Shown in pieces: positions 1-37,330 of a stretch of DNA of 37,330 nt. Source of the stretch: an alpha proteobacterium SCGC AAA536-K22 (GTDB lineage Bacteria > Pseudomonadota > Alphaproteobacteria > Puniceispirillales > Marisalimonadaceae); assembly GCA_000421325.1 (NCBI GenBank), contig ATWQ01000017.1:1-37330 (forward strand). The letters are read 5' to 3'. The notes below the pieces were generated by a model that had not been told where the DNA came from, did not search any database, and was given only the letters and a program-made list of their open reading frames with translations. Positions within the stretch are counted from its first letter, which is position 1. Every line of letters begins with the position of its first letter. The position numbers and the translations under genes are program-made.

Positions 1-269
1 GTTTCTAGAAATGGAATTCTTTGTTTTGAAACTACGGGAACTATTTTAAGTTTTACACCTAAATCCTTAGCTATAAGTTTTGCAACATCAACATCATAAC
101 CTTCATGTTCGCCTGATTTTCCAACAGAACCAAAAGGAGCAAAAGACTCCGGAACTGCTATTTTAACTTCACCACTTTTTAATATTTCGTTTAGATCTGC
201 TGAATTAGCTGAAAAGCTTAGAAAAAATAAACTTAATAAAAAACTATATATAACTTTTTTTGAAAACAT
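1..269 (-). CDS. Amino-acid ABC transporter substrate-binding protein, N-terminal part (cut by window edge)
   Basis: This is the first ~89 codons of a periplasmic solute-binding protein of the SBP_bac_3 family; the gene runs off the left edge. It starts at ATG 269 after a good AAAGGA ribosome site. Residues 1 to about 23 form a signal peptide: MFSKK, a hydrophobic stretch, then SFSANSA before ADLNEI. The mature start contains VKIAVPESFAPFG and the EGYDVDVAKLIAKDLGV segment typical of polar amino-acid binding proteins. It lies 19 bases after the second permease in the same direction, so it completes the periplasmic and membrane parts of one importer. An ATPase gene is not in the window and may follow further left. 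The exact amino acid cannot be told from this fragment. Confidence 0.88.
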   Translation of the reverse strand, partial: MFSKKVIYSFLLSLFFLSFSANSADLNEILKSGEVKIAVPESFAPFGSVGKSGEHEGYDVDVAKLIAKDLGVKLKIVPVVSKQRIPFLE

Positions 270-288
270 TTTTTTTCCTTTCAATGAA

Positions 289-972
289 TTAATTTTCAAT
301 AATGTATTTTTTTTCTAAATATTTGGCGTAAATAGCTAGGGGGTAACATAGACAGAAATACAAAACTGCCATTATAGGAAATATGATGAATGGTTCAGAC
401 CCAATTACGGGAGAATTAGCCCACCTTTTTCCTAATAACATTAAATCTTGGAAACCAATTATATAAGCTAGAGAAGTTCCCTTTATAATTTGAATAAGAA
501 AACTCACTGTCGGAGCAATACTATACCTATAAACTTGAGGTATAATAATAAGACGTAAAGTCTGAACAAAATTTAAATTTAAAGCTCTCCCACCTTCCCA
601 TTGACCGTTGGGAATTGCTTGAATAGCGCCTCTCCAAACTTCTGACAAATAGGCCGAAGTGAATAATATTAGAGAGATACTAGCTGCGTACCAAGGGTCA
701 AAGTCTTTACCAATAAATTTTGGAATACCTAGTCCAATAATGAATAATAGCATCAAAAGAGGAAGTGATTGAAATAACCAAGTATAAGCAAAGCTAATGT
801 AATTAAATACTTTTGATGGATATATTCTTAAAAAAGTTATTAATAATGCTACTAATCCACCGCCAATAAAAGCGATTAATGATAAATATATTGTAAATCT
901 AGTTGCTAATATCAGTTGAAAAATGATTATACCTAATGGCTTATCAAAAATGTTTAATAATAATTCTTGCAA
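289..972 (-). CDS. Amino-acid ABC transporter permease (HisM/GltK type)
   Basis: A 227-residue integral membrane protein of the polar amino-acid permease family (binding-protein-dependent transport inner-membrane component). Several hydrophobic helices are visible. The cytoplasmic loop at about 110-165 carries the family pattern SEVWRGAIQAIPNGQWEGGRALNL followed by LRLIIIPQ, which couples to the ATPase. The upstream permease ends ATG-TAG and this gene begins with the next codon, TTG, so translation is probably coupled. There is no in-frame ATG near the N-terminus, and GAGA a few bases upstream can serve as ribosome site. It pairs with the permease at 973-1659 as a heterodimer in the inner membrane. 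Substrate specificity is not determinable from sequence alone. Confidence 0.88.
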   Translation of the reverse strand: MQELLLNIFDKPLGIIIFQLILATRFTIYLSLIAFIGGGLVALLITFLRIYPSKVFNYISFAYTWLFQSLPLLMLLFIIGLGIPKFIGKDFDPWYAASISLILFTSAYLSEVWRGAIQAIPNGQWEGGRALNLNFVQTLRLIIIPQVYRYSIAPTVSFLIQIIKGTSLAYIIGFQDLMLLGKRWANSPVIGSEPFIIFPIMAVLYFCLCYPLAIYAKYLEKKYIIEN

Positions 973-1659
973 CTACATTCTCTTTTTTAATGTTTTATTA
1001 AAAATAATTTCTAATGAAGATTTAAATAATAAAGACAGAGCTACATATAAAAACGATAAGATTATAAAAATTTCAAATGTTCTAAATGTTCTACTATCTA
1101 TGTATAAGCCAGCATGAGTAAGATCATTAACACCTATTTCAGAAATAATACCGGTGGTTAAAAATATAAAAATGAATTGGCTAGATAATGAAGGAAACAT
1201 CTTAATAAGAGTGTGTGGAAGAACAATTTTTCTAAAAATTGTCATTTTATTTAAATTTAAAGAGTTAGCTGCTTCAAGCTGATCTTTTGGGGTTGAGTTA
1301 TACCCTGATCTTAAAATTTCGCCAAAATATCCCGTAAAATTTATAGTTAAAGCCAATAGTGCATGAGCCCAAAATGGCCATACATATTCAAACAAAAGAG
1401 GTAACCCAAAAGTTACAAAAAACAATTGAACTATTAACGGAGTGTTTCTAATGAAATCAATCCAACAAATAGAAAAATAATTACAAGGGATAACTTTCCA
1501 ATATATTGAAGCAGCTAAAAAAAAGGCTATTATAAAACCTAATAAACCAGAAACGACTGTTAAACTCGAACTTATTAAAATTCCTTCAAAAAGTAAGTTT
1601 AAATATTCAGATGATCTATAAATTTCAAAAAAACGAAAATCTATCAAAATAAACCCCAA
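973..1659 (-). CDS. Amino-acid ABC transporter permease (HisQ/GltJ type)
   Basis: A 228-residue inner-membrane permease, the first gene of the visible transporter operon. It has about five hydrophobic helices and the coupling loop GEILRSGYNSTPKDQLEAANSLNLN followed by FRKIVLPHTL (about residues 130-160), typical of polar amino-acid uptake systems. The start chosen is TTG at 1659, preceded by AAGG at a spacing of about eight bases; the next possible start is another TTG four codons later, and no ATG lies at the N-terminus. The stop directly abuts the start of the second permease. The two permeases plus the binding protein at 269 form one importer operon read leftwards. Promoter elements upstream are not clear. 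Confidence 0.87.
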   Translation of the reverse strand: MGFILIDFRFFEIYRSSEYLNLLFEGILISSSLTVVSGLLGFIIAFFLAASIYWKVIPCNYFSICWIDFIRNTPLIVQLFFVTFGLPLLFEYVWPFWAHALLALTINFTGYFGEILRSGYNSTPKDQLEAANSLNLNKMTIFRKIVLPHTLIKMFPSLSSQFIFIFLTTGIISEIGVNDLTHAGLYIDSRTFRTFEIFIILSFLYVALSLLFKSSLEIIFNKTLKKRM

Positions 1660-1863
1660 ATTGACTACCTTATCCTTACAGAAGATACGTATTTGAAATG
1701 GTTGTAAGATCTTGTGTATTTTTAAAAAATTGCTCCTAAATAGTGCATTAAAAAAACAAAAATCATCTTTTGTTTAATTTATAAGCAATAATATTTTTTC
1801 TTTTTAAATAATTTATGTGTAAAGTAGGTACAAACTATGTACCCTAGAGATTTTAACAAGCCC

Positions 1864-1955
1864 CTTACAAGATACTTTTATAATTTTTGGAAGTGGTTTT
1901 GACATATTTTTACTGTTTATAATCAGTGTATATTCCGACCATTCTCTAACAAGGT
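1864..1955. repeat. 92-bp imperfect direct repeat, left copy
   Basis: Aligned without gaps to 8933-9024, I count about 13 differences in 92 positions (roughly 86 percent identity). The best conserved stretches are the start CTTACAAGA and the cores ACTGTTTATAATCAG and GTATATTCCGACCAT. Weaker similarity extends about 25 bases further left (CCCT, an ATTTT/AATCT stretch, ACAAG). On the minus strand both copies can be read as the peptide core WSEYTLIINSK, with some of the differences synonymous, so they may derive from a short coding remnant. Confidence 0.8.
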
Positions 1956-2029
1956 AATTATAATTCAATAATTTGAATAACTTACAAGCTAAGCGCTTGA
2001 TATTTATTAAATATTTTGGTTGTTAAGTA

Positions 2030-2084
2030 TGGTGGGACCAACTGGGATTGAACCTGTAGTTTTGCTCTGTAACCCATTGAAATC
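2030..2084 (-). pseudogene. Degraded tRNA-like 3' part
   Basis: On the minus strand this reads as a T-arm and acceptor end: ACAGG, loop TTCAATC, CCAGT, then TGGTCCC and ACCA. The T-stem has one A-A mismatch and no matching 5' acceptor half (GGGACCA) is found upstream. Just before it, TCAATGGGTTACAG matches 13 of 14 bases of the anticodon-stem and variable region of tRNA-Lys at 9103-9178, followed by about 13 inserted bases. I read it as a decayed copy or attachment remnant of a tRNA gene rather than a working tRNA. A structure search would decide. Confidence 0.4.
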
Positions 2085-2193
2085 ATTCGGTTTATTTTTC
2101 TACTAGACAGCGCTAGCCACCTTTTGTGTATTTTTTACTGTCAAGATGATAATTTGGTTTTACTAGACAGGTCAATTATTTTACTAGGCACTT

Positions 2194-3045
2194 TTATTTG
2201 CATTTTAATGATTTTAGTTCAGGGTATCTATCAAACAATATATCAGCAGGCCTTTCGCCTGATCGAAGTGGGTCAATAAGCATAACTTGGCTTGGCATTA
2301 TATTAGTTATGTTGCAATCTGTTCCAAAGAGTTGGAAATAATTGATAATATTCGAGTACCAAGTCATCTCGGCCTCCTTCGGAGATGTAACTTCAAATGC
2401 TATGCGCTCCCTACCAAAGTATTCTATAACTTCACTCAGTACATCTTTTGCTAATTCAGCTTGGAGTTCAATTTCTTCATGATCAATTAGTACTGTGAAT
2501 GCACCATGTTCTAAAAAAGGTTCTGCAGAGCTAATAATTTGTTTGGCGTTGGATGCTTTGGCTTTTTCTACCTTTCTCCAACCGCTTTCAGGATGATGTT
2601 CATATATCAAACTCATTCCACAATCGATGGCGCGTTGTCGCCAGGCTTTTAATTGCGAGCCAGGAACGTCATCAAACGTATTCATGAACTCCATTACTGA
2701 GAAGCCTATATTAGCCGCAGCCTCTATAGCTTCATCAACAACACTTTTTCTATAAGCCCTTAAGAAAAAACCATGATCTAAATAGGGTTGAATTGAATAA
2801 CGTTTATACAGAGCAATCTTGCGTTTTAGCCAAGCCTCGGGGTGCCCAAGAATTTGGGGAGTCGTAATTTTGACATAGTCAATTCTCTCTCCCGCTACTT
2901 CAAGAAAGTCCTCCAGTTCAATCAAGCCCATCCGTTCATGATACCATGGCGCTTCATCAAAACCGACGTCTTTGATCCAAATTTGGTTTTTTGATCTAGG
3001 TTTGGGCTCAGTATGACTTAGATCGAATAGTTTTCTGATAGACAT
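2194..3045 (-). CDS. ComA-like (phosphosulfolactate synthase family) TIM-barrel enzyme, copy A
   Basis: A 283-residue protein that I assign to the ComA family; the founding enzyme joins sulfite to phosphoenolpyruvate, giving phosphosulfolactate. Family landmarks in order: GLIELEDFLEVAGERIDYVKI (40-60, with the barrel lysine K59), VMEFMNTFDDVP (118-128), IYEHHPESG (147-155), VLIDHEE (185-191), FEVTSP (217-222), and FGTDCNITNI...DPLRSGERP (240-266), which parallels the FGxxVNLxNI...ETLRRGLRGD end of ComA. Length (about 250-285) fits. The start ATG has only a weak AAAGAG ribosome site. A LacI-type operator inside a promoter lies 135 bases upstream. The gene is less AT-rich than its neighbours. 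Substitutions around the substrate loops mean the substrate may differ from sulfite plus PEP. ComB and ComC are absent nearby. Confidence 0.75.
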   Translation of the reverse strand: MSIRKLFDLSHTEPKPRSKNQIWIKDVGFDEAPWYHERMGLIELEDFLEVAGERIDYVKITTPQILGHPEAWLKRKIALYKRYSIQPYLDHGFFLRAYRKSVVDEAIEAAANIGFSVMEFMNTFDDVPGSQLKAWRQRAIDCGMSLIYEHHPESGWRKVEKAKASNAKQIISSAEPFLEHGAFTVLIDHEEIELQAELAKDVLSEVIEYFGRERIAFEVTSPKEAEMTWYSNIINYFQLFGTDCNITNIMPSQVMLIDPLRSGERPADILFDRYPELKSLKCK

Positions 3046-3171
3046 GGGGCTCTTTCTTATAATTTACTGAGTGCCAAAGCCTTAAGTTAATAAATATAAA
3101 GCTTACTCGCCACCTATCATACCTAGAAATTATTCTGGTAATTTCATTAAACTTTGAGTAACACGAAACAA

Positions 3172-3200
3172 TAATTAAATGATAACGTTATCAAAATCAA
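3172..3200 (-). promoter_or_regulatory. Promoter for the ComA-like copy A gene
   Basis: Read on the minus strand: TTGATT (3200-3195) as -35, a 17-base spacer filled by the operator, and TAATTA (3177-3172) as -10-like element. It leaves a leader of about 120 bases before the ATG at 3045. The layout matches that of the transporter promoter at 4367-4395, which makes it more believable than the individual hexamers would. Confidence 0.5.
3180..3193. promoter_or_regulatory. LacI-family operator, copy 1
   Basis: A perfect 14-bp palindrome, TGATAACGTTATCA, with the central CG usual for LacI/GalR-family operators. It lies between the 3' end of the regulator gene and the start of the ComA-like gene, inside a promoter spacer, so binding would block transcription of the enzyme gene. 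The same 14 bases occur at 4378-4391. Confidence 0.85.
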
Positions 3201-3217
3201 GTTCAAATGATAGCTTA

Positions 3218-4258
3218 TTATTTTTTTTCCCTAACTGGTCCTGAAGAACCTCGTTCAATTAGTTTACAAGGCAGTATTATTTTTTTTGTTTGCCACTCAA
3301 CGGGGGCTTCGATCTTTTCTATTAATGACTTAGCAGCAAGACTTCCAATTTGTGACCGGTTTTTTTCTACCGTTGTGAGTGTTGGATAGCTTATTTCACC
3401 AGATAGAATACCATCCATACCAATGATGGAAAGTTCATCTGGAACTTTTATCCCTTTTTCATTTGCAACATGTAAGGCTGCCAAAGCAAGAATATCATTT
3501 GATGCAAAAATGGCTGTTGCGTGCGTATCCTTGCTTAAGAACTTTCTCATAGCAGTTCTGGCCTGAGAAAATGAGTCCAAAGAGCTTACACTCATATCGC
3601 ATTTTATACACAAGTCTTCCGAGAAAAACAAATTCCGGTTAGAGCAAAAATCTTTCATTATTTGCAAACGCCACGATGAATCGGCGCTCATCATGGAACC
3701 GCCCATAAATAGTGCTATATTGCGATGCCCAAATTCAAAGAGCCGTTCAAGTGCTAAAGCCATGCCGCCCTTACTATCATTTCCAATTGTGTCGTAGCCT
3801 AAGAACTCGTCAGAATTTGTAAGTAAAATAATCGGTAAACTTTCTAAAACTTTTAAATCAGCTCTGGGATGAGATGGTGATATTATAGCTCCTTCTACTC
3901 GGGATTGAATCATGTATTTAAAGTTATCTTGCTCAATTTTTGGATTCCATTCATTGTTAAGTTGAATAATGCTGTACCCATATTCCCTGATCTTGTTTTG
4001 AACTCCCTTTATTAATTCTGGAAAGAAAGGATTGGTTAAATCTGCAATAGAAATAGCTATGCTTTTTGTCTTCTGGCGTCGAAAGTTTGCGGCTAAAATA
4101 TTTCGCTCATAACCTATCTTCCTTGCGGCCGACAAAACTTTTTTTCTAGTCTTTTCTTTTACTTGAATTTCTTTTTGCCCATTTAAAACCCTAGCAACAG
4201 TGGCTTGGGATAAACTACACTCTCTGGCAACATCAACAATTGTTGCTTTACTGCTCAT
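3218..4258 (-). CDS. LacI-family transcriptional regulator
   Basis: A 346-residue one-domain-plus-HTH repressor of the LacI/GalR family. Residues 5-26 (ATIVDVARECSLSQATVARVLN) are the helix-turn-helix, followed by a hinge region (YERNILAANFRRQ) and the signature start of the periplasmic-binding-protein-like sensor (SIAISIADLTNPFFPELIKGVQ). The ligand core continues to the end (FASNDILALAALHVANEKGIKVPDELSIIGMDG). It starts at ATG 4258 with AAGGGGG about a dozen bases upstream. It stands between two copies of a perfect palindrome, one before each flanking unit, so it most likely represses the ComA-like gene and the transporter operon, and may control itself. The inducer is unknown and is presumably the imported compound or a product. 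Base composition is less AT-rich than the backbone. Confidence 0.93.
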   Translation of the reverse strand: MSSKATIVDVARECSLSQATVARVLNGQKEIQVKEKTRKKVLSAARKIGYERNILAANFRRQKTKSIAISIADLTNPFFPELIKGVQNKIREYGYSIIQLNNEWNPKIEQDNFKYMIQSRVEGAIISPSHPRADLKVLESLPIILLTNSDEFLGYDTIGNDSKGGMALALERLFEFGHRNIALFMGGSMMSADSSWRLQIMKDFCSNRNLFFSEDLCIKCDMSVSSLDSFSQARTAMRKFLSKDTHATAIFASNDILALAALHVANEKGIKVPDELSIIGMDGILSGEISYPTLTTVEKNRSQIGSLAAKSLIEKIEAPVEWQTKKIILPCKLIERGSSGPVREKK

Positions 4259-4366
4259 TTAAACGGACCCCCTTTATTAAAATTGTGAGTTGAAAAATCG
4301 TTAAAGTCAACCCAGAAGCTAAAAATATATTTAAGGCATTATAAATAAAATTATAGTAAAAAAATA

Positions 4367-4395
4367 TTGACATAAAATGATAACGTTATCATATT
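4367..4395 (+). promoter_or_regulatory. Promoter of the TTT transporter operon
   Basis: A consensus -35 TTGACA at 4367-4372, a 17-base spacer occupied by the operator, and CATATT at 4390-4395 as -10 (TATTAT at 4392-4397 is an alternative with a 19-base spacer). It drives tctC 60 bases downstream. Repressor on the spacer would exclude RNA polymerase. Confidence 0.6.
4377..4392. promoter_or_regulatory. LacI-family operator, copy 2
   Basis: A perfect 16-bp palindrome, ATGATAACGTTATCAT, sharing its inner 14 bases exactly with the site at 3180-3193. It overlaps the spacer of the tctC promoter and lies about 120 bases upstream of the divergent regulator gene, so it could serve both control of the transporter and autoregulation. 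Confidence 0.88.
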
Positions 4396-4456
4396 ATTTT
4401 TAATGTAACAAAACTAAAACTAGAATTTTAAGTAGTTATTATTAGGAGGTTAAACT

Positions 4457-5533
4457 ATGCATAAATTTTTGATACTATTTGTCGTGTCCTTTTTCTCACT
4501 AACATCAGTTGTCAGTGCGGAAGTGGATTTTTCAGGTAAAACTATTACTTGGGTTGTCCCTTTTAAAGAGGGTGGCGGCACTAGCAGATTCTCAAGGTTT
4601 ATTCAACCATTCCTGACTAAATATCTACCTGGTAATCCCACAATTAAAATTATGCATATTCCAGGTGGAGGTGCTATCAAAGGATCAAATTATTTTGAAA
4701 AAAATGCTAAACCAGATGGTACATATATTTTTGGCTGCTCAACATCAGTAATAGTTAACGTAGCCACAGGCAATCCTCTTGTTAAGTACAATTTAAGTGC
4801 TTATGAACCAGTACTTTTGTTACCTCAAAATACACATTGGTTTACTAGAAGCGATTTGATAGATGAAGCCCACGATATTAGTAAATTACAAAAGAGAAAA
4901 CTTGTTTTATATGGTTTAAAAACTCCTGCTTCCGCTGATCTGTTTCATATTTGGGTTTTTGATAAAATTGGTATCAAAGGAGCCAAGCCTATACCGGGAT
5001 TATCCTCATCAGGTGCATGGCAGGCATTCCAAAGAGGAGAGATACATCTAAATTCTCAGGGTGCAGCTAAATATATAAAAAATGTTAAGCCAGAAATAAA
5101 AGAGGGTAAAATTTTAGATATTATGACACTTGGACTTGTTGACGCAAATGGCAATATTTCAAGAAATCCATTAGCTCCAAATGCACCTACATTTCCTGAG
5201 ATGTACGAAAAAGTTAATGGTAAAAAATTGTCTGGAGATGACTTGGAAGCTTTCTATTCTATTGCGGCTGCATGGTCTCAAGCATCAAAATCAATGTTAT
5301 TACCTGAAAATACTCCAAATGAAATTGTTAAAGTGTATAGAGATGCAGCAAAAAAAATGGTAAATGATCCTGATTTTAAAGCAAAAGCAACAAAGGTATT
5401 AGGACCATATCCTTTGACTGTTGGCGAGGAAGCTGGTGCTATTATAAAAAAGGCAGCTATTTTTTCTGAAAATACAAAAAAACAGCTTAACAAGGTTTTA
5501 AAGAAACATAAATTTACTTACAGAGTTAAGTAA
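4457..5533 (+). CDS. TctC-family (Bug) substrate-binding protein of a tripartite tricarboxylate transporter
   Basis: A 358-residue periplasmic binding protein. Residues 1-21 are a signal peptide (MHKF, hydrophobic core, SVVSA before EVDF). The mature N-terminus has the TctC pattern ITWVVPFKEGGGTSRFSRFIQPFL (30-53), then PGNPTIKIMHIPGGGAIKGSNYF and KPDGTYIFG. Bug proteins bind small carboxylates and related anions; the GGGTSRFSR loop is the family's anion-coordinating region. The ATG follows an excellent AGGAGG at 4444-4449 with seven bases spacing, so high expression is expected once derepressed. It is the first gene of an operon with the permease fusion and the second ComA-like enzyme; a strong hairpin follows its stop. 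The ligand cannot be named from sequence; a ComA-type neighbour hints at a phospho- or sulfo-carboxylate or similar acid. Confidence 0.9.
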   Translation: MHKFLILFVVSFFSLTSVVSAEVDFSGKTITWVVPFKEGGGTSRFSRFIQPFLTKYLPGNPTIKIMHIPGGGAIKGSNYFEKNAKPDGTYIFGCSTSVIVNVATGNPLVKYNLSAYEPVLLLPQNTHWFTRSDLIDEAHDISKLQKRKLVLYGLKTPASADLFHIWVFDKIGIKGAKPIPGLSSSGAWQAFQRGEIHLNSQGAAKYIKNVKPEIKEGKILDIMTLGLVDANGNISRNPLAPNAPTFPEMYEKVNGKKLSGDDLEAFYSIAAAWSQASKSMLLPENTPNEIVKVYRDAAKKMVNDPDFKAKATKVLGPYPLTVGEEAGAIIKKAAIFSENTKKQLNKVLKKHKFTYRVK

Positions 5534-5542
5534 ATTTTAAAA

Positions 5543-5569
5543 ATAACTGCCGTTTTTAACGGCAGTTAT
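5543..5569 (+). terminator. Perfect 12-bp hairpin between tctC and tctA
   Basis: ATAACTGCCGTT (5543-5554) pairs with AACGGCAGTTAT (5558-5569) across a three-base loop, and a T-rich stretch ending TTTTTAT begins seven bases after it. It starts nine bases after the tctC stop and lies 13 bases before the tctA start. It probably acts as a partial terminator or as an mRNA-end stabiliser, giving more binding protein than permease. The U-run is not immediate, so full termination is unlikely. Confidence 0.7.
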
Positions 5570-5582
5570 AGAATGTTTTTAT

Positions 5583-8009
5583 ATGGAACAATTTATCTCT
5601 GCGTTTTTTCAATTATTTGAATTAACACACCTTATATTTTTGTTTGGTGGTACTTTACTTGGTCTTGTAGTAGGTATTTTACCAGGTTTAGGAGGAACTT
5701 CTGGATTAGCACTTGTATTACCATTTATATTTAATCTTGAACCATCCTATGCATTGGCTATGATGATTGGAGTATTGGCTCCTACTACTACCTCAGACAC
5801 ATTTCCGGCAGTATTAATGGGTATCCCTGGCACTGCTGGTTCTCAAGCTACTGTTATGGATGGCTTTCCTCTGTCTAAAAAAGGAATGGCTGCTAGAGCT
5901 CTAAGTGCAGCATTTTGTTCTTCTTTAATGGGGGGTATTTTTGGTGCCTTAATCTTATCAATTTCTATTTATTATGCCATACCAATAATAATGGCTTTCG
6001 GATTTGGTGAACAATTTTTACTTATTATTCTTGCTCTTTTAATGGTCGGTGCTCTGACTGGTGAAAATTTTGTAAAAGGCGTGACTGCTTGTATTATAGG
6101 TTTGATAATTGGTTCTATTGGTTCAGCTCCAATTACTGGTGATCCAAGATTTACATTTGGCACTCTTTATTTAATAGAGGGTGTACCAATTGTAATTGTT
6201 GGTCTAGGCTTGTTTGCTATACCTGAAATCATAGGACTTCTTGACACTAAGGGGGCTATAGCAAAATCATTAAAAAATGAAAGAGGATGGTTTCGTGGTA
6301 TTAAAGATGTTTTTAAAAATTGGTTTCTTGTAATCCGTTGCTCTGCCATTGGCTGCATGGTTGGCGCATTACCCGGTTTAGGTGGTACTGTTGTAGACTG
6401 GATTGCATATAGTCACTTAAAACAAACTGCAAAGGAAACTTCAAATATAGGAAAAGGTGATATCAGAGGTGTTATAGCACCAGAATCTGCAAATAATGCG
6501 AAAGAAGGTGGCGCTTTAATACCTACACTGCTTTTTGGAATACCTGGCTCTGGAAATAAGGTTTTACTCCTAGGTGGGTTTATTTTAATCGGTATTGAAC
6601 CAGGTATAGAAATGGTAACCACTCACTTAGACCTAACGTACCTTATGATTTGGTCTTTAGCACTTGCAAATATACTAGGTGCTGGATTGTGCATCGGATT
6701 TGCATCACATATTTCTAAATTAACACTGACTACCGATTCAGATGCTTTGGGTGTGGAAAATATTACACTGCCATTAACACATTCTAAAATATATACATAT
6801 TTAGCAAATCATAAAAAAGAAAAACAAAGATCTAAGTCAAATTTTCCCAAAAAATTAATTACAGATGTAGATGAAAATCATTCAATTAATGGACGAGGTT
6901 CTAAGTCTATAAATATGAATTACGAATTAGTTTGGGATAATATTTTAGATCCTGAAACCTTAATTAGAGTTTTACCAGGTTCCAAAGATATACAAATAAA
7001 AGAACCACACTTATATACAGGCGAAATTAATATTAACTTTGGTCCAATTACAGGAAAATATGACTTTTCAGTTCAGTTAACAGATCTAGTAAAACCAATT
7101 AGTTTTAAATTAAAAGGGAGTGCAACTGGAAGTCTCGGAAGTGCAACAGGTAAAGGCAAAATAACACTAGTTAGATATTATATACTTGCACCTGTAATGA
7201 TAGTTTTAATTTTTTTTGCTACATTCAATTTCAATAGAGATTGGTATGATTTTATTGGATTGCTTGGTTTTGGGCTAATAGGAATAACTTTTAAGGCATT
7301 TGGATGGTCTAGACCTGCTTTATTAATAGGTTTCTTTCTTTCTACTAAAGTTGAATTACTTAGTTATCAGACACAAGCAGTTTACGGATTAACTTTTCTT
7401 ACTAGACCAGTATCAATTATTCTTATAGTTTTATGTTTTGGAACAATTTTATTGCTTTTAAGACAAAAATTTAAACAAAGTTATACTTCAAGTGCATTAA
7501 AAAATAAAAAAAATCAAATTTACTATGTATTAATTTTACTTGTTTTACCGTTATTGATGATTTCAGTAATATCGTCTTTGGATTATAGGGCAAGTTTATA
7601 TCCTATTAGTCTATGTGTTATTTCAATAATACTTTTGATGATTATATTTTTTGTAAAAATTATTGACTATAATGAACATCCTTTATTAAACAATTCGATT
7701 GTTAAATTTGTAAATATGAATATTTATGAACAGAATAGTGGCTTTAATAATCAATTTTCCTATTACTTAAGCTTTATAGGCTACTTAATAATGAATTTTG
7801 TTGTGGGCTTTCCAATAGCCTCTGTTATTTTTATTAATACTTTCATTCTTTTTCATGATAAAAGAGATTATAAAATTGCAATTATAATTTCTCTTATATT
7901 ATTGTTAGTTCTTTGGTTTTTGTCATTTATGTTGACACTCCAATTTCCTAATGGTCTTATTGATATGATAATCGATTTGCCATGGTGGTTAGGTGGCAGC
8001 TTAAACTAA
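5583..8009 (+). CDS. TctA-TctB fusion permease with an inserted CoxG-like domain
   Basis: An 808-residue inner-membrane protein, far longer than ordinary TctA (about 500). Residues 1-382 are the TctA core: GILPGLGGTSG (31-41), IPGTAGSQATVMDGFPLSKKG (81-101), GALPGLGG (261-268) and GDIRGVIAPESANNAKEGG (292-310). Residues about 384-530 are a soluble insertion; 436-530 match CoxG-type SRPBCC proteins (VWDNILDPETLIRVLPG, INFGPITGKYDF, KLKGSATGSLGSATGKGKITL). Residues 531-626 resume TctA helices (DFIGLLGFGLIGITF, FLTRPVSIILI). Residues about 645-795 look like a TctB unit: four or five helices ending in LQFPNGLIDMI. No separate tctB gene exists here, which supports the fusion. The ATG at 5583 has no clear ribosome site and follows a hairpin. 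It works with the TctC protein upstream as a secondary uptake system. Confidence 0.85.
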   Translation: MEQFISAFFQLFELTHLIFLFGGTLLGLVVGILPGLGGTSGLALVLPFIFNLEPSYALAMMIGVLAPTTTSDTFPAVLMGIPGTAGSQATVMDGFPLSKKGMAARALSAAFCSSLMGGIFGALILSISIYYAIPIIMAFGFGEQFLLIILALLMVGALTGENFVKGVTACIIGLIIGSIGSAPITGDPRFTFGTLYLIEGVPIVIVGLGLFAIPEIIGLLDTKGAIAKSLKNERGWFRGIKDVFKNWFLVIRCSAIGCMVGALPGLGGTVVDWIAYSHLKQTAKETSNIGKGDIRGVIAPESANNAKEGGALIPTLLFGIPGSGNKVLLLGGFILIGIEPGIEMVTTHLDLTYLMIWSLALANILGAGLCIGFASHISKLTLTTDSDALGVENITLPLTHSKIYTYLANHKKEKQRSKSNFPKKLITDVDENHSINGRGSKSINMNYELVWDNILDPETLIRVLPGSKDIQIKEPHLYTGEININFGPITGKYDFSVQLTDLVKPISFKLKGSATGSLGSATGKGKITLVRYYILAPVMIVLIFFATFNFNRDWYDFIGLLGFGLIGITFKAFGWSRPALLIGFFLSTKVELLSYQTQAVYGLTFLTRPVSIILIVLCFGTILLLLRQKFKQSYTSSALKNKKNQIYYVLILLVLPLLMISVISSLDYRASLYPISLCVISIILLMIIFFVKIIDYNEHPLLNNSIVKFVNMNIYEQNSGFNNQFSYYLSFIGYLIMNFVVGFPIASVIFINTFILFHDKRDYKIAIIISLILLLVLWFLSFMLTLQFPNGLIDMIIDLPWWLGGSLN
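6891..7172 (+). other. CoxG-like (SRPBCC) domain inside the permease
   Basis: Codons 437-530 of the permease. The order of motifs follows the CoxG family: a first strand (NGRGSKSINM), VWDNILDPETL, LPGSKDI, a GPITGKYDFSVQLTDL strand pair, and the Gly/Ala-rich GSATGSLGSATGKGKITL strand. The usual C-terminal helix of CoxG is not seen; the chain goes straight into a membrane helix (YYILAPVMIVLIFF). Known CoxG proteins bind hydrophobic ligands or recruit CO dehydrogenase to the membrane. Its job in a transporter is unknown. Confidence 0.72.
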
Positions 8010-8025
8010 ATTCCTGAAGTACAAA

Positions 8026-8820
8026 ATGTCTAAAAAACCTTTCCCTAATTTACCATTTATAAAAAGAGATAATAAACCTAGAGAAACTGGTATAAACTAT
8101 GTAAGATCACCTGTAATTGTCGGTAAATCTATAGAAGACTATCTTGAAGCATACGGGGATATGGTTGACATATTGAAGCTTTCAGGAAAACAAGCGGCTC
8201 AAATTAATGAAAATTCATTAATTGATTTCATTTCTACATGTAAAAAATTCAATGTCATGGTTTCTATAGGTAATCCTGTCATGGACGTTGCTTTAATAGG
8301 TGGTAGAAAAGCTGTTGATGATTATATAAATAAATGTGTAGATTTAGGTGTTGATATAATTGAAATATCGAGTATTGCTCGATCAATTGATGATGACGTT
8401 GTTTGTACATTAATTGAAAAAGTTTCTAAGAAAGGTATTAAAGTCCTTAATGAAATCGGTGTGGCTTTTGCTCACTCTGAAGTAAATGAAGAATCTATCT
8501 TTGTACAAAGATTAATAAATCAATCAAAAAAATTTCTCAATGCGGGCTCGTGGAAGATCTTGTTAGAATCTGAGGGATTAACAGAAAATATGAATAAAGA
8601 AAATTATAGATGGAATATTATTGACAGGATTATTAGCCCTCTAAAATTATCCCAGTTTATGGTTGAAGCAGATGATCAAGATGTCTTTTGTAAATATATA
8701 GAAATTTATGGCCCAAATGTTAATATGATGATCGATTATTCACGTCTCTTGAAAATGGAGGACGCGAGAATTGGTTATGGTCCCTCACAATTTCTTTGGG
8801 GGAAAGTCGTAAAATATTAG
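8026..8820 (+). CDS. ComA-like (phosphosulfolactate synthase family) TIM-barrel enzyme, copy B
   Basis: A 264-residue protein of the same family as the gene at 2194-3045 but strongly diverged from it. Landmarks: EDYLEAYGDMVDILKLSG (37-54, barrel lysine K51), VDIIEISSIARSI (109-121, like the EISDGS strand of ComA), KVLNEIGV (139-146, like the TEVGKK strand), WKILLESEGLTEN (176-188, like the EGRESG strand), FMVEADDQDVF (211-221) and YGPNVNMMIDYSRLLKMEDARIGYGP (228-253), which fits the family's FGPNVNLGNI...LE.LR.GLRGD ending. It lies 16 bases after the permease gene and is the last gene of the tctC operon, so it should act on the imported compound or its product. The ribosome site is weak. Base usage matches the AT-rich backbone, unlike copy A. 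True substrate unknown. Confidence 0.73.
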   Translation: MSKKPFPNLPFIKRDNKPRETGINYVRSPVIVGKSIEDYLEAYGDMVDILKLSGKQAAQINENSLIDFISTCKKFNVMVSIGNPVMDVALIGGRKAVDDYINKCVDLGVDIIEISSIARSIDDDVVCTLIEKVSKKGIKVLNEIGVAFAHSEVNEESIFVQRLINQSKKFLNAGSWKILLESEGLTENMNKENYRWNIIDRIISPLKLSQFMVEADDQDVFCKYIEIYGPNVNMMIDYSRLLKMEDARIGYGPSQFLWGKVVKY

Positions 8821-8855
8821 ATAATTACAAGTAAAAAAAGACACTTTTTAGAAAG

Positions 8856-8921
8856 TAACCTGTCACACTCAAAGAAATAACCTGTCACACTCAAGGGCAT
8901 AACCTGTCACCCTCTGAAAAA
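8856..8921. repeat. Three tandem 22-bp repeats (iteron-like)
   Basis: Three exact-period units begin at 8856, 8878 and 8900, each opening with TAACCTGTCAC; the first two also share ACTCAA, the third is more diverged. Exact phasing at about two helical turns suggests binding sites for a recombinase, transposase or replication-type protein, as seen at the ends of some insertion sequences. No such gene is left nearby. Confidence 0.85.
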
Positions 8922-8924
8922 TCT

Positions 8925-8946
8925 ACAAGACACTTACAAGACACTT
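8925..8946. repeat. Two tandem copies of ACAAGACACTT
   Basis: Perfect 11-bp direct repeats at 8925-8935 and 8936-8946; the second overlaps the start of the right 92-bp repeat copy. Related motifs occur at 1867-1877 and, as ACTAGACAG/ACTAGGCACTT, between 2100 and 2193. The 11-bp period fits side-by-side protein sites on one face of the helix. Confidence 0.75.
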
Positions 8947-9024
8947 TTATGCTTTTTGGGGGTAATTTTGACCTAATTTTACTGTTTATAATCAGAGTAT
9001 ATTCCGACCATCTTCTGACAAGGT
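8933..9024. repeat. 92-bp imperfect direct repeat, right copy
   Basis: Partner of 1864-1955 with about 79 of 92 identical positions in an ungapped alignment counted by eye. It lies 78 bases from the CCA end of tRNA-Lys, a spacing nearly the same as that between the left copy and the tRNA-like remnant. Together they look like the flank of a tRNA attachment region duplicated by integration. Confidence 0.8.
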
Positions 9025-9102
9025 GTTCTAAATTAGGTAATGTTTTCAATGAGTTGTTGGCTAAGTCATTGTATTTGTTACCACTATTCAAATTGGGAAA
9101 AG

Positions 9103-9178
9103 TGGTGAGCGCGACAGGATTCGAACCTGTGACCCATTGATTAAAAGTCAATTGCTCTACCAACTGAGCTACGCGCCC
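9103..9178 (-). tRNA. tRNA-Lys (anticodon TTT)
   Basis: A complete 76-base cloverleaf: acceptor GGGCGCG/CGCGCTC (one G-T pair), D-arm GCTC-AGTTGGTA-GAGC, anticodon arm ATTGA-CTTTTAA-TCAAT with anticodon TTT at 9145-9143, variable GGGTC, T-arm ACAGG-TTCGAAT-CCTGT, A73 and an encoded CCA. It reads leftwards, away from coaD, and its 3' flank carries the repeats described above, which makes it the likely integration target of the accessory block. Confidence 0.97.
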
Positions 9179-9198
9179 TTAAACAAAAATGAAACTAT

Positions 9199-9220
9199 TT
9201 GATTATACTATTATAATCAA
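9199..9220 (-). promoter_or_regulatory. Inverted repeat holding possible -10 of tRNA-Lys
   Basis: TTGATTATA and TATAATCAA (9 bp each) flank a four-base loop. On the minus strand TATAAT occurs twice; the one at 9207-9202 would start RNA about 17 bases before the mature tRNA 5' end. No convincing -35 is seen. It may also act as a weak end signal for coaD. Confidence 0.35.
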
Positions 9221-9248
9221 GTTTTAAGTTTGAAAATAACTGTTTTTT

Positions 9249-9752
9249 TTATTTTCTTTTCTTTTCAATAGCTTTTGCGACATTTGAAGGTACAAAAGAA
9301 GAAATATCTCCCTCTAAAAGGGCTATTTCTTTTACAAATCTTGAAGCAACAAACTGATGTCTTTCTGAGGCAGTTAAAAAAACAGTTTCAATATCATTAG
9401 CTAGCCTTGCATTCATTCCAGCCATTTGAAATTCATAGTCAAAATCTGATACTGCTCTTAAACCTCTTATAATCATTGTTACATAATTAGATCTTGCAAA
9501 ATCAATAAGCAAGTTATCAAAACTTTTAACCTTTATCTCACCCAATTTTCTTGTAGATTTAGCATTAGTAGTATCTATAGCTTTTTCAATAAGAGATTTT
9601 CTTTGGGAAATATCAAAAAAAGGATTTTTACCAATATTTTCCGCCACACCTATTATTAAAACATCACAAAGTGAACTTGCTCTATAGATAATATCTAAAT
9701 GACCATTAGTTACAGGATCAAATGTTCCAGGATATAAAGCTATTCTTTTCAA
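9249..9752 (-). CDS. coaD: Phosphopantetheine adenylyltransferase
   Basis: A 167-residue cytosolic enzyme that adenylates 4'-phosphopantetheine to dephospho-CoA, the fourth step from pantothenate to CoA. It has the nucleotidyltransferase motif GTFDPVTNGHLDI (9-21, with H18), IIRGLRAVSDFDYEFQMAGMN in the middle, and the SERHQFVASRFVKEIA segment near the C-terminus. Length is typical of the family. The start is TTG at 9752 with GAGG seven bases upstream; no in-frame ATG exists at the N-terminus. It follows gyrA by 17 bases in the same direction and is probably cotranscribed with it. Confidence 0.96.
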   Translation of the reverse strand: MKRIALYPGTFDPVTNGHLDIIYRASSLCDVLIIGVAENIGKNPFFDISQRKSLIEKAIDTTNAKSTRKLGEIKVKSFDNLLIDFARSNYVTMIIRGLRAVSDFDYEFQMAGMNARLANDIETVFLTASERHQFVASRFVKEIALLEGDISSFVPSNVAKAIEKKRK

Positions 9753-9769
9753 ACAAAAACCTCGGTTAT

Positions 9770-12391
9770 TTATTTATTTTCTGTTTCATTACTATTATCT
9801 TTATTTTCAATTACAGCTTCTGTATTTTCTTCATCTTGCTCATCATCACTTTCACTTAACAATGCAACTGAAACTACCTTTTCGCCTTCATCAACGTCAA
9901 ACAACCTAACACCTTGTGTTTTTCTGCCTGCAACCCTTATAGAATCCCCCTCACCTCCATGAACGCGTATTCTTATTAATTTGCCTGAATTAGTTACAAG
10001 CATTATTTGATCATCTTCAGAAGCCACATAAGACGCAACAACAGGACCATTTCTTGTTGAGCATTCAATATTAGCTACACCTTGACCTCCCCTGTTAGTC
10101 ATCCTATAGTCTTCAACGGGTGTTCGTTTTCCAAATCCATTTTCAGTAACAGAAAGTATGAATCTTTTTTCTAAATTAGGTATTAATGACATTGATACGA
10201 CAAAATCATTAGGCTTTAACCTAATTCCCCTTACTCCTGACGATCCCCTTCCTACAAACACTCTTACATCATGAACATCAAACCTTATTGCCTTGCCTAA
10301 TCTGGTTGCTAAAAGAATATTGTCTTTATCACCACACGGAATAACTGAAACTAATTCATCTTTTTCATTTAACTTCATTGCAATTTTACCGTTTTGCCTA
10401 ATATTTGTAAAATCACTAAGTTGATTTCTTCGAATATTTCCATTTTTAGTAGCAAAGATAATTTGTAGATTCTGCCATGTTTCTTCATCTTCAGGCATAG
10501 GCATTACAGTATGTATATTTTCACCTTGATCAATAGGTAACAAATTAATCATCGGTTTACCTAAGGCTTGAGGAGCAGAATCAGGGAGTTTGTAGCACTT
10601 TAACTGATAAACCATACCTGATGAAGTGAAAAACAAGATTGGTGTGTGAGTGTTTGTTACAAAAAGAGACGTTACAGTATCCTCGTCTCTCATCTTCATA
10701 CCAGCCCTTCCTTTTCCACCTCTTCTTTGGGCTTTGTAGGTAGATAGTGAAACTCGTTTGATATAACCTCTATGACTTACTGTTACAACCATGTCCTCTT
10801 TTTGGATAAGATCTTCATCATCATGGTCTACTGCGCTATCATTAATCTCAGTTCGCCTATCATCATCAATGCGACCTAAAACTTCATCAAGTTCAGTTTG
10901 TATTAGGTTAGTTAATTTATTTTTATCAGATAGAATTATTAAATACTCATTAATTTGTTCAGATAATTCCTGAGTTTCTTTTTCTAGTTTATTTCTTTCC
11001 ATACCTGTAAGTCTTTGCAACCTTAAGTCTAAAATTGCCTTGGCTTGAACAACAGACAAGGTGTAGTGATCATTAACAATTTGATGATTTGGATCATCAA
11101 TTAACTTTATAAAGGCTTCAACTTCTTTGACAGGCCAAGATTTTGAGCATAATTGATTACGTGCACTCTCTGGATCAGTAGAAGATTTAATAAGGTCTAT
11201 TATTGTGTCAATGCTTGTTATAGCGACCATTAATCCAGCTAATATGTGAGCTCTATTTCTTGCTTTATTAAGAAGAAACTTGGTTCTTCTTGTTATAACT
11301 TCAAATCTGAAATCTATAAAAGCTTTAAGAATTTCAATAAGTCCCATTTGCTTAGGCTGCCCATGGTCTAAAGCTAGCATGTTTACTGGAAAACTAGTTT
11401 GTAGCCTTGTATGTCTCCACAATTGATTTAAAACCACATCCCCTTGAATATCCTTTTTTATTTCAATTACAATTCTCATACCATTTCTATCAGATTCGTC
11501 CCTTAAATCAGAGATTCCTTCAATTGTTTTATCTCTAATCAATTCTCCAATTTTTTCCAAAACTAGAGCTTTATTAACTTGAAATGGTATTTCTGTAATT
11601 ACGATCATTTCACGATCAGCATTTTTACCCGTTTGAATAATCTCTGCTCTAGAACGCATGATTATACTTCCTCTGCCAGACTTAAAAGCTTCCCTAATAC
11701 CTGACCTGCCCATTATTAGAGCAGCTGTAGGAAAATCTGGTCCAGGAATTATTTCCATCAGTTCTTCTAAACTTAATTCTGGATTGTCTATTAGAGCCTT
11801 ACACGCTCTGACTACTTCACCTGGATTATGAGGAGGTATATTAGTTGCCATACCTACCGCAATACCACCAGCCCCATTAACTAGCATATTTGGAAATTCT
11901 GCAGGCAAAACAGAGGGTTCTGACTGAGTCTCATCATAATTAGGAATATAGTCAATCGTATCTTTATCAATATCTCTTAATAAGCTCTCAGAAGATTTAG
12001 CTAATCTTGATTCTGTATACCTCATTGCCGCAGGGGGATCTCCATCCACAGAACCAAAATTACCTTGACCATCAACGAGCATCAATCTCATAGAAAAATC
12101 TTGGGCCATTCTCACCATTGAATCGTAAATAGCTGTGTCTCCATGAGGATGGTAATTACCCATAACATCACCAACAACTCTTGCAGATTTTCGATAAGGC
12201 TTTGACCAATCATAACCACCTTCAATCATAGCATAAAGTATTCTTCTATGAACCGGTTTTAATCCATCTCTTACATCCGGCAAGGCTCTAGAAACTATTA
12301 CACTCATAGCATAATCCAGATAAGATTTTTTCATTTCGTCAGTAATAGAAATCAAAGATTGATTGGAAGGATTAATATTTTCTTCAGACAA
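9770..12391 (-). CDS. gyrA: DNA gyrase subunit A
   Basis: An 873-residue subunit of the type II topoisomerase that introduces negative supercoils; it forms the A2B2 enzyme with GyrB, encoded elsewhere. The breakage domain includes [30 protein letters not shown] (24-53), the quinolone-region [10 protein letters not shown] (81-90) and the catalytic tyrosine in AAMRYTE (Y125). The GyrA box QRRGGKG marks the C-terminal DNA-wrapping domain, and the chain ends in an acidic tail. T86 stands where E. coli has Ser83; D90 matches Asp87. The start is TTG at 12391 with GGAG eight bases upstream. It lies upstream of coaD and 111 bases after ssb, both in the same direction. Confidence 0.97.
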
Positions 12392-12502
12392 AAAAATGGC
12401 TCCAAGTTTTGTATATTAACATAAGATTACTACTAAATATTGTATATGTTTTTAATTTATATAACAATATGTATTATTTTGTATTATATATTGAAATTAT
12501 TT

Positions 12503-12964
12503 TTAAAAAGGTATTTCATCATCTAAATCAGACGCAATATTTGAAACTGAAGTTTCAGCTGACTGATCAATTTCAGATTTATTGTAATTATTACCATTTT
12601 GATTGTCTGGCCTAGATCCTAACAAAGTCAATTCACCTCTATATCTTTGAAGAACAACTTCGGTTGTATATTTTTCTTGTCCAGATTGCTGATCAGTCCA
12701 TTTTCTTGTTTGTAGTTGACCTTCTAAATAAACAGTACTTCCTTTTTTTAAGTATTGTTCTGCAATTTTACCTAATGCATCATTGAAAATTACAACTCTA
12801 TGCCACTCAGTTCTTTCTCTTTGTTCACCAGAATTTTTATCTTTCCATCTATCAGATGTGGCAATACTAAGTTGGACTATTTTATCACCATTTTGCATAG
12901 CTCTAATTTCAGGGTCTCGACCTAAATTGCCTACTAAAGTGACTTTATTAACACTTCCACTCAT
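12503..12964 (-). CDS. ssb: Single-stranded DNA-binding protein
   Basis: A 153-residue SSB that coats single-stranded DNA in replication, recombination and repair. Residues 1 to about 110 form the OB fold (SVNKVTLVGNLGRDPEIRAMQNGDKI, WHRVVIFN, GSTVYLEGQLQTRKW). A flexible Asn/Gln/Ser linker follows, and the chain ends with DDEIPF, the acidic tip that recruits partner proteins. It starts at ATG 12964 and is transcribed away from uvrA, with 147 bases between the two starts. That gap is the shared control region; the classical alphaproteobacterial LexA box (GTTC-N7-GTTC) is not visible in it. Confidence 0.97.
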   Translation of the reverse strand: MSGSVNKVTLVGNLGRDPEIRAMQNGDKIVQLSIATSDRWKDKNSGEQRERTEWHRVVIFNDALGKIAEQYLKKGSTVYLEGQLQTRKWTDQQSGQEKYTTEVVLQRYRGELTLLGSRPDNQNGNNYNKSEIDQSAETSVSNIASDLDDEIPF

Positions 12965-13111
12965 TATTTATACTCCACAAAAAAACAGACTACATTATAA
13001 AACAGTATTCCATTAAAAAAAAGAATAAATTAATCTTTTTTATTGACTTTTAAGGTATCAAAGTTAACTAAATGGAAAGTTAAATTCTTTTTATAAGGAC
13101 ATTTTAATCAC

Positions 13112-15985
13112 ATGCCTACAACCCTTGAATCAAATCAATTTTTAAAAGTTCGAAGTGCTAACGAACATAATTTAAAAAACGTTGATATTAATATACCAAA
13201 AAATAAATTAATTGTTATGACTGGGGTTTCTGGTTCTGGTAAGAGCTCTCTTGCTTTTGATACTATTTATGCAGAGGGGCAAAGAAGATATGTAGAATCA
13301 CTTTCAGCATATGCGAGACAATTCTTACAAATGATGCAAAAGCCTAATGTAGAATCTATTGAGGGGTTGTCACCTGCAATTTCAATAGAGCAAAAATCTA
13401 CTAATAAAAACCCAAGATCTACGGTTGGTACAGTAACTGAGATATATGATTACATGAGACTATTATGGGCAAGAGTAGGTGTTCCATATTCTCCAGCAAC
13501 AGGTTTGCCTATAGAAAGTCAAACTGTTAGTCAAATGGTGGACAAAATTTATAAGAAAGAAGAAAATACTAAAATTTATATTCTTTCTCCAATTGTAAGA
13601 GGAAGAAAAGGTGAATACAGAAAAGAATTTATAGATTTAAGAAAAAAAGGCTTTCAAAGACTTAGAATAAACAATGAATTTTATGATATCGAAGAGTTAC
13701 CAACTTTAGACAGGTACAAAAAACATGACATTGAAGTTGTAATTGATAGAGTAATAATAAAAAAATCTACTGAACAAGAAAATAAAGATTTACTTCAAAG
13801 GCTTGCAGATTCGGTTGAGCTTTCATTACAATTATCTGATGGTTTATTATACATCTTAGAAGTAGATACAAATAAAAAAGAAATCTATTCCTCTAATTTT
13901 TCTTGTCCTGAAAGTGGCTTCACGATTGATGAAATTGAACCTAGGATTTTTTCTTTTAATAACCCTGCTGGTGCATGTGACAAGTGTGATGGATTAGGTA
14001 ATGCCGTAGCATTTGATGTTAAACTTGTAGTCCCCAATGAAGCCATAACTTTAAGAGATGGTGCCATAGCTCCTTGGGCTTTAAACACAAGCAAATTATA
14101 CGTGCAAACACTTCAATCATTGGCAAAACATTATAAGTTCGATATTGACAACAAATTTTCAGATCTTTCAGACGATATAAAACAAAAGCTTTTATATGGT
14201 TCTGGTGAAGAAAAAATTGAAATCGTTTATAATGATGGGACAAGAGTATATAGATCTAACAAGGCATTTGAAGGTGTTATTCCAAATTTAGCCAGAAGAT
14301 TAAAAGAAAGTGAAAGTAAGTGGGTTAAAGAAGAACTTGGTAGGTTTCAATCTGATAAAGATTGTGAAAAATGCAACGGTAAAAGACTTAAATTAGAAAC
14401 TTTATCGATAAAAATTAATAAAAAAGATATTGCAGATGTCTCTAGACTTACAATAGAAGATGCAAGAGCCTGGTTTTTAAACCTAAATAAAATACTCAAT
14501 GAACAAGAATTAGAAATCTCAAAGCAAGTTTTAAAAGAAATAAATGATAGACTAGGTTTTTTAACAAGTGTCGGCCTTTCTTATTTATCAATTTCAAGAA
14601 ATAGTGGAACTTTATCTGGAGGAGAAAGTCAAAGAATACGTTTGGCTAGTCAAATTGGTTCTGGTTTATCGGGAGTATTATACGTACTTGACGAACCAAG
14701 TATAGGATTACATCAAAGAGATAATGAGAGATTATTACATACATTACAAAAATTAAGAGATCTTGGAAATACTGTTATAGTTGTTGAGCATGATGAAGAA
14801 GCTATTTTAATTGCAGATCATGTTGTTGACATTGGCCCTGGTGCTGGAATTAATGGCGGAAAAATAATAGCTGAAGGAACACCTCAAGAAGTTAAGGATA
14901 ATAAAAACAGTATTACCGGAAATTATCTCTCTGGTATTCAAAAAATAGAAGTTCCTAAAAAACGAAGAAAAGTCAATCCAAATAAACATATTATTCTAAG
15001 AGGAGCTTCTGGTAACAACCTTCAAAATGTTGATGTGGAATTTCCCTTAGGAATTTTGACATGTGTGACAGGCGTCTCTGGTGGTGGAAAATCTACATTA
15101 GTAATACAAACGCTTCAAAAAAGTTTATCTAAAATTTTAAATGGTAATAGCTCAATGCCATCACCTTATAAATCAATAAATGGAATTTCACAAATTGATA
15201 AAATAATAGATATCGATCAATCACCTATTGGAAGAACTCCAAGATCTAACCCTGCAACTTACACTGGAGCCTTTAATCATATTAGAGATTGGTTTGCAGG
15301 TTTACCTGAAGCAAAAGCGAGAGGTTATTTACCAGGCAGATTTTCATTTAATGTAAAAGGTGGAAGATGTGAAGCTTGTCAAGGTGACGGAGTAATTAAA
15401 ATTGAAATGCATTTCTTACCTGACGTATATGTTAAATGCGATCAATGTAAAGGCAAAAGATATAATAGAGAAACTCTTGATGTAAAATGGAGGGATAAAT
15501 CTATTTCAGATGTTTTGGATATGACAGTTTCTGAAGGAGCAGATCTTTTTAAAGCTGTTCCATTGATCTACGAAAAATTAGAAACACTACAGAGAGTAGG
15601 TTTAGGATATATTAAAATTGGGCAACGTTCTACAACATTGTCTGGAGGAGAGGCTCAAAGAATAAAGCTTGCAAAAGAATTATCAAGAAAAGGAACCGGC
15701 AGAACCATTTATATATTAGATGAGCCAACAACTGGTCTACATTTTCATGATATAAAAAAACTTTTAGAAGTGATGCAAGAACTTGTAGATAATGGAAATA
15801 CAATGATTGTGATTGAACATAATCTTGATGTTATTAAAACAGCAGATCATATAATTGATTTGGGTCCTGAGGGAGGTGACAAAGGAGGATATATAGTTGC
15901 TCAAGGAACTCCTGAAGAAGTAGCTGAAGTTAAAGAAAGTCATACAGGACTTTTTTTAAAAAAATTATTAGATAGTAAAAAGTAG
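13112..15985 (+). CDS. uvrA: Excinuclease ABC subunit A
   Basis: A 957-residue damage-sensing ATPase of nucleotide excision repair that loads UvrB on lesions. It has two ABC modules: Walker A GVSGSGKS (38-45) with signature LSGGESQ near 501, and Walker A GVSGGGKS near 655 with LSGGEAQ near 843. The C-terminal zinc site CEACQGDG...CDQCKG is complete. The first zinc site shows CPESG before ACDKCDG, so one of the four usual cysteines is serine; from memory this is common in alphaproteobacteria. The ATG at 13112 lies about 60 bases after a possible -35 TTGACT (13043-13048). trmFO follows after a single base, so the two are cotranscribed. Confidence 0.97.
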
Positions 15986-15986
15986 T

Positions 15987-17345
15987 ATGAATAATAAAAA
16001 TAAAATTAATATTATTGGTGGTGGTTTAGCTGGATGCGAAGCTGCTTACCAAATTTCTAAATTAGGAATTCATGTTGACTTATATGAAATGAGGCCAAAG
16101 ACTAAAACTGAAGCTCATAATACAGAATATTTAGGTGAATTAGTTTGTTCTAATTCTTTTAGATCAGATGATAAAGAGTTCAATGCTGTTGGGGTCTTAC
16201 ACGAAGAATTAAGAATGTCAGACTCATTAATTATGAAAACTGCTGATTTGAATAAAGTGCCAGCGGGATCGGCTTTAGCCGTTGACAGGGATGATTTTGC
16301 CAAACAAATAAATAATATTATCAGAAGTAATTCAAAAATAAATATTATAAATGAAGAAGTTAAACACCTTGATGAATTTGAGGATCAAATAGTAATTGTT
16401 TGTACGGGGCCATTAACATCCAGTCATTTAACAGAATATATTAAAAAAAAGACGTCTGAAAATTCATTAGCTTTTTATGACGCCATAGCACCAATTGTTT
16501 ATAAAGATACTATTGATATGTCTATAGCTTGGAAACAATCAAGATATGATAAGGGCGACGGAGATGATTATATAAATTGTCCATTGTCAGAAGAACAATA
16601 TTATAAATTTATAGAAAATGTTAAAATAGCTCCTAAAATGGATTTTAAAAACTTCGAAGACACCCCCTTTTTTGAAGGTTGCATGCCCATAGAAGAAATC
16701 ATTAGAAGAGGTGATGAAACATTAAGATTCGGCCCTATGAAACCAGTAGGCCTTACTAACCCCAATAAATCTGAAGAGCCATATGCCATTGTACAATTAA
16801 GGCAAGACAACAAATCTGGTACATTATACAACATTGTTGGTTTTCAAACTAAAATGAAACATAACGCACAAAAAGATGTTTTTAAAACAATACCTGGTTT
16901 AGAAGAAGCTGAATTTGCAAGACTTGGCGGTCTTCACAGAAATACATTTATAAAGTCTCCTAAATTATTGGATCCATATTTGCGTTTAAAAAAATCTCCA
17001 AATATTATATTTTCTGGACAAATTACTGGTGTAGAAGGTTATGTAGAATCTTCCGCTATAGGTTTGATTTCAGGCATGATCGCTGCTCATGATTTTAAAA
17101 ATATTAATTTCAAATTACCTCCAGAGAATACAGCGCATGGCGCTTTATTGAAGCATATTACAATGAATGCAAATCCAGAAACCTTCCAACCTATGAATAT
17201 TAACTTTGGTTTAATGCCTGACATTAACATTACTGGAGAGATTAGTAATAAAAAAAAGTATTTAAAAGGAAGAGAAAAGAAAAAATTGCAAGCTGTTAAC
17301 GCATTAAGCTCATTTAAAAAATGGGCAGAAGAAATTAATATTTAA
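15987..17345 (+). CDS. trmFO: Methylenetetrahydrofolate-tRNA-(uracil-5-)-methyltransferase
   Basis: A 452-residue FAD enzyme that makes 5-methyluridine at position 54 of tRNAs using methylene-tetrahydrofolate. The N-terminal dinucleotide-binding motif is INIIGGGLAGCEAAYQISKLG (8-28). Family blocks follow: YEMRPKTKTEAHNTEYLGELVCSNSFRSD (33-61), AGSALAVDRDDFA, FEGCMPIEEI.RRGDETLRFGPMKPVGL and GGLHRNTFI. Length fits the family. It begins one base after the uvrA stop and its own stop overlaps the secF stop on the other strand by four bases (TTAA, 17342-17345). Confidence 0.96.
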   Translation: MNNKNKINIIGGGLAGCEAAYQISKLGIHVDLYEMRPKTKTEAHNTEYLGELVCSNSFRSDDKEFNAVGVLHEELRMSDSLIMKTADLNKVPAGSALAVDRDDFAKQINNIIRSNSKINIINEEVKHLDEFEDQIVIVCTGPLTSSHLTEYIKKKTSENSLAFYDAIAPIVYKDTIDMSIAWKQSRYDKGDGDDYINCPLSEEQYYKFIENVKIAPKMDFKNFEDTPFFEGCMPIEEIIRRGDETLRFGPMKPVGLTNPNKSEEPYAIVQLRQDNKSGTLYNIVGFQTKMKHNAQKDVFKTIPGLEEAEFARLGGLHRNTFIKSPKLLDPYLRLKKSPNIIFSGQITGVEGYVESSAIGLISGMIAAHDFKNINFKLPPENTAHGALLKHITMNANPETFQPMNINFGLMPDINITGEISNKKKYLKGREKKKLQAVNALSSFKKWAEEINI

Positions 17346-18289
17346 TTATTTCTTTCGTACTCTGGGATATTTGATTGGTCGTCTACTTTATCTCCTTTAT
17401 TAATTTTAAAAAAGGTCAACAAAGAAACAGCTACAAATATTGAAGAAAATGTTCCTATTAATACTCCCCAAATCATTGCAAGAGCAAAATCTGATAACAC
17501 AGCACCACCAAAAAAGAAAATTATAAACAAAGCTATTAAAGTAGTGACTGATGTTATGACAGTTCTAGATAGGGTTTCGTTAATAGATTTATTATAAATA
17601 AAGTAATGATCTTTTGACTTATATCTTCTTAAATTTTCTCTTACTCGATCAAAAATAACCACAGTATCATTTATGGAATATCCAGCGGTGGTTAAAATTG
17701 CCGCTATTGTAGCGAGATTGAACTCTAATTGGAGGATGGAAAAAAGCCCAACTGTAGTTAATACATCATGTGTAAGAGCAATAATTGCCGCAATCGAAAA
17801 TTGCCATTCAAATCTAAACCAAATATAAACCATAATTGATAACAATGCTAAAGAAACAGCTAACATTCCAGCGGTTTTTAACTCATCACCAACAACTGGA
17901 CCAACGAATTCAGATCTTCTTACGGTGTAATCTTTACTAGTTAAAGATTTAACTTTTTCAATCATAGCGATTTGTTGTTTTTGATCTCCGTCTTGTTTTT
18001 GAATTCTAACTAAAAAATCTGATTCTTTACCAAAATTTTGTATTGAGACCTCTCCAGCATTTAGAGAGGAAACTTTTTTTCTTAGGTCATCAATATTGGC
18101 AGTATTCGAAGTGTTACTTCTTAATTCTAGTAATATTCCCCCCTTAAAATCAATGCCATAATTTAAATTATTAATTAATAAGCTTATAAAAGTTCCTATG
18201 ATAATTATCGTTGAAAAAATAAATGCAATTTTTTTAAAACGTAAAAAATCAAAGTTTGTATTATTTGGAATTAATCTTAATAATTTCAT
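17342..18289 (-). CDS. secF: Protein translocase subunit SecF
   Basis: An inner-membrane RND-type protein (315 residues from the chosen start) that works with SecD and YajC to help SecYEG export proteins using the proton gradient. It has the first periplasmic block NYGIDFKGGILLELR and the membrane motif TAGYSINDTVVIFDRVREN, both diagnostic of SecF, and six predicted helices. I start it at ATG 18289, eleven bases after the secD stop and preceded by AAGGTTA; an upstream in-frame codon at 18349 would give 20 extra residues overlapping secD and is unlikely. It ends overlapping the trmFO stop. Confidence 0.95.
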   Translation of the reverse strand: MKLLRLIPNNTNFDFLRFKKIAFIFSTIIIIGTFISLLINNLNYGIDFKGGILLELRSNTSNTANIDDLRKKVSSLNAGEVSIQNFGKESDFLVRIQKQDGDQKQQIAMIEKVKSLTSKDYTVRRSEFVGPVVGDELKTAGMLAVSLALLSIMVYIWFRFEWQFSIAAIIALTHDVLTTVGLFSILQLEFNLATIAAILTTAGYSINDTVVIFDRVRENLRRYKSKDHYFIYNKSINETLSRTVITSVTTLIALFIIFFFGGAVLSDFALAMIWGVLIGTFSSIFVAVSLLTFFKINKGDKVDDQSNIPEYERNN

Positions 18290-18299
18290 TTGTATAACC

Positions 18300-19862
18300 T
18301 TAAAATAAAATATTATTGATATTTTTTTTCTTTGAATAAAATAAAACAAGATACTTTGTTATGACAATCGCAGTAAACATAGAGGTAGCTATACCTATCA
18401 TCAAAGTTACAGAAAAACCTTTAATAGGACCACTTCCAAATGAAAATAGAGCAAGAGCAGCAAATAATGTTGTTAAATTAGCATCAATAATCGTTGATAT
18501 TGCTCTTTGAAAACCAGCTTCAATAGCATCTACAAACTTTCTACCTGAATTAAATTCTTCTTTTATTCGTTCAAAAATTAAAACGTTTGCATCTACAGCC
18601 ATGCCCATAGTTAAAACTATTCCAGCAATACCTGGCAATGTAAGCGTCGCTTGTATCAAGCTTAGTAACGCTATAATAAAAATTATATTACAGAAAAGAG
18701 CAATATTGGCAAAAACTCCAAATATACCATAAGTTATTAACATAAAAACCATAACTGCTATTAAGCCAATTATACTTGCTATTTTACCTGATGAAATTGA
18801 ATCACTTCCCAAACCTGGCCCAACTGAACGTTCTTCTAGAATTATCATTGGTGCGGGCAATGCACCTGATCTCAGAACCAAAGCTAAATCATTTGTTTCT
18901 TGAACCGAAAATGCTCCTGTTATTTGACCACTTGAAAAAATCTGAGTTTGAATAACTGGAGCGCTAACAACTTTACCATCGAGCACAATTGCAAAAGCTC
19001 TACCAACATGTTTCCCAGTCACTCTTCCAAATTTTTTGCCACCTAATGGTGACAATTGAAATGAAACAGAGGGGCTATTATTTCTATCAAACGTTGGACT
19101 AGCATCTTTTAACATTTCTCCAGAAACCATTATCCTTTTATTTACCATATATAAACGATCTGAGTTTTTATCTTCCTCTAGAACAACATAACCTGGAGGA
19201 GATTTTGAATCTTTGTTTATATCTTCAGACAAAATAGTAGGATGAACCAATTGAAAGTTTAACTTTGCAGTTTTCCCAAGTAATTTTTTTATACGACTTG
19301 GATCATCTAAACCTGGTAACTGGACAATTATTCTATCTATTCCTTGTTGCTGAATACTAGGCTCATTAGTTCCAGTTTCGTCTATTCTTCTTCTAACTAT
19401 TTCTATTGCTTGCGCCATTGTTGTTTTAGTAATTTTTTGTTTATTAGCATCAGAAAATTTAATTTGAAAATTATTAGTATTAATCTCAATAATCAAATTT
19501 TTATCTAACTTTAATATTGCAGATTTTATTTGTTCGACAGATGAACCTGTTCTCATTTCAAATGAAACATAATCTTCTTTTACACTCAATTTCTTATAAC
19601 CAATTTTAGCTTTTCTAAGTGTAGACCTAATGTCAGACGTTAAAGATTCCAATTTTTCTGCAAATACCACATTCATATTCGCCTTTAAAAGAAGATATGA
19701 TCCACCTTTTAAATCTAAACCAAGATTAATTTTTTTCCCTGGTAGAAAATTAAATGAATTATTTTGCACTGAACTACTAAAAAAATTAGGTGCAGCATAT
19801 AGAAGACCTAAAAAAACACTAAATAGTATAAGAATAATTCTTATTTTAGATAAACTCTTCAT
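18300..19862 (-). CDS. secD: Protein translocase subunit SecD
   Basis: A 520-residue inner-membrane partner of SecF in the SecDF accessory complex. An N-terminal helix (RIILILFSVFLGLLYAAPNFF) is followed by INLGLDLKGGSYLLLKA (45-61) and a large periplasmic region with AIEIVRRRIDETGTNEPSIQQQG. The C-terminal six-helix block contains TMGMAVDANVLIFERIKEE, which holds the conserved charged residue pair of RND carriers. It starts at ATG 19862, 43 bases after yajC, and is followed directly by secF, so yajC-secD-secF is one operon. Confidence 0.96.
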   Translation of the reverse strand: MKSLSKIRIILILFSVFLGLLYAAPNFFSSSVQNNSFNFLPGKKINLGLDLKGGSYLLLKANMNVVFAEKLESLTSDIRSTLRKAKIGYKKLSVKEDYVSFEMRTGSSVEQIKSAILKLDKNLIIEINTNNFQIKFSDANKQKITKTTMAQAIEIVRRRIDETGTNEPSIQQQGIDRIIVQLPGLDDPSRIKKLLGKTAKLNFQLVHPTILSEDINKDSKSPPGYVVLEEDKNSDRLYMVNKRIMVSGEMLKDASPTFDRNNSPSVSFQLSPLGGKKFGRVTGKHVGRAFAIVLDGKVVSAPVIQTQIFSSGQITGAFSVQETNDLALVLRSGALPAPMIILEERSVGPGLGSDSISSGKIASIIGLIAVMVFMLITYGIFGVFANIALFCNIIFIIALLSLIQATLTLPGIAGIVLTMGMAVDANVLIFERIKEEFNSGRKFVDAIEAGFQRAISTIIDANLTTLFAALALFSFGSGPIKGFSVTLMIGIATSMFTAIVITKYLVLFYSKKKNINNILF

Positions 19863-19905
19863 TTATATCACTTTATTATATGTTTTGAGGCTTTAAGAAC
19901 ATTGG

Positions 19906-20265
19906 TTATTTTTTAGATTTTGGTTTACTTTTATTTTCCGCAGACTTAATTTTTTCTTCACCTCTAACTTCAGAAATCATTTGTCTTGCCAACTCTACAG
20001 TTACACCCGATGAAATTTCTACACTAACTGTTTCAGAACCATCAATTGCTTTAGTAACAACACCAAGAATCCCTCCAGCAGTCAAAACCTTGTTGCCCCT
20101 TTTGAGGCTTTCAACCATTAATTTATGTTGTTTAACTCTTTTTTGTTGGGGTCTTATTAACAAAAAATAAAATATTATAAAAATTAAAATAAATGGTAGA
20201 AGTCCTTGTAAGGAAAATCCTCCAGCTCCCCCTGCTGCAGATTGAGCGAATGCACTTGAAATCAT
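19906..20265 (-). CDS. yajC: Sec translocon accessory protein YajC
   Basis: A small single-span membrane protein (119 residues from the chosen start) found with SecDF. The helix LLPFILIFIIFYFLLIRPQQKR is followed by the family block QHKLMVESLKRGNKVLTAGGILGVV and a lysine-rich tail. I choose ATG 20265, giving MISSAFAQSAAGG, because it has GGAG six bases upstream and resembles other alphaproteobacterial YajC starts; longer starts at ATG 20277 or TTG 20286 are possible. First gene of the yajC-secD-secF operon, divergent from the ATPase gene at 20385. Confidence 0.93.
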   Translation of the reverse strand: MISSAFAQSAAGGAGGFSLQGLLPFILIFIIFYFLLIRPQQKRVKQHKLMVESLKRGNKVLTAGGILGVVTKAIDGSETVSVEISSGVTVELARQMISEVRGEEKIKSAENKSKPKSKK

Positions 20266-20384
20266 TGGTAACTCCATAAAAATCAAAAATTAAGTTAACA
20301 ACTTATATAAAAAAAATCTAATAAAGACCATAGATAAATTCTAAAATATATATATATTACAACTTTAACAATTTGGGCTCACAT

Positions 20385-21251
20385 ATGGTAAATAATGATA
20401 AAACAATATTTTTATTAGAACGCATAGCAAACGCTTTGGATAGATTAGCTCCACCAGAAAAAAAAATAGATAATTTAGATAAAAGCGAAGGTTTTGTTTT
20501 TAACTCAAATTCAGGGCTTATTAGACCAATTGAAGGTATTAATCGAATTCCAATTACACTTCTTCAAGGTATTGAACCACAAAAAAAGTTACTTCTTGAT
20601 AACACACTTAATTTTTCTCAAAACTTAACAGCCAATAATGCGCTCTTGTGGGGAGCGAGAGGAACAGGAAAGTCTTCTTTAGTAAAGGCTGTACATGCAG
20701 AGATTTTATCTAAGACTAAATCTACAGATTTAAAATTAGTTGAGATTCATCGTGAAGACATTGCTGAACTTCCAGAATTACTTTCACTATTATCGCAACA
20801 TAAAAATTATAAATTTATTTTATTATGTGATGATTTATCATTTGATACTGGGGAAAACACTTATAAAAGCCTTAAAGCTGCATTAGATGGTGGAATTGAG
20901 GGAAAGCCTACCAATGTAATTTTTTACGCAACATCCAATAGAAGACACTTAATGCCTAGAGATATGATGGAAAATGAAAGATCAACAGCTATCAATCCAT
21001 CCGAGTCAGTAGAAGAAAAAGTTTCTTTATCAGATAGATTTGGATTATGGATAGGATTTCATAATATGTCTCAGGATACATTCTTAGAAATAGTTTATGC
21101 ATATTGTCATGAGTTTAAAATATCAATAGATAAAACAATTTTAAAATCGGAAGCGCTTGAATGGTCAATCACTAGAGGAGCTAGATCTGGAAGAGTGGCA
21201 TGGCAATTCATACAAGATTTAGCGGGAAGAAATAAAATTAAAATATATTAG
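20385..21251 (+). CDS. AAA+ ATPase of the DUF815 family
   Basis: A 288-residue ATPase whose family occurs next to yajC in many alphaproteobacteria but has no settled function. After an N-terminal helix (LLERIANALDRLAPPE) and a linker comes a Walker A, WGARGTGKSSL (about 89-99), a Walker B-like strand FILLCDDLSF, and the family stretch ATSNRRHLMPRDMMEN followed by LSDRFGLWIGF, which holds sensor and arginine-finger residues. The start is ATG 20385; an in-frame TTG twelve bases upstream is less likely. It is convergent with nlpD, overlapping at the stop codons (TTAG, 21248-21251). Confidence 0.9.
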   Translation: MVNNDKTIFLLERIANALDRLAPPEKKIDNLDKSEGFVFNSNSGLIRPIEGINRIPITLLQGIEPQKKLLLDNTLNFSQNLTANNALLWGARGTGKSSLVKAVHAEILSKTKSTDLKLVEIHREDIAELPELLSLLSQHKNYKFILLCDDLSFDTGENTYKSLKAALDGGIEGKPTNVIFYATSNRRHLMPRDMMENERSTAINPSESVEEKVSLSDRFGLWIGFHNMSQDTFLEIVYAYCHEFKISIDKTILKSEALEWSITRGARSGRVAWQFIQDLAGRNKIKIY

Positions 21252-22156
21252 TTTAGATAATTTACAGGATTAACAGGAGTTCTATTATACCTTAACTGAA
21301 AATGAAATGACTCACTATTAGAGGAGGTAAAAGCTATGATCTCACCTTTTTTAATTATGTCACCTTGTTTTACATTATATTTCCCTAAATTTGAATATGC
21401 TGATAACCAACCATCTTTATGCTTAACAAGTATAAGATTACCAAATTTTTTTATTTGAGATCCAATAAAAGCAATCTTTCCATCATATGCAGAATATATT
21501 GGTCGATTTTCTCCTGATTTTATGTCAATTCCATCATAGTATTGTCCTTTTCCAAATTTACCGAAACTTTTAATAACTTTACCTTTGGCTGGCCAAGTAA
21601 ATTCAGGAGAATTTTTAATTAAGGTATTAATACTTTTATTAAATTTAGTAACTACTGATTTAGATTTATAAACTTTTTCATTAATTATAAGATCAACGAC
21701 AGAATAATCTTTAATTTTTGGAATTAAAATTTTGTTACCAGCAATTAAATTATATGGTTTTTTAAGTTTGTTAAGTTTAATGATATCTAACTTATTAACA
21801 GCGAATTTTTTAGAAATTTTATCAATAGTATCGCCATTACCCAAAATATAGAAATTTTTATTTCTTAAAAATAAAATTTGATTTAACTTCAAATCATAAG
21901 GCTTTAAAAGTTTATTGTCTTCAATAATGTGTCTTGGGATAACATTATACTTATTTGCTATACTATAAATTGTTTCATTTTCTTTTACCAATACCATACC
22001 GTTTAAAGGTATCTTAATTTTACTTAAAACTTCATTTTTATTAAAAACTACAGCTTTTGTCTCAGGCGCATAATTATTTTTTAACTCTTCAACTAAGTTA
22101 TTTGATTGGCAACCAAACATGAACAGAGCTAATATAATTAAAAGAAATTTAAACAA
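21248..22156 (-). CDS. nlpD: NlpD-like lipoprotein with LysM repeats and degenerate LytM domain
   Basis: A 302-residue lipoprotein: signal with lipobox FMFGC (C16), two LysM modules (about 55-98 and 103-148) for peptidoglycan binding, and a LytM/M23 domain from about 190 to the end (FTWPAKGKVIKSFG...NPVNYLN). The metal ligands of active M23 enzymes are lost: YYDGID where HxGxD is expected, YSNLG for YAHL, and SFHFQL for HLHFE. As with E. coli NlpD, it should be an activator of a cell-wall amidase during division, not a hydrolase. The start is TTG 22156 with GGAG eight bases upstream; the ATG further up hits a stop at once. The order surE-pcm-nlpD matches the enterobacterial cluster. Confidence 0.88.
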   Translation of the reverse strand: MFKFLLIILALFMFGCQSNNLVEELKNNYAPETKAVVFNKNEVLSKIKIPLNGMVLVKENETIYSIANKYNVIPRHIIEDNKLLKPYDLKLNQILFLRNKNFYILGNGDTIDKISKKFAVNKLDIIKLNKLKKPYNLIAGNKILIPKIKDYSVVDLIINEKVYKSKSVVTKFNKSINTLIKNSPEFTWPAKGKVIKSFGKFGKGQYYDGIDIKSGENRPIYSAYDGKIAFIGSQIKKFGNLILVKHKDGWLSAYSNLGKYNVKQGDIIKKGEIIAFTSSNSESFHFQLRYNRTPVNPVNYLN

Positions 22157-22206
22157 TTTTAATTCTCCATATTAGATTATTAATATTCCCAAACATTAAA
22201 AATTAT

Positions 22207-22851
22207 TCAATCTTTTTCAGAAATTAATGGTACAAAACTAACTTTACCTAAATCTTCCCAAACATCATCATGTCTGTCATTACCTATTGTTATTTTGATT
22301 AATCTTTGCTGATTTTTTGTCTTTCCTATTGGTACAACACATGAACCATTTACTCTTATTTGATTTAATAATCTATCATCTATTTTTTTAACTGCACAAG
22401 TTATTATCATGTGATCAAAGGGTGCTAATTTTGGCCAACCTAGAAATCCATCTCCAGATTCAGAAATTATATTTGTTAATTTTAGTTTTTTAAAGCAACT
22501 TTGAGCATTAACAAGCAGTGGCTTTATTCGCTCTATTGAGTAAACTCTTCTGGACAAAAGAGATAAAATTGAAGTTTGATAACCTGAACCAGTACCTATT
22601 TCTAAAATCACTTCGTTACCTTTTAATGATAACACCTGTGTCATAAGAGCAACAATGTAAGGTTGACTAATTGTTTGCTCAAAACCAATAGGTAAAGGGT
22701 TGTTTTCATAAGCATATGATTGAAAAGCAGAAGGCAAAAATATTTCTCTTGGAATTTTTTCTATTGCTGAAAGAACATTATTTGATGAAATGCCCATAGA
22801 TCTTAAATCCATTATTAGATTAGCCTTTTGAATTGAACTTTCATATAACAT
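22207..22851 (-). CDS. pcm: Protein-L-isoaspartate O-methyltransferase
   Basis: A 214-residue S-adenosylmethionine enzyme that methylates isoaspartate in aged proteins so that it can revert to aspartate. The cofactor motif is VILEIGTGSGYQTSILSLL (76-94), preceded by PLPIGFEQTISQPYIVALM, the family's active-site block, and followed by VYSIERIKPLL. The length is normal. Its ATG follows the surE stop directly (TAAATG), so translation is coupled. nlpD follows after 50 bases. Confidence 0.95.
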   Translation of the reverse strand: MLYESSIQKANLIMDLRSMGISSNNVLSAIEKIPREIFLPSAFQSYAYENNPLPIGFEQTISQPYIVALMTQVLSLKGNEVILEIGTGSGYQTSILSLLSRRVYSIERIKPLLVNAQSCFKKLKLTNIISESGDGFLGWPKLAPFDHMIITCAVKKIDDRLLNQIRVNGSCVVPIGKTKNQQRLIKITIGNDRHDDVWEDLGKVSFVPLISEKD

Positions 22852-23610
22852 TTAAGATAACTTCAAATTATTTATTACTAAATTATCAGTCAAATTTAAT
22901 AGTAAAGGTGTTATTGAAATTTTATTTTTTTTCAAAGACTCTAAATCTGAATCTAATAAACATTCATCATGATTTATCATTCGCCCTATACTAAATGAAT
23001 TATTATACTTACTAAGGATAATTTCATCTGCCTTTTTTTGAGAAGCTAACTTAGTAAACAAATAATCTTTACTTTTCATAATTTCTGAAAATATAAAAGG
23101 AAAATTAACATTATAAAATTTTGGGATGCCTATATTTAAATCAAGCAGATAATTAAGAACATTCAAAGCATTATTTTTAGAATTCTTGTATGAATAAATA
23201 TCATTATCTCCACCATATTGACTTAATGCAATAGAGTTAATACCTCTAACTGCACCTTCCCATGCTGCGGCAACAGTGCCTGAATAAGACACCTCATCTC
23301 CAACATTACTACCTGCGTTAATACCGCTCAAAATTAGATTAGGTTTATTGGATTTGAAAATATGATTTAAAGCAAAAATCATACAATCTGTAGGTGTTCC
23401 ATCTATAATCCAATTATACTTTGATATTTTTTCAAATTTAATGTTGTTTCTAATAGTTATAGACTTAGATTTTGCTGATTGATTATTTTTGGGAGAAACC
23501 ACATATATATTTTCCCCAAGTTTTTCTGCAATTTCTACTAATACTTTTATACCGATGGCATCAAACCCATCATCATTTGTTATAAGAATATTATTTAATT
23601 TTTTTTTCAT
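22852..23610 (-). CDS. surE: 5'-nucleotidase SurE
   Basis: A 252-residue metal-dependent phosphatase acting on nucleoside monophosphates. The metal-binding start is ILITNDDGFDAIGI (8-21), with NNQSAKSKSIT, DGTPTDCMIFAL and LSGINAGSNVGDEVSYSGTVAAAWEGAVRGINSIALS, all family signatures. The ATG at 23610 comes five bases after the serS stop with no clear ribosome site, so it probably relies on coupling. It is followed without a gap by pcm, an old and widespread gene pairing. Confidence 0.96.
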   Translation of the reverse strand: MKKKLNNILITNDDGFDAIGIKVLVEIAEKLGENIYVVSPKNNQSAKSKSITIRNNIKFEKISKYNWIIDGTPTDCMIFALNHIFKSNKPNLILSGINAGSNVGDEVSYSGTVAAAWEGAVRGINSIALSQYGGDNDIYSYKNSKNNALNVLNYLLDLNIGIPKFYNVNFPFIFSEIMKSKDYLFTKLASQKKADEIILSKYNNSFSIGRMINHDECLLDSDLESLKKNKISITPLLLNLTDNLVINNLKLS

Positions 23611-23615
23611 TTATT

Positions 23616-24905
23616 TCAGTTTGGAATATCGATCTTCTGTGTCCCTTTCATATAAGGTACTAACACTTCAGGTATTATAACAGATCCATCTTTTTGTTGA
23701 TAATTTTCTAATATAGCTATCATTGTTCTGCCTATAGCTAGTCCAGAACCATTTAAAGTATGCAAAAAATCAATTTTATTAGTTTCTTTATCCTTAAATT
23801 TTGCATTCATTCTTCTGGCTTGAAAATCTCCACAATTACTACAAGAGGATATTTCTCTGAAGGCACCCTTACCTTTGTTTTGACCAGGCAACCAAACTTC
23901 TAGGTCGTATGTTTTTTTTGCAGAAAAACCAACATCTCCAGAACATAATTTCATTACTCTATAAGGTAAATTTAATTTTTGTAGAATAGTTTCTGCACTT
24001 AAAACCAAACGGTTTAGTTCTTCATTTGATTCTAAGGGATTAGTTATAAAAACCATTTCAACTTTAGAGAATTGATGCTGTCTTATCATACCTCTGGTAT
24101 CAGCTCCTGCAGCGCCAGCTTCTGATCTGAAACAAGGAGTATTAGCTACAAACCGCAAGGGTAATATTTTTTTGTCAACTATTTCATTACTTACAATATT
24201 AGTAAGTGGTACTTCAGCTGTAGGTATTAACCATCTATTATCTGTTGTGTTAAAAAGATCTTCTGAAAACTTTGGGAGCTGCCCAGTGCCAAACAAAGCA
24301 TCTTCTCTTACAATATAAGGAGGAGAAACTTCTTCAAAATCTAATTCTTTTAAATGCGTATCAAGCATAAAAGATGAAAGTGCCCTCTCCAACAAAGCTA
24401 ACTTACCTCTTAATAATACAAACCTGGAACCAGAAATTTTTACACCTGTCTTAAAGTCAAGTTCATTTAATTTTTCGCCAATCTCTACATGATCTTTTGG
24501 TTTAAAAGAAAATACTCGCTTATCACCCCATTCTTTAATAAATTCATTTTCAAATTCAGTTTCACCATCTGGAACATCTTCATCCAAATAATTAGGCAGC
24601 TCTTTTAAAATGTCATTTAGTTCCTTTGATAATTTTTTTATTTTATCATCTATTTGACCTAAATCAGATTTATAATTATCTAAATTTAATTTTAAACTTG
24701 ATACATCTGAACCTATTGATAATAACTTTCCAATTTCTTTAGAAGCAGTATTTCTTTTTTGCTGTATTGATTGAATTTCTGTTTGATAACCTCGTATTGA
24801 AGTATCAATTTCAAGAATAAAAGAAGATTTTATATTTAAACCTCTTCGCTTCATTAATTTTTCAAATTTTTCAGGGTGATTTCTTATAAATTTAATATCA
24901 TGCAT
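23616..24905 (-). CDS. serS: Seryl-tRNA synthetase
   Basis: A 429-residue class II synthetase charging tRNA-Ser. The N-terminal arm (about 25-105) is a long coiled coil that grips the tRNA's variable arm. The catalytic core has LIPTAEVPLTNIVSNE, motif 2 CFRSEAGAAGADTRGMIRQHQFSKVEM and motif 3 NGSGLAIGRTMIAILENYQ near the end. Length is typical. It starts at ATG 24905, 17 bases after tatC. The position between tatC and surE is the usual one in alphaproteobacteria. Confidence 0.97.
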   Translation of the reverse strand: MHDIKFIRNHPEKFEKLMKRRGLNIKSSFILEIDTSIRGYQTEIQSIQQKRNTASKEIGKLLSIGSDVSSLKLNLDNYKSDLGQIDDKIKKLSKELNDILKELPNYLDEDVPDGETEFENEFIKEWGDKRVFSFKPKDHVEIGEKLNELDFKTGVKISGSRFVLLRGKLALLERALSSFMLDTHLKELDFEEVSPPYIVREDALFGTGQLPKFSEDLFNTTDNRWLIPTAEVPLTNIVSNEIVDKKILPLRFVANTPCFRSEAGAAGADTRGMIRQHQFSKVEMVFITNPLESNEELNRLVLSAETILQKLNLPYRVMKLCSGDVGFSAKKTYDLEVWLPGQNKGKGAFREISSCSNCGDFQARRMNAKFKDKETNKIDFLHTLNGSGLAIGRTMIAILENYQQKDGSVIIPEVLVPYMKGTQKIDIPN

Positions 24906-24922
24906 AGCAATTCTCGTTTAAT

Positions 24923-25699
24923 TCACTTGGTATTAAGAAATTTTGAAAATATTATAGAAATTTCGTATAAAGCTATGATTGGTAAAGCAAGCAAAATTTG
25001 TGAAATAACATCAGGAGGTGTTAAAATTGCTGCAATCACAAACGCTGTTAAAATTGCATACTTTCTCTTACTAGCCAAATCTTCTGGAGTAATTATACCA
25101 GACTTAACAAGTAATAACAATATTACCGGTAATTCAAAACATAATCCAAAAGCAAATATTAATTTCATAATTAAAGATAAATATTCAGATATTCTAGGCT
25201 CTAATTCAATAGGTAATGAACCATCAACACTACTAACTTGGAATGAAAGGAAAAAGTCCCAAGCTAATGGAATTACAATGTAATATACCATAGCAGCGCC
25301 TGCTAAAAAGAGGACTGGAGTAGCCAGCAAAAAAGGAAGAAAAGCTTTTTTTTCATTTTGGTATAAACCTGGAGCCACAAAACGCCAGATTTGAATTAAA
25401 AAAATTGGTAATGAAACACATATAGATATAAAAAAAGCAACTTTTACCTGAGTAAAAAAACCTTCATGTAATGCCGTATAAATCATCCTACCACCGTTTT
25501 CTAATATTTGAGATGCTAGGGGAGCTTGAAGGAAATTATAAACAATATCTGCTAGATTTTGATTGTCGTTTGTAAATTTTATAAAGCATAAAAAAAACAG
25601 TAATAGAAAAGCACAAAAGGATACTAAAAGTCTATTTCTTAGTTCAATTAAATGATCTAATAATGTCATATTATGTTCTGATTTTTTTACTTTTGCCAT
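24923..25699 (-). CDS. tatC: Twin-arginine translocase subunit TatC
   Basis: A 258-residue six-helix membrane protein that recognises twin-arginine signal peptides on folded cargo. Diagnostic stretches are MTLLDHLIELRNRLLVSF (11-28), FFTQVKVAFFISICVSLPIFLIQIWRFVAPGLYQNEKKAF (about 90-129) and AFGLCFELPVILLLLVKSGI. Residues facing the signal peptide (the L-E-L-R segment and the E in CFELP) are present. It lies 16 bases after tatB, last in a tatABC set, and 17 bases before serS. Confidence 0.97.
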   Translation of the reverse strand: MAKVKKSEHNMTLLDHLIELRNRLLVSFCAFLLLFFLCFIKFTNDNQNLADIVYNFLQAPLASQILENGGRMIYTALHEGFFTQVKVAFFISICVSLPIFLIQIWRFVAPGLYQNEKKAFLPFLLATPVLFLAGAAMVYYIVIPLAWDFFLSFQVSSVDGSLPIELEPRISEYLSLIMKLIFAFGLCFELPVILLLLVKSGIITPEDLASKRKYAILTAFVIAAILTPPDVISQILLALPIIALYEISIIFSKFLNTK

Positions 25700-25715
25700 A
25701 GTAAATTCTTAAAAA

Positions 25716-26078
25716 TTATTTTTTAATAGTTTTAGAAGTTTTTTTTGGTTTAACTGAGGTTTTTTGAGAGTTTTTAATTTCATTAACATTATCCTTCAAA
25801 GATTTTACGTTTATCTCATTTTTTAAATCTTTGATTTCGTTTATTTCTGAATCTATTATAGGATTATTTTCTATTTTACTAACTTCCTTCCTAAGATCTG
25901 AAATTTCAGATTCATTAGCTAAATCGTCAATTCCAGAGTGAAATTGAGAAGCCATTGTCTTTATTTTTCTGATAAAAGTGGTTATCGATCTTAGCACTTT
26001 TGGTAAATCTTTTGGCCCAACCACAATAAGTAAAACGAAAGAAATTAAAAGAAATTCTGGAAAACCAATATCTAGCAT
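25716..26078 (-). CDS. tatB: Twin-arginine translocase subunit TatB
   Basis: A 120-residue single-span protein that joins TatC in the receptor complex. It begins MLDIGFPEFLLISFVLLIVVGPKDLPKVLR, with the glutamate in the helix (E8) and the GP hinge typical of TatB, followed by an amphipathic helix (SITTFIRKIKTMASQF) and a lysine-rich, variable tail. It starts at ATG 26078, 20 bases after tatA, within tatABC. Confidence 0.95.
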   Translation of the reverse strand: MLDIGFPEFLLISFVLLIVVGPKDLPKVLRSITTFIRKIKTMASQFHSGIDDLANESEISDLRKEVSKIENNPIIDSEINEIKDLKNEINVKSLKDNVNEIKNSQKTSVKPKKTSKTIKK

Positions 26079-26098
26079 TTAGAACTTTCTGAAAAATA

Positions 26099-26350
26099 TT
26101 AAGATTTCTTTTTAACAGTTTGTTTCTTTTTTGCTGATTTTTTAACTGTTTTCTTTTTGGGGGTAGCTTTCTGTTCAGAAATAACCTCAACTTCTTCTTC
26201 ATTGTCTTTATTAGATTTAACTTGATCTTTGAAATTCTTTAGACCTTTACCAAAATCACCCATTATGCTAGATAATTTACCCTTCCCACCAAATAAGATA
26301 AGAACAACTACCAAGACAATAATCCAATGCCAAATACTAAATGCACCCAT
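26099..26350 (-). CDS. tatA: Twin-arginine translocase subunit TatA
   Basis: An 83-residue protein whose oligomers form the passage for folded proteins. It has a short helix ([16 protein letters not shown]), the FG hinge, an amphipathic helix ([17 protein letters not shown]) and a very lysine-rich tail ([19 protein letters not shown]). It starts at ATG 26350, first of tatABC. A 78-base gap to the upstream ABC ATPase could hold its own promoter. Confidence 0.95.
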
Positions 26351-26428
26351 AATATTAACTCCTAAAATTGTAGATTACTTATAACTTAATTAGATATTAT
26401 ATGTAATTTTTTTTTATATTAAAAATAA

Positions 26429-27505
26429 TTATTGCTGAAAAACAAAAATTTGTGATGGATCAGTATAAACTAATACTTTATCATCTACATTAAAGAAATT
26501 TAATCCTGGAATTTTAGCATGAATATGAAAATTTGACTTGTTAACCTTTAAAGATAAATGAACTAATGTTGATCCTGCCAATAATCTAGCTTCCATTACA
26601 TAACCAAAATAAGGTGAAGTAACGAAACCATTTATATTGTTCTTGTAAGAATTTAAATTATTTTCTGCAAAAAGATTAATAGCTTCATTTCTTATAACAA
26701 TCTTTACCATTTTTTTATTGAGCTTTTTAGAGCATTTGAAAGTACCTAAAACAGTATTTACAGATCCATCTTCAACTGTTCCTTCGAAAACGTTAATCTC
26801 TCCAAAAAATTCTGCAATGAAAGCAGATTTAGGGCGCAAATACAAATCAATTGGACTTCCAAATTGTTCAATAGAACCATTATTTAAAACACCAATTTTA
26901 TCTGACATAAACATAGCTTCTTCTGGATCATGAGTCACTAGTAAGGCAGATATATTATGCTCTCTAAGTATATGTAACATTTGATCTCTAATTTTTTCTT
27001 TCAACCTTGAGTCTAAATTTGAATATGGTTCATCTAAGAAAATAATTTTTGGATCACTGGCCATGGCTCTTACGAGAGCTACTTGCTGTTGTTGACCTCC
27101 AGACAACTCATGAGGATATTTATCAGCTAAAATTGAAATATCGATTTCAATCATCAAGCTTTGTATTTTATTTTTTTGTTTTTCTATTTCAATTGATTTC
27201 ATTCCAAAAAAAATATTCTGCATTATTGTCAAATGTGGGAAAAGAGCACAGTCTTGAAAAACATAACCAACATCTCTTTTTTCTGAATTAACATGAATAT
27301 TAGAAGATGAGACTATTTCTTTATTTATTTTAATCTCTCCTTTCTGAAGTTTTTCAATGCCACTTGCTAATTTAAGTAAAGTAGTTTTTCCACATCCTGA
27401 AGGTCCTAATAAAGAAACTACTTCACCTAATTCAAGTTTCATAGAAAAATCATTTAAGATTTGTTGTTTGTTATATGCATGAGATATATTGAAAAATTCT
27501 AACAA
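26429..27505 (-). CDS. ABC transporter ATP-binding protein, FbpC/iron-type
   Basis: A 358-residue ATPase of the Fe3+/spermidine/sulfate importer class. Walker A is GPSGCGKTT (34-42), the Q-loop is VFQDCALFPHLT, the signature LSGGQQQQVALVRAM, Walker B IIFLDEPYSNLD and the switch histidine in LLVTHDPEEAM. After about residue 240 comes a TOBE-like regulatory domain (FFGEINVFEGTVED to the end). The start is TTG 27505. No permease or binding protein is adjacent; the gene sits alone between scpB and tatA, which are usually neighbours, so its partners must be elsewhere. The closest fit by eye is ferric iron uptake, but substrate is not proven. Confidence 0.88.
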   Translation of the reverse strand: MLEFFNISHAYNKQQILNDFSMKLELGEVVSLLGPSGCGKTTLLKLASGIEKLQKGEIKINKEIVSSSNIHVNSEKRDVGYVFQDCALFPHLTIMQNIFFGMKSIEIEKQKNKIQSLMIEIDISILADKYPHELSGGQQQQVALVRAMASDPKIIFLDEPYSNLDSRLKEKIRDQMLHILREHNISALLVTHDPEEAMFMSDKIGVLNNGSIEQFGSPIDLYLRPKSAFIAEFFGEINVFEGTVEDGSVNTVLGTFKCSKKLNKKMVKIVIRNEAINLFAENNLNSYKNNINGFVTSPYFGYVMEARLLAGSTLVHLSLKVNKSNFHIHAKIPGLNFFNVDDKVLVYTDPSQIFVFQQ

Positions 27506-27540
27506 AACAGTGCCTGATTTTAAAAAAGTTAAATATATAT

Positions 27541-28128
27541 TTAATCTATTACTTGATCACCAAAAATTATTTTATTTTTATCAAGAAGCCCAGAACTTTT
27601 TAGGTCTTCAATTCCAGGAAGTTCATTAATTTCTTTTAAACCAAAATGATCTAAGAAATTATTAGAAGTTTTCCAAGTTAATGGGTTGCCTGGGGTTGAT
27701 CTTCTTTGGCCAGGTTGTATCCAACCTAATTCTAAAAGTAAATCTATAGTACCTCTACTTAACGAAACACCCCTTATATTCTCTATTTCTGATCGAGTAA
27801 TTGGTTGATGATATGCAATAATTGCTAGGGTTTCAGTCGCTGCTCTAGATAAAGGTTTTGGAACTATTCTTTCAATATTCAAATATTCAGAAACTTCAGA
27901 GGATGTCCTAAAAGCATAAGAATTATTTATAGTACATAAATTTACTCCACTAGATATGTATTTATTTTCTAATGCAGTTAAAATTTCATCAAGTAATTTA
28001 TTATCAGTAATTGTTTTTTGTAGTTCCAAATATGAAATAGGTTCTGCAGAAGAAAAAATTAAAGCTTCAACAATCTTTTGTTTTAAACCAAAATTAATTT
28101 CTTTATTATTTTCATTTAAATTTTCCAT
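27541..28128 (-). CDS. scpB: Segregation and condensation protein B
   Basis: A 195-residue winged-helix protein that binds the kleisin ScpA and, with SMC, forms the condensin that organises the chromosome. Recognisable blocks are KIVEALIFSSAEPIS (18-32), LSRAATETLAIIAYHQPITRSEIENIRGV (about 92-120) and LLELGWIQPGQRRSTPGNPLTWKTS. Length is normal. ATG 28128 has AGG six bases upstream and follows scpA by 42 bases in the same operon. Confidence 0.95.
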   Translation of the reverse strand: MENLNENNKEINFGLKQKIVEALIFSSAEPISYLELQKTITDNKLLDEILTALENKYISSGVNLCTINNSYAFRTSSEVSEYLNIERIVPKPLSRAATETLAIIAYHQPITRSEIENIRGVSLSRGTIDLLLELGWIQPGQRRSTPGNPLTWKTSNNFLDHFGLKEINELPGIEDLKSSGLLDKNKIIFGDQVID

Positions 28129-28170
28129 AAATTACCTAATCATATGTCCAATGTTATTTAAGAATATGCA

Positions 28171-28923
28171 TCATTTATTTTTAGAACTTATTAAAATTTT
28201 ATCATTAAAATTATCTTGTCTTAACGATATATCACCCTCTTTTACAAGTTCCAACGATGCTACAAAATGTGAAGCTAAAGAAGATTTTATCTCAAGCTTA
28301 TCTATAATGTTTTTTGGAATAAAATCCAGTAAGTTTAGCCAACCATCAGATGTTTTAAGTAATTTTTTTAACCTATTTATAGCATCCTCAACAGAATATA
28401 ATTTAGTTTCGGCAATTATTATTGATTTATTATTATCTTTTGTAACAATTTTTCCATAAGTTTTTATTAAATCATATAAGCTTAACTCATAATTTATAGT
28501 ATTATTAATGTTGAAAAACTCTGGATCACCTCTTTTAAAAAAATGAGTTCCTAATTGATGTTTTTTTAAAAGAAGTTTTGATACTTTTTGAATTCCTTCC
28601 AGTCTCTTTATTTGGAATTCTAATAACTCAGACATTTCTTCTGCAGTTTGTGAACTTTCAATTTTATCTTCCGGTAATAACAGTTTTGATTTTAAAAAAG
28701 CAAGCCAAGCTCCCATAACTAAGTATTCAGCTGCAATATCAATATCCTTTTTAATAACATCATCTAAAAATTCTAAATACTGTTCTGCTAATTTAAGTAT
28801 TGATAACTTAGTTAAATCAATTTTATGATCCCTAGCCAGACTCAAAAGTAAATCAATAGGTCCTTCAAATCCATCTAAAGTCAAACTTAATACATCTATT
28901 TTAGGAATAATTAATTCTGACAC
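28171..28923 (-). CDS. scpA: Segregation and condensation protein A
   Basis: A 250-residue kleisin bridging the SMC heads. The N-terminal domain has LDGFEGPIDLLLSLARDHKIDLTKLSILKLAEQYL (16-50) and AAEYLVMGAWLAFLKSKLLLP (64-84), both hallmarks of ScpA. The C-terminal part ends in a winged helix (SLASHFVASLELVKEGDISLRQDNFNDKI). The start is GTG 28923. It lies seven bases after the SPOR gene; the nagZ gene often found between these two in alphaproteobacteria is absent here. Confidence 0.95.
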   Translation of the reverse strand: MSELIIPKIDVLSLTLDGFEGPIDLLLSLARDHKIDLTKLSILKLAEQYLEFLDDVIKKDIDIAAEYLVMGAWLAFLKSKLLLPEDKIESSQTAEEMSELLEFQIKRLEGIQKVSKLLLKKHQLGTHFFKRGDPEFFNINNTINYELSLYDLIKTYGKIVTKDNNKSIIIAETKLYSVEDAINRLKKLLKTSDGWLNLLDFIPKNIIDKLEIKSSLASHFVASLELVKEGDISLRQDNFNDKILISSKNK

Positions 28924-28930
28924 ATTTCAC

Positions 28931-29584
28931 TCATTTATTTACTTGTAAAATACAAACAATTTTTTGTTTTTTAAACTTGTCACATAAGTTCAGACCATTA
29001 GCTTTATTTAAAGGAGAGGTCCAAACTCTGTGAAATACTAATTTTTCACTGTTGGTATAGGTATAAATTTCTAATCTAACATTTGATAATAAACTATTAA
29101 ATTTTTTGTTCATGTTTTTTTTAGCAAGTTGTGCCTTGTCTAAATTTCTAAATGAACCGAATTGTACTCTATATAATCCAAATTGTTTTTCAGATTTTGT
29201 TTTGATTTTACTAGGAATTTTAACTTTTTTTTCACTATTTTTAATAATATTGTTCTTTAATTCTTTTGTATTTTTTGTTTTGTTATTAATTTTTTCTTCA
29301 ATAACATCTAAAGGTAAAAGTTCAGGTTCAGCAGGAGGAAGTCTAAGTTTCTCGTTAGTAACTAAAGCTTTTTTATTATTCAATATTTCTATATCAAGAT
29401 TTGATACTTTTTTTCCACCAACATCTTTTGGAATAGTAAAAATATCTTTATTATCAGGGCCTAATACTACCAACTCATCATTATCATTTTTTTCAAAAAT
29501 TATTTTTAATGCAAATAATCCTAAAGAAAAAAAAATACCCGAACTTAAAAAAATAATGATGGTTATTTTTAAGTAATTTTTCAT
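28931..29584 (-). CDS. SPOR-domain membrane protein
   Basis: A 217-residue protein with one N-terminal membrane helix (LKITIIIFLSSGIFFSLGLFAL), a long charged, lysine- and asparagine-rich linker, and a C-terminal SPOR domain (about 135 to the end: KQFGLYRVQFGSFRNLDKAQLAKKNM ... VFHRVWTSPLNKANGL). SPOR domains bind glycan strands stripped of side peptides at the division site, so this is probably a cell-division or cell-wall protein. I start it at ATG 29584, four bases after the argS stop; an in-frame TTG at 29599 would overlap argS. Position between argS and scpA is the usual alphaproteobacterial one. Confidence 0.87.
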   Translation of the reverse strand: MKNYLKITIIIFLSSGIFFSLGLFALKIIFEKNDNDELVVLGPDNKDIFTIPKDVGGKKVSNLDIEILNNKKALVTNEKLRLPPAEPELLPLDVIEEKINNKTKNTKELKNNIIKNSEKKVKIPSKIKTKSEKQFGLYRVQFGSFRNLDKAQLAKKNMNKKFNSLLSNVRLEIYTYTNSEKLVFHRVWTSPLNKANGLNLCDKFKKQKIVCILQVNK

Positions 29585-29588
29585 AAAT

Positions 29589-31325
29589 TTACATTTCAAA
29601 TATTGGTTTTATTTTAAGAATACTTAACCCTTTTCTAATTGTTAAAGCAACTGCTTTAACTAATAACAATCTCGCATTTGTTAACTTTACATCGTTTTCA
29701 ACTATAAATTTAACATTCAAATTATCTTTACCCTTATTCCATAGAGTATGAAACATACTTGATAGCTCTATTAAATAATAACAAATTCGATGAGGTTCAT
29801 GATTTTTGGCAGCTAATTCTAATGTTCTTGGCCATTGAGATATAAATTTAATCAATTCAGTTTCATCATTTCCACTTAAAAGATCTATGTTTTCAACACT
29901 AAGATTTTCTTCTAAAATTTCTGCTGATTTAAAAATAGAGTTACAACGAGCATGCGCGTATTGAACATAAAAAACCGGATTGTCTTTTGACTTTTCAGTA
30001 ACCTTTTTAAAATCAAAATCTAAAGATTGATCATTTCTTCTTGTTAACATTATAAATCTAATTACGTCTTTTCCTACAGCATCTATTATATCAGAAAGGG
30101 TTACAAAATTTCCTGCCCTTTTACTCATTTTTATAGGATTACCGTTTTCCATAAGGTTTACCAAAGCACACACTTTTGTATCAATAGTGATAGAACCATT
30201 TGAAAGAGCATTAACTGCTGCATTAATTCTTGATATATATCCTGTATGATCAGCGCCTAATACATTTATTAAATCTCCGTTTGTTCTATTAATTTTATCT
30301 AAGTGGTAAGCCATATCAGTTGCAAAATAAGTCCAACTACCATCTGATTTTTTTAGGGCTCTATCTAAATCATCACCAAAATTAGATGATTTGAATAGAA
30401 ATTGTTGTCGTTTTACCCATGTATTTGGATCTATTCCTTTAGGAGGATCAAGAGTGCCGTAATAAGTCAGATTTTTATTCTCAAGTAAAGTTAATATGTC
30501 TGTCAATAAATTGCCTGAAATAATATTTTTTTCACTAGTAAAGACATCCATTTTGACACCTAACTTTGAAAGATCTTTTTTAATCATTTTCATTATAACT
30601 TCTATAGAAACTTTTCTAACTAAATCAAAAACATCTTTTTTTGATTTTTGTTTTAAGTTTTTTCCATACTTTTTGAAAAGTTGTTTTCCAACGTCTTTTA
30701 AATACTCACCTGGATATAGACCATTTGGAATTTCTTTTATATCTTGTCCATTACACTCATCATATCTTAGCAAAGAAGATTCGACTAATTTTTCTATCTG
30801 ACTTCCTGCGTCATTTATATAATATTCTCTTATAACTTTATACCCAACTTCATCTAAAAGAGATGCAAGCGCATCTCCAAAAACAGCTCCTCTAGCATGA
30901 CCTGCATGTAAGGGGCCTGTTGGATTAGCAGAGACATATTCTAAATTAATATTTTGACCTTTTCCAATATTCTGCTTGTCCCAATTTTGAGGATTTAAAA
31001 GCATATTCTTTATAAAATCTGACCAAGTAGATTGTTTTAATGTAATATTAATAAAACCTGGTCCAGCGATGTCAACAAGTGCAATATTTGGTAGCTTTAA
31101 AATATATGGTTTAAGTTTATTCGCAATTTCTTTTGGATTTAACTTTAAACTTTTACTTAAAAGCATTGCTAAATTAGTAGACATATCCCCATTAATATTG
31201 TTTTTGGGAGGTTCTAACGTAATCTTCTTAAGTATTTCACTATTATCAAAGTTATGCTTAGATTCTAATTTAAACTTATCTAGTAACTCAATAATATAAT
31301 TAAAATAAATTTTATAAATATTCAT
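29589..31325 (-). CDS. argS: Arginyl-tRNA synthetase
   Basis: A 578-residue class I synthetase charging tRNA-Arg. The N-terminal Arg-specific domain covers about 1-115. The HIGH motif is in VSANPTGPLHAGHARGAVFGD, with the variant HAGH normal for ArgRS, and the KMSKS-like loop is KMSKRAGNFVTL. The C-terminal anticodon-binding helices contain VQYAHARCNSIF. It starts at ATG 31325, five bases after the dgt stop, and ends just before the SPOR gene. Confidence 0.97.
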   Translation of the reverse strand: MNIYKIYFNYIIELLDKFKLESKHNFDNSEILKKITLEPPKNNINGDMSTNLAMLLSKSLKLNPKEIANKLKPYILKLPNIALVDIAGPGFINITLKQSTWSDFIKNMLLNPQNWDKQNIGKGQNINLEYVSANPTGPLHAGHARGAVFGDALASLLDEVGYKVIREYYINDAGSQIEKLVESSLLRYDECNGQDIKEIPNGLYPGEYLKDVGKQLFKKYGKNLKQKSKKDVFDLVRKVSIEVIMKMIKKDLSKLGVKMDVFTSEKNIISGNLLTDILTLLENKNLTYYGTLDPPKGIDPNTWVKRQQFLFKSSNFGDDLDRALKKSDGSWTYFATDMAYHLDKINRTNGDLINVLGADHTGYISRINAAVNALSNGSITIDTKVCALVNLMENGNPIKMSKRAGNFVTLSDIIDAVGKDVIRFIMLTRRNDQSLDFDFKKVTEKSKDNPVFYVQYAHARCNSIFKSAEILEENLSVENIDLLSGNDETELIKFISQWPRTLELAAKNHEPHRICYYLIELSSMFHTLWNKGKDNLNVKFIVENDVKLTNARLLLVKAVALTIRKGLSILKIKPIFEM

Positions 31326-31330
31326 AAACT

Positions 31331-32518
31331 CTAATTTTCCTTGTCAAAATATTTTTGGTACTCTCTTTTTAAATAACCATCTGTCATACCTGCAATATAA
31401 TCTGTAATCACTCGTGATTGTTTAGATGCTGAAAGATTACCTTTTAAACTTTTCCACTGTTCTGGAAGCAAGTTGGGATCTTTATGGAATAGAAAAAATA
31501 ATTTTTCTATCATTAAAGAATTATTATTTAATTTATTTATTAAAAAATAATTATTATACATATTTTTAAATAAAAAATTCCTGATTTCTTCCATATTACT
31601 ATAAGCAGATGGACTAAGTTTAATTATTTTATCTTCAAAACAACGAATTTGGTTAGAGTTTTCAAAATTATTAATATTAATGACAGTTAACGAGTTTGAA
31701 ACAACGTCATTAATAAAATAACTTATTAAATGTCTAATAAATTGATGTATTAAAATATCAATTTTAATGTTAACAAATTCTTTTTTCAACTTTTGTATAA
31801 TTTCGTCAATAATTTTAATTTTACGAAGATCATTTATTGTAAATAGATTCTCACGAAGACCGTCATCAAAATCATGGGTTAAATATGCAATATCATCTGA
31901 GATATTCGCCACTTGTCCTTCTAAAGAGGGGTAAGTATTTAAATCTAATGGAAATATTTTATTAATTTCATCAATAGTATAAGGTATTTTTTTATCACCA
32001 AAAAATGGACCATTATGTTTAATTAAACCCTCTAATGTCTCAAAAGTAAGATTTAGTCCATTAAAATTAGGATATTTTTTTTCTAGTACTGTCACAACTC
32101 TTATAGATTGTTCATTATGATTAAACCCACCAGAGTTTATCATAAGTCTTTTTAGTACATCTTCTCCTCTATGACCAAGAGGAGGATGGCCTAGGTCATG
32201 AGCAAGTGCAATCGTTTCAGCTAAATCTTCATTAATTTTAAGTGCTTTTGCAATTGATCTTGCAATTTGTGAAACTTCAAGTGTATGAGTGAGGCGGGTT
32301 CTATAATGATCTCCATCGTGATAGACAAAAACTTGTGTTTTATCTTTTAAACGCCTGAAAGCCTCAGAATGAATTATTCTATCCCTATCTCTTTGAAATT
32401 CTGAGCGACCCAATATAAGAGGTTCATCAGTATACATTCTGCCTCTACTTTCAGAACTGTAACACGCGTAGGGACTTAGATGTCGATTGTCATCATTATT
32501 TTTCAATAATATTTCCAA
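31331..32518 (-). CDS. dgt: Deoxyguanosinetriphosphate triphosphohydrolase-like protein
   Basis: A 395-residue HD-superfamily enzyme that splits dNTPs into nucleoside and triphosphate. It has RDRIIHSEAFRRLKDKTQVF (44-63), TRLTHTLEVSQIARSIA (74-90) and AETIALAHDLGHPPLGHRGED (100-120); H78, H107 and D108 are metal ligands of the HD site, with the D in DISDDIAYLTHDFDDGL completing it. It belongs to the shorter dGTPase-like type. The start is TTG 32518 without a clear ribosome site, so the exact N-terminus is uncertain. It heads the long leftward operon and is divergent from erpA. Confidence 0.94.
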   Translation of the reverse strand: MEILLKNNDDNRHLSPYACYSSESRGRMYTDEPLILGRSEFQRDRDRIIHSEAFRRLKDKTQVFVYHDGDHYRTRLTHTLEVSQIARSIAKALKINEDLAETIALAHDLGHPPLGHRGEDVLKRLMINSGGFNHNEQSIRVVTVLEKKYPNFNGLNLTFETLEGLIKHNGPFFGDKKIPYTIDEINKIFPLDLNTYPSLEGQVANISDDIAYLTHDFDDGLRENLFTINDLRKIKIIDEIIQKLKKEFVNIKIDILIHQFIRHLISYFINDVVSNSLTVININNFENSNQIRCFEDKIIKLSPSAYSNMEEIRNFLFKNMYNNYFLINKLNNNSLMIEKLFFLFHKDPNLLPEQWKSLKGNLSASKQSRVITDYIAGMTDGYLKREYQKYFDKEN

Positions 32519-32611
32519 TAATTAATTCATTTATGTATAATTATATGATATTTTGTATGATAACACGTGTATTTGCTGTTTCAATGAGTAAAATTTTACA
32601 AGGTAAATTGA

Positions 32612-32959
32612 ATGAATGAAGTAAGTGAAATTATTAACCAAGATTTTAAATTGTCTAAAGAAGCTATAGACAGAGTTAAAATTTTATTGAAAAGTGAAAC
32701 AGGGTCTTACTTTAAAATTTCCGTTCTGGGTGGTGGATGCTCGGGTTTTCAATATGATTTTTCTTTTGTAAATTCACCAAATAGTGACGATTTAGTTTTC
32801 AACGAAAATGGAATTTGTTATTTAGTAGATAAAGTTTCAATGGAATTTCTAAATGGTAGCACTTTAGAATATGTGTCTGAATTAGCAGGAGCATATTTTA
32901 AAATTGAAAACCCTAACGCTACAGCTAATTGCGGTTGCGGCACTAGTTTTTCAATATGA
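32612..32959 (+). CDS. erpA: A-type iron-sulfur carrier protein
   Basis: A 115-residue HesB/IscA-family protein that carries iron-sulfur clusters to target enzymes. The three conserved cysteines are in LGGGCSGFQYDF and ANCGCGTSFS (C-x-C near the C-terminus). It has the invariant GSTLEYVSELAGAYFKIENPNA stretch before the last motif. ErpA and IscA are hard to tell apart here; standing alone beside dgt and xthA, without isc or suf genes, favours ErpA. It starts at ATG 32612 with AAGG a few bases upstream and precedes xthA by 17 bases. Confidence 0.93.
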   Translation: MNEVSEIINQDFKLSKEAIDRVKILLKSETGSYFKISVLGGGCSGFQYDFSFVNSPNSDDLVFNENGICYLVDKVSMEFLNGSTLEYVSELAGAYFKIENPNATANCGCGTSFSI

Positions 32960-32976
32960 TTTTTTTTTAAAAAAAA

Positions 32977-33768
32977 ATGTCTTTAAAAATTGCAAGTTTT
33001 AATGTGAATTCAATAAAAATGCGTTTGCCAAACGTAATAAATTGGGTTGAACAAAGCAAAATTGATATTATTTTGATGCAAGAAACAAAGACTATCAATG
33101 AAAATTTTCCTTTTAAAGATTTTAATGATAAAGGCTTTGATGTTTTAGCCTCAGGCCAAAAATCATATAATGGAGTAGCAATTGCTAGTAAATTTAAGAT
33201 TAATGAAATAAATCGGATACTACCTTTTTATGATCAGGATATCATTGAAGATGATCAAGCAAGATTTTTACATGTAAAAATTAAGAATATAAATTTAATT
33301 TGTTTATATTTACCAAACGGCAATCCAGCTCCTGGTCCTAAGTATGATTATAAAATTAATTGGATGAAACGTCTTATAAAATATACTGAAGATATCTATG
33401 ATAAAAATGAACCTCTGATTTTAGGAGGTGATTTTAATGTGATTCAAGAAGATATTGACTGTTACGATATTTCAAAATGGCATGATGACGCACTGTATCT
33501 TGAGAAAACTAGAAGACATATGAAAGAATTGATAAATATAGGGTTAATAGATTCATATAGATTAAAATATCCAAATCTAAAAGAATATAGCTTCTGGGAT
33601 TATCAAGCAGGAGCTTGGCAAAAAGATAATGGCATAAGAATTGACTTTTTTTTAATTTCTCCTGAAATAGTGGACATTTTATCTGATGTAGGGATAGACA
33701 AAATACCTAGAGGACAAGAAAAACCTAGTGACCACACTCCCATTTGGATTGAAATAGAAAAATTCTAA
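32977..33768 (+). CDS. xthA: Exodeoxyribonuclease III
   Basis: A 263-residue AP endonuclease and 3' exonuclease of base-excision repair. Family blocks: KIASFNVNSIKMRL (4-17), IILMQETK (31-38, metal-binding glutamate), GVAIASK, LYLPNGN.APGPKYDYKI, LGGDFNVIQEDIDCYD (catalytic D and N), FWDYQAGAWQKDNGIRIDFFLIS and SDHTPIWIEI with the C-terminal D-H pair. It is cotranscribed with erpA. Its stop lies one base from the convergent ilvD stop. Confidence 0.96.
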   Translation: MSLKIASFNVNSIKMRLPNVINWVEQSKIDIILMQETKTINENFPFKDFNDKGFDVLASGQKSYNGVAIASKFKINEINRILPFYDQDIIEDDQARFLHVKIKNINLICLYLPNGNPAPGPKYDYKINWMKRLIKYTEDIYDKNEPLILGGDFNVIQEDIDCYDISKWHDDALYLEKTRRHMKELINIGLIDSYRLKYPNLKEYSFWDYQAGAWQKDNGIRIDFFLISPEIVDILSDVGIDKIPRGQEKPSDHTPIWIEIEKF

Positions 33769-33769
33769 T

Positions 33770-35620
33770 TTAATTTTTATGAATATTTTTTGGAATGAAA
33801 TCTGATTTTTCAACCTCACGAGGAGCAGGTATCCAAACTTTTCTATCAGGATGCATTCCTGCTCCAAAAATAGCTGAAACAGCAGAGCTTCTCATTCTAT
33901 TTAATAATCTAGTATCGGCAATTCCTACTGCAGGGTGCAAACCATTATTAGTCTCTACAACTGTTTGCCATTCATTTTTTCTTTCTTCTAAAGTAGTTTG
34001 ATCCAATAATTGAGTACAAGTTAGGGTATTATTATTCAGATCAACCACGATTTCATCTTTATCTTTGATTAAACCAATCGGACCACCTACAGCGGCTTCT
34101 GGTCCAACATGACCAATAACAAGGCCAACTGATCCTCCAGAAAAACGACCATCAGTCATCAATCCCACAATTATATTTTTTTCTCTACATAATGCAGTTA
34201 TTCTTGATGTTGAATCTAACATTTCTGGCATTCCAGGACCACCTACTGGACCTTCATATCTAACTATTATCATATCTTTATTCATAAATTTATCTGGTTC
34301 ATTTTCCAAAGCATCAAGTAGTTTTTGTTCACCATCAAATATCCTGGCTCTTCCAACAAATATATTGTTTTCTAAACCACCTTCAACACCAGCTAATTTT
34401 AAAATTGAGCTATATTCTGGCGATAAGTTACCTCCTAAAAGTCTAAGTCCTCCTGTTTCTTTAAAAGGTTTTTTCACAGAATATATTACTTCCCCATCGG
34501 GACTTTTAGGATCGAGCCTTATAATTTGCTCTTTTAATGTTTCACCAGTACATGTGAGTGTGTTTCCGTTTAACAAGCCTGAATCTAGCAAATCTTTTAC
34601 AAAAACTTGAACACCACCCTTAGCATCTATATCTACCATTGAATATTTACCAAATGGTCTAGCGTTGACTAAAACAGGAACAACATTTTTTGATAGATGA
34701 TTAAATTCCTCAAAACTCATAATATCTTCATTAAAGTTATTATAGCCTGCAGCACGAGCTAATTCTGGAGCATGAAGCATTACATTAGTTGAACCACCTA
34801 TAGACATAGCAACTATAATAGCATTTCTTATAGAATCTCTTGTGACTATATCTCTAGGTTTAACATCATTTTTGATCATATTATCTAAATAAGTAATTAA
34901 TTTGTTAGGAAAAGTCTCTATTCTTCTTTGATCTTCTGAAGCAGGTGAGACCATTTCTAAGGGCTGCATACCAACGACACCAATAAAAGTTTGCATTGTA
35001 TTATATGTAAAGATACCCCCACAACTTCCATGACCTGGGCATGCTTCACATGCAATTCTTTTTTTTAATTCTTCATCATCACTTCCGGCTAATTGATAGG
35101 CTGTTATTAAATCAATAGGTTCTTTTGTTACTGAATCTACCCCAGGTCTAATAGATCCATCAGACATGATTATTGCTGGCCTATTGTGTTCCAAAATAGC
35201 AGACAATGTTCCTACAGGAGGTTTGTCACAAGCAACAACTGCAATAGTTCCTTCAAGACCTGAGGCACTAAGGTGCTCACACAACGTGTCGTTGGTCACT
35301 TCTCTTCCTATAAGTGAATAACGCATTTCTTTTGTTCCATTTCTTATGCCGTCTGATGTCGCCACGGTATATTCAGGTTGAACTAAACGCATAAATATAT
35401 CACCTGGTTTTTGTCCTATTCTTAATCTTAAACACTCGTGTATTGTTCTAACTTTTTCTTCAACACCAAAATAACATTGTGAGTCACCTTTATTACCAAC
35501 AACTCCAATTGAAGGTTCATGAATTAAATCTAAGTCAGTATTTAAATTCCTTGCAACTCCGAATGTTTGAGAGTTTCTACCGGGATTTTTATCGATTAAA
35601 ACTGTTTTTGAATTTTTCAT
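33770..35620 (-). CDS. ilvD: IlvD/Edd-family dehydratase, probably dihydroxy-acid dehydratase
   Basis: A 616-residue iron-sulfur dehydratase. The expected function is the dihydroxy-acid step of valine, isoleucine and pantothenate synthesis. Cluster cysteines appear in VVACDKPPVGTLSA and CEACPGHGSCGGIFTYNTMQ; SDGIRNGTKEMRYSL, SIGGSTNVMLHAPELARAAG, VRYEGPVGGPGMPEM and LMTDGRFSGGSVGLVIGHVGPEAAVGGPI are family blocks. The first cysteine motif reads CDKPPVGT rather than the usual CDKTxPGM, and the N-terminus is also unusual, so a sugar-acid dehydratase is an alternative. The ATG at 35620 has GGAG six bases upstream and is preferred over the TTG at 35632. It follows valS by 21 bases. Confidence 0.8.
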   Translation of the reverse strand: MKNSKTVLIDKNPGRNSQTFGVARNLNTDLDLIHEPSIGVVGNKGDSQCYFGVEEKVRTIHECLRLRIGQKPGDIFMRLVQPEYTVATSDGIRNGTKEMRYSLIGREVTNDTLCEHLSASGLEGTIAVVACDKPPVGTLSAILEHNRPAIIMSDGSIRPGVDSVTKEPIDLITAYQLAGSDDEELKKRIACEACPGHGSCGGIFTYNTMQTFIGVVGMQPLEMVSPASEDQRRIETFPNKLITYLDNMIKNDVKPRDIVTRDSIRNAIIVAMSIGGSTNVMLHAPELARAAGYNNFNEDIMSFEEFNHLSKNVVPVLVNARPFGKYSMVDIDAKGGVQVFVKDLLDSGLLNGNTLTCTGETLKEQIIRLDPKSPDGEVIYSVKKPFKETGGLRLLGGNLSPEYSSILKLAGVEGGLENNIFVGRARIFDGEQKLLDALENEPDKFMNKDMIIVRYEGPVGGPGMPEMLDSTSRITALCREKNIIVGLMTDGRFSGGSVGLVIGHVGPEAAVGGPIGLIKDKDEIVVDLNNNTLTCTQLLDQTTLEERKNEWQTVVETNNGLHPAVGIADTRLLNRMRSSAVSAIFGAGMHPDRKVWIPAPREVEKSDFIPKNIHKN

Positions 35621-35641
35621 CTGTTTCTCCAATTTACTATC

Positions 35642-37330
35642 TTAAATATTTAATAAGGCTTTTTCTATTTCTACTTTTCTTTGTTTAAATATATTTTGTT
35701 TATTTCTTACTTCATTTACGACATTTGAAGGTGCCTTTTCTATATACATAGGATTACTTAATCTTTTATTTATGATATCAATTTCATTATTTATATCTGT
35801 AAGCTCTTTGTTTAGCCTGTTTCTCTCTCCATCAAAATCAATTAAACCTTCAAGTGGAAGCATTAAAGTAATGTTATCAATAGTAGTAACAATAAATTTT
35901 TCATTTATAACTTCTTCATCAGAAGAGAATTCTATCTCACTTAATTTTGCTAAATTAATTATTAGATTTTTATTTTCATTAATAATTCTCTTTTTTTCTA
36001 AATTAACATTTTTAAGAATTATGCAAGGTCTAGACTTTGAAGGGATGTTTTTTTCAACTCTTATTGACCTTACTGCAGAAATTAATTGAATTGATAAATC
36101 TATACTATTTTCATTGCTGTCTTTAGGATTAATAGTTTTAGGCCAAGGAGACAAAATTGCTAATTCAGGTGATTGAAAAAGCTTTTCAAATATTTCTTCA
36201 GTTACATATGGCATTATGGGATGTAGCATTAATAAAACATTTTTCATTATATTTATAGAAACGCATTTAGTTTCATTTAATGCATCTAAATCATCAGTAT
36301 TACTTAAAATAGGTTTAATAAACTCAATATACCAATCACAATAATCTTTCCAAATAAATTGATATAAAGCATCGGCTGCATCATTAAACTTATAATCTTT
36401 TATAGAAGTTTTAACTCTATGATTTAACTCATTATAAAGATTAATTATCCACCTATTCACTTCTAGATCAATAGTAGTTAAATCTTTATCTAATTCAGTA
36501 ATACAATTGTTAAATTCTAAAAATTTACACCCATTCCAAATTTTTGTGCTAAAGTTTCTATAACCCGCAATTCTCTCCTCTGATAATTTAATATCCCTAC
36601 CTTGAGCTGCCATTGCAGTTAGAGTGAACCTTAAAGAGTCAGCTCCATATTTTTTTGACAGATCTAAAGGGTCTAAAACATTTCCTTTTGACTTAGACAT
36701 TTTTTGACCTTTATCATCTCTAACTAACGCGTGAATATAAACATCTTTAAAGGGGACTTCTTTATCCATAAAATGAATACCCATCATCATCATTCTTGCA
36801 ACCCAAAAGAAAATAATATCAAATCCTGTCACTAAAACGTCTGTTGGATAGTATTTTTTTAAATCTACTGTGTTTTCAGGCCATCCAAGGGTAGAAAAAG
36901 GCCACAAAGCTGATGAAAACCAAGTATCTAAAACGTCTTCATCTTGATGCAGAGTAACTTTTTTTCCATAGTGTAATTCAGCAGCTTTTTCCGCATCTTG
37001 TTTATTAGTTTCAACAAAAAACTTTTTGTCTGGACCAAACCAGGCGGGTATTCTATGACCCCACCATAATTGTCTTGATACACACCAAGGTTGGATATTA
37101 TTCATCCACTCAAAATATGTTTTATCCCAATTTTTTGGAACAAACTTAGTTTTTCCATTTTTTACAGCTTCTATTGCAGGAATAGCTAATTTTTTTGCAT
37201 CTACATACCATTGATCCATAAGCCACGGTTCAACGATTACGCTAGATCTATCTCCATGAGGAACAGTATGTGTAATATTTTCCTCTTTAACAAACAAACT
37301 TAATGATTTCATGTGCTCTATTATTTTTTT
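35642..37330 (-). CDS. valS: Valyl-tRNA synthetase, C-terminal part (cut by window edge)
   Basis: About 562 codons of a class I synthetase open at the right edge; the reading frame continues upstream through KKIIEH to the last base. Visible parts: the editing/catalytic segment VPHGDRSSVIVEPWLMDQWYV, WCVSRQLWWGHRIPAWF, EDVLDTWFSSALWPFSTLGWP, the KMSKS loop in GQKMSKSKGNVLDPLDL, the anticodon-binding helices, and a C-terminal coiled coil (about the last 65 residues) that holds tRNA-Val. It precedes ilvD in the same direction, a plausible branched-chain amino-acid pairing. The N-terminal HIGH motif lies outside the window. Confidence 0.96.
   Translation of the reverse strand, partial: KKIIEHMKSLSLFVKEENITHTVPHGDRSSVIVEPWLMDQWYVDAKKLAIPAIEAVKNGKTKFVPKNWDKTYFEWMNNIQPWCVSRQLWWGHRIPAWFGPDKKFFVETNKQDAEKAAELHYGKKVTLHQDEDVLDTWFSSALWPFSTLGWPENTVDLKKYYPTDVLVTGFDIIFFWVARMMMMGIHFMDKEVPFKDVYIHALVRDDKGQKMSKSKGNVLDPLDLSKKYGADSLRFTLTAMAAQGRDIKLSEERIAGYRNFSTKIWNGCKFLEFNNCITELDKDLTTIDLEVNRWIINLYNELNHRVKTSIKDYKFNDAADALYQFIWKDYCDWYIEFIKPILSNTDDLDALNETKCVSINIMKNVLLMLHPIMPYVTEEIFEKLFQSPELAILSPWPKTINPKDSNENSIDLSIQLISAVRSIRVEKNIPSKSRPCIILKNVNLEKKRIINENKNLIINLAKLSEIEFSSDEEVINEKFIVTTIDNITLMLPLEGLIDFDGERNRLNKELTDINNEIDIINKRLSNPMYIEKAPSNVVNEVRNKQNIFKQRKVEIEKALLNI

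Follow-up and report, generated by a model that had tools for sequence, protein, structure and literature searches.

Two divergent ComA-fold proteins, a LacI-type regulator and a tripartite transporter in marine proteobacteria: a candidate cassette for uptake and breakdown of a sugar acid

We analysed a 37,330-nucleotide stretch of DNA (the window; contig ATWQ01000017.1) from the alphaproteobacterium SCGC AAA536-K22. A sequence-only reading had located five genes here, with two members of the phosphosulfolactate (PSL) synthase (ComA) family flanking a LacI repressor and a tripartite tricarboxylate transporter (TTT). All five genes were found at the positions given by that reading, in the order described, and the locus comprises the following features:

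2194..3045, minus strand: ComA1 gene, encoding a (beta/alpha)8 barrel of family PF02679
3180..3193, no strand: 14-bp LacI-type operator-like palindrome TGATAACGTTATCA, 24 bp past the lacI stop and upstream of comA1
3218..4258, minus strand: lacI, encoding a LacI-family repressor with HTH and periplasmic-binding-type sensor (PF00356, PF13377 and PF00532 over cut-off)
4367..4395, plus strand: promoter-like site TTGACA-17-CATATT, spanning a palindrome copy
4378..4391, no strand: second palindrome copy, ahead of tctC and within the spacer of that promoter-like site
4457..5533, plus strand: tctC-like gene, encoding a divergent TctC/Bug-like periplasmic solute-binding protein
5583..8009, plus strand: tctA (PF01970), with a hydrophobic C-terminal extension and a foreign insert
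6726..7166, plus strand: insert in tctA, 147 codons in frame, with a CoxG-like piece (PF06240)
8026..8820, plus strand: ComA2 gene, encoding a PF02679-family barrel

The palindrome has a central CG and occurs exactly twice in the assembly, once in each gap around lacI, where the expected count in the whole window is 0.01 with at most one mismatch allowed. Paired palindromes are found in SAR116 and also in two gammaproteobacterial genomes, which carry a different sequence, likewise in exactly two copies per assembly and only at the gaps of the cassette. Together with the LacI domains, these paired sites agree with the control by LacI proposed earlier, and the repressor would be expected to bind them. 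The promoter-like site is consistent with a promoter and is given no greater weight, because shuffled sequence yields about as many of them (6 found, shuffle mean 5.8).

Regarding the transporter, TctA matches PF01970 at 1.3e-108. The TctC-like protein has no Pfam or NCBIfam match at E<=1 and shows weak phmmer similarity to the solved TctC/Bug proteins 4x9t, 2dvz and 6hke (best E 2.3e-4, to 4x9t); its N terminus resembles a signal peptide by eye, and its gene lies beside tctA in the complete loci of relatives. There is no separate TctB gene, and the C-terminal extension of TctA, which has no Pfam match, is possibly a fused TctB. In complete relatives TctA is 660-662 aa long. The insert is absent from six aligned relatives, begins with 71 bases identical to the end of another contig of the assembly (C44) and shows TAACACT at both junctions; it is probably an assembly chimera and no part of the system, and a functional fusion of a CoxG domain to TctA was rejected on these grounds. 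Known TTT substrates include galactarate/glucarate (PMC5812351, in excerpt) and alginate oligosaccharides (PMC13390454, in excerpt).

In a Pfam profile search, ComA1 scored 144.3 bits and ComA2 167.4 bits against PF02679, far above the gathering cut-off of 25.2 bits, and the whole assembly holds no further match to this family. The AF2 models of both proteins (pLDDT 90.7 for ComA1, 81.1 for ComA2) gave Methanocaldococcus jannaschii ComA (1qwg) as their first Foldseek match, with TM scores by query length of 0.73 and 0.74, respectively, while Foldseek alignments with known ComA proteins showed 18-23% identity. The two proteins are as strongly divergent as had been supposed (20% identity over 152 aa). 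The DYVK/DILK motif and the ending ascribed to both are indeed present in both, except that ComA2 has YGPNVN...ARIG in place of FG...LRxG. A recent duplication of a single ComA gene was set aside because of this low identity and the separate branches in the tree described below. Both proteins have the scaffold of the coenzyme M biosynthesis enzyme, with key positions altered.

For the residue comparison we used 15 ComA1-type and 10 ComA2-type rows, one duplicate row having been dropped, with positions in M. jannaschii numbering and residue roles as we take them to be in ComA. D40, K43, E103, E133, E/D168 and E205 are kept in both window proteins, while K137, R170, K209 and the 170s loop are lost; the replacements (ComA1/ComA2) are E153/A147 for K137, E190/E183 for R170 and Y230/Q218 for K209. 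R170 or the 170s loop is retained in 0 of 15 ComA1-type and 0 of 10 ComA2-type rows. At the K209 position all 10 ComA2 rows carry Q, and the three commonest residues among ComA1 rows are Y (6), L (3) and R (3); at K137, ComA2 rows have A, S or D, and the commonest three among ComA1 rows are E (7), L (5) and P (1). Conversely, the ComA1 clade shows D90-H91, E149-H150-H151 and D188-H189, invariant in 28 of 28 aligned rows. Both proteins stay well under the cut-off of 280 bits of the NCBIfam equivalog TIGR03849 (63 bits for ComA1, 72.3 bits for ComA2). The tree, built from re-extracted or checked rows, groups MjComA with Mycolicibacterium and Nocardioides proteins in a CoM group (support 94/94) and places ComA1 (clade support 100/100) and ComA2 outside it in separate clades; among its rows, four were marked by the program for unusual composition and five (L137, L048, L044b, L124, C2_L052) for long terminal branches. 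ComA1 and ComA2 form two separate old branches in it. Since the equivalog cut-off is missed, both fall outside the CoM clade and K137, R170, K209 and the loop are lost, it is very probable that neither is a PSL synthase, and on the same evidence a role in coenzyme M biosynthesis was ruled out.

The same residues bear on a sulfonate or phospho-acid as the substrate, first suggested as a possibility, which the data do not support. According to this proposal a sulfonate such as sulfolactate or phosphosulfolactate would be imported and a ComA-type lyase would run in reverse to release sulfite. In Roseovarius and Chromohalobacter sulfolactate is indeed taken up by a TTT, SlcHFG (PMC5812351, in excerpt), and in Natrinema a different PF02679 protein lies among LLM oxidoreductases and TauE/SafE, with a sulfite oxidase farther off. 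However, both window proteins carry other residues at R170, K209 and K137 and lack the 170s loop, and a search of 75 ComA1 loci (E<=1e-8) gave no homologue of three sequences from this Natrinema context: a haloarchaeal TauE-type exporter, a sulfite oxidase and a fragment of a sulfate exporter. The sulfatases of some relatives yield sulfate, not sulfite, and by eye we recognised neither ComB, ComC nor sulfolactate lyase among the window's ORFs of at least 100 aa. Given in addition that the relatives' neighbours are enzymes of uronates and acid sugars, we regard a sulfonate as very unlikely. The broader idea, an undescribed module that breaks down a small acid, is supported, and a lyase-type role for a ComA barrel is possible.

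Relatives were surveyed in 52 loci of marine proteobacteria that ComA1 had retrieved, many of them from close kin. The core of ComA1, TctC, TctA and ComA2 is complete in 44 of these, and the remaining 8 are truncated by a contig end, so the arrangement is not due to chance. The cassette is carried by SAR11, SAR116 and marine Gammaproteobacteria, among others. ComA1 without ComA2 or a cassette-type TTT was found in Chloroflexi and R. rhizogenes. ComA1 carriers numbered 5 in a genome draw from the family of the SAR11 carrier, equal in size and centre to the 297-genome sample used for UxaC below, and 1 in 346 Rhizobiaceae genomes. ORF calling in relatives' loci was crude.

Longer clusters in some relatives add uronate dehydrogenase-like and keto-deoxy-sugar-acid aldolase-like enzymes, UxaC, UxuA and 3-oxo-tetronate enzymes. 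In gammaproteobacterial operons ComA1 precedes enzymes of the MR_MLE (536 bits to 4ggb) and Amidohydro_2 (279 bits to 4mup) types, and ComA2 precedes a protein resembling uronate dehydrogenase (242 bits to 3rft) and an HpcH/HpaI aldolase. We take 4ggb to be Gci and 4mup to be Gli, which database records name only as putative protein and amidohydrolase. One SAR116-type relative has UxaC 10 bp past ComA2, and one has UxuA there at a distance of about 150 bp. Clusters with uronate enzymes (gammaproteobacterial L110, L111 and L114, SAR116-type L052 and L113) are in the minority among the 52 marine loci, and no Udh-Gli-Gci-type enzymes were recognised next to the window's own cassette. The R. rhizogenes locus combines LacI, an SGL lactonase, a sugar ABC transporter, ComA1, OtnK and OtnC, each scoring above its NCBIfam cut-off, and a Udh-like enzyme (206 bits to 3rft). 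We considered ComA1 as a replacement for the 2-oxo-tetronate isomerase there and rejected it: the basis is a single genome, in which OtnI matches are partial and sub-cut-off (best 88 bits of 325), and the assemblies of the window and of both gammaproteobacteria hold OtnI matches of full length, though still sub-cut-off, at 233-273 bits. Chloroflexi ComA1 loci contain an RraA-like aldolase (17 of 21) and GH127 (20 of 21). The SAR11 neighbours are mixed, and 11 loci hold genes of glucosylglycerate type that score below the NCBIfam cut-offs; as these and other genes vary between genomes, they were not counted as pathway members.

In the family of the SAR11 carrier, none of 297 genomes has UxaC over cut-off, with 2 weak, partial matches below it. 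Of 136 genomes in the window's order 9 have UxaC, including 2 of the 8 carriers of the ComA pair there, and it is absent from the window's assembly, which is about 80% complete. UxaC was therefore dropped as a general entry of hexuronates, and its absence from the SAR11 sample and rarity in the window's order make the hexuronate enzymes accessories of some lineages. This also affects a reading in which ComA1 and ComA2 act as isomerases or epimerases, converting a rarer uronate (e.g. L-guluronate, L-iduronate or D-mannuronate) to D-glucuronate or D-galacturonate for the ordinary hexuronate routes. The extra genes of the gammaproteobacterial and SAR116-type clusters (uronate dehydrogenase-like, UxaC, UxuA) act at or below D-glucuronate/galacturonate, D-tagatose/psicose 3-epimerases are frequent among the Foldseek matches below the ComA proteins, and C5 of a uronate, being alpha to the carboxylate, would suit enolate chemistry. 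Against this stand the lack of UxaC just described, the fact that a TM of about 0.5 to epimerases is common among TIM barrels, with dehydroquinases and aldolases scoring equally, and the placement of the two enzymes on different, old branches. Such a role appears unlikely.

Another line of evidence points away from sugar acids. The ComA2 clade adjoins clades of ComA-like proteins that are often encoded beside or near MmgE/PrpD, as in Methylosinus, Haladaptatus, Halorussus and several alphaproteobacteria, which suggests other organic acids. TTT systems also import di- and tricarboxylates (PMC5812351, in excerpt). The substrate might accordingly be a non-sugar acid (tricarballylate or a methylcitrate-like di- or tricarboxylate), with ComA2 a lyase of the type that elsewhere partners an MmgE/PrpD dehydratase. 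However, no MmgE/PrpD homologue (E<=1e-8) was found in the 75 ComA1 loci, and the LacI-type sensor and the relatives' sugar-acid neighbours point elsewhere; we consider this explanation improbable. In the MmgE/PrpD-context survey some ComA genes are unlabelled because high-GC loci give doubtful ORFs. One locus of that survey (L151) carries a TctA homologue (35%).

From the fold and family, the loss of CoM-type residues, the conserved core, the paired palindromes and the neighbours, we infer, with a probability of about 0.5, a cassette under LacI repression that takes up and catabolises an anionic sugar acid of the uronate/aldarate class by means of enolate-type ComA barrels. The periplasmic TctC-like protein would capture the sugar acid, TctA would import it and the two ComA-fold barrels would process it one after the other. 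Each barrel would keep the Mg2+-carboxylate chemistry of the family, using D40, K43 and the acids at 103, 133, 168 and 205: a proton beside the metal-bound carboxylate would be removed and the resulting enolate stabilised. ComA1, with its gained and conserved D90-H91, H150-H151 and H189, would most likely carry out a beta-elimination or isomerisation of the sugar-acid dehydratase type, and ComA2 most likely the subsequent carbon-carbon cleavage to a pyruvate-type product, an exact division of the steps that we offer as doubtful. LacI would sit on the two identical operators until the sugar acid or an intermediate releases it. Some relatives would also channel hexuronates into this regulon or operon, either by way of uronate dehydrogenase, enzymes that handle lactones and a keto-deoxy-sugar-acid aldolase or by way of UxaC/UxuA. 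A complete phosphorylation-free degradation of sugar acids by two ComA-fold enzymes, a dehydratase/isomerase and a carbon-carbon lyase, in a compact cassette spread among SAR11, SAR116 and marine Gammaproteobacteria, is a speculative extension. To our knowledge, neither activity is known in PF02679.

In the literature searched on PSL synthase, PF02679/COG1809, SAR11, TTT and sugar acids we found no account of such a pathway; the excerpts of PMC12636525 contain nothing on the cassette, and in those of PMC12421959 PSL synthase appears only in the reference list. The label phosphosulfolactate synthase sits on many bacterial and archaeal proteins (34 of 35 plasmid rows among the matches listed, one record carrying no annotation), while at least two branches of PF02679 are very probably not PSL synthases and are found in sugar-acid-type uptake and breakdown loci, including those of SAR11 and SAR116. 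The four-gene cassette with its paired palindromes is a compact, testable target with one binding protein and two soluble enzymes. If the proposal is true, it would mean new chemistry for the ComA fold and would name a compound of dissolved organic carbon used by some ocean bacteria.

Compared with known systems, the window proteins share with ComA PSL synthase (M. jannaschii 1qwg, B. subtilis 1u83) the Pfam family, the (beta/alpha)8 fold and D40, K43, E103, E133, E205 and R240, but differ in K137, R170, K209 and the 170s loop, in their scores below TIGR03849, in their position outside the CoM clade and in a catabolic context. The SlcHFG system is likewise a TTT of marine bacteria (Roseovarius; PMC5812351, in excerpt), whereas no sulfolactate or sulfite gene was recognised beside the window's cassette. 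The ComA-like proteins encoded near MmgE/PrpD in haloarchaea, Methylosinus and other alphaproteobacteria adjoin ComA2 in the tree, but no ComA1 was recognised beside them in the regions read. The oxidative hexuronate pathway of Agrobacterium, Udh-Gli-Gci (PMC6353982, in excerpt), is approached by the gammaproteobacterial relatives, whose proteins closest to 3rft, 4ggb and 4mup lie in palindrome-paired clusters; unlike that pathway, these clusters have an HpcH/HpaI aldolase and two ComA barrels. The sugar-acid TTTs, namely the galactarate/glucarate TctABC of Halomonas (PMC5812351, in excerpt) and the alginate-oligosaccharide TTT of Vibrio C42 (PMC13390454, in excerpt), differ from the cassette, whose TctC is too divergent for Pfam/NCBIfam and whose partner enzymes are ComA barrels, but share with it the TctA family and a sugar-acid catabolic setting.

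Two proteins of the ComA family (PF02679), here termed ComA1 and ComA2, are encoded in the window next to a LacI regulator and to TctC and TctA of a tripartite tricarboxylate transporter (TTT); comA1, tctC, tctA and comA2 form the cassette core.

ORFs and palindromes of the cassette, positions in the window
2194-3045, minus strand, ORF comA1
3180-3193, palindrome TGATAACGTTATCA, 24 bp after the lacI stop and before comA1
3218-4258, minus strand, ORF lacI
4378-4391, second copy of palindrome TGATAACGTTATCA, before tctC
4457-5533, plus strand, ORF tctC
5583-8009, plus strand, ORF tctA
8026-8820, plus strand, ORF comA2

The sequence-only reading had taken both proteins for divergent members of the ComA family, and this assignment held: ComA1 and ComA2 match PF02679 with 144.3 and 167.4 bits (Pfam cut-off 25.2) and share 20% identity over 152 residues. 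Their family profiles align with each other (hhalign probability 97.4), and comparison of the AlphaFold2 models (pLDDT 90.7 for ComA1, 81.1 for ComA2) gave M. jannaschii ComA, 1qwg, as the first PDB match for both. They are the only PF02679 genes in the assembly; the nearest named genome fetched is SCGC AAA536-G10 (ComA1 97%). Within tctA, positions 6726-7166 hold an in-frame insert of 147 codons with a CoxG-like piece, which has TAACACT at both junctions and shares its first 71 bases with the end of contig C44, and which is probably an assembly or amplification chimera. An IlvD/Edd-family dehydratase at 33770-35632, possibly an acid-sugar dehydratase, falls under the cut-off of all listed NCBIfam models (best 426 of 644).

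Sequence comparison makes it very probable that ComA1 and ComA2 are not phosphosulfolactate synthases. The NCBIfam equivalog model for this enzyme gave scores of 63 and 72 (cut-off 280), and in a PF02679 tree of 48 rows (47 different) M. jannaschii ComA clusters with proteins of Mycolicibacterium NBB4 and Nocardioides JS614 and three alphaproteobacterial proteins (support 94/94). ComA1 forms a clade with support 100/100 whose stem measures 2.7 changes per column, and ComA2 a separate clade (100/100), which joins haloarchaeal and Methylosinus proteins at 100/99. Columns were counted over 6 coenzyme M-type, 15 ComA1-type and 10 ComA2-type rows, in M. jannaschii numbering. D40, K43, E103, E133, E205 and R240 are conserved in all rows of the three groups, and E168 is retained in ComA2 and is D in ComA1. 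The R170 position shows E in 10/10 ComA2 and 12/15 ComA1 rows and R in none; K209 is Q in all ten ComA2 rows and Y in the ComA1 of the window; K137 has gone from ComA2, the window's ComA1 having E at this position; and R244 is gone in ComA2 and retained in 7 of 15 ComA1 rows. The loop around G177 is missing in both groups (15 and 10 rows), and D90-H91, H151 and H189 are present in all 15 ComA1 rows. The lost positive charges would be phosphate- or sulfite-binding residues of ComA.

A ComA1 profile search of genome contigs yielded 75 loci, sorted by record title into 52 marine proteobacterial, 21 Chloroflexi/Anaerolineae and 2 others (R. rhizogenes and an alphaproteobacterium without TTT). The marine set comprises 33 Pelagibacteraceae (SAR11) loci, many of them close kin, the rest being SAR116 or other alphaproteobacteria, 4 gammaproteobacteria (gamma) and 1 titled as an archaeon. 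The cassette is a unit: all four core genes are present in 44 of the 52 marine loci, which shows linkage given ComA1, since the loci were fetched via ComA1, and in the remaining 8 the missing gene falls past the contig end. The ComA1/ComA2 pair is patchily distributed. Two PF02679 genes occur in 4 of 8 genomes reached by locus (SAR116, SAR11 and two gamma) and one in the other 4 (three Chloroflexi, R. rhizogenes); among 136 genomes of the window's order, 18 carry a PF02679 gene and 8 carry two. ComA1 is found in 5/297 genomes of the SAR11 carrier's family and in 1/346 of the R. rhizogenes family. One genome of the window's order, G119, combines TctC, TctA and ComA2 (locus L037, 9634-13617) with a GntR regulator and a sulfatase and, having a single PF02679 gene, lacks ComA1. 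At the SAR116-type locus L052 (1595-2404), LacI and ComA1 are 90-91% identical to those of the window and ComA2, adjoining UxuA, just 40%; a swap of ComA2 is possible there.

A tRNA gene (Leu, Val or Lys) lies at most 400 bp from the comA2 stop in 11 of 47 loci including the window, against 1.2 expected from random points, the loci being related, which hints at cassette insertion beside tRNA genes. The tRNA-Lys of the window is located at 9103-9178, 283 bp past comA2, and a tmRNA is found near the cluster in gamma locus L110. Three tandem 22-nt repeats of the AAGTAACCTGTCACACTCAAAG type lie between comA2 and tRNA-Lys (8853-8918), with 91% and 68% identity to the first copy.

LacI control, proposed from the sequence, gained support from paired candidate operators in the gaps flanking lacI. 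TGATAACGTTATCA occurs exactly twice in the 2.0-Mb assembly, at 3180-3193 and 4378-4391, and 0.01 occurrences would be expected by chance in the window if up to one mismatch is allowed. It is also present twice in a relative (G012, apparently the same genome as G523), and two gamma genomes carry a different palindrome, TGAGACCGGTCTCA, in both equivalent gaps and only twice per assembly. In the window and 9 of 12 other lacI-bearing loci, with up to one mismatch allowed, a palindrome was found in at least one gap in 10/10 and in both gaps in 7; L053 and L055 had it in the one gap examined each, and the second gap of L054 contained none. It was absent from 5/5 examined loci without lacI. The copy before tctC sits in the spacer of TTGACA-17-CATATT, a kind of site no more frequent in the window than in shuffles; this promoter-like placement would be as expected for repression.

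The neighbours of ComA1 and ComA2 in relatives point to sugars and sugar acids. All four gamma loci have an MR_MLE enzyme (13 bp away in L110) and an Amidohydro_2 enzyme after comA1. An SDR and an HpcH/HpaI aldolase come after comA2 in 3/4, the fourth contig stopping earlier, and a sulfatase adjoins comA2 in 2/4. The closest solved structures are uronate dehydrogenase 3rft for the SDR (242 bits), 4ggb for the MR_MLE enzyme (536 bits) and 4mup for the Amidohydro_2 enzyme (279 bits), the latter two of which we take to be Agrobacterium galactarolactone cycloisomerase and galactarolactone isomerase; those nearest to the aldolase are HpcH/HpaI aldolases, including keto-deoxy-sugar-acid aldolases. 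Among SAR116-type relatives, one genome has UxaC 10 bp after comA2, and another has UxuA about 150 bp after it. The R. rhizogenes ComA1 (57%) shares its cluster with a LacI regulator, a Udh-like enzyme, an SGL lactonase, a sugar ABC transporter and two enzymes that score over cut-off, 3-oxo-tetronate kinase and decarboxylase. An Allorhizobium plasmid has ComA1 (52%) as the last gene of a sugar ABC transporter operon. The 21 Chloroflexi loci contain GH127 (20), sulfatase (18), RraA-like aldolase (17) and SDR (15). Published work describes a Udh, Gli and Gci pathway (PMC6353982), TTT substrates including galactarate/glucarate and also sulfolactate (PMC5812351), and import of alginate oligosaccharides by a TTT (PMC13390454).

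Other observations weigh against a sugar acid. Among the 297 genomes of the SAR11 carrier's family, a draw equal in size and centre to that holding the 5 ComA1 carriers, none had UxaC over cut-off, and there were 2 weak partial matches. UxaC was not found in the window's assembly either; in the window's order it occurs in 9/136 genomes, including 2 of the 8 carriers of the ComA pair. Hexuronate enzymes are thus lineage-specific additions, and of the 52 marine loci only a minority showed them. MmgE/PrpD lies beside or near a PF02679 gene in 5/14 alphaproteobacterial regions (BLAST label) and 4/8 plasmid regions (annotation), regions that cover several PF02679 branches. Since clades neighbouring ComA2 are often near MmgE/PrpD, other organic acids are also candidate substrates, and the MmgE/PrpD-associated proteins suggest another undescribed pathway. 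Such loci were seen in haloarchaea and alphaproteobacteria (L045, L046, L047, L048, L151, L152, L162). In 11 SAR11 loci the genes after comA1 resemble glucosyl-3-phosphoglycerate phosphatase/synthase, with scores below NCBIfam cut-offs. On a Natrinema halophilum plasmid (L044, 32007-32822), a separate PF02679 protein lies amid LLM oxidoreductases, TauE/SafE and a CoA transferase, with a sulfite oxidase further away; this is possibly a sulfonate pathway with a ComA-like enzyme, and the sulfonate idea may therefore fit another PF02679 branch. A different PF02679 protein in a genome of the window's order (L038, 8878-9702) is situated immediately 3' of a urease gene cluster.

We infer, in every step, a LacI-controlled import and two-step breakdown of a sugar acid by ComA1 and ComA2. 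LacI would keep both transcripts silent unless bound by the sugar acid or a product, and TctC and TctA would bring the acid into the cell. The acidic cluster and lysine common to ComA, ComA1 and ComA2 could hold a metal and the carboxylate and stabilise an enolate, and the altered residues would fit another substrate than that of ComA. Elimination or isomerisation may fall to ComA1 and cleavage to ComA2, since in Chloroflexi, which lack ComA2, an aldolase-like enzyme mostly accompanies ComA1, and relatives of ComA2 often adjoin a dehydratase family. If true, four genes would suffice for SAR11 to run the pathway. In the literature searched, with subscription papers mostly outside it, phosphosulfolactate (synthase) is never joined with TTT, MmgE or SAR11; by title, nothing relevant combines phosphosulfolactate with glucuronate, and none of the papers containing phosphosulfolactate synthase or coma family is titled on such a pathway. 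We rate the cassette as a known fold and a known transporter in an undescribed combination, with altered active-site positions.
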